Shown here one piece after another: positions 1-40,661 of a stretch of 40,661 bases of DNA. A program made the translations under genes and the position numbers. The DNA comes from an uncultured Sphingomonadales bacterium (GTDB taxonomy: Bacteria; Pseudomonadota; Alphaproteobacteria; Sphingomonadales; Sphingomonadaceae), in the NCBI GenBank assembly GCA_903839675.1, contig CAIMDB010000024.1, forward strand, positions 1 to 40,661. Direction: 5' to 3'. Under the pieces are notes generated by a model that saw nothing but the letters and a program-made list of their open reading frames with translations, was not told where the DNA came from and made no database searches. Positions within the stretch are counted from its first letter, which is position 1; the number at the start of each line of letters is the position of its first letter.

Positions 1-225
1 AGAGCCTTGACCACCCGTATCCAGATTGTTGGTTCTCAAGCCTTGGGCTTCCAGTACCCCCGATCCGCTCTTGATCCCCTCCGGTGTTTCCACCTCGACA
101 ATCATTCTGAACCGATAGGTGCTGCTCGGCGGTTTCGACGGTTTGCAAGCCGATAGCAAAACCCCCGACGCCACAGCGAACACCAGCCCAAGCACACCCC
201 GCCGCGCCATATTATGTCCCGTCAT
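1..225 (-). CDS. Putative lipoprotein, 5' part only (runs off the left edge)
   Basis: The reading frame is open from an ATG at 225 to base 1, giving the first 75 codons. The protein starts MTGHNMARRGVLGLVF, continues as a hydrophobic stretch and reaches LLSAC, a good lipobox, so it is probably cut by signal peptidase II and anchored by lipid. A twin arginine precedes the hydrophobic part, so Tat export is possible. An in-frame ATG at 210 is an alternative start; GGGGA lies a few bases before the 225 start. The visible mature part contains YRFRMIVEVETPEG. I do not recognise a named family. The 3' end is outside the window, so length and function cannot be judged. Orientation matches the MarR gene upstream, but 387 bp with repeats lie between them, so they are probably separate transcripts. 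Confidence 0.75.
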   Translation of the reverse strand, partial: MTGHNMARRGVLGLVFAVASGVLLSACKPSKPPSSTYRFRMIVEVETPEGIKSGSGVLEAQGLRTNNLDTGGQGS

Positions 226-353
226 CTGTCCCCAACGCTCCTCACACGCCGCACCCCACAGCGGCGGGTTCCAAGATAACGCCAAAGTCTGAACAAAGCG
301 CTGTGATGGCGGTCACGGGGGTGGGGGGAAATGAGGGTGCCCCCAAACACTTC

Positions 354-449
354 GTCATGCTGAACTTGTTTCAGCATAACCGCGTGGAGCCTCTTATCCG
401 CCCGATATGCGGTCACGGAGCCGTTATCCTGAAACAAGTTCAGGATGAC
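354..449. repeat. REP-like palindromes, family A, inverted pair
   Basis: Copy 1 (354-380) has the core ATGCTGAACTTGTTTCAGC. Copy 2 (423-449) has ATCCTGAAACAAGTTCAGG in the opposite orientation. The two 27-bp arms are reverse complements apart from one position on each side, where G/C are swapped, and 42 bp separate them, so the unit can fold as one long hairpin. Each core is also palindromic alone. This is the layout of a REP doublet (REPIN-like). Similar palindromes are frequent between genes in sphingomonads (general knowledge). A role in mRNA 3' ends or DNA structure is only inferred. Confidence 0.8.
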
Positions 450-537
450 GAGTGTTGGGTGTGGCGGACGGGACTGCAAAAACCCTCTCTGCGCGCTTTG
501 CGTCTCTGCGCGAACCTGACGGCTTCGATGCCAATGG

Positions 538-558
538 ATGCTGAACCAAGTTCAGCAT
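538..558. repeat. REP-like palindrome, family A, single copy
   Basis: ATGCTGAACCAAGTTCAGC followed by AT is a third copy of the same family: 9-bp arms ATGCTGAAC / GTTCAGCAT around CAA. It is followed by GACGG, like the flank of the other copies. It has no opposite partner nearby, so it is a solitary copy lying 55 bp beyond the MarR stop codon, where it could help end or protect that transcript. Confidence 0.75.
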
Positions 559-612
559 GACGGTTGGAGGGGGTGGCAGAACGCGGTTTTCAGGACATCA
601 CGCCTGCCGCGA

Positions 613-1128
613 TTAGCGCTTGATCCGCGCCAGCGCTTCCAGTGTGCCGCGCAGGTCTTGCACGGCGTCGCTGGAGATGGGTTCGCACAGCCAGCGTTCA
701 TGTTCAGCGACGATGGTTTTGGCCTGCACCATTTTTTCGTGACCGGTATCTGACAGGAACAGTCCGAAGACCCGACGGTCATCCGGATTTTGCTCTGCGC
801 GCACCAGTTCGCGCTGAATCAGCGACTTTATGACGACGTTGACCGAGGACCGCTCAATCCCGAAATAGCGCGCGAGCGCGGCCTGCGGGATGCCGGGATT
901 GGCGTTGATGAGCCAGAGGCACGATACTTCCTTAGGTGTCAGCCGCAGCGGTGCCAGATCCCGTTCCAGTTGGAAGGTCAGCAGCGCGTAAACGCGGGCG
1001 ACGTGGAGCCCGATGACATCATCCAGCCCATCCACATTGCGGGGCAGATTGCGGTCTTCGTCGGGCGAAGCGGCGCTGGGCGGGGAAGGGTGTCTGCCGC
1101 GCTTGGCCAAGACGAGGTCCGTTGTCAT
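613..1128 (-). CDS. MarR family transcriptional regulator
   Basis: A predicted DNA-binding repressor or activator of about 171 residues. After a Pro/Ser-rich N-terminal leader of about 35 residues comes a helical region, then the winged helix: PKEVSCLWLINANPGIPQAALARYFGIERSSVNVVIKSL is the helix-turn-helix, and LVRAEQNPDDRRVFGLFLSD is the wing with the DxRR signature of MarR proteins. The C-terminal helix would complete the dimer domain. Start choice is uncertain: ATG at 1140 lies directly against an AGGA and cannot use it; ATG at 1128 has that AGGA 12 bases upstream. The gene is divergent from the PAS-protein gene, with about 150 bp between starts, so it may control itself or that gene. The ligand cannot be read from the sequence. 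Confidence 0.85.
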   Translation of the reverse strand: MTTDLVLAKRGRHPSPPSAASPDEDRNLPRNVDGLDDVIGLHVARVYALLTFQLERDLAPLRLTPKEVSCLWLINANPGIPQAALARYFGIERSSVNVVIKSLIQRELVRAEQNPDDRRVFGLFLSDTGHEKMVQAKTIVAEHERWLCEPISSDAVQDLRGTLEALARIKR

Positions 1129-1282
1129 GATGAGCGGCATTCCTGCATTTTCGATCTTATAAATAGTCTTTTCCCAGCCGGGTCAATCGCGCGTTTCCAA
1201 TGCGACCAAGGCGGAGGAAATTAACTTCGTATCAACCAAATTCCTTCATGAGGGGTCCAACTTGATTTGTGGGGGAACCGAA

Positions 1283-2590
1283 ATGGACCGCTACGGGACC
1301 TACGGCCAACAGGACGATAATGACGTGTATGATCTGACGCAGGATGCGGCCGTTGAGGCCCCGCCGGTGATTGGCACGGACGAACGCCGCATGCATGTGC
1401 GCGCCTATAATTACTGGGCATCGCTGCTCCAGGGCCGCACCTATCCCTCGATCGAAGACCTTGATCCTGAAAACCTTTCTGATTTCGGCCCGCATTCTGT
1501 GTTGCTGGATTTCTCAACCGGCGGCGACAATCCGGCGATTGCCTATCTGGGCGGCAAGCTGCGCGAAGAGTGCAACCTGTCCGGCGATGTGCAGACTGTT
1601 GACGACGTGCCTTCCCGCTCGCTCATCTCGCGTCTGACCGACCACTATCTTCAGATCATCGCGAACAAGGCGCCGATTGGTTTTGAAGCCGAATTCGTCA
1701 ATCACCGCAGCAACAATACGCTTTATCGCGGCATTTTGATGCCCTTCTCCTCCGATGATGACACGATTGATTTCATCTATGGCGTTATCAACTGGAAGGA
1801 AATTGCGGACGAAGCGCTCACGCATGAACTGAACGATGCGGTGGAGCAGGCGCTGGCGCAACAGCCGGTCCGCCATGCGCCGACCGCCCCCGTCTGGGCC
1901 GATGGCCCGAGTGCAGCCATCGTCGAAGGGTCTGTGCCACCTTCCTCGAACATCCCGCAGGATGATGCCGACGACGAAGATTTTGCGGAAGAACCGCTGG
2001 TGCTTGATGGCAGCGAAGGGCTGGGCGATTTGCTCCATGCCGCGCGCAACGGTGCGGACATTGCCAAGCATGCCGAAGGCCGCAGCCGGGCGAAACTCTA
2101 TCGCGCGCTGGGCCTCGCTTATGATTTCGCGCTGGTGGCCGACGCCCGTCCGGATGAATACGCCGAACTGCTGGCGGACAGTGGCCTGAAAACGCAGGAT
2201 CGCGCGCCGATGACGCCGATTGTGAAGCTCGTTTTCGGCATTGATTACGACAAGACCCGCCTTGCTGAATTCGGCGCCGCGCTCAGCTATGCCCGCAAAC
2301 AGGGGCTTGGCGTTGGTGCCTTTACCGGCTGGCTCGAAAGTTTCCCCGGCGCGCTGAAGGGCATTGTATCAGCCGAACGTGCCGAGCGTCGTCCGGACCG
2401 CAAGGTGCGTGTCGTAGAGCCTGTCAATGTTGACCGCGCCCGCACCATGCCCGCCTTGGGCGTGATCCAGCTGGAAGCCGATTCGGAATTCATCATCCTT
2501 GTCGCCCGCAAGATTGACGACGGCCATGTCGCTGTCATTGGCCGCGCCGGTGATGATGCTCTGGTTGATCGGGCGCTGCGCTCCCTCTAA
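1283..2590 (+). CDS. PAS-domain (PAS_5-like) protein of unknown role
   Basis: A soluble protein of 435 residues with no signal peptide or membrane segment. Residues ~45-175 (YWASLLQGRTYPSIEDLDP onwards, then NNTLYRGILMPFSSDD and IYGVINW) resemble the alphaproteobacterial PAS_5 family, which begins with such a YW-x-SL-x-GR-x-P segment. Residues ~185-245 are Ala/Pro/Asp-rich and probably disordered. The C-terminal ~190 residues form a second predicted folded domain that I do not recognise; there is no kinase, GGDEF or HTH motif. The ATG at 1283 is preferred over the in-frame TTG at 1262 because GGGGGAA lies just upstream. The NAD-glutamate dehydrogenase gene follows after 122 bp on the same strand, so a link to nitrogen or redox sensing is possible but unproven. 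Confidence 0.75.
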   Translation: MDRYGTYGQQDDNDVYDLTQDAAVEAPPVIGTDERRMHVRAYNYWASLLQGRTYPSIEDLDPENLSDFGPHSVLLDFSTGGDNPAIAYLGGKLREECNLSGDVQTVDDVPSRSLISRLTDHYLQIIANKAPIGFEAEFVNHRSNNTLYRGILMPFSSDDDTIDFIYGVINWKEIADEALTHELNDAVEQALAQQPVRHAPTAPVWADGPSAAIVEGSVPPSSNIPQDDADDEDFAEEPLVLDGSEGLGDLLHAARNGADIAKHAEGRSRAKLYRALGLAYDFALVADARPDEYAELLADSGLKTQDRAPMTPIVKLVFGIDYDKTRLAEFGAALSYARKQGLGVGAFTGWLESFPGALKGIVSAERAERRPDRKVRVVEPVNVDRARTMPALGVIQLEADSEFIILVARKIDDGHVAVIGRAGDDALVDRALRSL

Positions 2591-2712
2591 GTCTTTGGTT
2601 AGCAAAGCCTTTAAAACCGCCGTTTCCGTGCTTGAGAAGCTCTGGCTGGAGGCGCATATCCTGTCCGCATGACGCGCTTTGGGCGCACCTAAAATCATGT
2701 GAGAGACGACCT

Positions 2713-5700
2713 ATGGCGAAGAACGCCGCATCCAATTTTCTCAAAACACTCCAGAACACACTTGTCGACGGCGCCCTTCCGGGGGAGCTCGAACGCTTTG
2801 GCCCCTCCGAGCGCAAGTCTGCGGCGGAGTTTCTGCTCGCCCTGTTGAGCCACCGGCCATCGGGCGCGCCGGTTATTGCGCTTGAAACGATCCCGACGGA
2901 CACGGCCCATCGCCAGATGCGCCTCGGCATTATCAATGATGACATGCCGTTTCTGGTCGACTCAGTGGCGTCTGAAATTGCAGCGCACGGCCTGTCGATC
3001 AGCCGCGTGCTGCACCCTGTCGCCGGCGTCGAACGCGATGAAACGGGCCAGATGCTCTCCATCGGTTCCCGCGGCGCGGGCGCGCATGAATCGATCATCT
3101 ACATGGAAATTGAGCGGGCCGATGCCCGCGTCCGCCGTCAGTTGGAAGACGGTATTGCCGATCTGCTCGGCAAAGTGCGGGCTGCCGTTCAGGACTGGTC
3201 GGCCATGCGGACCCGGCTCGCCACGGATGCTGATCTTTTGCCAAGTGAAGGCCGCGCGCTGCTCCAATGGTTTGGTGACAATAAGCTGACGCAGCTCGGG
3301 CACGGCTTCTATGCAGGGGATGGTTCGCTTTCCGACGCGCTCGGCATCGTGACAACGCTGGGGCAGGATCTTCTCTCCCCATCGGCGCGCAAGCGGGCTC
3401 TGGCCTGGTTTGCCGAGGGGGGCGAGGCGCCCTTGCTCCTCAAATCCAATGTGATTTCTCCGGTGCACCGGCGCGTACCTGTCGAGCTCGTGGTTGTGCC
3501 GCGCGACGGTGGCCTGTCCATCCACGCCGGTCTGTGGACCAGTGCCGCGATGAACGCGCCGCCGATGGACATTCCGGTGCTGCGCGTGCGCCTGACCCGA
3601 TTGCAAACCAAGCTCGGCTTTGACCCCACCGGCCATGCGGGCAAGACGTTGACCCATGCAGTCACCTCGCTCCAGCGTGATCTGCTGATCGCCATGGATG
3701 ATGACGCGCTCGAATCTGTGGCGCTGGCCGCCATGTCGCTGGTGGATCGGCCACGCCCGGCCATCGCCATCACGCGCAGTCCCCTGTCGCGCCACCTCCA
3801 TGCCTTTGTCTGGTTGCCGCGCGATGATTTGTCGACGAGCCGCCGTATTGCGATCACCGAGATGATCTCCAAAGCCAGCGACGCGCCGGTGCTGAGCTGG
3901 GCGATGGACTTAGACGATAGCGGCATCGTGCTCATCCGGCTGACGCTGGATATCCGGGACGGCGGGCAGTTCCCCGATGTGCCAGCGCTCAATGTCGCAC
4001 TGGAAGCCATGGTGCGCGGCTGGCGAAGTGCTGTGGAAGAGGCGCTGGCCAAACTCGATGGTGGCAACGCCACGCGCTTGGCACTGCGCTATGCCGATGG
4101 CTTCCCCCTTGCCTATCGCAACGGCGCGGGCGCGGAGGAAGCGGCGCAGGACATTTGCCGCCTCGCCCAATTGCACGAAGCGGCAGAACGTGGTGCGCGA
4201 CTGTATCGCAATGCCGGCGATGCTTCGGACATGCTGCGCCTGAAGCTTTACAGCCTTGGCCCGGTTGCGCTGTCTGATGCGGTGCCTGCGCTCGAGAATT
4301 TCGGCTTCCGCGTGCTCGAAGAATTGCCGACGCTGATTGGACGGGAGGGGGAGCATGGCCACATCCACCGGTTCATCCTGCAATTGTCGGACGGGCAGGG
4401 CGACGCTCTCGTCCAGCGCGCTGCCGTGCTGGAAACGGCGTTGGCCGCTGTTCTGCAAGGCTCAGCAGAAAATGACAGGTTCAACCAGCTGATCGTCTCA
4501 GCCGGGCTTGATCAGCGGTCGGTCGTGCTGTTCCGGGCGCTGTTCCGTTATCTCCGGCAAACGGGCATGCCCTATGGCTTGCAGACGGTTGCGGACGTCC
4601 TGCGCCGCGCCGCCCCCATTGCGCGGGACCTCATCACTCTCTTCGATGCGCGGCATGATCCCAAGCGCAAGGGCAATGCCGAAAAGGCTGCACATGCCGC
4701 GGATACGGCGATTGAACGCGGCTTGGCGGATGTGTCTGCGATTGATGATGACCGCATCCTGCGGCTCTATCGCGCAGTCATTTCGGCAACGCTGCGGACC
4801 AACATGTTTGCGCCAGCCGCTGCCGAAGCGATTGCCTTCAAACTCGACAGTGCGCTGGTGCCGGGCCTGCCCGATCCGCGTCCCTGGCGTGAAGTGTTTG
4901 TCTACTCCCCGCGTGTTGAGGGCATCCACTTGCGCGCCGGGCCGGTTGCGCGTGGCGGCCTGCGCTGGTCGGACCGCCGGGATGATTTCCGCACAGAAAT
5001 CTTGGGGCTCATGAAAGCGCAGCGCGTGAAGAACGCGGTCATTGTGCCAACAGGGGCCAAAGGCGGCTTCTACCCCAAGATGCTGCCCGATCCGTCCAAT
5101 CGTGATGCCTGGCTGGCGGAGGGCACGGAAAGCTATCGCATCTTCATCCGCACCCTGTTGTCGATCACCGACAATCTGGTGAAGGGTAAGGTCGTCCACC
5201 CCGCTGATGTCGTCATCCATGATGGGGATGATCCCTATTTCGTTGTCGCCGCAGACAAGGGCACGGCCACTTTCTCTGATGTCGCCAATGCGCTCGCGCT
5301 GGAACGCGGCTTCTGGCTGGGCGATGCCTTCGCGAGCGGCGGTTCGGTTGGCTATGACCATAAGGCGATGGGCATCACGGCCAAGGGCGGCTGGGTTTCG
5401 GTCGTCCGCCACTTTGCCGAAATGGGCATCAATGTGCAGAAGGAGCCAGTGCGTGTCGTCGGCTGCGGCGACATGTCGGGCGACGTGTTCGGCAACGGCA
5501 TGCTTTTGTCCAAGGCGATCAAGCTGGTCGCAGCGTTCGACCACCGGCACATCTTTTTCGACCCCGACCCGGATCCGGCAGCGAGCTGGAAGGAGCGCGC
5601 GCGCATGTTCCAGCTCCCGCGGTCCAGCTGGGCCGACTATGACGCGAAGCTGATTTCCAAGGGCGGCGGTGTCTTTCCGCGCTCGGCCAAGTCGATCAAG

Positions 5701-7329
5701 CTGACACCGCAGATCAAAGCGCTGCTGGGCGTGACCGAGAATGAGATGGAGCCGTCGGCGATCCTGTCCGCGATCCTGAAGGCGCAGGCGGACCTCATCT
5801 GGTTCGGCGGCATCGGCACCTATGTGAAGTCGCGCAGCGAGAGCAATTCGGAAGTCGGCGACCGCGCGAACGATGCGCACCGCGTCAATGCAGAGGACCT
5901 GCGTGCCTCGGTGATCGGCGAAGGCGCCAACCTCGGCGTCACGCAGGCGGCGCGCATCGCTTTTGCGCTGAAGGGTGGGCGTATCAACACCGACTTCATC
6001 GACAATTCGGCAGGCGTCGATTGTTCGGACAATGAGGTGAACATCAAGATCGCGCTCAATGCCGAAGTGGCGGCGGGCAAGCTCAAGATGCCCGCGCGGA
6101 ATGATCTGCTCGCCAGCATGACAGAAGGTGTCGCGCATCTGGTGCTGGAGGATAACCGCCTCCAGACGCTGGCGCTCTCCATCGCCGAACGCGGCGGGGC
6201 GGATGCCTTGCCGTCACACATCCGTCTGATCGAAGGCTTTGAAGCGTCCGGCAAGCTCGACCGTGCCGTCGAAGGCATCGCGTCCAATGAGGAGCTGATG
6301 CGCCGGGCGGGCGACGGACGCGGGCTGACACGGCCCGAACTCGCGGTCGTCATGGCGACCGCCAAGCTGTCGCTGCAGGATGCCATTGAGCACTCGACGC
6401 TTGGCGCTGACAAGGCCGCGCTGCCTGATCTCATCGCGGCCTTCCCGCCGCAGATGCAGGCCGCGCATCGCAAGGCGATTGAGGGGCACCGCCTGCGCGG
6501 GGAAATCATCGCGACAAAGCTTGCCAACCGCATCGTCAACCGGCTCGGCCTGATCCATCCATTTGAAATGGCGGAGGAAGAAGGCTGCACGCTGGGCGAC
6601 ATGGCGGAGGCGTTCGTTGTGGCTGAACAGGTGTTCGACATCCCGGCGCTGTGGGCGGCCATCGAAGCGGGCGATATGCCGGAATCGACGCGGCTGTTGC
6701 TGTTTGATCAGGTGGCGGCCGAAATGCGGGCGCACATGGCCGACGTCCAACGCAATTCAGTGGCCGACCGCACGAACGATAAGGCGGTGGCGGCCTACCG
6801 TGCCGCTGTTGGCCGTCTGTCGGGAGCACTTAAGGATCTTCTGCCGCCCGAAGCCGAACGTCAGACTCGTGCTTTTGGAGACCGACTCAACGCTGCCGGA
6901 GCGCCCAAGAAAATCGTCGATCAGCTTGTCCGGCTTGCCGAATTGGACGGTGCCATTGGCGTGGCCGCGCTCAGCCAGCGGACGGGTGTGGACGTGCTTG
7001 TGACAACGCAGGCCTTCACCGCTCTTGGTGAGTCTTTGGGCCTTGATTGGGCGCAGGGCACAGCGATGCAGCTCTCGCCGCGTGATCCATGGGAGCGGTT
7101 ATTGGCCGCAGGCCTGTCGCGTGATTTTCAGGCAATGCGGCTTGATTTTCTGGCGCGCAATGGCGGCAAGAAGCCGGTTGAGGCGGTGGCCAAATGGGAA
7201 GCGGCGAATGCGGCGCGTGTGTCGGGCTTCCGCCAGATGATTGATCGGGCGCGGATGACGGCGGCACCATCAACGGCGATGTTGGCACAGTTGGCCGGTC
7301 AGGCCCGCGTCTTACTCAACCGCGCATAA
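2713..7329 (+). CDS. gdhZ: NAD-specific glutamate dehydrogenase, large (GDH-180) class
   Basis: Cytoplasmic enzyme that deaminates glutamate to 2-oxoglutarate and ammonia with NAD+, feeding amino-acid carbon into the TCA cycle. At 1538 residues it matches the ~1600-residue bacterial class (called GdhZ in Caulobacter, GdhB in Pseudomonas). The first ~700 residues are the regulatory N-terminal part. The catalytic core follows: GGLRWS (748-753), PTGAKGGF (779-786) with the presumed catalytic lysine 783, VGCGDMSGDVFGNG (from 916) for the dinucleotide-binding fold, and GEGANLGVT (1069-1077). The C-terminal ~350 residues are the usual helical extension. The ATG at 2713 begins MAKNAASNFLKTL; the frame is open further upstream to 2632, but that part looks non-coding. 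The 3' end overlaps the convergent RHH gene by 31 bp. Family members are commonly allosterically regulated; no regulatory site is evident here. Confidence 0.95.
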   Translation: MAKNAASNFLKTLQNTLVDGALPGELERFGPSERKSAAEFLLALLSHRPSGAPVIALETIPTDTAHRQMRLGIINDDMPFLVDSVASEIAAHGLSISRVLHPVAGVERDETGQMLSIGSRGAGAHESIIYMEIERADARVRRQLEDGIADLLGKVRAAVQDWSAMRTRLATDADLLPSEGRALLQWFGDNKLTQLGHGFYAGDGSLSDALGIVTTLGQDLLSPSARKRALAWFAEGGEAPLLLKSNVISPVHRRVPVELVVVPRDGGLSIHAGLWTSAAMNAPPMDIPVLRVRLTRLQTKLGFDPTGHAGKTLTHAVTSLQRDLLIAMDDDALESVALAAMSLVDRPRPAIAITRSPLSRHLHAFVWLPRDDLSTSRRIAITEMISKASDAPVLSWAMDLDDSGIVLIRLTLDIRDGGQFPDVPALNVALEAMVRGWRSAVEEALAKLDGGNATRLALRYADGFPLAYRNGAGAEEAAQDICRLAQLHEAAERGARLYRNAGDASDMLRLKLYSLGPVALSDAVPALENFGFRVLEELPTLIGREGEHGHIHRFILQLSDGQGDALVQRAAVLETALAAVLQGSAENDRFNQLIVSAGLDQRSVVLFRALFRYLRQTGMPYGLQTVADVLRRAAPIARDLITLFDARHDPKRKGNAEKAAHAADTAIERGLADVSAIDDDRILRLYRAVISATLRTNMFAPAAAEAIAFKLDSALVPGLPDPRPWREVFVYSPRVEGIHLRAGPVARGGLRWSDRRDDFRTEILGLMKAQRVKNAVIVPTGAKGGFYPKMLPDPSNRDAWLAEGTESYRIFIRTLLSITDNLVKGKVVHPADVVIHDGDDPYFVVAADKGTATFSDVANALALERGFWLGDAFASGGSVGYDHKAMGITAKGGWVSVVRHFAEMGINVQKEPVRVVGCGDMSGDVFGNGMLLSKAIKLVAAFDHRHIFFDPDPDPAASWKERARMFQLPRSSWADYDAKLISKGGGVFPRSAKSIKLTPQIKALLGVTENEMEPSAILSAILKAQADLIWFGGIGTYVKSRSESNSEVGDRANDAHRVNAEDLRASVIGEGANLGVTQAARIAFALKGGRINTDFIDNSAGVDCSDNEVNIKIALNAEVAAGKLKMPARNDLLASMTEGVAHLVLEDNRLQTLALSIAERGGADALPSHIRLIEGFEASGKLDRAVEGIASNEELMRRAGDGRGLTRPELAVVMATAKLSLQDAIEHSTLGADKAALPDLIAAFPPQMQAAHRKAIEGHRLRGEIIATKLANRIVNRLGLIHPFEMAEEEGCTLGDMAEAFVVAEQVFDIPALWAAIEAGDMPESTRLLLFDQVAAEMRAHMADVQRNSVADRTNDKAVAAYRAAVGRLSGALKDLLPPEAERQTRAFGDRLNAAGAPKKIVDQLVRLAELDGAIGVAALSQRTGVDVLVTTQAFTALGESLGLDWAQGTAMQLSPRDPWERLLAAGLSRDFQAMRLDFLARNGGKKPVEAVAKWEAANAARVSGFRQMIDRARMTAAPSTAMLAQLAGQARVLLNRA

Positions 7330-7529
7330 AGCCAAACGCGGATCGCGCTGCCGAGGTTGGGCGGATCGTCAGAGGCGATCCGTTCCGCATCAATGCGGGC
7401 GACAAGGGCGTTGACCGGAAGGCCGTCTTCGGCGGCCGCGTCGCGCAGCGCCGTCCAGAAGATCGGTTCCAGACTGATCGAGGTTTCGTGTCCGGCAATG
7501 GTGACGGAGCGTTTGACGGGGCCTTGCAT
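7299..7529 (-). CDS. Small ribbon-helix-helix (RHH_4-like) protein
   Basis: A 76-residue protein: MQGPVKRSVTIAGHETSISL is the beta strand and turn, followed by EPIFWTALRDAAAEDGLPVN and a helix with NALVARIDAER. This is the pattern of the RHH_4 family (KRSVTIAGHxTSISLExxFW), small putative DNA-binding proteins common in alphaproteobacteria whose targets are mostly unknown. The ATG at 7529 is chosen because the longer open frame upstream only translates the repeat at 7542-7633 (it reads PELVEG and STSSAQT, typical repeat-derived peptides). The stop lies inside the end of the glutamate dehydrogenase gene, a 31-bp tail-to-tail overlap. It is the nearest gene upstream of the phaB gene's 3' side but is separated from it by the repeat. 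Confidence 0.8.
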   Translation of the reverse strand: MQGPVKRSVTIAGHETSISLEPIFWTALRDAAAEDGLPVNALVARIDAERIASDDPPNLGSAIRVWLYARLSKTRA

Positions 7530-7541
7530 GGAAACACCTAT

Positions 7542-7633
7542 GCCCGTTTGGGCTGAGCTTGTCGAAGCCCTGTCCTTTTGCTTCTTGCCAAGAAAGAAGG
7601 GCGACCCTTCGACAAGCTCAGGGTAAACGGGAT
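7542..7633. repeat. Paired palindromic repeat, family B, copy 1
   Basis: Left arm 7542-7570 contains GGGCTGAGCTTGTCGAAGCC; right arm 7604-7633 contains CCCTTCGACAAGCTCAGGG followed by TAAACGGGA, the reverse complement of the left arm with a few changes. About 33 bp separate the arms. It lies between the RHH gene start and the phaB stop. The same doublet occurs at 16682, 19031 and 29971. Repeats with this TTCGACAAGCTCAGG core are abundant in sphingomonad genomes. It may form a long hairpin in RNA and end the phaB operon transcript (inference). Confidence 0.85.
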
Positions 7634-7669
7634 TGGTATCGGCCAGCCATCCCATCCCGCCTTCGTCCG

Positions 7670-8392
7670 TCAATACATGTGCTGGCCACCGTTGATCGAC
7701 AGTGTCGATCCGGTGACGAACCCGGCATCCTCTCCGCAGAGGAAGGCGACGCCGCGTGCGATCTCATCGGCTTGTCCCAAGCGACCCACCGGCACCTTGG
7801 CCACAATCTTGGCGAGCACGTCTTCGGGGACGGCGGCGACCATGTCGGTGTCGATATAGCCGGGTGCCAATGCGTTGACGGTGACGCCAAATTTCGCGCC
7901 TTCCTGCGCCAGTGCCTTGGTGAAGCCATGGATGCCGGACTTCGCCGCGGCATAGTTGACCTGCCCATATTGGCCGCCCTGACCGTTGATCGACCCGATG
8001 TTGACGATGCGGCCCCAGCCGCGGTCCTTCATGCCGGGGAAGACGGCTTTGGCCATGTTGAAGCAGCCGCCAAGGTTCACGCGCATCACCTCGTCCCACA
8101 TGTCATAGGTCATGCGCATCAGCGTCGCGTCGCGGGTGATGCCGGCGTTGTTGACGAGGATGTCGACCGGGCCAACCTCTTCGTTGATCTGGGCAAAGGC
8201 GGCTTGGCACGCATCGAAATTGCCCACGTCCCATTTGTGGGTGCGGATGCCGGTTTCGCCTTCAAAGGCCTTCGCCTTTTCCTCATTGCCGGCATAGTTG
8301 GCAACAACGGTGACGCCCATGTCCTGCAGGCGGCGGCTGACCGCTGCGCCAATCCCGCGAGATCCGCCTGTGACAATTGCAATCCGTGCCAT
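7670..8392 (-). CDS. phaB: Acetoacetyl-CoA reductase-like SDR
   Basis: Short-chain dehydrogenase of 240 residues that most resembles PhaB, the NADPH-dependent reductase making (R)-3-hydroxybutyryl-CoA for polyhydroxyalkanoate. It has the cofactor motif VTGGSRGIG (7-15), NNAG (81-84), and the catalytic set S134 (NIGSINGQGG), Y147 and K151 (NYAAAKSG). The segment SINGQGGQYGQVNY is typical of PhaB rather than FabG. The start at 8392 (MARIAIVTGG) has a clear GGGAGG; the frame is open further upstream but that part has no matching content. It is the last gene of a five-gene minus-strand run, 32 bp after hemH. No PHA synthase or thiolase is in the window, so a role in PHA synthesis is from family knowledge only. 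Confidence 0.9.
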   Translation of the reverse strand: MARIAIVTGGSRGIGAAVSRRLQDMGVTVVANYAGNEEKAKAFEGETGIRTHKWDVGNFDACQAAFAQINEEVGPVDILVNNAGITRDATLMRMTYDMWDEVMRVNLGGCFNMAKAVFPGMKDRGWGRIVNIGSINGQGGQYGQVNYAAAKSGIHGFTKALAQEGAKFGVTVNALAPGYIDTDMVAAVPEDVLAKIVAKVPVGRLGQADEIARGVAFLCGEDAGFVTGSTLSINGGQHMY

Positions 8393-8424
8393 CCGTATCC
8401 TCCCAGAATCACTCCGCAATAGAG

Positions 8425-9432
8425 CTATTGGGGTGGAAGCCAGCCTGCAAGTTCACGTGAAAGTAAGGTGGACAGCATGTCGACGCCCGCCGTGCTCGCA
8501 TTGAGGCACGGCAGATAGGCAAAGTCGGTGCCGCCCGATTCGACGAAGGTCTCCTTGCCGCGGATGGCGACTTCTTCCAGCGTCTCCAGATTGTCCGCCG
8601 AAAATCCGGGCGCAATCACGGCCAGCCGCTTCAAGCCCTTGCCGGGGAGTGCCGCAAGCGTGGTGTCCGTCGCAGGCTCAAGCCACTTCGCCCGGCCCAG
8701 ACGCGACTGGAAGGACACCAGCACCTCACGCCCCAAAGCTTCGGACAGGAGCCGCGCGGTCTTCTGGCAATGGCAATGATAGGGGTCCCCCAGATGCAGC
8801 GTGCGTTCCGGCATGGAATGGAAGCTCGCCAAAACCGCGTCGGGCGTGAAGGGGAGATCGCGAAGACCCGCCTCCACCGATGCCTTCAGCGCGCCGATAT
8901 AGGCGGGGTCGTCATGATAGGCAGGCAGCGTGCGCAAGGCCGGCTGCCAGCGCATCGTGCCAAGCACACGGGCCACTTCGTCAAAGCCGGTGCCGGTCGT
9001 GGCACCGCTATATTGCGGGTAGAGGGGCGCGATCAGGATGCGGTCGCACCCTGCGTCCTTCATGGCTTTCAGCTTTTCCTCAACTGAGGGGCGGCCATAA
9101 CGCATGGCCCAATCGACCATGACGGTGTCACCGAAGCGGGTCTGGACGGCGGCCGCCTGATCGCGCGTGACAACGGCCAGCGGCGAGCCTTCCGGCGTCC
9201 AGATTTGCGCATAGGCGTGCGCCGACTTTGACGGCCGCGTCGTGAGGACGAAGAGGCGCAGGATGGGCTGCCAGATGATCGGCGGAATTTCGACAACGCG
9301 GCGGTCGGACAAGAACTGCTTGAGATAGCGGCGCACCGGTCCGGCTTCGGGGGCCTCGGGCGTACCAAGGTTCATCAACAGCACGCCAATCCGGCGCGGC
9401 GCGACGGGCGGGTGATCAGCAGGCAAGGTCAT
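8425..9432 (-). CDS. hemH: Ferrochelatase
   Basis: Inserts ferrous iron into protoporphyrin IX, the last step of protohaem synthesis; cytoplasmic or membrane-associated. The 335-residue length is normal for bacterial forms. Recognisable parts are GVLLMNLGTPEAP (16-28), PLYPQYSGATTG (136-147), the conserved histidine in SFHSMPERT (H205) and the acidic segment GFSADNLETLEE (276-287), which carry the metal-insertion residues. A HCHC stretch (219-222) is present. The ATG follows the TAA of the molybdopterin oxidoreductase gene with no gap (TAAATG), so the two are probably translationally coupled. Haem supply could serve the haem-containing alcohol dehydrogenase elsewhere in the window, but nothing here links them directly. 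Confidence 0.95.
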   Translation of the reverse strand: MTLPADHPPVAPRRIGVLLMNLGTPEAPEAGPVRRYLKQFLSDRRVVEIPPIIWQPILRLFVLTTRPSKSAHAYAQIWTPEGSPLAVVTRDQAAAVQTRFGDTVMVDWAMRYGRPSVEEKLKAMKDAGCDRILIAPLYPQYSGATTGTGFDEVARVLGTMRWQPALRTLPAYHDDPAYIGALKASVEAGLRDLPFTPDAVLASFHSMPERTLHLGDPYHCHCQKTARLLSEALGREVLVSFQSRLGRAKWLEPATDTTLAALPGKGLKRLAVIAPGFSADNLETLEEVAIRGKETFVESGGTDFAYLPCLNASTAGVDMLSTLLSRELAGWLPPQ

Positions 9433-11655
9433 TTATGTGTTTCCGGGCAAGAGGGGCAGTGACCGATATCGCCGCCCGCTGCCTGCCCATAGGGCGTTGG
9501 CAATGGCGGGCGCAACTGCTGCGGTGCCAATTTCTCCAAGCCCGCCAGAGGGTTCACGGCTGGGAATGATCTCAATCTGGATATTGGGCACGTCGCTGAT
9601 CCGCGGCAGGCGAAGGCCACCGAGTGTGCGCGGGGTCGGCAGGCCGCGTTCGACCCCCACCGCATTGCCAAGCGCCATGGCGAGGCCGAACAGGAGGCCA
9701 CCCTGTATTTGCTGGAGCGCAATATCGGGATGGAGGATGCGGCCCACATCGGCCACGGCGTAAAGACGGGGGACGACAATGTTGCCGTCCGACACATAGG
9801 CTTCGGCCAGCACGGCAATATGGCTGCCCTGCATCGAATGACCGGCAAGGCCCTGTTGCGTGCCTTCCGCGCCGCCCTCCCACCGGCCCAGCACGGTGAC
9901 TTTGGACAGGCAAGTGGCGAGCCTCGGGTTGCCGCCGAGCATCGCCATGCGGAAGGAAAACCCTTCGACGCCGCTTTGTTTTGAAAGCTCGTCGATAAAA
10001 GCTTCGCGGAAGAACGTGGTATAAACATCGGCCCCGCCGCGCAGCTTTCCGGTGGGGACGCCAATGTCTGCCGGGTGGTGCACAATGCTGACATTGGGCA
10101 GGGCATAGGGTGGGAACGCACCTGACACAGCCGATGGATCGCTTGTGCCCGCATTTTCCTTTTGGGCGTCCAGTGCGGAAAGATCATCGGCGATACGCGC
10201 TTTGGTTTCGGCAAGCGCTGCGGGTGCTGCGATCCGTGTCCGCCAAGCCTCGATTTGTCCGGCAGGCCCCAAACGCGCGAACATCTGCGCCATGGCGGGG
10301 GGACCAAAGCGGTCCTGCATCATGTCCTCACTGCGGGACCAGACCAGCTGCACGGGCTTATCGAGTTCGATCGCGATCTGCGCTGCCTGCACGGCGGCAT
10401 CATGGTCATGGTTGCGCCCGAACGACCCGCCAAGCAGCATCGGATGGACGATGACATCATCCTCTGAAAGATCACAAGCCTTGGCGATGGCGCTGCGGGC
10501 GAGGCCGGGCGCTTGCGTTTGTATCCACACCTCCAGCTTGCCGTCGCGTGGAACGGCCGTCGCGGCCAAGGTTTCGAGCGACGCATGGGGGCGAAAGCCG
10601 GCGCTGTAATCAGAGCGCAAGAGCTTGGCATTCTCGAACATCGCATCGACATCGCCGATGCGTGCCATCTCTGTGCCGTCAGATGTGAAGGCAGACCGCA
10701 AAGCCTTTGCGACCTCCGCTTCCTCAGGGAAGGGCCCCTGCGTCTCAAACCGGGGGCGGGCCGCATCCAGCGCGGTCTGTGCCGCCCACCAGGTCTTCGC
10801 CACAACAGCGACCCAGCGGTCTTTTTTGATGACACGAAGGACATCGCGGCTTTGTGTGGCCCGCGCTTCATCCATAGACTTGAACCGCGTGTCCCCCAAT
10901 GGCCCCGCCCGAACGGCGGCATAGACCATGCCGGGCAAGCGGACGTCTGCGGCGAAGTTGGCCGATCCATCCACCTTTGCAGGTGCATCGATCCTTGGCA
11001 CGGACAGGCCGAGCAGGCGGTTCTCCCGTCCCGTGCGCAGGGGCAGCGTGTCAGGTATCTCAAAATCTGCCGCGTCTTCGGCAAGGTCGGCAAAGCGCAG
11101 CCGGTCATTGCCGAGGACAACGAAGCCGTTCTCCGTTTCGCAGGCCATCCAGTCTGCCCCCCAGCGCTTGGCGGCGGCCATGCACAACAGCGCCCGTGCA
11201 GCGGCACCCGCGTTGCGGGCCTGTGCTTCAAAGGTTGAAGGGGCAAAGGCTTCATCGGTCAATTGCGGAGGCGGCGGAGAAAAGGGCGTGGCTCGTGATA
11301 GGCCCGGCCAATCGGCGACGGTGGCTTCATTGCCGTAAAGCGGGTTAATGGGGGCTGGCTCGACCCCCACGGTCCGCCAGTCGGCCCCCAACTCATCCGC
11401 CACGATCTGTGCGAACAGCGTAAAGGCGCCTTGGCCTGTCTCCATTTCCGGAATGGCGACGGTGATCTGGCCCGAGTTCGCGACCTTCACATAGCCGTTC
11501 AGCACGACCTCGCCGGGAGAGGCGACCAGATTTGGAGCAAATGTCCGTGGCCAGACAGTCCAGGCGAGCAGCAGGCCTACGCCCGCACCTCCCCCGATTA
11601 AAAGCCCGCGCCGCGAAATATGCCGCGGCCGCTCCCCAAACGCACGGATCGTCAT
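9433..11655 (-). CDS. Tat-exported molybdopterin oxidoreductase, xanthine dehydrogenase/IorB family
   Basis: A 740-residue molybdenum-cofactor-binding subunit of the xanthine dehydrogenase / aldehyde oxidase superfamily, nearest in layout to isoquinoline 1-oxidoreductase beta subunits. It begins with a Tat signal (SRRGLLIGGGAGVGLLLAW, residues 14-32), so it should fold with its cofactor in the cytoplasm and act in the periplasm. NGYVKVANSGQITVAIPEME near residue 55 and PMLLGGSFGRNHDHDAAVQA mid-protein are typical cofactor-contact segments; GGLGEIGTAAV near the C-terminus holds the presumed catalytic glutamate. The partner 2Fe-2S subunit, normally encoded next to it, is not in this run or the window. 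The substrate is unknown. It lies 20 bp after the flavin oxidoreductase gene and directly abuts hemH. No strong ribosome site is visible. Confidence 0.85.
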   Translation of the reverse strand: MTIRAFGERPRHISRRGLLIGGGAGVGLLLAWTVWPRTFAPNLVASPGEVVLNGYVKVANSGQITVAIPEMETGQGAFTLFAQIVADELGADWRTVGVEPAPINPLYGNEATVADWPGLSRATPFSPPPPQLTDEAFAPSTFEAQARNAGAAARALLCMAAAKRWGADWMACETENGFVVLGNDRLRFADLAEDAADFEIPDTLPLRTGRENRLLGLSVPRIDAPAKVDGSANFAADVRLPGMVYAAVRAGPLGDTRFKSMDEARATQSRDVLRVIKKDRWVAVVAKTWWAAQTALDAARPRFETQGPFPEEAEVAKALRSAFTSDGTEMARIGDVDAMFENAKLLRSDYSAGFRPHASLETLAATAVPRDGKLEVWIQTQAPGLARSAIAKACDLSEDDVIVHPMLLGGSFGRNHDHDAAVQAAQIAIELDKPVQLVWSRSEDMMQDRFGPPAMAQMFARLGPAGQIEAWRTRIAAPAALAETKARIADDLSALDAQKENAGTSDPSAVSGAFPPYALPNVSIVHHPADIGVPTGKLRGGADVYTTFFREAFIDELSKQSGVEGFSFRMAMLGGNPRLATCLSKVTVLGRWEGGAEGTQQGLAGHSMQGSHIAVLAEAYVSDGNIVVPRLYAVADVGRILHPDIALQQIQGGLLFGLAMALGNAVGVERGLPTPRTLGGLRLPRISDVPNIQIEIIPSREPSGGLGEIGTAAVAPAIANALWAGSGRRYRSLPLLPGNT

Positions 11656-11675
11656 CGACCCGTTGATAGGGAAAG

Positions 11676-12962
11676 CTAAGCCGCCCTGCCAGCCATCAAT
11701 TTGCGCGACATCGCATCAACATCCCGCATCGCTGAAAAGACAGACTTTTTCAGGTCGGGCGCACCGGTCTGGCCCAACGCATAAAGCTGTGCGTAGTACC
11801 AATATTGCACGCCAAAGCCTGCAATTGCTCTCACTGCCTTGATGCCTTCCAGCCAGCGCAGCCAGCGCGGCAACAGCTGAAGCTCGTTTTCAAAGCGCGC
11901 AATTTCGTCCGCACCATCCAGCAGCTTGTTGCAGGCATCCGGATCACCGCAGAGTGGGCGACCAATGCCAATCAGATCAGCAGCGCCGTTGGACAGCGCA
12001 TGCTCCATTGCGGCGCGGGAGCGGAAGCCACCCGTCACCATCAAAGGCATGGTCTTCAGTTCCGCCTTCATCGCCTTCGCAAAATCGACAAAATAGGCTT
12101 CGCGTGCGGCGGTCGACGCGGCGATCTTGGGGCGATCGGCCGGTTCCATCCCATCCAAATCCATCATCGCGGGCTGTTCATAAGACCCACCGGAGATTTC
12201 GAGCAGATCGACGCCTTCAGCCTCCAGCCAGCGGGCGACCTGCAAACTGTCTTCAAAGGCAAAACCGCCCTTTTGGAAATCGGCGGAGTTGAGCTTGACC
12301 GAAACGGGGAAGGCTGGGCCGACGGCCGCGCGGACGCGGCGGACCGCCTCCAGCAGGAAGCGGGCCCGGTTCTCAAGGCTGCCACCCCATTGGTCGGTGC
12401 GCTGATTGGCGCGTGGGCTGAGAAACTGGGAAAGGAGATAACCATGGGCGGCATGGATCTGCACGCCGGTAAAGCCAGCCTCCTTTGCAGCAGATGCCGC
12501 CGTTGCAAAGCGGCCGATCAGGTCTTCAATCTCATCTTGGGTCAGGGGAACAGGTTCCCCGAACTGCCCGCCGGGCAGGCCGAGCTTCACGGCAGAAGGC
12601 GCCTTGGGCGTCTTGTTGACGAGCACCTGTGTCTGGCGTCCGGCATGGCTGATCTGCATCCACAGATGGTTGCCGCCCTCCGTCCCCGCCTTGGCCCAAG
12701 CGGCGAGTGCGGCCTTCATTGCGGCGTCCGGTGCACGATCGATCACGACGTTGCCGGGACGCTCCAGATGGTCACGGTCAATGATGACATTGCCGGTTAG
12801 GTGCATGCCGGCACCACCCAAAGACCAGCGTCGGTAGAGTGTCTGCAACGCGGGTGTCGGCACACCGTCGGGTGTCGCCAACCCTTCCGTCATCGCCCCT
12901 TTGGCGAGACGGTTGGGCAGGCTGGCCCCGCACGGCAGGCGGAGCGGATCTGCAATCGTCAT
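11676..12962 (-). CDS. NADH:flavin oxidoreductase, old yellow enzyme family
   Basis: A 428-residue FMN enzyme with a TIM-barrel fold that would reduce activated C=C bonds or related substrates using NAD(P)H. Family signs are the N-terminal NRLAKGAMTEGLA, the His pair region HAAHGYLLSQFLSPRANQRT, then WGGSLENRARFLLE, and the phosphate-binding end MVTGGFRS and GADLIGIGRPLC. It lacks the C-terminal 4Fe-4S and FAD/NAD domains of the 2,4-dienoyl-CoA reductase type, so it is the short form. Its ATG overlaps the acyl-CoA synthetase stop (ATGA at 12959-12962), so the two are coupled. The pairing with an acyl-CoA synthetase suggests breakdown of an unsaturated carboxylic acid, but the substrate cannot be named. 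Confidence 0.9.
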   Translation of the reverse strand: MTIADPLRLPCGASLPNRLAKGAMTEGLATPDGVPTPALQTLYRRWSLGGAGMHLTGNVIIDRDHLERPGNVVIDRAPDAAMKAALAAWAKAGTEGGNHLWMQISHAGRQTQVLVNKTPKAPSAVKLGLPGGQFGEPVPLTQDEIEDLIGRFATAASAAKEAGFTGVQIHAAHGYLLSQFLSPRANQRTDQWGGSLENRARFLLEAVRRVRAAVGPAFPVSVKLNSADFQKGGFAFEDSLQVARWLEAEGVDLLEISGGSYEQPAMMDLDGMEPADRPKIAASTAAREAYFVDFAKAMKAELKTMPLMVTGGFRSRAAMEHALSNGAADLIGIGRPLCGDPDACNKLLDGADEIARFENELQLLPRWLRWLEGIKAVRAIAGFGVQYWYYAQLYALGQTGAPDLKKSVFSAMRDVDAMSRKLMAGRAA

Positions 12963-14677
12963 GCGCGGGCAGCTTCCTGCCAGATGGCACGATATTTGGC
13001 GCGCAGGGAGACCTTGTCGATCTTCTCGGTGCCGAGGCGCGGAAGGTTGTCGGCCTCGAACCAGATTTTCTCAGGGACCTTGAAGCCCGCAATGCGTTCT
13101 TTCAGGAACGTGGCCAGCCCGGCCTCGTCGATGCTCTGCCCCGGATGGAGATAGACAACGGCACCCGGCAATTCGCCCAGACGTTCATCGGGCAGGCCGA
13201 AGACGCAGGCTTCGGCGACGGCGGGGTGTTCGTAAATCGCGGCTTCGAGTTCCTGGCAGCTGATGTTCTCACCGCCGCGGATGATGATGTCCTTCTTGCG
13301 GTCAACGATGAAGAGATAGCCGTCCGGGTCCAGATAGCCGATGTCGCCGGTGCGGAAATAGCCGTCCTCGGTCATACAATCGGCGGTGGCGTCTGGCCGG
13401 TTCCAATAGCCGGAGAACAGAGCGACCGAACGGATCGACACTTCGCCGCGCTCGCCCTGCGGCACCGGCTTTCCGGCGTCGTCGAGGATCGCCATATCGA
13501 CCAGTGGCTTGGACGGAAGGCCGGTTGAGTTGGGCTTTTCCAGATAGTTGGTCGAAAAATTGCCGGCGCCAATGCCGTTGGTTTCGGTCAAGCCATAGCC
13601 AAGGGCGGGCGGTGCCGTCGGGAATTCTTCTGCGATGCGCTTTACATGTTCCACCGGGCGGGGCGCGCCACCACCGGACAGGCCCTGCAGCGTCGACAGG
13701 TCATATTTGTGCCGGTCAGGATGCGACATCAGTTCAAAGCTCATCAGCGGGACGCCGGTGAAGTTGGTGATCTTTTCCTTCTGGATGAGTTCCATCGCGG
13801 TCACGACATTCCACTTGGGCATCATCACGATCTTGCGGCCAATCGCAAAGCTGACCAGCATGACAGGCACTTCGCCGGTGACATGGAACAAGGGGACGCT
13901 CAGCAGGGTCGCGTGTTGGGGCCGGTCAGCGGAAATGGTCCCGTCTTCGGTCGCAAGTTGGAGAACAACCAGCGCCTGCGCGATATAGTTGAAGGTGCCC
14001 TGCACGACCGCGCGGTGGGTGCTGAATGCGCCCTTGGATTGGCCGGTGGAACCCGAGGTGAACAGGATCGTCGCCAGATCGTCGCCCGTGATTTCAGGCA
14101 GCGTCACGTCGGACAGGTCCGCGTCGCCCAGAACGGGTGCGAGCGCCTTTTCGAGCTCTGCCGAAATGTCGAGGCCAACGATGTGGGCACCGCCCGAATA
14201 GCCGACATCGGCAAGGCGCGCGGCGCGTTGTGCGTCAGCCAACACCAATGTCGCGCCGACAGCGTCGATGCCTTCGGCCAGTTCGGAACCCTGCCACCAA
14301 CCGTTGAGGAGGGTAGCGCAACCGCCGGCCATGAGGACGCCCATATAGAGCACGATCCAGCTCGGCGCGTTGCGCATGGCGATGCCGATGCGGTCGCCGC
14401 GCTGCACATTGTGGTTCTTGATCAGCGCCTTTGCGACACGATCCGCCGCGGCATAGGTCTGGGCAAAGCTCAACCGTTCCTCACCATCGACGATGAAGGG
14501 CGTGTCACCATGCTGCATGCAGAAATAGGCAAAATAGTGCGGGAGCGCGGGTGGCGCCGTCGCAACCATTGGCAGATCAACGCCATAAGCCTTGTGGTGA
14601 GTCAGCGCCATGGGCGCGCCTTCGCCGGTCAGCATTTCAGTTGCCTTGGCCAGGCGGATGTCCAATTCAGACGGCAC
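12959..14677 (-). CDS. Acyl-CoA synthetase (AMP-forming)
   Basis: A 572-residue adenylate-forming ligase that would activate a carboxylic acid with ATP to an acyl-AMP and then an acyl-CoA. Motifs in order: TILFTSGSTGQSKG (about 203-216, ATP phosphate binding), GYGLTETNG (adenine site), GYFRTGDIGYLDPDGYLF and VDRKKDIIIRGGENI (hinge and C-terminal domain), and a lysine near the end (GTEKIDKVSLR) in the place of the catalytic lysine. The start is GTG at 14677 with AAGGAG eight bases upstream; no closer ATG fits. It is the first gene of the minus-strand run and is divergent from lgt with 66 bp between starts, so both promoters must lie in or close to this gap. Chain-length preference cannot be judged. 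Confidence 0.92.
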   Translation of the reverse strand: MPSELDIRLAKATEMLTGEGAPMALTHHKAYGVDLPMVATAPPALPHYFAYFCMQHGDTPFIVDGEERLSFAQTYAAADRVAKALIKNHNVQRGDRIGIAMRNAPSWIVLYMGVLMAGGCATLLNGWWQGSELAEGIDAVGATLVLADAQRAARLADVGYSGGAHIVGLDISAELEKALAPVLGDADLSDVTLPEITGDDLATILFTSGSTGQSKGAFSTHRAVVQGTFNYIAQALVVLQLATEDGTISADRPQHATLLSVPLFHVTGEVPVMLVSFAIGRKIVMMPKWNVVTAMELIQKEKITNFTGVPLMSFELMSHPDRHKYDLSTLQGLSGGGAPRPVEHVKRIAEEFPTAPPALGYGLTETNGIGAGNFSTNYLEKPNSTGLPSKPLVDMAILDDAGKPVPQGERGEVSIRSVALFSGYWNRPDATADCMTEDGYFRTGDIGYLDPDGYLFIVDRKKDIIIRGGENISCQELEAAIYEHPAVAEACVFGLPDERLGELPGAVVYLHPGQSIDEAGLATFLKERIAGFKVPEKIWFEADNLPRLGTEKIDKVSLRAKYRAIWQEAARA

Positions 14678-14743
14678 GCGAATCTCTCCTTTGTCTTATT
14701 CTTCTCCGCCTTTATGTAGGCCCAAATCCTGAGGGGAAAAGCC

Positions 14744-15601
14744 TTGATCCTTGCGAGCCTTGTTGACGTTACGTCTGCCGTGCATTGGGAGAGCCTCGGG
14801 CTCGATCCGGTGGCGGTCGACCTCGGCTTTTTTAAAATCCGCTGGTACAGTTTGGCCTATATCACCGGCATTATTGTCGGCTGGTGGTATCTGGCAAAGC
14901 TGTGTGCCCAGCCCGGATCACCGATGGCGAAGCGGCATGTCGATGACTTCGTCTTTTACGCGACGCTCGGCATCATCCTTGGCGGCCGCATCGGCTATAT
15001 CCTGTTCTACAAGCCGGAGATGCTGGCGCAGCCGATGAGCATGCTGAAGCTATGGGAAGGCGGCATGTCTTTCCATGGCGGCCTCATCGGCGTCATCATC
15101 GCGATCCTGTGGTTTGCCCGCGTGAACAAGCTCAACTGGCTACGAATCCACGACTATGTTGTGGTCGTCTATCCCATCGGGCACTTCCTCGGCCGCATTG
15201 CGAACTTCATCAATGGGGAGCTGTGGGGCCGCGAAACGACCGTGGCCTGGGGCATGGTCTTCCCCGGTGGCGGTGATGTCGTGCGGCATCCAAGCCAGCT
15301 CTATCAGGCGGGGCTTGAGGGCCTTTTGCTCATGGTCATCATGTCGGTCCTCTTTTGGAAAACCGATGCCCGATATAAGCCGGGCTATCTGGCGGGGCAG
15401 TTCCTGATCTGGATGGGCGCCTTCCGCTTCGTGTCGGAAACTGTGCGCGAACCGGATGTGGGCGTCTACGGCCTGTTCGGCATGACCATGGGGCAGACCT
15501 TGTGCGTGCCGCTCATCGTGCTGGGCCTGTATCTTGTTTTCACGGCCAATGGCCGTCGCCAGCGGGTCGAAAGCGTTGCCGGACAATCCAGCGTCGCCTG
15601 A
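14744..15601 (+). CDS. lgt: Prolipoprotein diacylglyceryl transferase
   Basis: Inner-membrane enzyme that transfers diacylglycerol from phosphatidylglycerol to the lipobox cysteine of prelipoproteins, the first step of lipoprotein maturation. At 285 residues with about seven membrane helices it has normal size. Key signatures: IRWYSLAYITG (32-42), the HGG at 111-113, and GRIANFINGELWGR (150-163) with the essential Arg and Asn residues. The start is TTG at 14744, supported by GAGGGG eight bases upstream; no ATG is nearby in frame. Its products in this window would include the lipoproteins at 1-225, 22741 and 23403. The methyltransferase gene starts 4 bp after its stop, so the two are likely co-transcribed. 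Confidence 0.95.
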   Translation: MILASLVDVTSAVHWESLGLDPVAVDLGFFKIRWYSLAYITGIIVGWWYLAKLCAQPGSPMAKRHVDDFVFYATLGIILGGRIGYILFYKPEMLAQPMSMLKLWEGGMSFHGGLIGVIIAILWFARVNKLNWLRIHDYVVVVYPIGHFLGRIANFINGELWGRETTVAWGMVFPGGGDVVRHPSQLYQAGLEGLLLMVIMSVLFWKTDARYKPGYLAGQFLIWMGAFRFVSETVREPDVGVYGLFGMTMGQTLCVPLIVLGLYLVFTANGRRQRVESVAGQSSVA

Positions 15602-15605
15602 ATCG

Positions 15606-16670
15606 ATGCCTCCAGAGCCCATGTTGCCAGAACCGATGTTGCCGGAGCGGCTGGCCCGCGCGATTACGCTCGGCGGGCCGATGCCTGTTGCCCGCTTCAT
15701 GGCAGCGGCAAACGCGCATTATTACGGCACGCGGGATCCCTTGGGGGCGGGGGGTGACTTCATCACGGCGCCAGAAATCAGCCAGATGTTCGGGGAATTG
15801 GTAGGGCTGTGGCTCGCCGATCTGTGGGACCGTGCCGGTCGACCACTGGTGCACTATGTGGAACTTGGGCCTGGGCGCGGGACGCTCGCCGCTGATGCTT
15901 TGCGGTCCATGGCGAAGGCCGGGCTCAAGCCGCAGGTCCATTTTGTGGAAACAAGTGCGGCGCTCCGTAAAGCGCAGGAAAGGGCTATTCCTGCCGCCAT
16001 CTGGCATGAGGATGTGACGACGCTGCCCGACGATGCGGCGCTGCTGATCGTCGCCAATGAATTCTTTGATGCCCTGCCCGTCTACCAACTCGTCCGACGC
16101 GGTGCGGCTTGGCATGAACGGCTGGTCGCCTGTCAGGACACGATGTTCCTGCCCATTGCGGGCAAAGCCGTGCCGGATGAGATTGTGCCTGAGGCGTTGC
16201 GTGATGCGGCGCCCGGCAGCATCATCGAAAGCTCGCCCGCATCGGTTGCCGTCGTTCGGGCTTTGGCCAAACGGCTGGCCGCACAAGGCGGCGCGGCGCT
16301 GATCGTGGACTATGGCTATGAAGGGCCATCCTTGGGGGAGACGCTGCAGGCGGTGAAAGGGCATGGCTTCGCCAATCCTTTTGATGCGCCGGGCGAACAA
16401 GACCTGACAGCGCATGTCGACTTTGCGACCTTGGGCGGCATGGTGGAGATGTCGGGGGCGAAGGTCTTTGGGCCGGTTGCACAGGGGGATTTTCTGGGGA
16501 TTTTGGGCATCGCCGAACGGGCGAGATCATTGGCCCGCGTGCATCCTGATCGGGGGGAAGAGCTGGCCGAGGCGCATCGTCGCCTCACGCACCCGACCGA
16601 AATGGGGTCCCTGTTTCAGGCGATGGCGCTGGTGGGTCAGGACTGGCCCGATCCGGCAGCGATGGGGTAG
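15606..16670 (+). CDS. SAM-dependent methyltransferase, NDUFAF7-like (DUF185/COG1565)
   Basis: A 354-residue cytoplasmic protein of the family that includes mitochondrial NDUFAF7, an arginine methyltransferase for complex I assembly. Typical parts: YYGTRDPLGAGGDFITAPEI (about 40-60), FGELVGLWLADLWD, the SAM-binding HYVELGPGRGTLAADALR, and LIVANEFFDALPVYQ. The bacterial role is not settled. The start is uncertain: ATGs at 15606, 15621 and 15633 (MPPEPMLPEPMLPER) form a small Pro/Glu/Met repeat with no clear ribosome site, and the frame is also open upstream inside lgt. Probably coupled to lgt because the stop and start are only 4 bp apart. Paired repeat copy 2 follows 11 bp after the stop. Confidence 0.85.
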   Translation: MPPEPMLPEPMLPERLARAITLGGPMPVARFMAAANAHYYGTRDPLGAGGDFITAPEISQMFGELVGLWLADLWDRAGRPLVHYVELGPGRGTLAADALRSMAKAGLKPQVHFVETSAALRKAQERAIPAAIWHEDVTTLPDDAALLIVANEFFDALPVYQLVRRGAAWHERLVACQDTMFLPIAGKAVPDEIVPEALRDAAPGSIIESSPASVAVVRALAKRLAAQGGAALIVDYGYEGPSLGETLQAVKGHGFANPFDAPGEQDLTAHVDFATLGGMVEMSGAKVFGPVAQGDFLGILGIAERARSLARVHPDRGEELAEAHRRLTHPTEMGSLFQAMALVGQDWPDPAAMG

Positions 16671-16681
16671 GATCCCTAGTG

Positions 16682-16768
16682 TCCCGTTTGCCCTGAGCTT
16701 GTCGAAGGGCTGTCCTTCTTTCGGTGAATAGATAAAAGCAGCCATTCGACAGGCTCAGGGTAAGCGGA
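16682..16768. repeat. Paired palindromic repeat, family B, copy 2
   Basis: Left arm 16682-16709 contains TTGCCCTGAGCTTGTCGAAG; right arm 16742-16768 contains CATTCGACAGGCTCAGGGTA, an imperfect reverse complement with about 32 bp between. This copy lies between two genes on the same strand. Its right edge (GCGGA) runs into the ribosome-binding site of pgeF at 16775, so the repeat hairpin could affect translation of that gene. Confidence 0.85.
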
Positions 16769-16774
16769 GTTTTT

Positions 16775-17548
16775 ATGTCTGACCAAGTTATCGACGTCTT
16801 CACGGCAACCGCATTGACGCCTTTGCCGCACGGGTTTCTTGGTCGTCGCGGCGGTGTGTCCACTGGCATTCATGCGGGCCTGAATGTCGGTGTGGGGTCA
16901 GAAGATGATCGGGATGCGGTGCTCGAAAACCGGCGCCGCGCCGCTGAAGCCGTGTTGTCGGGGGCAGAACTGGTGACAGTGCATCAGGTCCATTCGCCTG
17001 ATGTTGTGACGGTCACGGGTCCCATCCCACTTGAGGACCGGCCTCACGCTGACGCGATGGTGACCGACCGGCCGGGGCTGTTGCTGGGCATCCTGACCGC
17101 TGATTGCGCGCCGGTGCTGCTCGCCGATGCCCAAGCGGGAATTGTCGGGGCCGCCCATGCCGGGTGGAAGGGCGCGATTGGCGGGGTGACCGATAAAACC
17201 ATTGATGCGATGGTCGCGCTGGGCGCGGCGCGGGACCGGATCACCGCGGCCATCGGACCGTGTATCGCACGGGCGTCTTACGAGGTTGATGCCGGGTTCG
17301 CCCGCCGCTTTCAGGAGCACGACCCGGAAAATGAACGTTTCTTTTCCGCAGGTCGCCCGGACCATTTCCAGTTTGATCTGGAAGGCTATGTCGCCAGCCG
17401 ACTGGCCGCCGCTGGCATTGGGCGGGTGGAGATGCTCGGGCTGGATACCTATCCCGATGATGGGCGCTTTTACAGCTTTCGTCGGGCCACCCATCGCGGG
17501 GACCCGGGTTATGGACGGCAGATCTCGCTGATCGGCTTGCCTGCCTGA
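16775..17548 (+). CDS. pgeF: Peptidoglycan editing factor (YfiH / laccase-domain family)
   Basis: A 257-residue cytoplasmic protein of the YfiH family. E. coli PgeF removes wrong amino acids such as L-Ser from peptidoglycan precursors; older annotations say polyphenol oxidase or laccase-like. The metal-site residues are in place: HQVHS (70-74), DCAPV (110-114, Cys 111) and AHAGW (127-131, His 128), and the C-terminal RATHRGDPGYGRQ is typical. The ATG at 16775 has GGAG about six bases upstream, and that GGAG is at the edge of the family B repeat. It is followed 57 bp later by the anion transporter gene on the same strand. Confidence 0.92.
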   Translation: MSDQVIDVFTATALTPLPHGFLGRRGGVSTGIHAGLNVGVGSEDDRDAVLENRRRAAEAVLSGAELVTVHQVHSPDVVTVTGPIPLEDRPHADAMVTDRPGLLLGILTADCAPVLLADAQAGIVGAAHAGWKGAIGGVTDKTIDAMVALGAARDRITAAIGPCIARASYEVDAGFARRFQEHDPENERFFSAGRPDHFQFDLEGYVASRLAAAGIGRVEMLGLDTYPDDGRFYSFRRATHRGDPGYGRQISLIGLPA

Positions 17549-17605
17549 TCGCTTGCGCCACGCGGCGTCGCGCCCTAGCGTTCCGCCATAAGCGGGGGAT
17601 GAGTT

Positions 17606-19015
17606 TTGGAAAACGCACAGAAATGGAGCCTGTTGACAGGCTTGGGCCTCTTTGCCCTGATGCTGCTGGCGCCCGCCCCCGCCGGGATGACGGAGTTGGC
17701 TTGGCATACAGCCGCGCTCGTCGTGCTGATGGCCGTGTTCTGGATGACAGAGGCGCTTCCGCTGACGGTGACGGCGCTTTTGCCCTTTGTTGTGCTGCCC
17801 TTTATTGGTGTGATGCCAGCGGATAAGGTTGCCGCTGCGTATTACTCGCCCATTCTGTTTCTTGTGCTCGGCGGTGCGTTCATTGCGCTCGCGATTGAGC
17901 GGACGGGCCTCCACCGGCGCTTTGCGCTCGCCATTTTGGCACGCGGGGGCAAGACCGCAGGCTCGCTTCTCATGGCGTTTATGGTGGCGACCGCCCTCAT
18001 TTCCATGATCGTTTCCAATACCGCGACCTCGCTCATCATGATGCCGATTGCTGTCGCCGTCCTGCGGGCCAACCGGACGCCCGAGGGCGAGACGGAAGGC
18101 CTTGCCGGGGCACTGCCAATGGGCATTGCTTTTGCCGCGTCCATCGGCGGCCTTGGGACGCTTGTTGGTTCCCCGACCAATGCTATTTCGGCAGGCCTCA
18201 TTGAAAAGAGCGTCGGCTATTCGATCGATTTTCTGACATGGTCGGCTTATGGTCTACCGATTGTCCTGATCGCCATTCCGGCCTGCTGGCTCATCCTGAT
18301 GCGCGTGCAGAATGTGGCGGCGGGCGGCTTTGATGCGGCAGCAGCGCATGCCAGCATCGGCGAAGCGCAGAACTGGACGACAGCGGAAAAGCGCCTCGTT
18401 CCGCTCATTCTGCTTGTGGTCACCGGCTGGGTGGCGTCGTCTTATCTGTCTTCGCTCTTGCCCGAAGGGATGCTGGAGGACGGGACGATTGCCGTTCTCG
18501 TTGCACTGTTATTGTTCATCGTGCCCGATGGGACCGGACGGCCGCTGTTGAACTGGAAAGAGGCGGACCGTGCACCTTGGGGCGTCATCATGATGTTCGG
18601 CGGCGGGCTTGCCCTTGCGGCCGGGATCAGCGCCTCGGGTCTCGCCACTTGGCTGGGGGATGTGCTGCGGCCCTTGGGCGGCGTCCACCCGATCATTGTG
18701 GCGATGGTGCTTGTCGGCATCGTCATCATTGTCACGGAATTTGCGTCAAACGTCGCGACAGCGTCGGGCGTGATGCCGGTTGTCGGCGGACTGATCGCCG
18801 CGACGGGGGCTGATCCTGCGCTGCTTGCGGTCAGCGCGGCCATGGCGTCGAGCTGGGGCTTCATGCTGCCGTCAGGCACCGGCCCCAATGCGATTGCCTG
18901 GGCGACCGAACATATCGCGCTGCCGCGCATGCTGAAGTCGGGCTTTCTGCTGGATATTGTCGGTGTTCCGCTGATCGTCGGGATGGTTTGGATCGTCGGA
19001 CTTATGGTGGGGTAG
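17606..19015 (+). CDS. SLC13/DASS family sodium-anion symporter
   Basis: A 469-residue inner-membrane transporter with about 11-12 hydrophobic segments, of the divalent anion:Na+ symporter family (dicarboxylates such as succinate; some members carry sulfate). The first SNT sodium/substrate motif is at SNTATSLIMMPIAVAVL (about 133-149) with GSPTNAISAG shortly after; the second is a variant, ASNVATASGVMPV, followed by SWGFMLPSGTGPNAIAW. The start is TTG at 17606 with GGGGGA upstream; the nearby ATG at 17599 is in another frame. The substrate cannot be fixed from the sequence. No two-component dicarboxylate sensor is adjacent. Repeat copy 3 follows 15 bp after the stop. Confidence 0.88.
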   Translation: MENAQKWSLLTGLGLFALMLLAPAPAGMTELAWHTAALVVLMAVFWMTEALPLTVTALLPFVVLPFIGVMPADKVAAAYYSPILFLVLGGAFIALAIERTGLHRRFALAILARGGKTAGSLLMAFMVATALISMIVSNTATSLIMMPIAVAVLRANRTPEGETEGLAGALPMGIAFAASIGGLGTLVGSPTNAISAGLIEKSVGYSIDFLTWSAYGLPIVLIAIPACWLILMRVQNVAAGGFDAAAAHASIGEAQNWTTAEKRLVPLILLVVTGWVASSYLSSLLPEGMLEDGTIAVLVALLLFIVPDGTGRPLLNWKEADRAPWGVIMMFGGGLALAAGISASGLATWLGDVLRPLGGVHPIIVAMVLVGIVIIVTEFASNVATASGVMPVVGGLIAATGADPALLAVSAAMASSWGFMLPSGTGPNAIAWATEHIALPRMLKSGFLLDIVGVPLIVGMVWIVGLMVG

Positions 19016-19030
19016 GGCGGCCCCCTCAGT

Positions 19031-19118
19031 TCCGTTTACCCTGAGCTTGTCGAAGGGCGGTCCTTCTTCTGAGTGCCAAAGTTAAAGGACGGGGCTTCGA
19101 CAAGCTCAGCCCGAACGG
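19031..19118. repeat. Paired palindromic repeat, family B, copy 3
   Basis: Left arm 19031-19057 contains TACCCTGAGCTTGTCGAAGG; right arm 19092-19118 contains CTTCGACAAGCTCAGCCCGA. Between them GTCCTT and AAGGAC add inner pairing, so the whole unit could form a long hairpin. It sits between two convergent genes (anion transporter and HAD phosphatase), a position where a two-way transcription end is expected. Confidence 0.85.
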
Positions 19119-19136
19119 TGTTTGGTCGGTGGCGGC

Positions 19137-19805
19137 CTACGCCCAGTCGAGGATCTGCCACCCCTTTTTCGCCGCCAGCGCGCGCAGCGGGGCATGTGCA
19201 TTGGTCGCAAAGCCCTCATTGGCCCAGTCCATGCAGGGCGCGTCTGAGACATGGTCGGAAAAGAAACGGATATGGGCGTCTGTCCGGTCGATCTTTTCAC
19301 CAGCCAGCCACGCTTGCACCATGCGGAGTTTGGCCTCGCCATAACAGTTTTCACCGTTGATTTTGGGCGAAGTTGTTCTGCCTGCATCGGTCGTGCGCGT
19401 GGCAATAACATCTTCAACGCCGATGAGCGTCGCGATCTGCCGGACGTAAAAGGCGTAAGAGGCGGTGGCGAGCACGACGCGACGGCCCGCTGCGCGTTCG
19501 GCCTCCACGCGGGCCAGCGCACGGCCGAGACAATTGCGACTGAGCGTGTGGCCGGCAAATCCGGCCGAAATCCGGTCGAGTTTGGCGGCATCAATGTCCC
19601 CGCCCAGCATCAGCGAGAGGTTCATCTCTTTCAGCCGCGCACGGCTGACGAGCCGGAGCATGAACCCCAATGTTGTAAGCAAAACAAGCGGGGCAAACAC
19701 GATGCGCCAAGGCGCATAGCGCGGCACAGCGTAGATCAGGAACGGGCCGAACGTCGCCGCGCGCGTGATCGTCTTGTCCATGTCGAAAATGGAAAGGGGC
19801 TTCAT
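19137..19805 (-). CDS. HAD-IB family phosphatase (phosphoserine phosphatase-like)
   Basis: A 222-residue HAD hydrolase. Motif I is FDMDKT with nucleophile D8 and acid D10; motif II is in VVLATAS; a lysine (EAKLRMVQ) gives motif III; and SDHVSDAPCMDWANEG supplies the acidic motif IV. This is the pattern of the SerB-like HAD-IB branch. The hydrophobic stretch between about residues 18 and 55 (APLVLLTTLGFMLRLV) suggests a membrane-associated cap region, as in phosphatases annotated as acting on lipid phosphates, but the substrate is unknown. The ATG at 19805 is preferred over the TTG just before it. It is divergent from the lipid-transport operon (53 bp), which fits, but does not prove, a role in lipid metabolism. 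Confidence 0.85.
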   Translation of the reverse strand: MKPLSIFDMDKTITRAATFGPFLIYAVPRYAPWRIVFAPLVLLTTLGFMLRLVSRARLKEMNLSLMLGGDIDAAKLDRISAGFAGHTLSRNCLGRALARVEAERAAGRRVVLATASYAFYVRQIATLIGVEDVIATRTTDAGRTTSPKINGENCYGEAKLRMVQAWLAGEKIDRTDAHIRFFSDHVSDAPCMDWANEGFATNAHAPLRALAAKKGWQILDWA

Positions 19806-19858
19806 CAACTTATCTTAAGCGCAATCCGGCTTGCCGATCCAGCGCTTATGCACCAAAC

Positions 19859-20977
19859 ATGTCGCCGATGGCGAGCAAGGCGGAATTCACCGAAGAACAA
19901 GGGGCTAAGGGCACCACGCTGCGCGTGTCGGGTCGCCTGACGCTGTCGAATCTTGGGGACTTACCCCAACGCCTTGATGCCTTGGATGACCCCGTCGCTC
20001 AGATCGACATCTCTTCGGTAGAACGGACCGATACAGTCGGCGCTTGGATTATCCACCAATTTTCAGGGCGCACCGGCGCGCAGATTGTTGGCGCCAGCGA
20101 CGAGGCCAAACGGCTGATCGCGCTGGTCAGTCAGGCAGATTCGGACGTCCGGGTTCGGCCTGAACCCGTCAATCCTGTGGTCCGCGTTGTCACTGAAGTC
20201 GGCGATGCGACAGTGATCGCGATGCGCACCTTATTGGGCCTCGTCGCCTTTTTCGGGGCCATCCTGATTGCCAGCTGGGACCTCATCCGCAATCCGCGCC
20301 GCCTGCGCATCAATGCTATCGTCCACCGGTTTGAGCTGGTCGGTGTCAAGGCGTTGGGCATCATCGGTTTGATGAGTTTTCTCATCGGGATTGTCATTGC
20401 ACAACAGGGGGCTGTGCAGCTCCAGCAGTTTGGTGCCGAGACGCTGACCGTCAATCTTGTCGGCCGGATCACGACGCGTGAACTTGGTGTGCTGATGACC
20501 GCGATCATGGTGGCCGGGCGCTCCGGTTCGGCCTTTGCCGCGCAGATCGGAACGATGAAGCTGACCGAAGAAATCGATGCGATGCGCACCATCGGTGTGT
20601 CACCCATTGAGGCGCTCGTCATTCCGCGCATGATGGCGGCGGTCATCATGATGCCGTTGCTTGGTTTTTACGCGACCTTAGTCTCGATCTTCGGCGGCGG
20701 GCTGTTCTGCTGGGTGTCGCTTGAAATTCCGCCGATCACTTTTGTGCAGCGGCTGCAGGAAGTCATTCCCATTACCGATCTGTGGGTCGGGCTGATCAAG
20801 GCGCCTGTCTTTGGCGCGATCATTGCGCTGTCCGGCTGCTTTCAGGGGATGCAAGTGGAAGGCAATGCGGAGGAAGTGGGCCTGCGCACGACGTCGGCCG
20901 TTGTGCAGGCGATCTTCCTTGTCATCGTGCTCGATGCGTTCTTCGCGGTCTTCTTTTCGCAGATCGGGTGGATCTGA
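19859..20977 (+). CDS. mlaE: MlaE-type ABC permease with fused N-terminal STAS domain
   Basis: Inner-membrane permease of an Mla/Mce phospholipid transport system, 372 residues. Residues ~10-100 are a STAS domain (LRVSGRLTLSNLGDLPQRL, then QIDISSVERTDTVGAWII), a part that in E. coli is the separate protein MlaB. The remaining ~250 residues are the MlaE permease with about five helices, including RELGVLMTAIMVAGRSGSAF, IGTMKLTEEIDAMRTIGVSP and the EVGLRTTSAVVQ end. The ATG at 19859 has only a weak ribosome site; a second ATG lies three codons on. The stop overlaps the mlaF start (TGATG). First gene of a four-gene operon with mlaF, mlaD and an auxiliary lipoprotein; no MlaC or MlaA gene is present. 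Confidence 0.92.
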   Translation: MSPMASKAEFTEEQGAKGTTLRVSGRLTLSNLGDLPQRLDALDDPVAQIDISSVERTDTVGAWIIHQFSGRTGAQIVGASDEAKRLIALVSQADSDVRVRPEPVNPVVRVVTEVGDATVIAMRTLLGLVAFFGAILIASWDLIRNPRRLRINAIVHRFELVGVKALGIIGLMSFLIGIVIAQQGAVQLQQFGAETLTVNLVGRITTRELGVLMTAIMVAGRSGSAFAAQIGTMKLTEEIDAMRTIGVSPIEALVIPRMMAAVIMMPLLGFYATLVSIFGGGLFCWVSLEIPPITFVQRLQEVIPITDLWVGLIKAPVFGAIIALSGCFQGMQVEGNAEEVGLRTTSAVVQAIFLVIVLDAFFAVFFSQIGWI

Positions 20978-21777
20978 TGGACCTGAACGCCCCCATCGCC
21001 GTTAAGATACGCGGCATCTGCAATCACTTTGGGGATCAGGTGATCCATGACGGTGTGGACTTGGATGTCCGCAACGGTGAAATTCTGGGCGTCGTCGGCG
21101 GATCGGGCACCGGCAAATCGGTGCTGATGCGAACGATCATCGGACTGCAAAGGCCAAGCGCGGGGGAGATTGAGATCTTCGGTGAACCGATGACCGATGA
21201 GGAAAATGAGGCGCAGCTTGATCTTCGACGCCGCTGGGGCGTCATGTTTCAGGGCGGGGCGCTCTTTTCAACATTGACGGTCGCGGAAAATGTGCAGGTG
21301 CCCTTGCGGGAGTTTTACCCCAATCTCGGCCAGAAGCTGCTCGACGAGATCGCGGCCTATAAGGTTGTGATGGCGGGCCTGCCGGCCAATGCCGCCGCTA
21401 AATATCCGTCGGAACTCTCAGGCGGCATGCGCAAACGCGCGGGGCTGGCGCGGGCGCTCGCGCTCGATCCACGGCTGCTCTTTCTGGATGAGCCGACCGC
21501 CGGGCTGGACCCGATTGCGGCGGCAGGATTTGATGAATTGACCAAGGACCTGTCCAAATCGCTTGGACTGACCGTGTTCCTCATCACGCATGATCTGGAT
21601 ACGCTACACGCAATTTGTGATCGGGTGGCGGTGCTGGCTGACCATAAGGTGGTCGCTGTCGGCACAATTCCGGAGCTTTTGGCGACGGACCATCCTTGGA
21701 TTCAGGCCTATTTCAACGGACCGCGCGGACGTGCCGCGCAGTCTGCGGTTGATCGGCACATGGCAAAGGGGGCATGA
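20977..21777 (+). CDS. mlaF: MlaF-type ABC transporter ATP-binding protein
   Basis: Cytoplasmic ATPase of the lipid transporter, 266 residues. Walker A GGSGTGKS (41-48), Q-loop MFQGGALF, signature LSGGM (147-151), Walker B LLFLDEP (167-173), D-loop GLD and switch histidine in ITHDLD. The Q-loop GALF and the LSGGMRKR form are typical of the MlaF/Mkl subfamily. The true start is the ATG at 20977, which overlaps the mlaE stop by one base; the longer open frame upstream lies entirely in mlaE. It should pair with the MlaE permease and be translationally coupled to it. Confidence 0.95.
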   Translation: MDLNAPIAVKIRGICNHFGDQVIHDGVDLDVRNGEILGVVGGSGTGKSVLMRTIIGLQRPSAGEIEIFGEPMTDEENEAQLDLRRRWGVMFQGGALFSTLTVAENVQVPLREFYPNLGQKLLDEIAAYKVVMAGLPANAAAKYPSELSGGMRKRAGLARALALDPRLLFLDEPTAGLDPIAAAGFDELTKDLSKSLGLTVFLITHDLDTLHAICDRVAVLADHKVVAVGTIPELLATDHPWIQAYFNGPRGRAAQSAVDRHMAKGA

Positions 21778-21784
21778 GGGCCTG

Positions 21785-22744
21785 ATGGAAACGCGATCCA
21801 ACCATCTGCTCGTGGGCAGTATCGTTCTCGGCCTATTGGCGGCGCTTGTCGCCTTTGCCATGTGGATCGCCGGTTTGTCCGGCTCCAATGCCAAGGAGTA
21901 TGACATTTTCTTCCGCCAATCGGTGGACGGTCTGGCCAAGGGGGGCAGCGTTAGCTTTTCGGGCGTGCCGTCCGGGCAGATCACCGCAATTGAGCTGTGG
22001 AAGAACGATCCGCAGTTCGTGCGCGTCCGCGTGGCGTTGAAGCCAGATACGCCGGTGCTGCAAGGCACCACAGCGACGATCCAGGGTAGCTTCACCGGCC
22101 CGTCCACCGTCGTGCTTGATGGCGCCATTCGCGGCACACCGCCACTGACGGAACCCGGCCCCGGCCCGGGGCGTGTGCCTGTTATCCCGACCAAGGCGGG
22201 CGGGCTGGGTGCCTTGCTGAACAATGCCCCGCAATTGCTCGAGCGTTTGTCGACGCTGACCGAGCGGTTGACTGAATTGCTGTCCGACCAGAACCAGAAG
22301 TCGTTCACCAACATCCTGGCGAATACGGACAAGCTAACCGGCCATCTGGCCCGCGGCGGCCCGGATATTGAAGCCAGCATCAAGGAAGCGCGGATCGCCA
22401 TCAAGGAAGCGGGGATCGCCGCCAAGCAACTGGGCGAGGTCGCCGGGACGACAAATGGCTTGCTCAATGACGAAGGCCGCCCGCTCATTACGGACCTCCG
22501 CAAAACGATCCGGACGGCCGACAAGAGCATGACCGCGCTGGATGCGGCGCTTGCCGAAGCGCGGCCGGGCATCAAGACCTTCTCGACACAGACCTTGCCC
22601 GAAATCGGCCAGCTGGTGCGCGATTTGCAGACCATGTCGGAGACGCTCAGTTCCGTCGCCAACAAAATTGATCAACAAGGCGCAGGCGCTTTGATCGGCG
22701 GGCCCAGCCTGCCTGAATATAAGGGGGATAAGGACGGCAAATGA
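21785..22744 (+). CDS. mlaD: MlaD-type MCE-domain lipid-binding protein
   Basis: A 319-residue inner-membrane-anchored periplasmic protein. One helix at about residues 8-29 is followed by the MCE domain (about 38-115: YDIFFRQSVDGLAKGGSVSF, GVPSGQI, and TATIQGSFTGPSTVVLDGA). The rest (about 145-300) is a long helical, coiled-coil-like part rich in Leu, Thr and Ala, longer than in E. coli MlaD (183 residues), which could form a tube or needle as in longer MCE proteins. The ATG at 21785 has GAGGG upstream and lies 7 bp after mlaF. Its stop overlaps the next start (ATGA at 22741-22744). Confidence 0.92.
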   Translation: METRSNHLLVGSIVLGLLAALVAFAMWIAGLSGSNAKEYDIFFRQSVDGLAKGGSVSFSGVPSGQITAIELWKNDPQFVRVRVALKPDTPVLQGTTATIQGSFTGPSTVVLDGAIRGTPPLTEPGPGPGRVPVIPTKAGGLGALLNNAPQLLERLSTLTERLTELLSDQNQKSFTNILANTDKLTGHLARGGPDIEASIKEARIAIKEAGIAAKQLGEVAGTTNGLLNDEGRPLITDLRKTIRTADKSMTALDAALAEARPGIKTFSTQTLPEIGQLVRDLQTMSETLSSVANKIDQQGAGALIGGPSLPEYKGDKDGK

Positions 22745-23328
22745 AGCGCACGACCCTGATCTTTGGCGCGGCCATTCTGCTTGGTGGGTGTAGCCTCGGC
22801 CTGACCGGCAAAGCGCCGAAATTTCTTCTGACGCTCACATCCACCGCGAGTCCGGCAGCCAATGAAGGTGTGCTGGTGCAGGCGGGGGACAGCCTGACGG
22901 TTTCGGTGCCGCTGGCGCCTCAGTCGATCGCGACGACGCGCCTGCCGGTGGCGCAGGGGCAGACGGCGATTGCCTTCATCAAAGATGCGATCTGGGTGGA
23001 GCCGCCGCCGCGCCTTTTCCAGCGCCTGTTGTCAGAAACAATCCGCGCAAAGACCGGGCGGACGGTAATTGACCCGCGCCAGTTCAACACGACGTCCGGT
23101 GCCACTTTGTCGGGCCAGCTTCTCCGTTTTGATATTGAGGAAAAGGGCGCGCGCGCTGTCGTTGTTTATGATGCGACGATTTCCGGTGAGAAGGACCGGC
23201 CGGTGCGCACCCGCCGGTTTGAGGCGCGGGTCCCGGCTGGCACCATTGATGCGCGCAGCGCAGGCGATGCACTCAACCGTGCGGCCAATGAGGTCGCCGC
23301 CCAAGTCGCGGACTGGCTGAAAGCCTGA
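22741..23328 (+). CDS. ABC-type transport auxiliary lipoprotein (PqiC-like)
   Basis: A 195-residue outer-membrane or periplasmic lipoprotein. It starts MKRTTLIFGAAILLGGCSLG; LLGGC is the lipobox, with Cys 17 as the mature first residue. The rest matches the auxiliary component family found with MCE transporters (PqiC/YmbA type): an early beta strand ending VSVPLAPQSIATTRLPV, then AIAFIKDAIWVEPPPRLFQRL, and a long C-terminal helix. It probably acts as the outer-membrane partner of MlaEFD, in place of the absent MlaA/MlaC pair. Last gene of the operon, overlapping mlaD by 4 bp and followed by a strong terminator. Confidence 0.88.
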   Translation: MKRTTLIFGAAILLGGCSLGLTGKAPKFLLTLTSTASPAANEGVLVQAGDSLTVSVPLAPQSIATTRLPVAQGQTAIAFIKDAIWVEPPPRLFQRLLSETIRAKTGRTVIDPRQFNTTSGATLSGQLLRFDIEEKGARAVVVYDATISGEKDRPVRTRRFEARVPAGTIDARSAGDALNRAANEVAAQVADWLKA

Positions 23329-23335
23329 TCTGAAC

Positions 23336-23378
23336 AAAAAAGGGGGCTGGAAGCTGATGTGCTTCCTGCCCCCTTTTT
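23336..23378. terminator. Bidirectional intrinsic terminator
   Basis: GGGGGC (23342-23347) pairs with GCCCCC (23368-23373), extended inward by GGAAGC / GCTTCC after one T-T mismatch, with a 6-base loop. Six A's precede and five T's follow, so it works on either strand. It sits between the convergent lipid-transport operon (stop 23328) and the quinoprotein dehydrogenase (stop 23403). Confidence 0.9.
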
Positions 23379-23402
23379 GCGTCCAGCGTGGACGGCCCGG
23401 GC

Positions 23403-25529
23403 TTACTTGCCCTTGGCCTCCAGCGCCTTGTCTTCATTCGCCCGCCGGATCACGTACTGGCGGATGTTTTCAATCTGCTCGGCAGAATATTCGTCTTTCC
23501 AAGCGACCATGCCGTTTTCGGACAGGGCGCCATCATGGACGACCTTCTGCCACATCTTCGGGTCACCAAGGATGGCCGAGTGGCGCAGATCAGGGTTGAG
23601 CCCACCTGCAATCGCGGCATCGCCATGGCAGACGCTGCAGCTGTTCTGATAGGGGCTCATGCCCGCATCGGCCTGCGCCTTTGTGCCGGTGAACGGCGGC
23701 GGATCAAGAACCTGCTTGGCCTGCGGCGGTGGCGGTGGAAGTGTCGCTTTACCGCCAATCTTGAAGACGAGCAGGCGGCTGATGTTGCGCACGGAGCCGG
23801 ACTTGCTGGACAAAATGCCAGGGGCCACATCGTAAACGCCGCCCCAACCCACAAGGATCGCGACATATTGCACGCCCTTGACCGAATAAGTCATGGGGGC
23901 GGCGATCACGCCGGTCTGCGTCGGGAAGCTCCAGAGCTGCTTGCCATTGTCGGCCGTGTAGGCGCGGAATTCCCCGCCTGCTGTGCCCTGGAATACGAGG
24001 TTGCCTGCTGTTGCCAGCGTGCCGCCGTTGGACGGTCCAGGATGTTCAACGCGCCAGCGCGGCTTACCGGCAATTGGGTCCCACGCCAGCAGAGATCCTG
24101 TGGTACCTGCGGCTGCGGCCGCACGGATCGCGGGATCAGCCGGCATACCCATCTGGCCTGTATCGAGGCCAATCTGGAAACCGACCTTGCCGGGTTTCCA
24201 GCCCTTGGCAGCTGCGAAATAGGGCTGTGAGATTTCGTTGGCCGGAATGTAGACGAGGCCCGTTTTCGGGCTGTACGACATGGGCTGCCAGCTGTGCGCC
24301 CCCAGCGCGCCCGGCCAGCCGATATAGGGCTTTCCGGTGAGTTCATACCGCGCTTCCGGATTGACGTTTGGCTTGCCTGTGACCGGATCAAGGCCCGAGG
24401 CCCAAGTGATCAGCTTGGCAAAGGGCTTGCCGGAGATGAACTTGCCGGTCTTCGCGTCGAGAATGTAAAAGAAGCCGTTCTTCGGCGCATGCATGAGGAC
24501 GCGGGTGACCTTGCCGTTGACCGGCATGTCGGCAGCGATGATCTGCTGGTTGGAATCATAGTCCCAGCGGTCCTCCGGTGTTTCCTGGAAGTGCCAGACA
24601 TATTCGCCGGTATCGGCGTTCACAGCAACAATGGAGGCCGTGTACAGGCTGTCGCCACCCTTGCCGCCACGGGCATTGGGGTTCCATGGTTCCGCATTGG
24701 CCGTGCCGAAATAGATGAGGTTGGTCGTGGGATCATAAGTGATCGAATCCCAAACCGTGCCGCCGCCGCCATTCTTCCAGGCGTCGGGCGCCCAGGTCTT
24801 GGCGGCCGCTTCCAGATGCTTGCCTTCAAACGGCTTCGATGGATCACCGGGAACCGTGTAGAAGCGCCAGGCTTCTTCACCGCTTTCGGCGTCATAGGCC
24901 GCGAGGTAGCCGCGCGTGATGTACTCAGCGCCAGCAGAGCCGATGAGGACCTTGCCCTTCACGATGCGCGGCGCGCCTGTGATGGCCATGTTGGATCCCT
25001 GTGGGATCGTCATCTTGTCCCACATCACCTTGCCGGTGTCGGCGTTCAATGCGACCAGACGGCCATCAAGCGTGCCGACATAGACGCGGCCCTTATAGAC
25101 AGCGACGCCGCGATTGACGGCGTCGCAGCAAACATCAACCAGCTTGGCGCGCGGCACCTTGGGGTCATATTCCCACAGCTTCTTGCCTGTGGCGGCATCA
25201 TAGGCCTTCACCATCGACCATGCGGTCGAGATGTACATGATGCCGTCGACGACGATGGGGGTCGCTTCCTGTCCGCGCGCGGTATCCAGATCAGACGACC
25301 ATTCAAGGCCAAGCTGGGCGACATTCTGATCGGAGACCAGTGTCAGCGGGGAAAAGCGTTGCTCGTCCATGGTGCGGCCATAAGACAGCCAATCGGCGCC
25401 ATCCGGGCTACCCGCAGCGAGGCGTGCATCATCGACATTGGCGTTCTTGCCGCCCTGTTCGGCGCAACCAGCCAAGGCCATTGCGACCAGCGCAACAGCC
25501 GTTCCCAAAACAAGCGAACGAGATTTCAT
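23403..25529 (-). CDS. PQQ-dependent quinohaemoprotein alcohol dehydrogenase, predicted lipoprotein
   Basis: A 708-residue oxidoreductase with an eight-bladed PQQ propeller and a C-terminal cytochrome c domain. It would oxidise an alcohol in the periplasm and pass electrons through PQQ and haem to the respiratory chain. Visible: adjacent cysteines C134-C135 (VDVCCDA, the disulfide ring near PQQ), catalytic Asp in RWDYDSNQQ (D323), several blade motifs (AYDAATGKKLWEY, ALNADTGKVMW), haem site CSVCH (631-635) and a likely axial Met 674. D325, two residues after D323, is the position linked to lanthanide use. The signal peptide ends in LAGC (Cys 22), so it is probably lipid-anchored. The start at 25529 has GGAGGGG upstream; longer open frame sequence before it looks non-coding. 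No cytochrome partner or PQQ-synthesis genes are nearby. Confidence 0.92.
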   Translation of the reverse strand: MKSRSLVLGTAVALVAMALAGCAEQGGKNANVDDARLAAGSPDGADWLSYGRTMDEQRFSPLTLVSDQNVAQLGLEWSSDLDTARGQEATPIVVDGIMYISTAWSMVKAYDAATGKKLWEYDPKVPRAKLVDVCCDAVNRGVAVYKGRVYVGTLDGRLVALNADTGKVMWDKMTIPQGSNMAITGAPRIVKGKVLIGSAGAEYITRGYLAAYDAESGEEAWRFYTVPGDPSKPFEGKHLEAAAKTWAPDAWKNGGGGTVWDSITYDPTTNLIYFGTANAEPWNPNARGGKGGDSLYTASIVAVNADTGEYVWHFQETPEDRWDYDSNQQIIAADMPVNGKVTRVLMHAPKNGFFYILDAKTGKFISGKPFAKLITWASGLDPVTGKPNVNPEARYELTGKPYIGWPGALGAHSWQPMSYSPKTGLVYIPANEISQPYFAAAKGWKPGKVGFQIGLDTGQMGMPADPAIRAAAAAGTTGSLLAWDPIAGKPRWRVEHPGPSNGGTLATAGNLVFQGTAGGEFRAYTADNGKQLWSFPTQTGVIAAPMTYSVKGVQYVAILVGWGGVYDVAPGILSSKSGSVRNISRLLVFKIGGKATLPPPPPQAKQVLDPPPFTGTKAQADAGMSPYQNSCSVCHGDAAIAGGLNPDLRHSAILGDPKMWQKVVHDGALSENGMVAWKDEYSAEQIENIRQYVIRRANEDKALEAKGK

Positions 25530-25684
25530 GTGGAAACTACCCCTCCAACCTGAGCCGATTTTTCGGCAGCGTGCATCCAATAACGCGGGAGTCTGCGACT
25601 CTCTACTGGCGTCCTTGCCAGTGACCACGCTTGGATGCGAGGGGAAAATGCTTGGGACAGGGAAACTTCCCCGCCCCGTTTCAC

Positions 25685-25918
25685 TCAGTAATCAACGCCG
25701 GCTGCAATGGCTTCCAACTTGCGCAGCCGTTCCCGCAGATCGGCGATTTCAATGCGGCTTGTTGTGTTGGGCATGCTGGTGTCCTGTCCGCGGTGCGTGT
25801 CGATCTCGCAACGCTTCAACTCGACCCATTTGGTGAATGCGGCGAGGCTTACAAAGGAGGCAAGAGCCAGTCCGGCAAGGCTGGTGAGTGCAAGAATAAG
25901 CGTGGAGGCGTCAGTCAT
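25685..25918 (-). CDS. Small single-helix membrane protein, last gene of the psp operon
   Basis: A 77-residue protein with a membrane helix at about residues 6-28 (LILALTSLAGLALASFVSLAA), a basic segment, and a short C-terminal coiled-coil-like helix IEIADLRERLRKLEAIAAG. The layout is like its neighbours (helix plus coil), but the shared T-D and E-I-E motifs are missing, so it is the most diverged of the set. The ATG at 25918 follows GGGAGA; the frame is open for 19 more codons upstream but without a ribosome site. It starts 28 bp after the 81-residue gene. I do not recognise a family; it is probably a diverged PspB-like protein. Confidence 0.7.
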   Translation of the reverse strand: MTDASTLILALTSLAGLALASFVSLAAFTKWVELKRCEIDTHRGQDTSMPNTTSRIEIADLRERLRKLEAIAAGVDY

Positions 25919-25946
25919 GTCGGTTCTCCCTGAAAATCCGCTGCGA

Positions 25947-26192
25947 TCAACGCAGCTTTTCAATTTCGCGATCAAGGGCGACCGCGCTGTTGGTATCGGT
26001 GGCGAGGCGTTCCAGAACCGCGATCCGTTCTTTCAACTGCCTGATCTCGTCGCGCAGCTGGCGGCTCTCTGCATCATTGGGGGCGGCAACAGGATTGCCT
26101 TGACGGTCTTTGCGCAGGCCGTGCTTTGTGCGGAACATGCCGCCGATGGTCACAATTGCGACGATCAGGACAACCATTTCAAACGGGTTCAT
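25947..26192 (-). CDS. PspB-like small membrane/coiled-coil protein, copy 4
   Basis: An 81-residue protein: a membrane helix at about 4-20 (FEMVVLIVAIVTIGGMF), a basic FRTKHGLRKDRQG segment, then a coiled coil (about 43-81) with RIAVLERLATD and the ending EIEKLR. That ending is shared with three neighbouring genes. Size and layout match PspB (75 residues here), the inner-membrane Psp regulator, but it is not a close copy. An AAGGGAGA ribosome site precedes the ATG at 26192. It lies in the psp operon, so it is probably made on envelope stress. Exact role unknown. Confidence 0.75.
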   Translation of the reverse strand: MNPFEMVVLIVAIVTIGGMFRTKHGLRKDRQGNPVAAPNDAESRQLRDEIRQLKERIAVLERLATDTNSAVALDREIEKLR

Positions 26193-26227
26193 ATTGTGTC
26201 TCCCTTTAGGCGATGATTGTTTTTGGT

Positions 26228-26494
26228 TTAGTTGACGGGGCTATCGCGGAGCTGTTCGATCTCATCGGACAGGGCGACGCCCTTATCGGTGATGATCCGT
26301 TCCAGCACGCGGACCCGTTGTTCCAGCCGCTCGACATGCGATGCATATTGTGCGGCCTTCTCGGCGGTCATGGTGGTTTGCACCTGCAACTGCTTTTCCT
26401 TGAGCTCCATCATCTTGGTCACAGTGCGCGAGACGATGGCGACGATGGGGATCAGGAGCGCCAGGATCGGAATGAGAGCGAAGATGCCTTCCAT
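26228..26494 (-). CDS. PspB-like small membrane/coiled-coil protein, copy 3
   Basis: An 88-residue protein: membrane helix at about 4-22 (IFALIPILALLIPIVAIVS), then a long amphipathic and coiled-coil helix (MMELKEKQLQVQTTMTAEKA and on) that holds RVRVLERIITD and ends EIEQLRDSPVN. The VERLEQRVRVLERI stretch is close to the RLEDRMTTIERI part of the PspB gene in this operon. It is the copy with the longest basic/acidic linker helix. The AAGGA ribosome site is 8-10 bases before the ATG at 26494. Likely a stress-induced partner or modulator in the Psp complex (inference). Confidence 0.75.
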   Translation of the reverse strand: MEGIFALIPILALLIPIVAIVSRTVTKMMELKEKQLQVQTTMTAEKAAQYASHVERLEQRVRVLERIITDKGVALSDEIEQLRDSPVN

Positions 26495-26508
26495 TATTGT
26501 GGTCCTTC

Positions 26509-26838
26509 TCAGTTCGCTTTGCCGCGGAGCTGTTCGATCTCGCGGTTGAGGGCATGGGCTTCATCGGTCACGATGCGTTCGACATTGGCGAGGCGGTCTT
26601 TGACCGAGCCAAGCTCAGCGCGGAGCTGCGCATTTTCCTGACTCAAGAGCTTGATGCGTTCCAGCTCCTCCGTCGTCTGGCGGGGATAGATCGCCTTTCC
26701 CCAGCTGTTTTCCAGCGGATAGCCGTTCTTGATCCGCAGCCAGGTGGTGAAGATCCAGCCAACCACACCGAGAAAGCCGATGCTGATGGCCATAAGGGCG
26801 ATATAGGGGATGAAAGGGGCGATTTCGGTTTCGATCAT
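26509..26838 (-). CDS. PspB-like small membrane/coiled-coil protein, copy 2
   Basis: A 109-residue protein, the longest of the set. A membrane helix at about 10-34 (YIALMAISIGFLGVVGWIF) leads into WLRIKNGYPLENSWG, which matches WIRARHGYPVEGEWG in the next gene upstream; these two are clear paralogues. A coiled coil (about 56-105) contains RLANVERIVTD and ends EIEQLRGKAN. The ribosome site AAGGA precedes the ATG at 26838. It is 14 bp ahead of the 88-residue gene and 10 bp behind the 96-residue gene, so the three are tightly packed. No named family recognised. Confidence 0.75.
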   Translation of the reverse strand: MIETEIAPFIPYIALMAISIGFLGVVGWIFTTWLRIKNGYPLENSWGKAIYPRQTTEELERIKLLSQENAQLRAELGSVKDRLANVERIVTDEAHALNREIEQLRGKAN

Positions 26839-26848
26839 GTCGCTGTCC

Positions 26849-27139
26849 TTATTTCAGGCGTTCGATTTCAGCGGTCAGGCGGGAAGGCGCATCGGTGGCG
26901 ATGCGCTCCAGAACCGCGATCCGCTCCTCCAGCCGGCTGACCTGTCCGGTCAGGCGCTCATTCTCCGAAGAGAGGAGGCTGATCTTGCGCTCGGCATCCG
27001 GGTCGGACTTTGAGACGGTGCCGCCCCATTCGCCTTCCACCGGATAGCCATGGCGGGCGCGGATCCAGCTGGTGGCAACCCAGCCGAGGGTGCTGATGGC
27101 GATGATCGCCAAGACGAATGTTGGTCCACCCCATTCCAT
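26849..27139 (-). CDS. PspB-like small membrane/coiled-coil protein, copy 1
   Basis: A 96-residue protein with a membrane helix at about 7-25 (TFVLAIIAISTLGWVATSW), the segment WIRARHGYPVEGEWG shared with the 109-residue paralogue, and a heptad-like coiled coil (about 50-96: ISLLSSENERLTGQVSRLEE) containing RIAVLERIATD and ending EIERLK. A strong AGGAGGAG ribosome site precedes the ATG at 27139. It begins 29 bp after pspC. Expected to sit in the inner membrane with the coil in the cytoplasm, where PspA and PspF act, by analogy with PspB; this is inference. Confidence 0.75.
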   Translation of the reverse strand: MEWGGPTFVLAIIAISTLGWVATSWIRARHGYPVEGEWGGTVSKSDPDAERKISLLSSENERLTGQVSRLEERIAVLERIATDAPSRLTAEIERLK

Positions 27140-27168
27140 CTCGTGTCTCCTCCTAGAGCCTATTCGGC

Positions 27169-27549
27169 TTACTTCAGGTTGTCGATTTCGTCGGCAAGGC
27201 GGCTGTTGCGGCTGGTATAGTGCGTTTCAGCAGCGGCCATGCGGCGGTCAATGTCGCGTAGTTTGGAACGGACGTCGCGCGTCGTGCGGGCCGGGGACTG
27301 GCGGACACCCTGCCAGAATTCCTTTTCCGCTTTGTCCTCATACAGGCCGTAGGGCTTGTCATTGGCGACCCATGCCGTCACCCAATAGGCGATCAGCGTC
27401 CAAGGGAAGCCACCCAGCAGGGTGAAAATGACCGTGCCGACGCGAACCCAGGTGATGTCGATGCCGGTGTATTCGGCAATCCCGGAGCAGACGCCCAGCC
27501 ATTTGGCGTTCTGTTTGTCGAGGTAGAATTTGGTGCGGCTTGCAGACAT
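27169..27549 (-). CDS. pspC: Phage shock protein C
   Basis: A 126-residue inner-membrane protein. Residues 1-62 are the PspC domain: FYLDKQNAKWLGVCSGIAEY, TGIDITWVRVGTVIF, then a hydrophobic part through PWTLIAYWVTAWV. PspC with PspB senses envelope stress and releases PspA from PspF in enterobacteria. The C-terminal half is charged and helical, and its last residues (LADEIDNLK) resemble the ending of the neighbouring PspB-like proteins. A CAGGAG ribosome site precedes the ATG at 27549. It lies 36 bp after pspB. Confidence 0.93.
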   Translation of the reverse strand: MSASRTKFYLDKQNAKWLGVCSGIAEYTGIDITWVRVGTVIFTLLGGFPWTLIAYWVTAWVANDKPYGLYEDKAEKEFWQGVRQSPARTTRDVRSKLRDIDRRMAAAETHYTSRNSRLADEIDNLK

Positions 27550-27585
27550 GATTTTTACTCCTGTGGCGTTTCGTGGGCGGCGCTC

Positions 27586-27813
27586 TTAGGCGCCCTTCTT
27601 CCAGTTTGGATCGTCGGCGGCGATGATGCGTTCGATCGTGGTCATCCGGTCTTCGAGGCGGCGGGCGAGATCATAGAGCTCATCCAGCAGGTTCTCGTCT
27701 TCGCGCGTGAGCGTCGCGGCGGTCCGCCAACGGGTCATGTAGTGGAGAACCAGCCAAGGCAGCCCAACGAAAATGGACGTGATGGCGATGAGGGGAACGA
27801 CAACGTCTTCCAT
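27586..27813 (-). CDS. pspB: Phage shock protein B
   Basis: A 75-residue inner-membrane protein with the normal PspB length. A membrane helix at about 5-26 is followed by HYMTRWRTAATLTREDENLL, and a coiled coil with LARRLEDRMTTIERI and the PspB-typical ending DDPNWKK. With PspC it relays envelope stress to PspA. The ATG at 27813 lies 4 bp after the pspA stop, with AAGG upstream inside the end of pspA, so translation is coupled. It is the canonical member against which the five downstream small genes can be compared. Confidence 0.92.
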   Translation of the reverse strand: MEDVVVPLIAITSIFVGLPWLVLHYMTRWRTAATLTREDENLLDELYDLARRLEDRMTTIERIIAADDPNWKKGA

Positions 27814-27817
27814 CGGA

Positions 27818-28483
27818 TCAACCCTTCTTCACGGCAGCCTTCAGGGCTTCCAGTTCGGCGTCGACCTTTTCGTTCGACTTTAGCTCGGCGATTTCCTCTT
27901 CGAGCGACTTGGGGGCGGCGCCCAGGCCAAGCGCATCGGCACGGCCTTCGGCGAGATCAACGCGGCGATCGAGCATGTCGAAGCGCGCAAAGGCCTCATC
28001 GACGCGGGTGCCGGCATAGGCTTCCCGAACGCGGATGCGGTTATTGGCCGCTTCCAAGCGGGTGGTGATCGTGTTCTGGCGGGCGCGGGCCTCACGCAGC
28101 TTAGCCTGGAGCTTGGAGATGTCTTCCTCATTGGCGCGCAGCGCATCATCAAGGACGGCGATTTCGCTCTTCAGCTGTTCGCCCATATCAACAGCCTTCT
28201 GGCGTTCGACGAGCGCGGCCTTGGCGAGGTCTTCACGGTCCTTGGAAAGCGCGAGTTCGGCCTTTTCCTTCCAGCTGTCCTGAAGGGTTTCCAGCTTCGC
28301 GATGTGGCGGCGCAGTTCTTTCTGGTCGGCGATGGTGCGGGCGGCGGAGGCGCGGACCTCGATCAGCGTTTCTTCCATTTCCATGATGATCATGCGGATC
28401 ATCTTGGCGGGGTCTTCGGCCTTATCGAGAAGGTCGGTGACGTTGGCGGCGATGATGTCGCGGGTGCGCGAGAAGATGCCCAT
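27818..28483 (-). CDS. pspA: Phage shock protein A
   Basis: A 221-residue peripheral membrane protein of the PspA/IM30 family, which binds stressed inner membrane and, when unstressed, inhibits PspF. It starts MGIFSRTRDIIAANVTDLLD (amphipathic membrane-binding helix), then EDPAKMIRMIIMEMEETLIE and long coiled coils (AARTIADQKELRRHIAKLE; DDALRANEEDISKLQAKLRE) to the end. The ATG at 28483 has AGGAG nine bases upstream; the open frame extends 25 codons further but in low-complexity sequence. It is separated from the upstream 51-residue gene by 120 bp with two strong hairpins. Confidence 0.95.
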   Translation of the reverse strand: MGIFSRTRDIIAANVTDLLDKAEDPAKMIRMIIMEMEETLIEVRASAARTIADQKELRRHIAKLETLQDSWKEKAELALSKDREDLAKAALVERQKAVDMGEQLKSEIAVLDDALRANEEDISKLQAKLREARARQNTITTRLEAANNRIRVREAYAGTRVDEAFARFDMLDRRVDLAEGRADALGLGAAPKSLEEEIAELKSNEKVDAELEALKAAVKKG

Positions 28484-28532
28484 CTGTTGAAACTCCTGAA
28501 TGTGTGACGCTGTGGTTGTTGGTGAAAGGGGG

Positions 28533-28596
28533 CCGGGGAAGGTTTGGGGGATGGTCACCTTCCCCGGCGGGGTCTCCGGCCGGGGGGAGCGGCCGG
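28533..28596. terminator. Two GC-rich hairpins between the 51-residue gene and pspA (possible attenuator)
   Basis: Hairpin 1: CCGGGGAAGGT (28533-28543) pairs perfectly with ACCTTCCCCGG (28557-28567), 11 bp with a 13-base loop. Hairpin 2: CCGGCC (28576-28581) pairs with GGCCGG (28591-28596). On the transcribed (minus) strand hairpin 2 comes first. Neither is followed by a long U run, so full intrinsic termination is doubtful; they could reduce read-through, mark an RNA processing site or protect a 3' end, making the first peptide more abundant than the rest of the operon. Confidence 0.5.
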
Positions 28597-28603
28597 TAGG
28601 GGG

Positions 28604-28759
28604 TTATGCGAGCGGATAGGCCGACTGGGTCTGGACCGTCGCCGCATTCGCCTGACCGATGGGGCCGGCGGCGAAGAAGAGGCTGCTGGTGCTCACCAGG
28701 ATCGTTGCGACGATGGCGAGAACCGAGTTGCGGAAATCGAAAGAAGTGTAGCGTGTCAT
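28604..28759 (-). CDS. 51-residue signal-peptide/membrane protein, first gene after the psp promoter
   Basis: A small protein starting MTRYTSFDFRNSVLAIVATI with a hydrophobic stretch at about 13-33 and a possible signal peptidase cleavage at AANA-like GQANA|ATV, leaving a very short mature part (ATVQTQSAYPLA). It could be a secreted peptide or a single-helix membrane peptide. The ATG at 28759 has GGGAGA upstream; the open frame continues to 28867 but that runs through the promoter, so the short form is right. It begins about 54 bases after the predicted sigma-54 start site. I do not recognise a named family. Position as first gene suggests strong stress induction. Confidence 0.7.
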   Translation of the reverse strand: MTRYTSFDFRNSVLAIVATILVSTSSLFFAAGPIGQANAATVQTQSAYPLA

Positions 28760-28823
28760 GTTAGGTCTCCCTGAACTTTGGCGTTGAATGTTGGGCCGCA
28801 TGTTTGCGGTATGCCTAGAGAAC

Positions 28824-28839
28824 AGCATGGACCGTGCCA
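28824..28839 (-). promoter_or_regulatory. Sigma-54 (-24/-12) promoter of the psp operon
   Basis: On the minus strand TGGCACGGTCCATGCT matches the consensus TGGCACG-N4-TTGCW at all but one position, with the required 10 bases between GG and GC. It points at the 51-residue gene and pspA, lies next to the gene for PspF (a sigma-54 activator), and predicts a start near 28813. Confidence 0.88.
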
Positions 28840-28846
28840 GTTTGCG

Positions 28847-28870
28847 AAGATGGCGCATTTCCGCCATTTT
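28847..28870. promoter_or_regulatory. Candidate PspF binding site (dyad)
   Basis: ATGGCG (28850-28855) and CGCCAT (28862-28867) form a perfect dyad with a 6-base spacer, extended by AA/TT outside one mismatch. It is centred about 45 bases upstream of the predicted psp start, nearer than the E. coli PspF sites. An activator site is expected here; the exact site is inferred from symmetry only. Confidence 0.5.
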
Positions 28871-28897
28871 GCAACCAAAGTGGCACGATTTTATGCA
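28869..28897 (+). promoter_or_regulatory. Candidate sigma-70 promoter for pspF
   Basis: TTGCAA (28869-28874), 17 bases, then TATGCA (28892-28897), giving 4 of 6 matches at each box. It points at pspF and overlaps the dyad at 28847-28870 at its edge, which would allow PspF to repress its own gene as in E. coli. Confidence 0.4.
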
Positions 28898-28940
28898 TGA
28901 GCTATTGCTGAATGTTAGGAAAATATACTAATGTTTGGCA

Positions 28941-29969
28941 ATGGAGCGCGACAATCAATTCATCGGGCAATCGCTCGCCTTTCTCGACAGCGTCGAACGC
29001 GTCAGCAGGGCGGCCCATCTCAACCGACCGGTGCTCGTCATCGGGGAGCGCGGGACGGGTAAGGAACTGGTGGCCGAACGCCTTCACCGCCTGAGCACGC
29101 GCTGGGACGGGCCGTTTGTGGCCATGAACTGCGCGGCGCTGACCGAAACGCTGATCGAGGCGGAATTGTTCGGCCATGAGGCCGGTGCCTTCACCGGCGC
29201 CACCCGCGCGCGGACGGGGCGTTTTGAAGAGGCGGATGGTGGCACGCTCTTCCTCGATGAACTCGGTACGCTGTCAGCGGGCGCGCAGGAACGGCTGCTG
29301 CGCGCGGTTGAATATGGGGAGATTACCCGCATCGGCGCGAACAAGCCGGTGCGCGTTGATGTGCGCATTGTCGCGGCCACCAATGAGCATCTGCCCGCCA
29401 TGGTCGATAACGGACGGTTCCGCGCTGATCTTCTAGACCGGCTATCCTTCGACGTGATTACCCTGCCGCCCCTGCGCGCGCGCGACGGGGATATTGCCCA
29501 ATTGGCTGACTTTTTCGGGCGACGCATGGCGGCTGAACTGGATTGGCCGCGCTGGCCGGGCTTTGATCTTGAGGCGATGGCAGAGATGGAAGCCTATCCC
29601 TGGCCGGGCAATATCCGTGAGTTGCGCAATGTGGCGGAGCGGGCGGTCTATCGCTGGGATGACACGAGCCTTCCGGTCGGCAACATCGTCTTCGATCCGT
29701 TCGTGTCGCCTTGGCAACCGGTGACGGGTCAGGGGCTGGCAGCAACAGCGCCTGCAGACCTGACCGCGAATGATCCCGGCCCCTCCGTTGCGTTAAGTAA
29801 GCCGGGCGACTTCCGAGCCGCGGTCCACGCTTATGAGCGGTCCTTACTGGAAGAAGCGCTCCGTCGGCACCGCCACAACCAGCGCGCGACAGCTAAGGCG
29901 CTTGGGCTGACCTATGATCAGCTGCGGCATTGTTTGAAGAAACACGGGTTGCTCGAGGCGGCGAATTAA
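28941..29969 (+). CDS. pspF: Phage shock operon transcriptional activator
   Basis: A 342-residue sigma-54-dependent AAA+ activator without an N-terminal sensor domain, as expected for PspF, which is instead inhibited by PspA. Walker A GERGTGKE (35-42), the sigma-54 contact loop GAFTGA (82-87), Walker B TLFLDELG, and the arginine-finger region [14 protein letters not shown] follow the family order. A C-terminal Fis-type helix-turn-helix is [20 protein letters not shown]. The ATG at 28941 ([11 protein letters not shown]) fits the family start; a TTG two codons earlier is possible, and the ribosome site is weak. It is divergent from the psp operon across the promoter region. Family B repeat copy 4 begins just after its stop. 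Confidence 0.93.
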
Positions 29970-29970
29970 A

Positions 29971-30058
29971 TCCCGTTCGTCCTGAGCTTGTCGAAGGACT
30001 GCATTTCCTTTTCACAAAAGTAAAAGGACGGCCCTTCGACAAGCTCAGGACGAGCGGT
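29971..30058. repeat. Paired palindromic repeat, family B, copy 4
   Basis: Left arm 29971-29998 contains TCGTCCTGAGCTTGTCGAAG; right arm 30031-30058 contains CCTTCGACAAGCTCAGGACG. Inner TCCTTTT and AAAAGGA extend the pairing so that almost the whole unit folds. It lies between convergent pspF and ispZ, abutting the pspF stop and 9 bp from the ispZ stop, so it probably serves as the 3' end of both transcripts. Confidence 0.87.
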
Positions 30059-30067
30059 TGGGAAAGG

Positions 30068-30664
30068 CTATGCCTTGTTCGCTTCTCCCTCTGCCGTCGC
30101 ACTGTGCCGCAGGATCATAGGCACGTTGAGACCACCGAACAGCAGGGTAAGTGGCAAGGCACCCCACAGCTTATAGCCGAGCCAGAAGCCCGTTGAGCTG
30201 TTGCGCCAGACGATCTCGTTCAAAATGGCCATGGCGATGAAGAACCAGGCAAAGTTGCGCGTCAGCAGATGCCAGCCGCGCTGGCTCAGTTCAGGATAGG
30301 CATGCGCCATCACCAGTTCGAGCGTCGGTTTCTTGGTGAGCGTGCCAAAAAAGAGGATACCCGCGACCATGACATAATAAAGTGTCGGCTTCATCTTGAT
30401 GAAGGTTTCATCGTGCAGCCAGATGGTCAGGCCGCCGAAGAACAGCACCATGACGCCTGAGAACATCAGCAGTACCGAGACCTTGCCGTGCTTCAGCTTG
30501 GACCAGATAATGGCAGCAAGCGTCGCGGCCATGAAGGCGCCTGTGGCGATCCACACGCCCGCTGCCCAATAGGTGAGCAGGAAGACGCCGAGCGGCCCGA
30601 GATCAACGAGCAGATTGGGCGCGGGCTGTGCGGGTGCCTTCGGGGTCTGCGGCTCTTGCGTCAT
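30068..30664 (-). CDS. yciB: Septation protein A homologue (YciB/IspZ)
   Basis: A 198-residue inner-membrane protein with about five helices. LLVDLGPLGVFLLTYW near the N-terminus, MFSGVMVLFFGGLTIWLHDE, KMKPTLYYVMVAG and RGWHLLTRNFAWFF are typical of the YciB (IspZ) family, linked to septation and cell-envelope synthesis. The N-terminus carries a Pro/Ala-rich tail of about 15 residues. The ATG overlaps the ftsY stop (ATGA at 30661-30664), so the two are coupled. Last gene of the dapF-mtaB-ftsY-yciB operon. Confidence 0.92.
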   Translation of the reverse strand: MTQEPQTPKAPAQPAPNLLVDLGPLGVFLLTYWAAGVWIATGAFMAATLAAIIWSKLKHGKVSVLLMFSGVMVLFFGGLTIWLHDETFIKMKPTLYYVMVAGILFFGTLTKKPTLELVMAHAYPELSQRGWHLLTRNFAWFFIAMAILNEIVWRNSSTGFWLGYKLWGALPLTLLFGGLNVPMILRHSATAEGEANKA

Positions 30665-31599
30665 GCCTTGTCTGCTCCGGCAATGATGTTGGCGACTTCG
30701 TCTGCGTCAAACGGGCGAAGATCACCGATGGTCTCCCCAACGCCGATGGCGTGGATGGGCAGGCCGAACTTTTCGGCTGCCGCGACAAGCACACCGCCAC
30801 GTGCGGTGCCGTCGAGCTTGGTCATGACGAGGCCGGTAACGCCCGCCACTTCCTTAAAGATTTCAATTTGCGACAACGCATTCTGCCCCGTCGTCGCATC
30901 GAGCACGAGGACAACGTCATGCGGGGAGGCCGGGTTGATGCGCCCAAGCACACGGCGGATCTTGGCCAATTCGTCCATCAGCTCACGCTTGTTCTGGAGG
31001 CGGCCGGCTGTGTCGACGATCAGCACGTCAATGCCTGTCTCCGTCGCTTGCTTCACGGCGTCGAACACAATCCCCGCCGCATCGCCCCCTTCGGCGCCCG
31101 ACACGATGGGCACGCCCAAGCGGTCGGCCCAAACTTTCAACTGGCCGATGGCAGCAGCACGGAAGGTGTCGCCTGCCGCCAGCATCACGCCATAGTCCTG
31201 CTCAAGGAAGAGGTGCGCCAGCTTAGCGATGGTCGTCGTCTTGCCGGAGCCATTGACGCCAATGACAAGGATCACCTGCGGGCGTGGGAAGGCGATGATG
31301 TCGAGCGGCTTGGCCACAGGTGCCAGCACATCGCGGATTTCACTCGCCAGCACTTCGCGGACACCCGCCTCGTCGATGCCACGCTCATAGCGGCTGTCGG
31401 CCAGCCGATTTCGGATGCGATGCGCGGTGGCGGGGCCAAGGTCAGAGACGATCAGCGCCTCTTCAATCTCGTCGAGCGTTTCCGCGTCGAGCTTTGACTT
31501 GGTGACAAGGCCGGTCAGATTCTCGGTCAGCCGTTCCGACGTGCGCTTGAAGCCGCCGAGCAGCTTCTTGTGCCAGGGCGTGTTTTCCTCGTCGCTCAT
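30661..31599 (-). CDS. ftsY: Signal recognition particle receptor FtsY
   Basis: GTPase that docks ribosome-SRP complexes at the inner membrane. At 312 residues it has only a short N-terminal A-region, as is common in alphaproteobacteria. N domain about 15-100; G domain with GVNGSGKTTT (114-123), DTFRAAA (144-150), DTAGR (196-200), TKLDG (260-264) and GVGE near the C-terminus. The start overlaps the mtaB stop (ATGA at 31596-31599). Its partner Ffh is encoded at 35638, about 4 kb away on the other strand. Confidence 0.96.
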   Translation of the reverse strand: MSDEENTPWHKKLLGGFKRTSERLTENLTGLVTKSKLDAETLDEIEEALIVSDLGPATAHRIRNRLADSRYERGIDEAGVREVLASEIRDVLAPVAKPLDIIAFPRPQVILVIGVNGSGKTTTIAKLAHLFLEQDYGVMLAAGDTFRAAAIGQLKVWADRLGVPIVSGAEGGDAAGIVFDAVKQATETGIDVLIVDTAGRLQNKRELMDELAKIRRVLGRINPASPHDVVLVLDATTGQNALSQIEIFKEVAGVTGLVMTKLDGTARGGVLVAAAEKFGLPIHAIGVGETIGDLRPFDADEVANIIAGADKA

Positions 31600-32852
31600 G
31601 CGGGGATGCCGGTCAGCTTGGCGCCGTCGCTCGCGGTGATGGTCAGGGTCATGATGCGGCCCTTTAAGGCATCGGGCGCAAAGCGGAAATCCTCTGTTGC
31701 GGGAATTTCAACAGACGCATGATTTTCGGCATGGCCGGTGCGCCCGTCGCGTTCGATGAGGACGCGTCTTTCTGTGCCGATCAGGCTCTCCAGCCAGCGC
31801 GCCTTGCGGTCCTGTGCTGCGGTGCGCAGCCGGTCTGCCCGCGCCTTGATGGTGGTGCGGTCGAGCTGCGGCATGCGGGCGGCCGCCGTGCCGGGACGCG
31901 GGCTGTACGGAAAGATGTGCCCGAACACGATGTCGCAATCGCCCAGCAAGTCGAGACTGTTGGCAAACATGCCGTCGTCCTCGGTCGGGAAACCGGCGAT
32001 GATGTCCGCGCCGATGGCGATGTCCGGACGCTTGGCCTTTAGACGTTCGACCAGCCGGACGGCATCGGCGCGCAAATGCCTGCGCTTCATGCGCTTGAGG
32101 ATCATGTCATCCCCCGACTGAAGCGAGAGGTGAACGTGCGGCATGATCCGGGTCTCCCCTGTGATGAGATCAAACAACCTGTCGTCAATCTCGATGGAAT
32201 CGAGCGAAGAAAGCCGCAGCCGTTCCAGCGCGGGCACGTGGGTCAGGATACGTTCCACCAGCAGGCCGAGCGTGGGGCTGCCCGGCAGGTCGGGGCCATA
32301 GCTGGTGAGGTCCACACCGGTGAGGATGACTTCTTTCTGCCCGGCATCAACGCGGGCTTTGATCGCATCAATGATGGCGCCTGCGGGTAGCGAGCGGCTG
32401 GGCCCGCGCGCCAATGTGGTGACGCAGAAGGTACAATCATGGTCGCACCCATTCTGCACCTCGACAAAGGCGCGGGCATGGTCGGCGCCGGAGATGGCGG
32501 GGGTGAGACCCAAGCCGTTTGTCTCGAGCGACGTCGAGGGACGTGTCTCAAGCGACGTATAGGACGTCAGTTCCCGCTTGGCCGCATTCCCGACGACAGC
32601 ATCCACCTCAGCCATGGCAGCGAGTTCCGCTCCGATGGTTTCCGCCGCACAGCCGGTCACAACAATCCGTGCCTCGGGGCGCGCGCGCTTTGTGCGGCGG
32701 ATGGCCTGACGCACTTGTCGCTCAGCCTCCGCCGTGACGGCGCAACTGTTGAAGATGACGAGATTGTCTGCGTCCGCCGCTGCCGCCCGGATCGCTTCAC
32801 CTTCGGCAATGTTGAGGCGGCAGCCGAAATTGACCACCTCCGCGCCACTCAT
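31596..32852 (-). CDS. mtaB: tRNA t6A37 methylthiotransferase (MtaB)
   Basis: Radical-SAM enzyme of 418 residues that adds a methylthio group to t6A37 in tRNAs. The N-terminal cluster cysteines are C11, C37 and C68 (NFGCRLN, FNSCAVT, VTGCAAE); the radical-SAM cysteines are C136, C140 and C143 in CDHDCTFC; a C-terminal TRAM-like part follows. The MtaB rather than MiaB/RimO assignment rests on FGCRLN and VQNGCDHDCTFC. Between the two domains residues ~97-113 (TSYTSLETRPSTSLETN) come from an inserted repeat (32521-32570). The ATG at 32852 overlaps the dapF stop by 4 bp; the longer open frame upstream lies in dapF. Confidence 0.92.
   Translation of the reverse strand: MSGAEVVNFGCRLNIAEGEAIRAAAADADNLVIFNSCAVTAEAERQVRQAIRRTKRARPEARIVVTGCAAETIGAELAAMAEVDAVVGNAAKRELTSYTSLETRPSTSLETNGLGLTPAISGADHARAFVEVQNGCDHDCTFCVTTLARGPSRSLPAGAIIDAIKARVDAGQKEVILTGVDLTSYGPDLPGSPTLGLLVERILTHVPALERLRLSSLDSIEIDDRLFDLITGETRIMPHVHLSLQSGDDMILKRMKRRHLRADAVRLVERLKAKRPDIAIGADIIAGFPTEDDGMFANSLDLLGDCDIVFGHIFPYSPRPGTAAARMPQLDRTTIKARADRLRTAAQDRKARWLESLIGTERRVLIERDGRTGHAENHASVEIPATEDFRFAPDALKGRIMTLTITASDGAKLTGIPA
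32521..32570. repeat. Short GTCTC-AGCGACGT repeat inside mtaB
   Basis: GTCTCGAGCGACGTCGAGGG (32521-32540) is followed by ACGTGTCTCAAGCGACGT (32541-32558) and AGGACGTC, so the core GTCTC-[AG]AGCGACGT occurs twice in tandem. It reads in frame as SLETRPSTSLET in the linker between the two MtaB domains. It differs from families A and B. Similar Ser-Leu-Glu-Thr peptides are known to me as products of sphingomonad palindromic repeats. Confidence 0.65.
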
Positions 32853-33655
32853 CCGAAGCGGCTCCAGTCGGTCTCGCCGGTGTAGACGAGGGTGGCGGGG
32901 CCGGTCATGCAGATGCGCTCCCCCGGCGCCCATGCGATGGTTAGATCGCCGCCGGGCAGGGAGATGCGGACTGGCGAGGCGACAAGCCCGGCACGGATCG
33001 CGGCAACGGCTGTCGCGCAGGCGCCGGTGCCACAGGCGAGCGTCAGGCCAGCGCCACGTTCCCAAACGCGTAAGTTTAGATGATCTTTGCCTGCAAGGCT
33101 CGCGACGTTGACGTTGATGCGTTCAGGAAAAATCGGATCGGTCTCTATGACCGGACCGAGCCGGGCGAGGTCCACGGCATCACAATCGGGTACGAAGAAA
33201 ATGACATGCGGGTTGCCGACATTGACGGCGGCCGGGTGATCCAGCTCTTCCCAGCTGACTGGCATGTCGCGCGTGTCCATCGCATAAGCGAGTGGGATGA
33301 CGTCCCAGTCGAAGCGGGGTTCTTCCAGTTCGACGCGGGCGGTATCGCCCTGTGCTTCAAGCGCGATGGTGCCGCCCAACGTCTCGAGCGTTGTCTTGCC
33401 GCCGAGAAGCAGCGCCACGGCGCGAAAGGCATTGCCGCACGCGCCCACTTCGCTGCCGTCATGATTGAAGATGCGCATCTGGGCGTCAGCGCTGGCGGAG
33501 GGGCTGAGCAGAATAAGCTGGTCACAGCCGATGCCGGTGCGGCGGTTGGCAATGGCGCGGGCACGGGCTTCGGTCACCTCGACCGGCATCTCACGCCCGT
33601 CGATCACGACGAAGTCGTTGCCCAATCCATGCATCTTGTAAAAGCGATCGCCCAT
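32849..33655 (-). CDS. dapF: Diaminopimelate epimerase
   Basis: Converts LL- to meso-diaminopimelate for peptidoglycan and lysine synthesis; 268 residues, usual length. It starts FYKMHGLGNDFVVID. The two catalytic cysteines are C73 in VGACGNAFR and C208 in LACGTGACA; other contacts are NHDGSE, NVGNPHVIFF and WERGAGLT. The second cysteine often found in the GNGxRC motif is replaced (GNAFRA), which does not touch the catalytic pair. First gene of the operon with mtaB, ftsY and yciB. The promoter should lie in the 56 bp before the GGDEF-EAL gene end, or the run may be read from that gene. Confidence 0.95.
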   Translation of the reverse strand: MGDRFYKMHGLGNDFVVIDGREMPVEVTEARARAIANRRTGIGCDQLILLSPSASADAQMRIFNHDGSEVGACGNAFRAVALLLGGKTTLETLGGTIALEAQGDTARVELEEPRFDWDVIPLAYAMDTRDMPVSWEELDHPAAVNVGNPHVIFFVPDCDAVDLARLGPVIETDPIFPERINVNVASLAGKDHLNLRVWERGAGLTLACGTGACATAVAAIRAGLVASPVRISLPGGDLTIAWAPGERICMTGPATLVYTGETDWSRFG

Positions 33656-33711
33656 GCGCGGCCCTTTAAGCCGGCACGGGCGATGAGTCCAACACAGTCA
33701 GGCGATCTGCC

Positions 33712-35376
33712 TTAGGCGAGGCGGCGCACTTCCTCGTCGAAATCGGGGAGAAGCCCCTCGGCGGGCTGAGCGGTCGCCGCGCCTTGGCGTGCTGCCGGAA
33801 GCAGGTTGCGCTCGGCCAGCAGCTCTAGGACCGCCGTGATCGGCAGCGGACGGCCATAGAGCCAGCCTTGTCCCTTATGGACGCCAAGCTGACGCAGGCG
33901 TTCTTCAATTTCGCCGACTTCAATGCCTTCCGCCGTCACGGGCATGGACAGGTTATCGCCCAGACGCGCAATCGCGTTGACGATGGCCGCGCTTTCAGGG
34001 TTCTCGACGAGCGAGGTGACGAAGCTCTTATCAATCTTGATGCGGTCAAATGGCAGGGCGCGCAGGTGGGCGAGCGAGCTGTAGCCGGTGCCGAAATCAT
34101 CAAGGGCAATTTTGATGCCCTGATTCTTAAGGCTGCCGACGATCGACTGTGCCAGCGACAGATTGTCGAACAGCGACGTTTCTGTGATTTCGATTTCCAG
34201 GCGGTTGGCCGGGAAGCTTGTTTCCACAAGCAGCTTCACAATCTTCTGGGCAAGCCATGGGTCGCGCAGCTGCGTGGGCGAGATGTTGACCGAAATAATC
34301 AGCGACGGATCCCAATCGCGCGCTTCGGTCAGTGCCTTGCGGATGACGCAGAAGGACAGGTCGGCAATCATGCCGGTTTCCTCGGCAATCGGAATGAACC
34401 GGTCAGGTGCGATGATGCCCATCGTCGGGTGGTTCCAGCGGGCAAGGACTTCAAAGCCCTGCAGGCGGCCCGTCGTCAGGTCGATCTGCTGTTCAAAATA
34501 GGGTTCAAACTCGCCCGCCGGGATGGCGCGGCGCATCGAGACTTCCAACTCGGTGCGGGCCTGCAGCTCGCGCTCCATCGACGCGTCGAACCAGGAAAAG
34601 CGGTTCCGGCCCTGATGCTTGGCCGCATACATGGCGATGTCGGCGCGACGCATGAGCGAATCGACCGTATCGCAATCGGGTGCCGAATGGGCGAGGCCGA
34701 GCGAGATGCTGGTGTGAATGAAGGTGCCATCGGCGCTCAGCGGCTGGCCAAGGCGCGACACCATGGCTTCGGCAATGCGGTCCACAACTTCCGGGTTGGC
34801 GACGTCGAATACGAAAGCAACGGCAAATTCATCGCCGCCCAGGCGCGCGGCAAGCGCATTGGGCGGCATTAGCTTGGTGATTTCGGCAGCCACAGCGCGA
34901 AGCAGACCGTCTCCCACCGCGTGGCCATGAATGTCGTTGACGTTCTTGAAGTGATCAAGGTCCAGCATGAGCATGGCGAGCTGCTTGCCGCGCTTGCCGG
35001 CGCGCGCCAACATTTCGGAGCCTTGTTCCGCCAGGGAACGGCGATTGTGAAAGCCAGTGAGGGGATCCCGCATGGCAAGGACCTGGGCCCGCTCTTCAGC
35101 AGCCGTGCGGTCTTCGACTTCCTTTTGAAGGTCAATATAGCGGCGCCAGCCAAACAGGATCAGTGCGATGTTGAGCAAGAGGGCGACGACGAGCACATTG
35201 TCCGTTTGACCATGATGGCCAAGCAGGGTTTGCACCGCGCTGATCATGGCGCTCGACCCAGTTCCTGCAAACAGGACGATGGCGGCCACCATGATACCAC
35301 CCATCACGATATCGCGGCCTGCGGCCTGCGCGATCGAATTGGACGCGGACTTTTCTCTTTGAATGACTTCAGACAC
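33712..35376 (-). CDS. Membrane GGDEF-EAL cyclic-di-GMP protein
   Basis: A 554-residue inner-membrane protein with two helices (about 24-44 and 61-77), a short coiled coil, a GGDEF domain (about 98-265, motif GGDEF 180-184) and an EAL domain (about 280-525). The GGDEF motif is intact, but no RxxD inhibitory site precedes it. The EAL signature is EVL (309-311), a usual variant; the other catalytic residues are present: N364, E396, D426-D427, K449 (KIDKSF), E483 and Q503. So both synthesis and hydrolysis of c-di-GMP are possible. The N-terminal helices frame a short periplasmic loop (about 45-60) too small for a known sensor. Start is GTG at 35376, with a distant GGGGG. Confidence 0.92.
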   Translation of the reverse strand: MSEVIQREKSASNSIAQAAGRDIVMGGIMVAAIVLFAGTGSSAMISAVQTLLGHHGQTDNVLVVALLLNIALILFGWRRYIDLQKEVEDRTAAEERAQVLAMRDPLTGFHNRRSLAEQGSEMLARAGKRGKQLAMLMLDLDHFKNVNDIHGHAVGDGLLRAVAAEITKLMPPNALAARLGGDEFAVAFVFDVANPEVVDRIAEAMVSRLGQPLSADGTFIHTSISLGLAHSAPDCDTVDSLMRRADIAMYAAKHQGRNRFSWFDASMERELQARTELEVSMRRAIPAGEFEPYFEQQIDLTTGRLQGFEVLARWNHPTMGIIAPDRFIPIAEETGMIADLSFCVIRKALTEARDWDPSLIISVNISPTQLRDPWLAQKIVKLLVETSFPANRLEIEITETSLFDNLSLAQSIVGSLKNQGIKIALDDFGTGYSSLAHLRALPFDRIKIDKSFVTSLVENPESAAIVNAIARLGDNLSMPVTAEGIEVGEIEERLRQLGVHKGQGWLYGRPLPITAVLELLAERNLLPAARQGAATAQPAEGLLPDFDEEVRRLA

Positions 35377-35494
35377 CTAGCTTATGCCCCCTTGCACATG
35401 CCGTTTCAGCATCTGGGTATGCGGACAAAGCGTGAAGATCATGTTAAGTCGGCTTTGGACCTAGGGTTCTCGGGCCGCACACAGGTCAGTTGCA

Positions 35495-35523
35495 TTGACG
35501 GGAGCAGGGGAATCGGTTAGACG
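35495..35523 (+). promoter_or_regulatory. Weak candidate promoter upstream of ffh
   Basis: TTGACG (35495-35500), 17 bases, then TAGACG (35518-35523) lie 115 bp ahead of the ffh start. The -35 is good and the -10 poor. The 261-bp gap between the divergent GGDEF-EAL and ffh genes holds nothing else I recognise apart from GCCGACGAG-type short inverted repeats near 35580-35605. Confidence 0.3.
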
Positions 35524-35637
35524 CCGGTCTGCTTTCCAATCTGAAAAGCAAGAAATTGGCCGCCCAAGGGCGTACGCTGGCCGACGAGTTTTCGTCCGCC
35601 GGCGTGTGCTGTTTGGGCATTTTGAAGGAACGAACGC

Positions 35638-37092
35638 ATGTTCGAAAGTTTGAGCGAAAGGCTTGGCGGTGTCTTTGACCGGCTGCGTGGCCGTGGTGCG
35701 CTCAACGAAGCGGATGTGCGTGAGGCGATGCGCGAAGTGCGCGTTGCGCTGCTTGAGGCAGACGTTGCGCTGCCGGTTGTCCGCACCTTCATTGACAAGG
35801 TGACCGAACAGGCGGTCGGCCAGTCGGTCCTGAAATCGATCACGCCGGGCCAGCAGGTCGTCAAAATCGTCAACGACGCGCTCGTGGACATGCTCGGCAG
35901 CGAAGCGAGTGATCTTGAACTGGCCGTGACGCCGCCTGCCATCATTATGATGGTTGGTCTGCAAGGCTCCGGTAAAACGACGACGACTGCAAAGATCGCC
36001 AAGCGCCTGACGGAACGGGACCGCAAGAAGGTCATGATGGCGTCGCTCGACGTCAACCGTCCGGCAGCGCAGGAACAGCTTGCCATTCTGGGCGAACAGA
36101 CGGGCGTTTCGACCTTGCCCATCGTGGCGGGCCAGCAGCCGGTGGATATCGCGAAGCGCGCCATGCAGGCGGCAAAGCTTCAGGGCTATGACGTCCTGAT
36201 CCTCGATACGGCCGGCCGACTCCATGTCGACGCCCAGTTGATGGCTGAGATGAAGGCCGTCGCCGATGTCTCGACCCCGGCCGAAACCTTGCTCGTGGTC
36301 GACAGCCTGACCGGGCAGGACGCGGTCAACGTCGCCAAGAACTTCTCTGAACAGGTGCCGCTGACGGGCGTCATCCTGACCCGTATGGATGGCGATGCAC
36401 GCGGTGGTGCGGCCCTCTCCATGCGCGCCGTCACCGGCAAGCCGATTAAATTTGTCGGCACTGGCGAGAAGCTGGATGGGCTGGACGTGTTCCACCCGGG
36501 CCGCGTGGCCGGCCGTATCCTTGGCATGGGCGACGTTGTCAGCCTTGTTGAGCGCGCGGCTGAAACCATCCAGCAGGATGAAGCCGAAGCGCTCGCGGCG
36601 AAGATGGCCAAGGGTCAGTTCGACATGAACGATCTGCGCGCCCAGTTGCAGCAGATGCAGCGCATGGGTGGCCTTGGCGCGTTGGCAGGTATGCTGCCGG
36701 GCATGAAGAAGTTGCAGGGCGCGGCATCGGGCGTGGATGATCGCATCCTTGTCCGCATGGACGCGATCATTTCGTCGATGACGAAAAAGGAACGCACCAA
36801 GCCGGAGCTGTTGCAGGCCAAGCGCAAGATCCGCATCGCCAACGGGTCGGGCACCACGGTGCAGGAAGTGAACAAGCTTCTGAAAATGCATCAGGAAATG
36901 TCCACGGCGATGAAGAAGATCCGCAAAATGGGCGGCATCAAGGGTCTGGGCGCGCTGTTCGGTAAGGGCGGCGGCGGCTTGGGCGGATTGCTCGGCGGGG
37001 GCGGCTTGCCCGGGATGCCGGGTGCGGGTTCGGCAGGGGGCGGAATGCCCAATTTGCCACCGGGTTTTGAGAATTTGTTGAAGAAGAAATGA
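35638..37092 (+). CDS. ffh: Signal recognition particle protein Ffh
   Basis: The SRP54 GTPase that binds signal sequences with 4.5S RNA; 484 residues. NG domain with GLQGSGKTTT (108-117), then SLDVNRPAAQEQL, DTAGRLHVD and TRMDGDARGG; the methionine-rich M domain (about 300-440) includes LQQMQRMGGLGALAGMLPGM and the RNA-binding ITKKERTKPELL-like region with NGSGTTVQEVNKLLK. The C-terminus is a Gly/Met/Pro-rich tail (about 445-484). AAGGAA precedes the ATG at 35638. rpsP follows after 47 bp, giving the common ffh-rpsP-rimM order. Confidence 0.97.
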   Translation: MFESLSERLGGVFDRLRGRGALNEADVREAMREVRVALLEADVALPVVRTFIDKVTEQAVGQSVLKSITPGQQVVKIVNDALVDMLGSEASDLELAVTPPAIIMMVGLQGSGKTTTTAKIAKRLTERDRKKVMMASLDVNRPAAQEQLAILGEQTGVSTLPIVAGQQPVDIAKRAMQAAKLQGYDVLILDTAGRLHVDAQLMAEMKAVADVSTPAETLLVVDSLTGQDAVNVAKNFSEQVPLTGVILTRMDGDARGGAALSMRAVTGKPIKFVGTGEKLDGLDVFHPGRVAGRILGMGDVVSLVERAAETIQQDEAEALAAKMAKGQFDMNDLRAQLQQMQRMGGLGALAGMLPGMKKLQGAASGVDDRILVRMDAIISSMTKKERTKPELLQAKRKIRIANGSGTTVQEVNKLLKMHQEMSTAMKKIRKMGGIKGLGALFGKGGGGLGGLLGGGGLPGMPGAGSAGGGMPNLPPGFENLLKKK

Positions 37093-37139
37093 CGGCCCTA
37101 GGGCCACAGTTTTAAAGTTTAGATTGGAAGGAAAATATC

Positions 37140-37742
37140 ATGGCAGTTTCAATTCGTTTGTCGCGTGGCGGTTCCAAGAAGCGTCCTTATTATCGTATCG
37201 TTGTGGCCGATGCCCGCGCCCCGCGTGACGGCGCCTTCATTGAAAAGGTTGGCACTTACAACCCGATGCTCGCCAAGGACGATGCCAACCGCATCGTGCT
37301 GAATGCCGATCGTCTGAAGCACTGGATTTCGGTTGGCGCGCAGCCGACAGACCGTGTTGCCCGCTTCCTCGACGTGGCTGGCATCAAGGAACGCGCCGCT
37401 CGCCTGAACCCCAAGAAGGCGGAACCGGGCGAAAAGGCCAAGGAGCGCGCTGAAGAGCGTGCGCAGAAGATCATCGATGCAGAAGAAGCCGCCAAGGCTG
37501 AAGCTGAAGCAGCGGCCGCCGCTGCCGCTGCACCGGTTGAAGAAGCGCCTGCTGAAGAAGCCGCTGCCGAGGAAGCACCTGCTGCTGAAGCAGTGGCCGA
37601 AGAGGCCCCTGCCGTTGAAGTTGCTGCCGAGGGAGCCCCTGCCGCAGAAGAAGCGCCCGCTGTTGAAGCGGCTGCCGAAGAAGCGCCTGCTGCTGAAGAG
37701 CCCGCTGCAGAAGCACCGGCTGAAGATAAGGCTGAGGGCTAA
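37140..37742 (+). CDS. rpsP: 30S ribosomal protein S16 with long Ala/Glu tail
   Basis: Ribosomal protein of the small subunit. Residues 1-~85 are the complete S16 core ([20 protein letters not shown] to [18 protein letters not shown]). The remaining ~110 residues are extra: a charged helix (about 95-120, [20 protein letters not shown]) and then an Ala/Glu/Pro repeat with about ten EEAPA-type units to the end. Total 200 residues compared with 80-90 in E. coli. The tail is acidic and probably extended, and frameshift errors would be visible in it but are not. GGAAGGA precedes the ATG. Located between ffh and rimM, as usual. Confidence 0.95.
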
Positions 37743-37745
37743 CCC

Positions 37746-38228
37746 TTGGCTGATCGTCCTGTCACACTTGCCGTCATCATTGGCGCGCATGGCGTGGCAG
37801 GCGAAGTCCGCCTCAAGCTGTTCACCGACGAGGTGAGCAGCCTGAAGGCGCACAAGACGTTCAACGGCGGCGCACTGACGATGACGTCGGTGCGCCCCGG
37901 AACCAACGGCGCCATTGCGCGCTTTGCCGAAATCACAGATCGAAACACGGTCGAGGCGATGCGCGGCACCGAACTTGCCGTTCCGCGCGATGCGCTCCCG
38001 CCGCTTGCGGACGGCGAGTATTACCATGCAGACCTGATGGGGCTCCCCTGTGTCACGACCGACGGGGACACTGTCGGCATCTGCGTTGCGGTTGAAAATT
38101 TCGGCGCGACCGATGTTCTCGAAATTGAGCGACCGGACAAAAAGACCTTCATGGTGCCGATGACACCCGCTGCTGTCCCCGAATGGTCGGACGACCGGAT
38201 CCTCATCGAAGCCTCTTATTGCGCCTGA
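37746..38228 (+). CDS. rimM: Ribosome maturation factor RimM
   Basis: A 160-residue 30S assembly factor that binds S19. N-terminal beta barrel (VTLAVIIGAHGVAGEVRLKL, residues ~6-25), then RGTELAVPRDALPPL and GEYYHADLMGLPC, with a C-terminal PRC-like barrel ending VPEWSDDRILIEA. The start is TTG at 37746, 3 bp after the rpsP stop, with GAGGG upstream; no ATG fits. The stop region overlaps the opposite-strand membrane protein gene by 13 bp. TrmD, its usual next neighbour, is 2.2 kb further on. Confidence 0.93.
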   Translation: MADRPVTLAVIIGAHGVAGEVRLKLFTDEVSSLKAHKTFNGGALTMTSVRPGTNGAIARFAEITDRNTVEAMRGTELAVPRDALPPLADGEYYHADLMGLPCVTTDGDTVGICVAVENFGATDVLEIERPDKKTFMVPMTPAAVPEWSDDRILIEASYCA

Positions 38229-38770
38229 CGTACGCCCCAATAATATTGCCCGATACTTGCGCTGCCGTTGCGTTGCGGGGCCTGATACACATCGACAGAG
38301 TAAAGGCCGGATTGCTTCACCGGAATCACGAACTGGCCTTTTGCCGCCTGCGGGATGACGAATGAAGCCCAGTTTGATGATGGGCACAGGCAAGTCACCG
38401 AGATCCGCGCCGCTGAAACTCCCGGCGCTGCGAAGAATTCTGCCCCCTTCAAATCATAATCGATGATGATTTGCTGGCCTGAAAGCGCGGGCACAGTCTT
38501 CAGCAGACCCGCTTCGCTCCGGAGGCCGTTCATCGACACCGGCGTGCGCATCCATTGCGGGCCTTTGCTGACGGACACTTCCGTCAATCCAGTCCAGACG
38601 ATGAGGCCAAGCGAGAGCCGCACCATCGCATATAAGACGGTGCATCCTACGGCGAGGATAAGCCACCATAGCAGCCGGCGTGATATGCGGATGTCTCCCA
38701 GCACCGTTCCGCCCTCATCTTCGGGATGGTCATATGCGCTCTTGGCCCATTGGTAGAACCGGTCAGACAT
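38216..38770 (-). CDS. Membrane-anchored protein of unknown function
   Basis: A 184-residue protein: charged N-terminus (MSDRFYQWAKSAYDHPEDEG), one or two membrane helices at about 32-60 (RRLLWWLILAVGCTVLYAMV), and a periplasmic domain of ~120 residues (VSVSKGPQWMRTPVSMNGLR to the end) that looks beta-rich and has two nearby cysteines (TCLCP). I do not recognise a family. It lies on the strand opposite to the ribosomal operon, overlaps rimM by 13 bp at the 3' end and begins about 95 bp from the serine hydrolase gene it faces away from. Probably has its own promoter in that gap. Confidence 0.8.
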   Translation of the reverse strand: MSDRFYQWAKSAYDHPEDEGGTVLGDIRISRRLLWWLILAVGCTVLYAMVRLSLGLIVWTGLTEVSVSKGPQWMRTPVSMNGLRSEAGLLKTVPALSGQQIIIDYDLKGAEFFAAPGVSAARISVTCLCPSSNWASFVIPQAAKGQFVIPVKQSGLYSVDVYQAPQRNGSASIGQYYWGVRQAQ

Positions 38771-38864
38771 GCGGTTTGGATAGCATATAGGGGTGAAGAA
38801 GCGGTTAGGTCACACGACGCTGTTTCGCTTCGACAAGGTGCGCCTTTGCGGTATGTCTTGCACC

Positions 38865-40361
38865 ATGAACCGTCCGCTTGCTCTCATCCTCGCAGCCGCG
38901 CTGGTGTCGTCCGGCGCCGTGCAGGCCCAATCGCTCAATCCCCTTGCGCCAGACATTGATGCCGCATTCGCGAAGTTTCAGGCCGATGCCCATGTGCCCG
39001 GCCTTGTCTATGGCGTGGTTCAGGATGGAAAGCTCTCCTATGTGAAGGGCATTGGCGTTCAGGATCTGGATGCCAAGCGCCCCGTGACGCCTGACACACT
39101 CTTCCGCATTGCTTCCATGACGAAGGCCTTCACCGCGCTCTCCATCCTGTCGCTGCGCGATAAGGGGAAGCTGCGCCTTGATGATTTGGCCGAAAATTAT
39201 GTGCCGGAAATGAAGGGCTGGACCTACCCGACCAGCGATAGCCCACGCATCCGCATCCGCGATCTGCTCGCCCATGTCGGTGGGTTCGTGACCGATGATC
39301 CTTGGGGGGACCGGCAGCAGATTCTGTCGCAGGAAGACTTCACCAAGATGCTGAAGGCAGGCGTGCCGTTCAGCCGGGTGCCGCAGACAGCGCATGAATA
39401 TTCCAACTTCGGCTATGCCATTCTCGGGCGGATCATCGCCAAGGCCTCAGGCATGCCGTACCGCACTTATGTGGAGCGCACGCTGCTTACGCCGCTGGGG
39501 ACGACGTCGAGCGGCTTTGAGGTGATTGATGCGCCTAAGGACCGCCGGGCCATTGGCTATCGCTGGGAGAATGACGCCTGGGCCGAAGAGCCGACCATGC
39601 GCGACGGCGCGTTTAACGCCATGGGCGGGCTTCAGGTCAGCGCGAATGACTATGCGAAGTGGATCGCCTTCCTGCTATCCGCATGGCCACCCCGTGATGG
39701 GCCGGACGCAGGGCCTGTAAAGCGCGCGACCGTGCGAGAGGTGGCGCAGGGGCTGAACTTCATCAGCGTTGCCCAGCGGACCGGCACAAGCGGCCCCACC
39801 GCCTGCCGTCAGGCACTCGCTTACGGCATGGCATGGCGCGTCGCACAGGATTGCGACCTTGGCCTGACGCTGGCGCATGGCGGCGGCTATCCGGGGTATG
39901 GATCGCACGTCATGCTTATGCCGGATTATGGCGTGGGCATCTTTGCGCTTTCCAACCGCACCTACGCAGGGCCGTCAGCGCCGGCGTGGGATAGTGCGGT
40001 CCTGATGCACAAGGCGGGGCTGTTGAAGCGGACGGAGCCGCCTGTCTCTCCTGCGCTGGCGGATTTTTACGGCCTGACAGGTCAGGTCTATGCGGCGGGG
40101 AACATCGCGTCGCTTGAAGGTCGCGTCGCGATGAACTTCCCGCTCGATCGTACGGCGGAGAATTGGGCCAAGGTACTGGCGGACTTGAAAGCAAAGTCGG
40201 GCAGCTGCGTGACAACCACACCGATCACAGCGACGGGCGCCATGTCCGGCACCTTCAAATGGCCGTGCGACAAGGGCGACGTGCAGGGGCAGGTGCTGCT
40301 CGCGCCGACCCATCCGATCACGCTCCAGTCGCTGCGGTTCAGCTTTGTGGCCAAGCCTTGA
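38865..40361 (+). CDS. Secreted serine hydrolase, class C beta-lactamase family
   Basis: A 498-residue periplasmic serine hydrolase of the beta-lactamase/DD-peptidase/esterase superfamily. Signal peptide [21 protein letters not shown], probably cut after residue 21. Motifs: S84-MTK87 (SxxK), Y179-S-N181 (YxN) and H338-G-G (in place of KTG), which is the usual set of class C-like proteins that include esterases and peptidases. Length after the main domain leaves ~100 residues of an extra C-terminal domain. It cannot be called a true beta-lactamase from sequence. ATG at 38865 is preferred because the signal peptide starts there; ATG at 38853 and a TTG-free longer frame to 38793 are possible. 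The ribosome site is weak. Confidence 0.88.
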
Positions 40362-40455
40362 GCTTGCTGGTCATGGTGGTTGGCGGTTGTGCTTTCCTTT
40401 TTCATTTTGCTCTCGTAGCCGCAGCGCTCTTCTCATGTTCGATCCAGCTCAGCTT

Positions 40456-40661
40456 ATGACCTTCAAAGCCACAATCCTCACGCTCTATCCTGAGATGTTC
40501 CCCGGCCCTCTTGGCGCGTCCATTGCCGGACGGGCGAAGGATGAGGGAAAGTGGGCGCTGGAGACGGTCCAGATCCGCGACTTTGCGACCGACAAGCACC
40601 GCACAGTGGACGATACACCGGCCGGTGGCGGCGCGGGCATGGTGCTGAAGGCGGACGTGCT
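40456..40661 (+). CDS. trmD: tRNA (guanine37-N1)-methyltransferase, 5' part (cut by the window end)
   Basis: The first 68 complete codons of TrmD, which methylates G37 of tRNAs and prevents frameshifting. [20 protein letters not shown] is the conserved start; [17 protein letters not shown] leads to the knotted SAM-binding domain. An in-frame ATG at 40435 would add MFDPAQL; 40456 fits the family better. It normally follows rimM directly; here the two genes between them lie from 38216 to 40361. The gap of 94 bp before it holds no clear promoter that I can name. Confidence 0.93.

Follow-up and report, generated by a model that had tools for sequence, protein, structure and literature searches.

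Why does a psp operon carry a row of further small membrane-protein genes behind pspC, what are these proteins related to, and what could they add to the Psp stress response? These questions are raised by a stretch of 40,661 nucleotides from an uncultured Sphingomonadales bacterium of the family Sphingomonadaceae, which as a whole we call the window. Most of what has been established on how PspA is brought to the membrane comes from enterobacteria, which have a single PspB and a single PspC.

Five small genes behind pspC

The psp genes of the window lie on the minus strand. pspA (27818 to 28483, with the ATG at 28483 read by eye and the PspA_IM30 match at 27833-28480) is followed by pspB (27586 to 27813, 75 codons), by pspC (27169 to 27549, 126 codons) and then by five successive open reading frames, X1 (26849 to 27139, 96 codons), X2 (26509 to 26838, 109 codons), X3 (26228 to 26494, 88 codons), X4 (25947 to 26192, 81 codons) and X5 (25685 to 25918, 77 codons from the ATG at 25918; the list of reading frames gives 96 codons from an upstream TTG). 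The coordinates give gaps of 29, 10, 14, 35 and 28 bp, starting at pspC, and a purine-rich stretch resembling a ribosome site lies ca. 7-8 bp 5' of every X ATG, which confirms the five small genes, 10-35 bp apart, of a preliminary description of this DNA. Upstream of pspA there is a sigma-54-like -24/-12 site (TGGCAC-N5-ATGC, 28825 to 28839, minus strand, 9/10 bases), and beyond it a divergent pspF-type activator gene on the plus strand (28935 to 29969, a reading frame from TTG with an uncertain start and AAA+ motifs seen by eye); one annotated record has pspF in the same arrangement. Between the site and pspA lies a minus-strand frame of 51 codons (28604 to 28759) with a signal-like N-terminus by eye, and another locus (L308) has an annotated 48-codon hypothetical protein at the same place. 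Behind X5, a large minus-strand frame (23403-25628) resembles by eye a dehydrogenase of the PQQ type and contains CSVCH, a haem-like motif; a similar frame stands behind the array in L031, L032, L034, L038 and L041, and SufE-like genes are found there in many other genera.

The promoter site is a general feature of these loci. A TGGCAC-N5-TTGC site with at least 9/10 bases was found upstream of pspA in 89 of 94 pspB loci (with over 500 bp available for the search in 92 of them), compared to 35 of 4200 stretches of 250 bp taken at random from other loci, where the scan was a little stricter. Across 74 complete arrays of the family, the gaps 3' of pspC were 60 bp or less in 302 of 313 cases, and 102 gene pairs abutted or overlapped. 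Median dN/dS within the genus was 0.190 for X1 (19 of 28 pairs unsaturated), 0.152 for X2 (17 of 28), 0.206 for X3 (6 of 10), 0.225 for X4 (32 of 45) and 0.188 for X5 (27 of 36), with 0.135 for pspB (55 of 66) and 0.148 for pspC (62 of 66). As far as sequence can tell, X1 to X5 are real, selected members of the operon, because a sigma-54 site precedes pspA and their dN/dS values are 0.15-0.23; they would be co-transcribed with pspA, pspB and pspC.

All five proteins are laid out as PspB is, with a single membrane helix at the N-terminus and a coil in the cytoplasm, as judged by the charge count and, for X4 and X5, by predicted models with a membrane helix and a second helix (pLDDT 72 and 78, a modest confidence). 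Lysine and arginine are more frequent behind the membrane helix than before it in 79/79 X4, 72/72 X5, 59/64 X3, 41/44 X1 and 43/50 X2 sequences, charges that place the coils in the cytoplasm. The preliminary description had also picked out a motif common to four of the proteins, and this was borne out: R-x-x-x-[LV]-E-R-[IL]-x-T-D, and after it E-I-E-x-L-[RK], can be read in X1 to X4 and is absent from X5. X1 and X2 share in addition a GYP[LV]E..WG segment between helix and coil (GYPVEGEWG in X1, the coil of which ends in EIERLK, and GYPLENSWG in X2), and X5 has a near-invariant tail of its own, RIE-ADLKERIRKLEAIA-GVD.

Apparent kinship to PspB and to the PspC tail

The same description had called the five genes extra PspB-like genes, which turned out to hold in part. 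None of them reaches the cut-off of the Pfam or NCBIfam models for PspB. With PF06667 (gathering score 25.6 bits) X4 scored 15.1, X1 11.8 and X3 10.3 bits vs. 88.5 for the PspB of the same genome, and with TIGR02976 (cut-off 51.7 bits) X3 scored 23.8, X4 21.8 and X1 11.3 vs. 92.4; X2 and X5 gave zero matches to either model up to E 1, and none of X1 to X5 matched the PspC domain PF04024 up to the same value. At the level of profiles, on the other hand, X1 to X4 are related to each other and appear to be related to PspB. Five of their six pairs (all except X2 with X3) scored 98.8-99.9% over 81-95 columns against 0.2-15.8% for reversed controls, so the claimed mutual homology of these four does go beyond coil composition. 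Against PspB from outside the family of the window X1 scored 94.1, X2 72.7, X3 96.8 and X4 92.3%, X3 aligning over 60 columns that include the membrane helix, and against PspB from inside the family the values were 91.8, 71.1, 78.9 and 46.7%. However, the cytoplasmic tail of PspC (TIGR02978 positions ca. 72-121) appears about as near, with 36-44 columns of the coil aligned and scores for X1 to X4 of 71.4, 87.0, 87.7 and 70.6% with tails from outside the family and of 91.5, 95.4, 77.8 and 89.7% with those from inside it. Among the reversed profiles of these comparisons X2 against the family's PspC tail was an exception (60.5%), the others reaching at most 15.8%. A profile built without any PspB or PspC and run against the window's own genome recovered X1 to X4 at E ca. 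1e-25, followed by the PspC tail (E 0.0034), PspB (E 0.042) and an unrelated place (0.38).

X5 has to be considered apart. Its profile matched X4 (93.6%) and the orphan relatives, that is, similar genes away from pspB in other families (95.2%), with no direct link to PspB (6.8 and 1.3%) or to the PspC tail (2.7 and 0.7%), and it is by these two connections only that it joins the others at the sequence level. From such comparisons X1 to X4 are one family, about equally close to the PspC tail and to PspB, and because of this pattern they look like a third branch beside the two, with X5 as a divergent member. The likeness to PspB (small size, one N-terminal membrane helix, a cytoplasmic coil with R-x-x-x-[LI]-E-R-I, the same operon) is accompanied by differences, since there are many copies per operon and the ends of X1 to X4 are longer and of the PspC kind (L..EI..L), unlike those of PspB; in the final 27 residues X1 and the PspC of the same genome are identical at 11 (41%). 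From PspC itself they differ in being encoded by genes of their own, with their own membrane helix and without the PspC domain. As small additional Psp proteins they also resemble, by description, PspD and PspG of enterobacteria. In another alphaproteobacterial genome (G285, locus L115) two genes come after pspC, one of 78 codons with a PspC-like end and one of 73 codons with a PspB-like end, both as seen by eye, the latter scoring 64 bits with the PspB profile.

Other origins for this similarity were tried and set aside. Coil composition alone does not fit the low values of the reversed profiles and of the FtsB controls, the exceptions being the X2 value already given and, for the orphans, 23.8% reversed against Y1 (a sixth X type) and 32.4% against FtsB. 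The division proteins of the FtsB/DivIC type were rejected on low profile scores: against 29 FtsB-type sequences (PF04977 members) X1 reached 17.4, X2 3.1, X3 22.5 and X4 5.2%, and all X types together ranged from 0.6 to 22.5%. We accepted no relative of solved structure; PspC and PspB gave one match each (E 0.97 and 0.34), and the 45 matches of the X1-X4 profile, the best at E 0.0069, were to prefoldin and other coils.

Arrays in the family and unlinked relatives beyond it

The window's genome and its relatives make up a set of 60, of which 53 had PspB, and the 52 other PspB loci were fetched. Among the 53, 34 belong to the window's family, and three of these were cut by contig ends. All the 31 uncut loci, which were thus chosen for PspB, carry one to eight X genes 3' of pspC, with X4 in 31, X5 in 29 and pspB itself beside the array in 31. 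At one of the two X5-less loci (L039, genome G010) a single frame of 165 codons takes in both X4 and X5, either a fusion or an assembly error. Conservation beyond a single strain, which the preliminary description had put forward as a check, is therefore plain: X5 was detected in 131 of 149 family genomes and 76 of 89 genera (in G475 only at E 3.4e-6), and its pattern gave at least 540 confirmed cases among the 594 matches listed, the best 80 loci kept including Chakrabartia, Sphingomonas, Sphingobium, Sphingopyxis, Qipengyuania and Stakelama. Elsewhere in the order, two of 19 psp loci (L073 and L081, family f8) have an X4-like gene; there the gene next to pspC is again of PspC type but short (78-84 codons), and the one X4-like gene and a longer reading frame come after it.

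The make-up of the arrays is variable within a fixed frame. The 74 complete arrays contain from one to eight X genes, four being the commonest number (23 arrays) and five the next (19); X5 is terminal in 71 of the 74 and X4 penultimate in 67 of the 71 arrays with at least two genes, while the presence of X1, X2, X3 and Y1 varies from array to array. The set of 77 starting loci included 39 picked for X5 and four for a match to X1-X4, so the rates of X genes in it are biased; L035, L036 and L062, which contig ends truncate, and L141, with an X5-like gene outside psp, were left out of the counts. Two side observations concern the same loci. In L039, L040, L044 and L060 an additional gene of 62-75 codons between pspB and pspC has the PspC domain and lacks the tail, and in L043 and L055 adjoining X genes have near-identical ends by eye, with GVPL among the shared elements, as gene conversion or a recent duplication would leave them.

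Would the different types detect different stresses, as the preliminary description supposed, their membrane helices perceiving different insults and passing them on to a common output by the conserved coil? The types are old lineages (in the tree X2, X5 and Y1 are clades with support of 0.98-1.0, and X3 and X4 are nearly so), the size of the set changes from one to eight, and within a type the membrane part is only 0.24-0.44 identical vs. 0.49-0.68 for the coil. However, X1 forms no clade, and a plain anchor would show the same high divergence of the membrane helix, so that this divergence fits diversified sensors and also loosely constrained anchors. Because the coils are conserved and the membrane parts less so, PspB being even in both (0.56 and 0.57), what we have resembles a common module for binding that is mounted on anchors which can be swapped. 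The X proteins might still differ in what each of them senses, but we consider an array of diversified sensors quite improbable.

The 18 family genomes without X5 are informative: nine have PspB and X1-X4-like genes, seven have neither, one has PspB only (G469) and one X genes only (G461). The last has pspA, a PspC of 88 codons without the tail, X3 and X4, and no PspB match (locus L305). Two other loci, L145 and L162, have pspA, pspC and X5 with pspB absent at the locus. G461 bears on the reading in which X proteins act as PspB does, their coils binding the PspC tail and setting the OFF/ON threshold as a pool of mixed PspB-type partners. The size and topology are the same, X1, X3 and X4 come within 92.3-96.8% of PspB from other families (X3 with its membrane helix included), and in a 2015 study of Yersinia the PspC tail reportedly switched partners, bound to the PspB tail when the system was off and to PspA when it was on. 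Against this, the ends of X1 to X4 are of the PspC kind and not of the PspB kind, pspB is retained beside the array in every uncut locus (all of them chosen for PspB), and G461 keeps X3 and X4 with neither pspB nor a PspC tail, and we regard such a role as unlikely.

Beyond the family the picture is one of single or paired genes. In 397 genomes of the phylum, at least 54 matched the X1-X4 profile at E 1e-5 (up to 13 candidates per genome were scored here, and up to 14 in the scan that gave the weaker cases below, so that misses are possible), and among the loci fetched 19 outside the window's family contain one or two X-like genes of 69-99 codons with no PspB or PspC match within the 6.5 kb around them. 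The preliminary description had derived the array from pspB by duplication, and this finds no support in that form: because related single genes exist elsewhere without PspB or PspC in 6.5 kb, the X genes are better seen as a separate family than as recent duplicates, a view with which the clades of X2, X5 and Y1 (X3 and X4 nearly, X1 not) agree. A phage or mobile origin was likewise tried and rejected, X1 having no match in phage records and none of 146 pattern matches of X5 in viral contigs being confirmed; the one plasmid record with X5 is an 880-kb replicon carrying the entire psp locus. Among weaker cases, 13 more genomes, outside the families with strong matches, gave X-like matches at E 2.5e-7 to 8.8e-4, and of four such loci fetched three have pspB and pspC and one (L117) nothing that we recognised. 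By eye, at 1704-2114 of L123 (G397, away from psp) a gene of 129 codons joins a cysteine-rich N-terminus resembling a zinc ribbon to a coil end of the X type, without a membrane helix, and in L299 (G886) and L113 (G212) a dUTPase-like gene is followed by two successive small helix-plus-coil genes, in a neighborhood without PspB or PspC matches.

Unlinked as they are, these relatives keep company with PspB, an association that is unexpected. PspB was found in 89 and PspA in 164 of the 397 genomes, and X-like genes in 53 of the 86 with both, in one of the 78 with PspA and no PspB and in none of the 230 with neither (Fisher p 5.9e-19, uncorrected for phylogeny); X-like genes were also absent from three genomes in which PspA was missing and PspB was weak or alone. 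Outside the family all 32 genomes with X-like genes have PspB, leaving aside G869, the match of which adjoins its pspB and is, by coordinates, probably a PspC tail (we kept counts with and without it). By family, X-like genes accompany PspB in 20/20 genomes of f1, 3/3 of f5, 5/5 of f133, 15/16 of f176 and 5/5 of f209, vs. 2/10 of f189 and 0/15 of f185. A sigma-54 site precedes one of 21 orphans, compared to the 35 of 4200 random stretches, and because most of them are without it they are probably not PspF targets.

One could argue from this that the X family is an independent one: its small proteins would shield the membrane or act as spacers in it, and would be carried along by the operon with no contact to PspA, PspB or PspC. 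The location of the relatives away from pspB, mostly without a promoter of this kind, would be in keeping with it, as would the X5 genes kept at two loci without pspB and the one outside psp in L141. But the coil is common to X, PspB and the PspC tail, all those 32 genomes with unlinked relatives have PspB, and inside the family X genes and PspB tend to be lost together, and we hold mere riders for quite unlikely. That the X proteins belong to the Psp system is, in our opinion, highly probable.

Proposed extra docking sites for PspA

The reading that we prefer takes X1 to X5 as membrane-anchored, PspC-tail-like coils that would give PspA extra docking sites, and we see the chances for and against it as balanced. 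It is drawn by analogy, because the layout of the X proteins equals that of the PspC helix-plus-tail fragment that binds PspA. According to the text of the Escherichia coli work, a piece of PspC from residue 40 to 119 (membrane helix and tail) is able to bind PspA and to induce psp, PspA is no longer bound when the zipper of the tail is mutated, and PspG binds PspC, with the tail placed in the periplasm and two topologies discussed (PMC3068692); in Yersinia the cytoplasmic C-terminus of PspC is described as binding PspA in the on state (PMC5596341). X1 to X5 would thus be additional membrane proteins of the Psp stress response, in a PspF/sigma-54-type operon with PspA, PspB and PspC, and the cytoplasmic helix of X1 to X4 is a coil such as PspB and the tail at the C-terminus of PspC have. 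Tethered to the inner membrane, these coils would bind PspA beside the PspC tail, so that after induction of the operon they would add docking sites for PspA and might help to draw it off PspF as a feedback. For X5, the tail of which is its own and hardly varies, the binding surface or the partner may be a different one. In favor of docking is G461, where X3 and X4 persist although pspB and the PspC tail are both missing; against it are X5, which has no direct profile link to PspB or PspC and is kept in L145 and L162 without pspB, and the PspB genomes without an X-like match, 15/15 in f185 and 8/10 in f189.

Extra PspB-type genes in psp operons have been touched in print, in one clause, as "PspB duplicates" inside pspFABC operons with one example, AOL22920.1 (PMC11237479). 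The text on these is comparable to our array in that the genes are of PspB type and in the operon, and it comes without number, family, distribution, mechanism or orphans; AOL22920.1 may or may not be an X array. The part of PMC9239133 that was available has nothing on such arrays, and among the titles and abstract openings found in literature searches (mostly open-access text, without supplements) none names an array of the X type. Zymomonas mobilis is a member of the order of the window. Its pspA, pspB and pspC are reported to go up under ethanol and xylose, the X genes being unmentioned in the available text (PMC3495753, PMC8645129). In one annotated record three genes of the X kind behind pspC are called hypothetical protein, and therefore surveys based on existing models would miss them.

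The extension of the psp operon in the window is thus confirmed, and it is widely conserved and under selection; we see it as varying a system already known and not as a new kind. In a broader and more tentative view, to which we give somewhat less than an even chance, an unnamed family of membrane-tethered, PspC-tail-like coils would serve PspABC systems as an auxiliary component in a number of proteobacterial families, some of which have it as unlinked single or paired genes and the sphingomonads as an operon array, re-shuffled and up to eight genes long, providing extra PspA receptors so that recruitment would not depend on PspC alone. The unlinked relatives that co-occur with PspB are possible Psp partners outside the sphingomonads. 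If X proteins do dock PspA, sphingomonads would run the response with one to eight additional receptors, and genomes like G461 would serve as natural experiments on the part of PspBC that is required.
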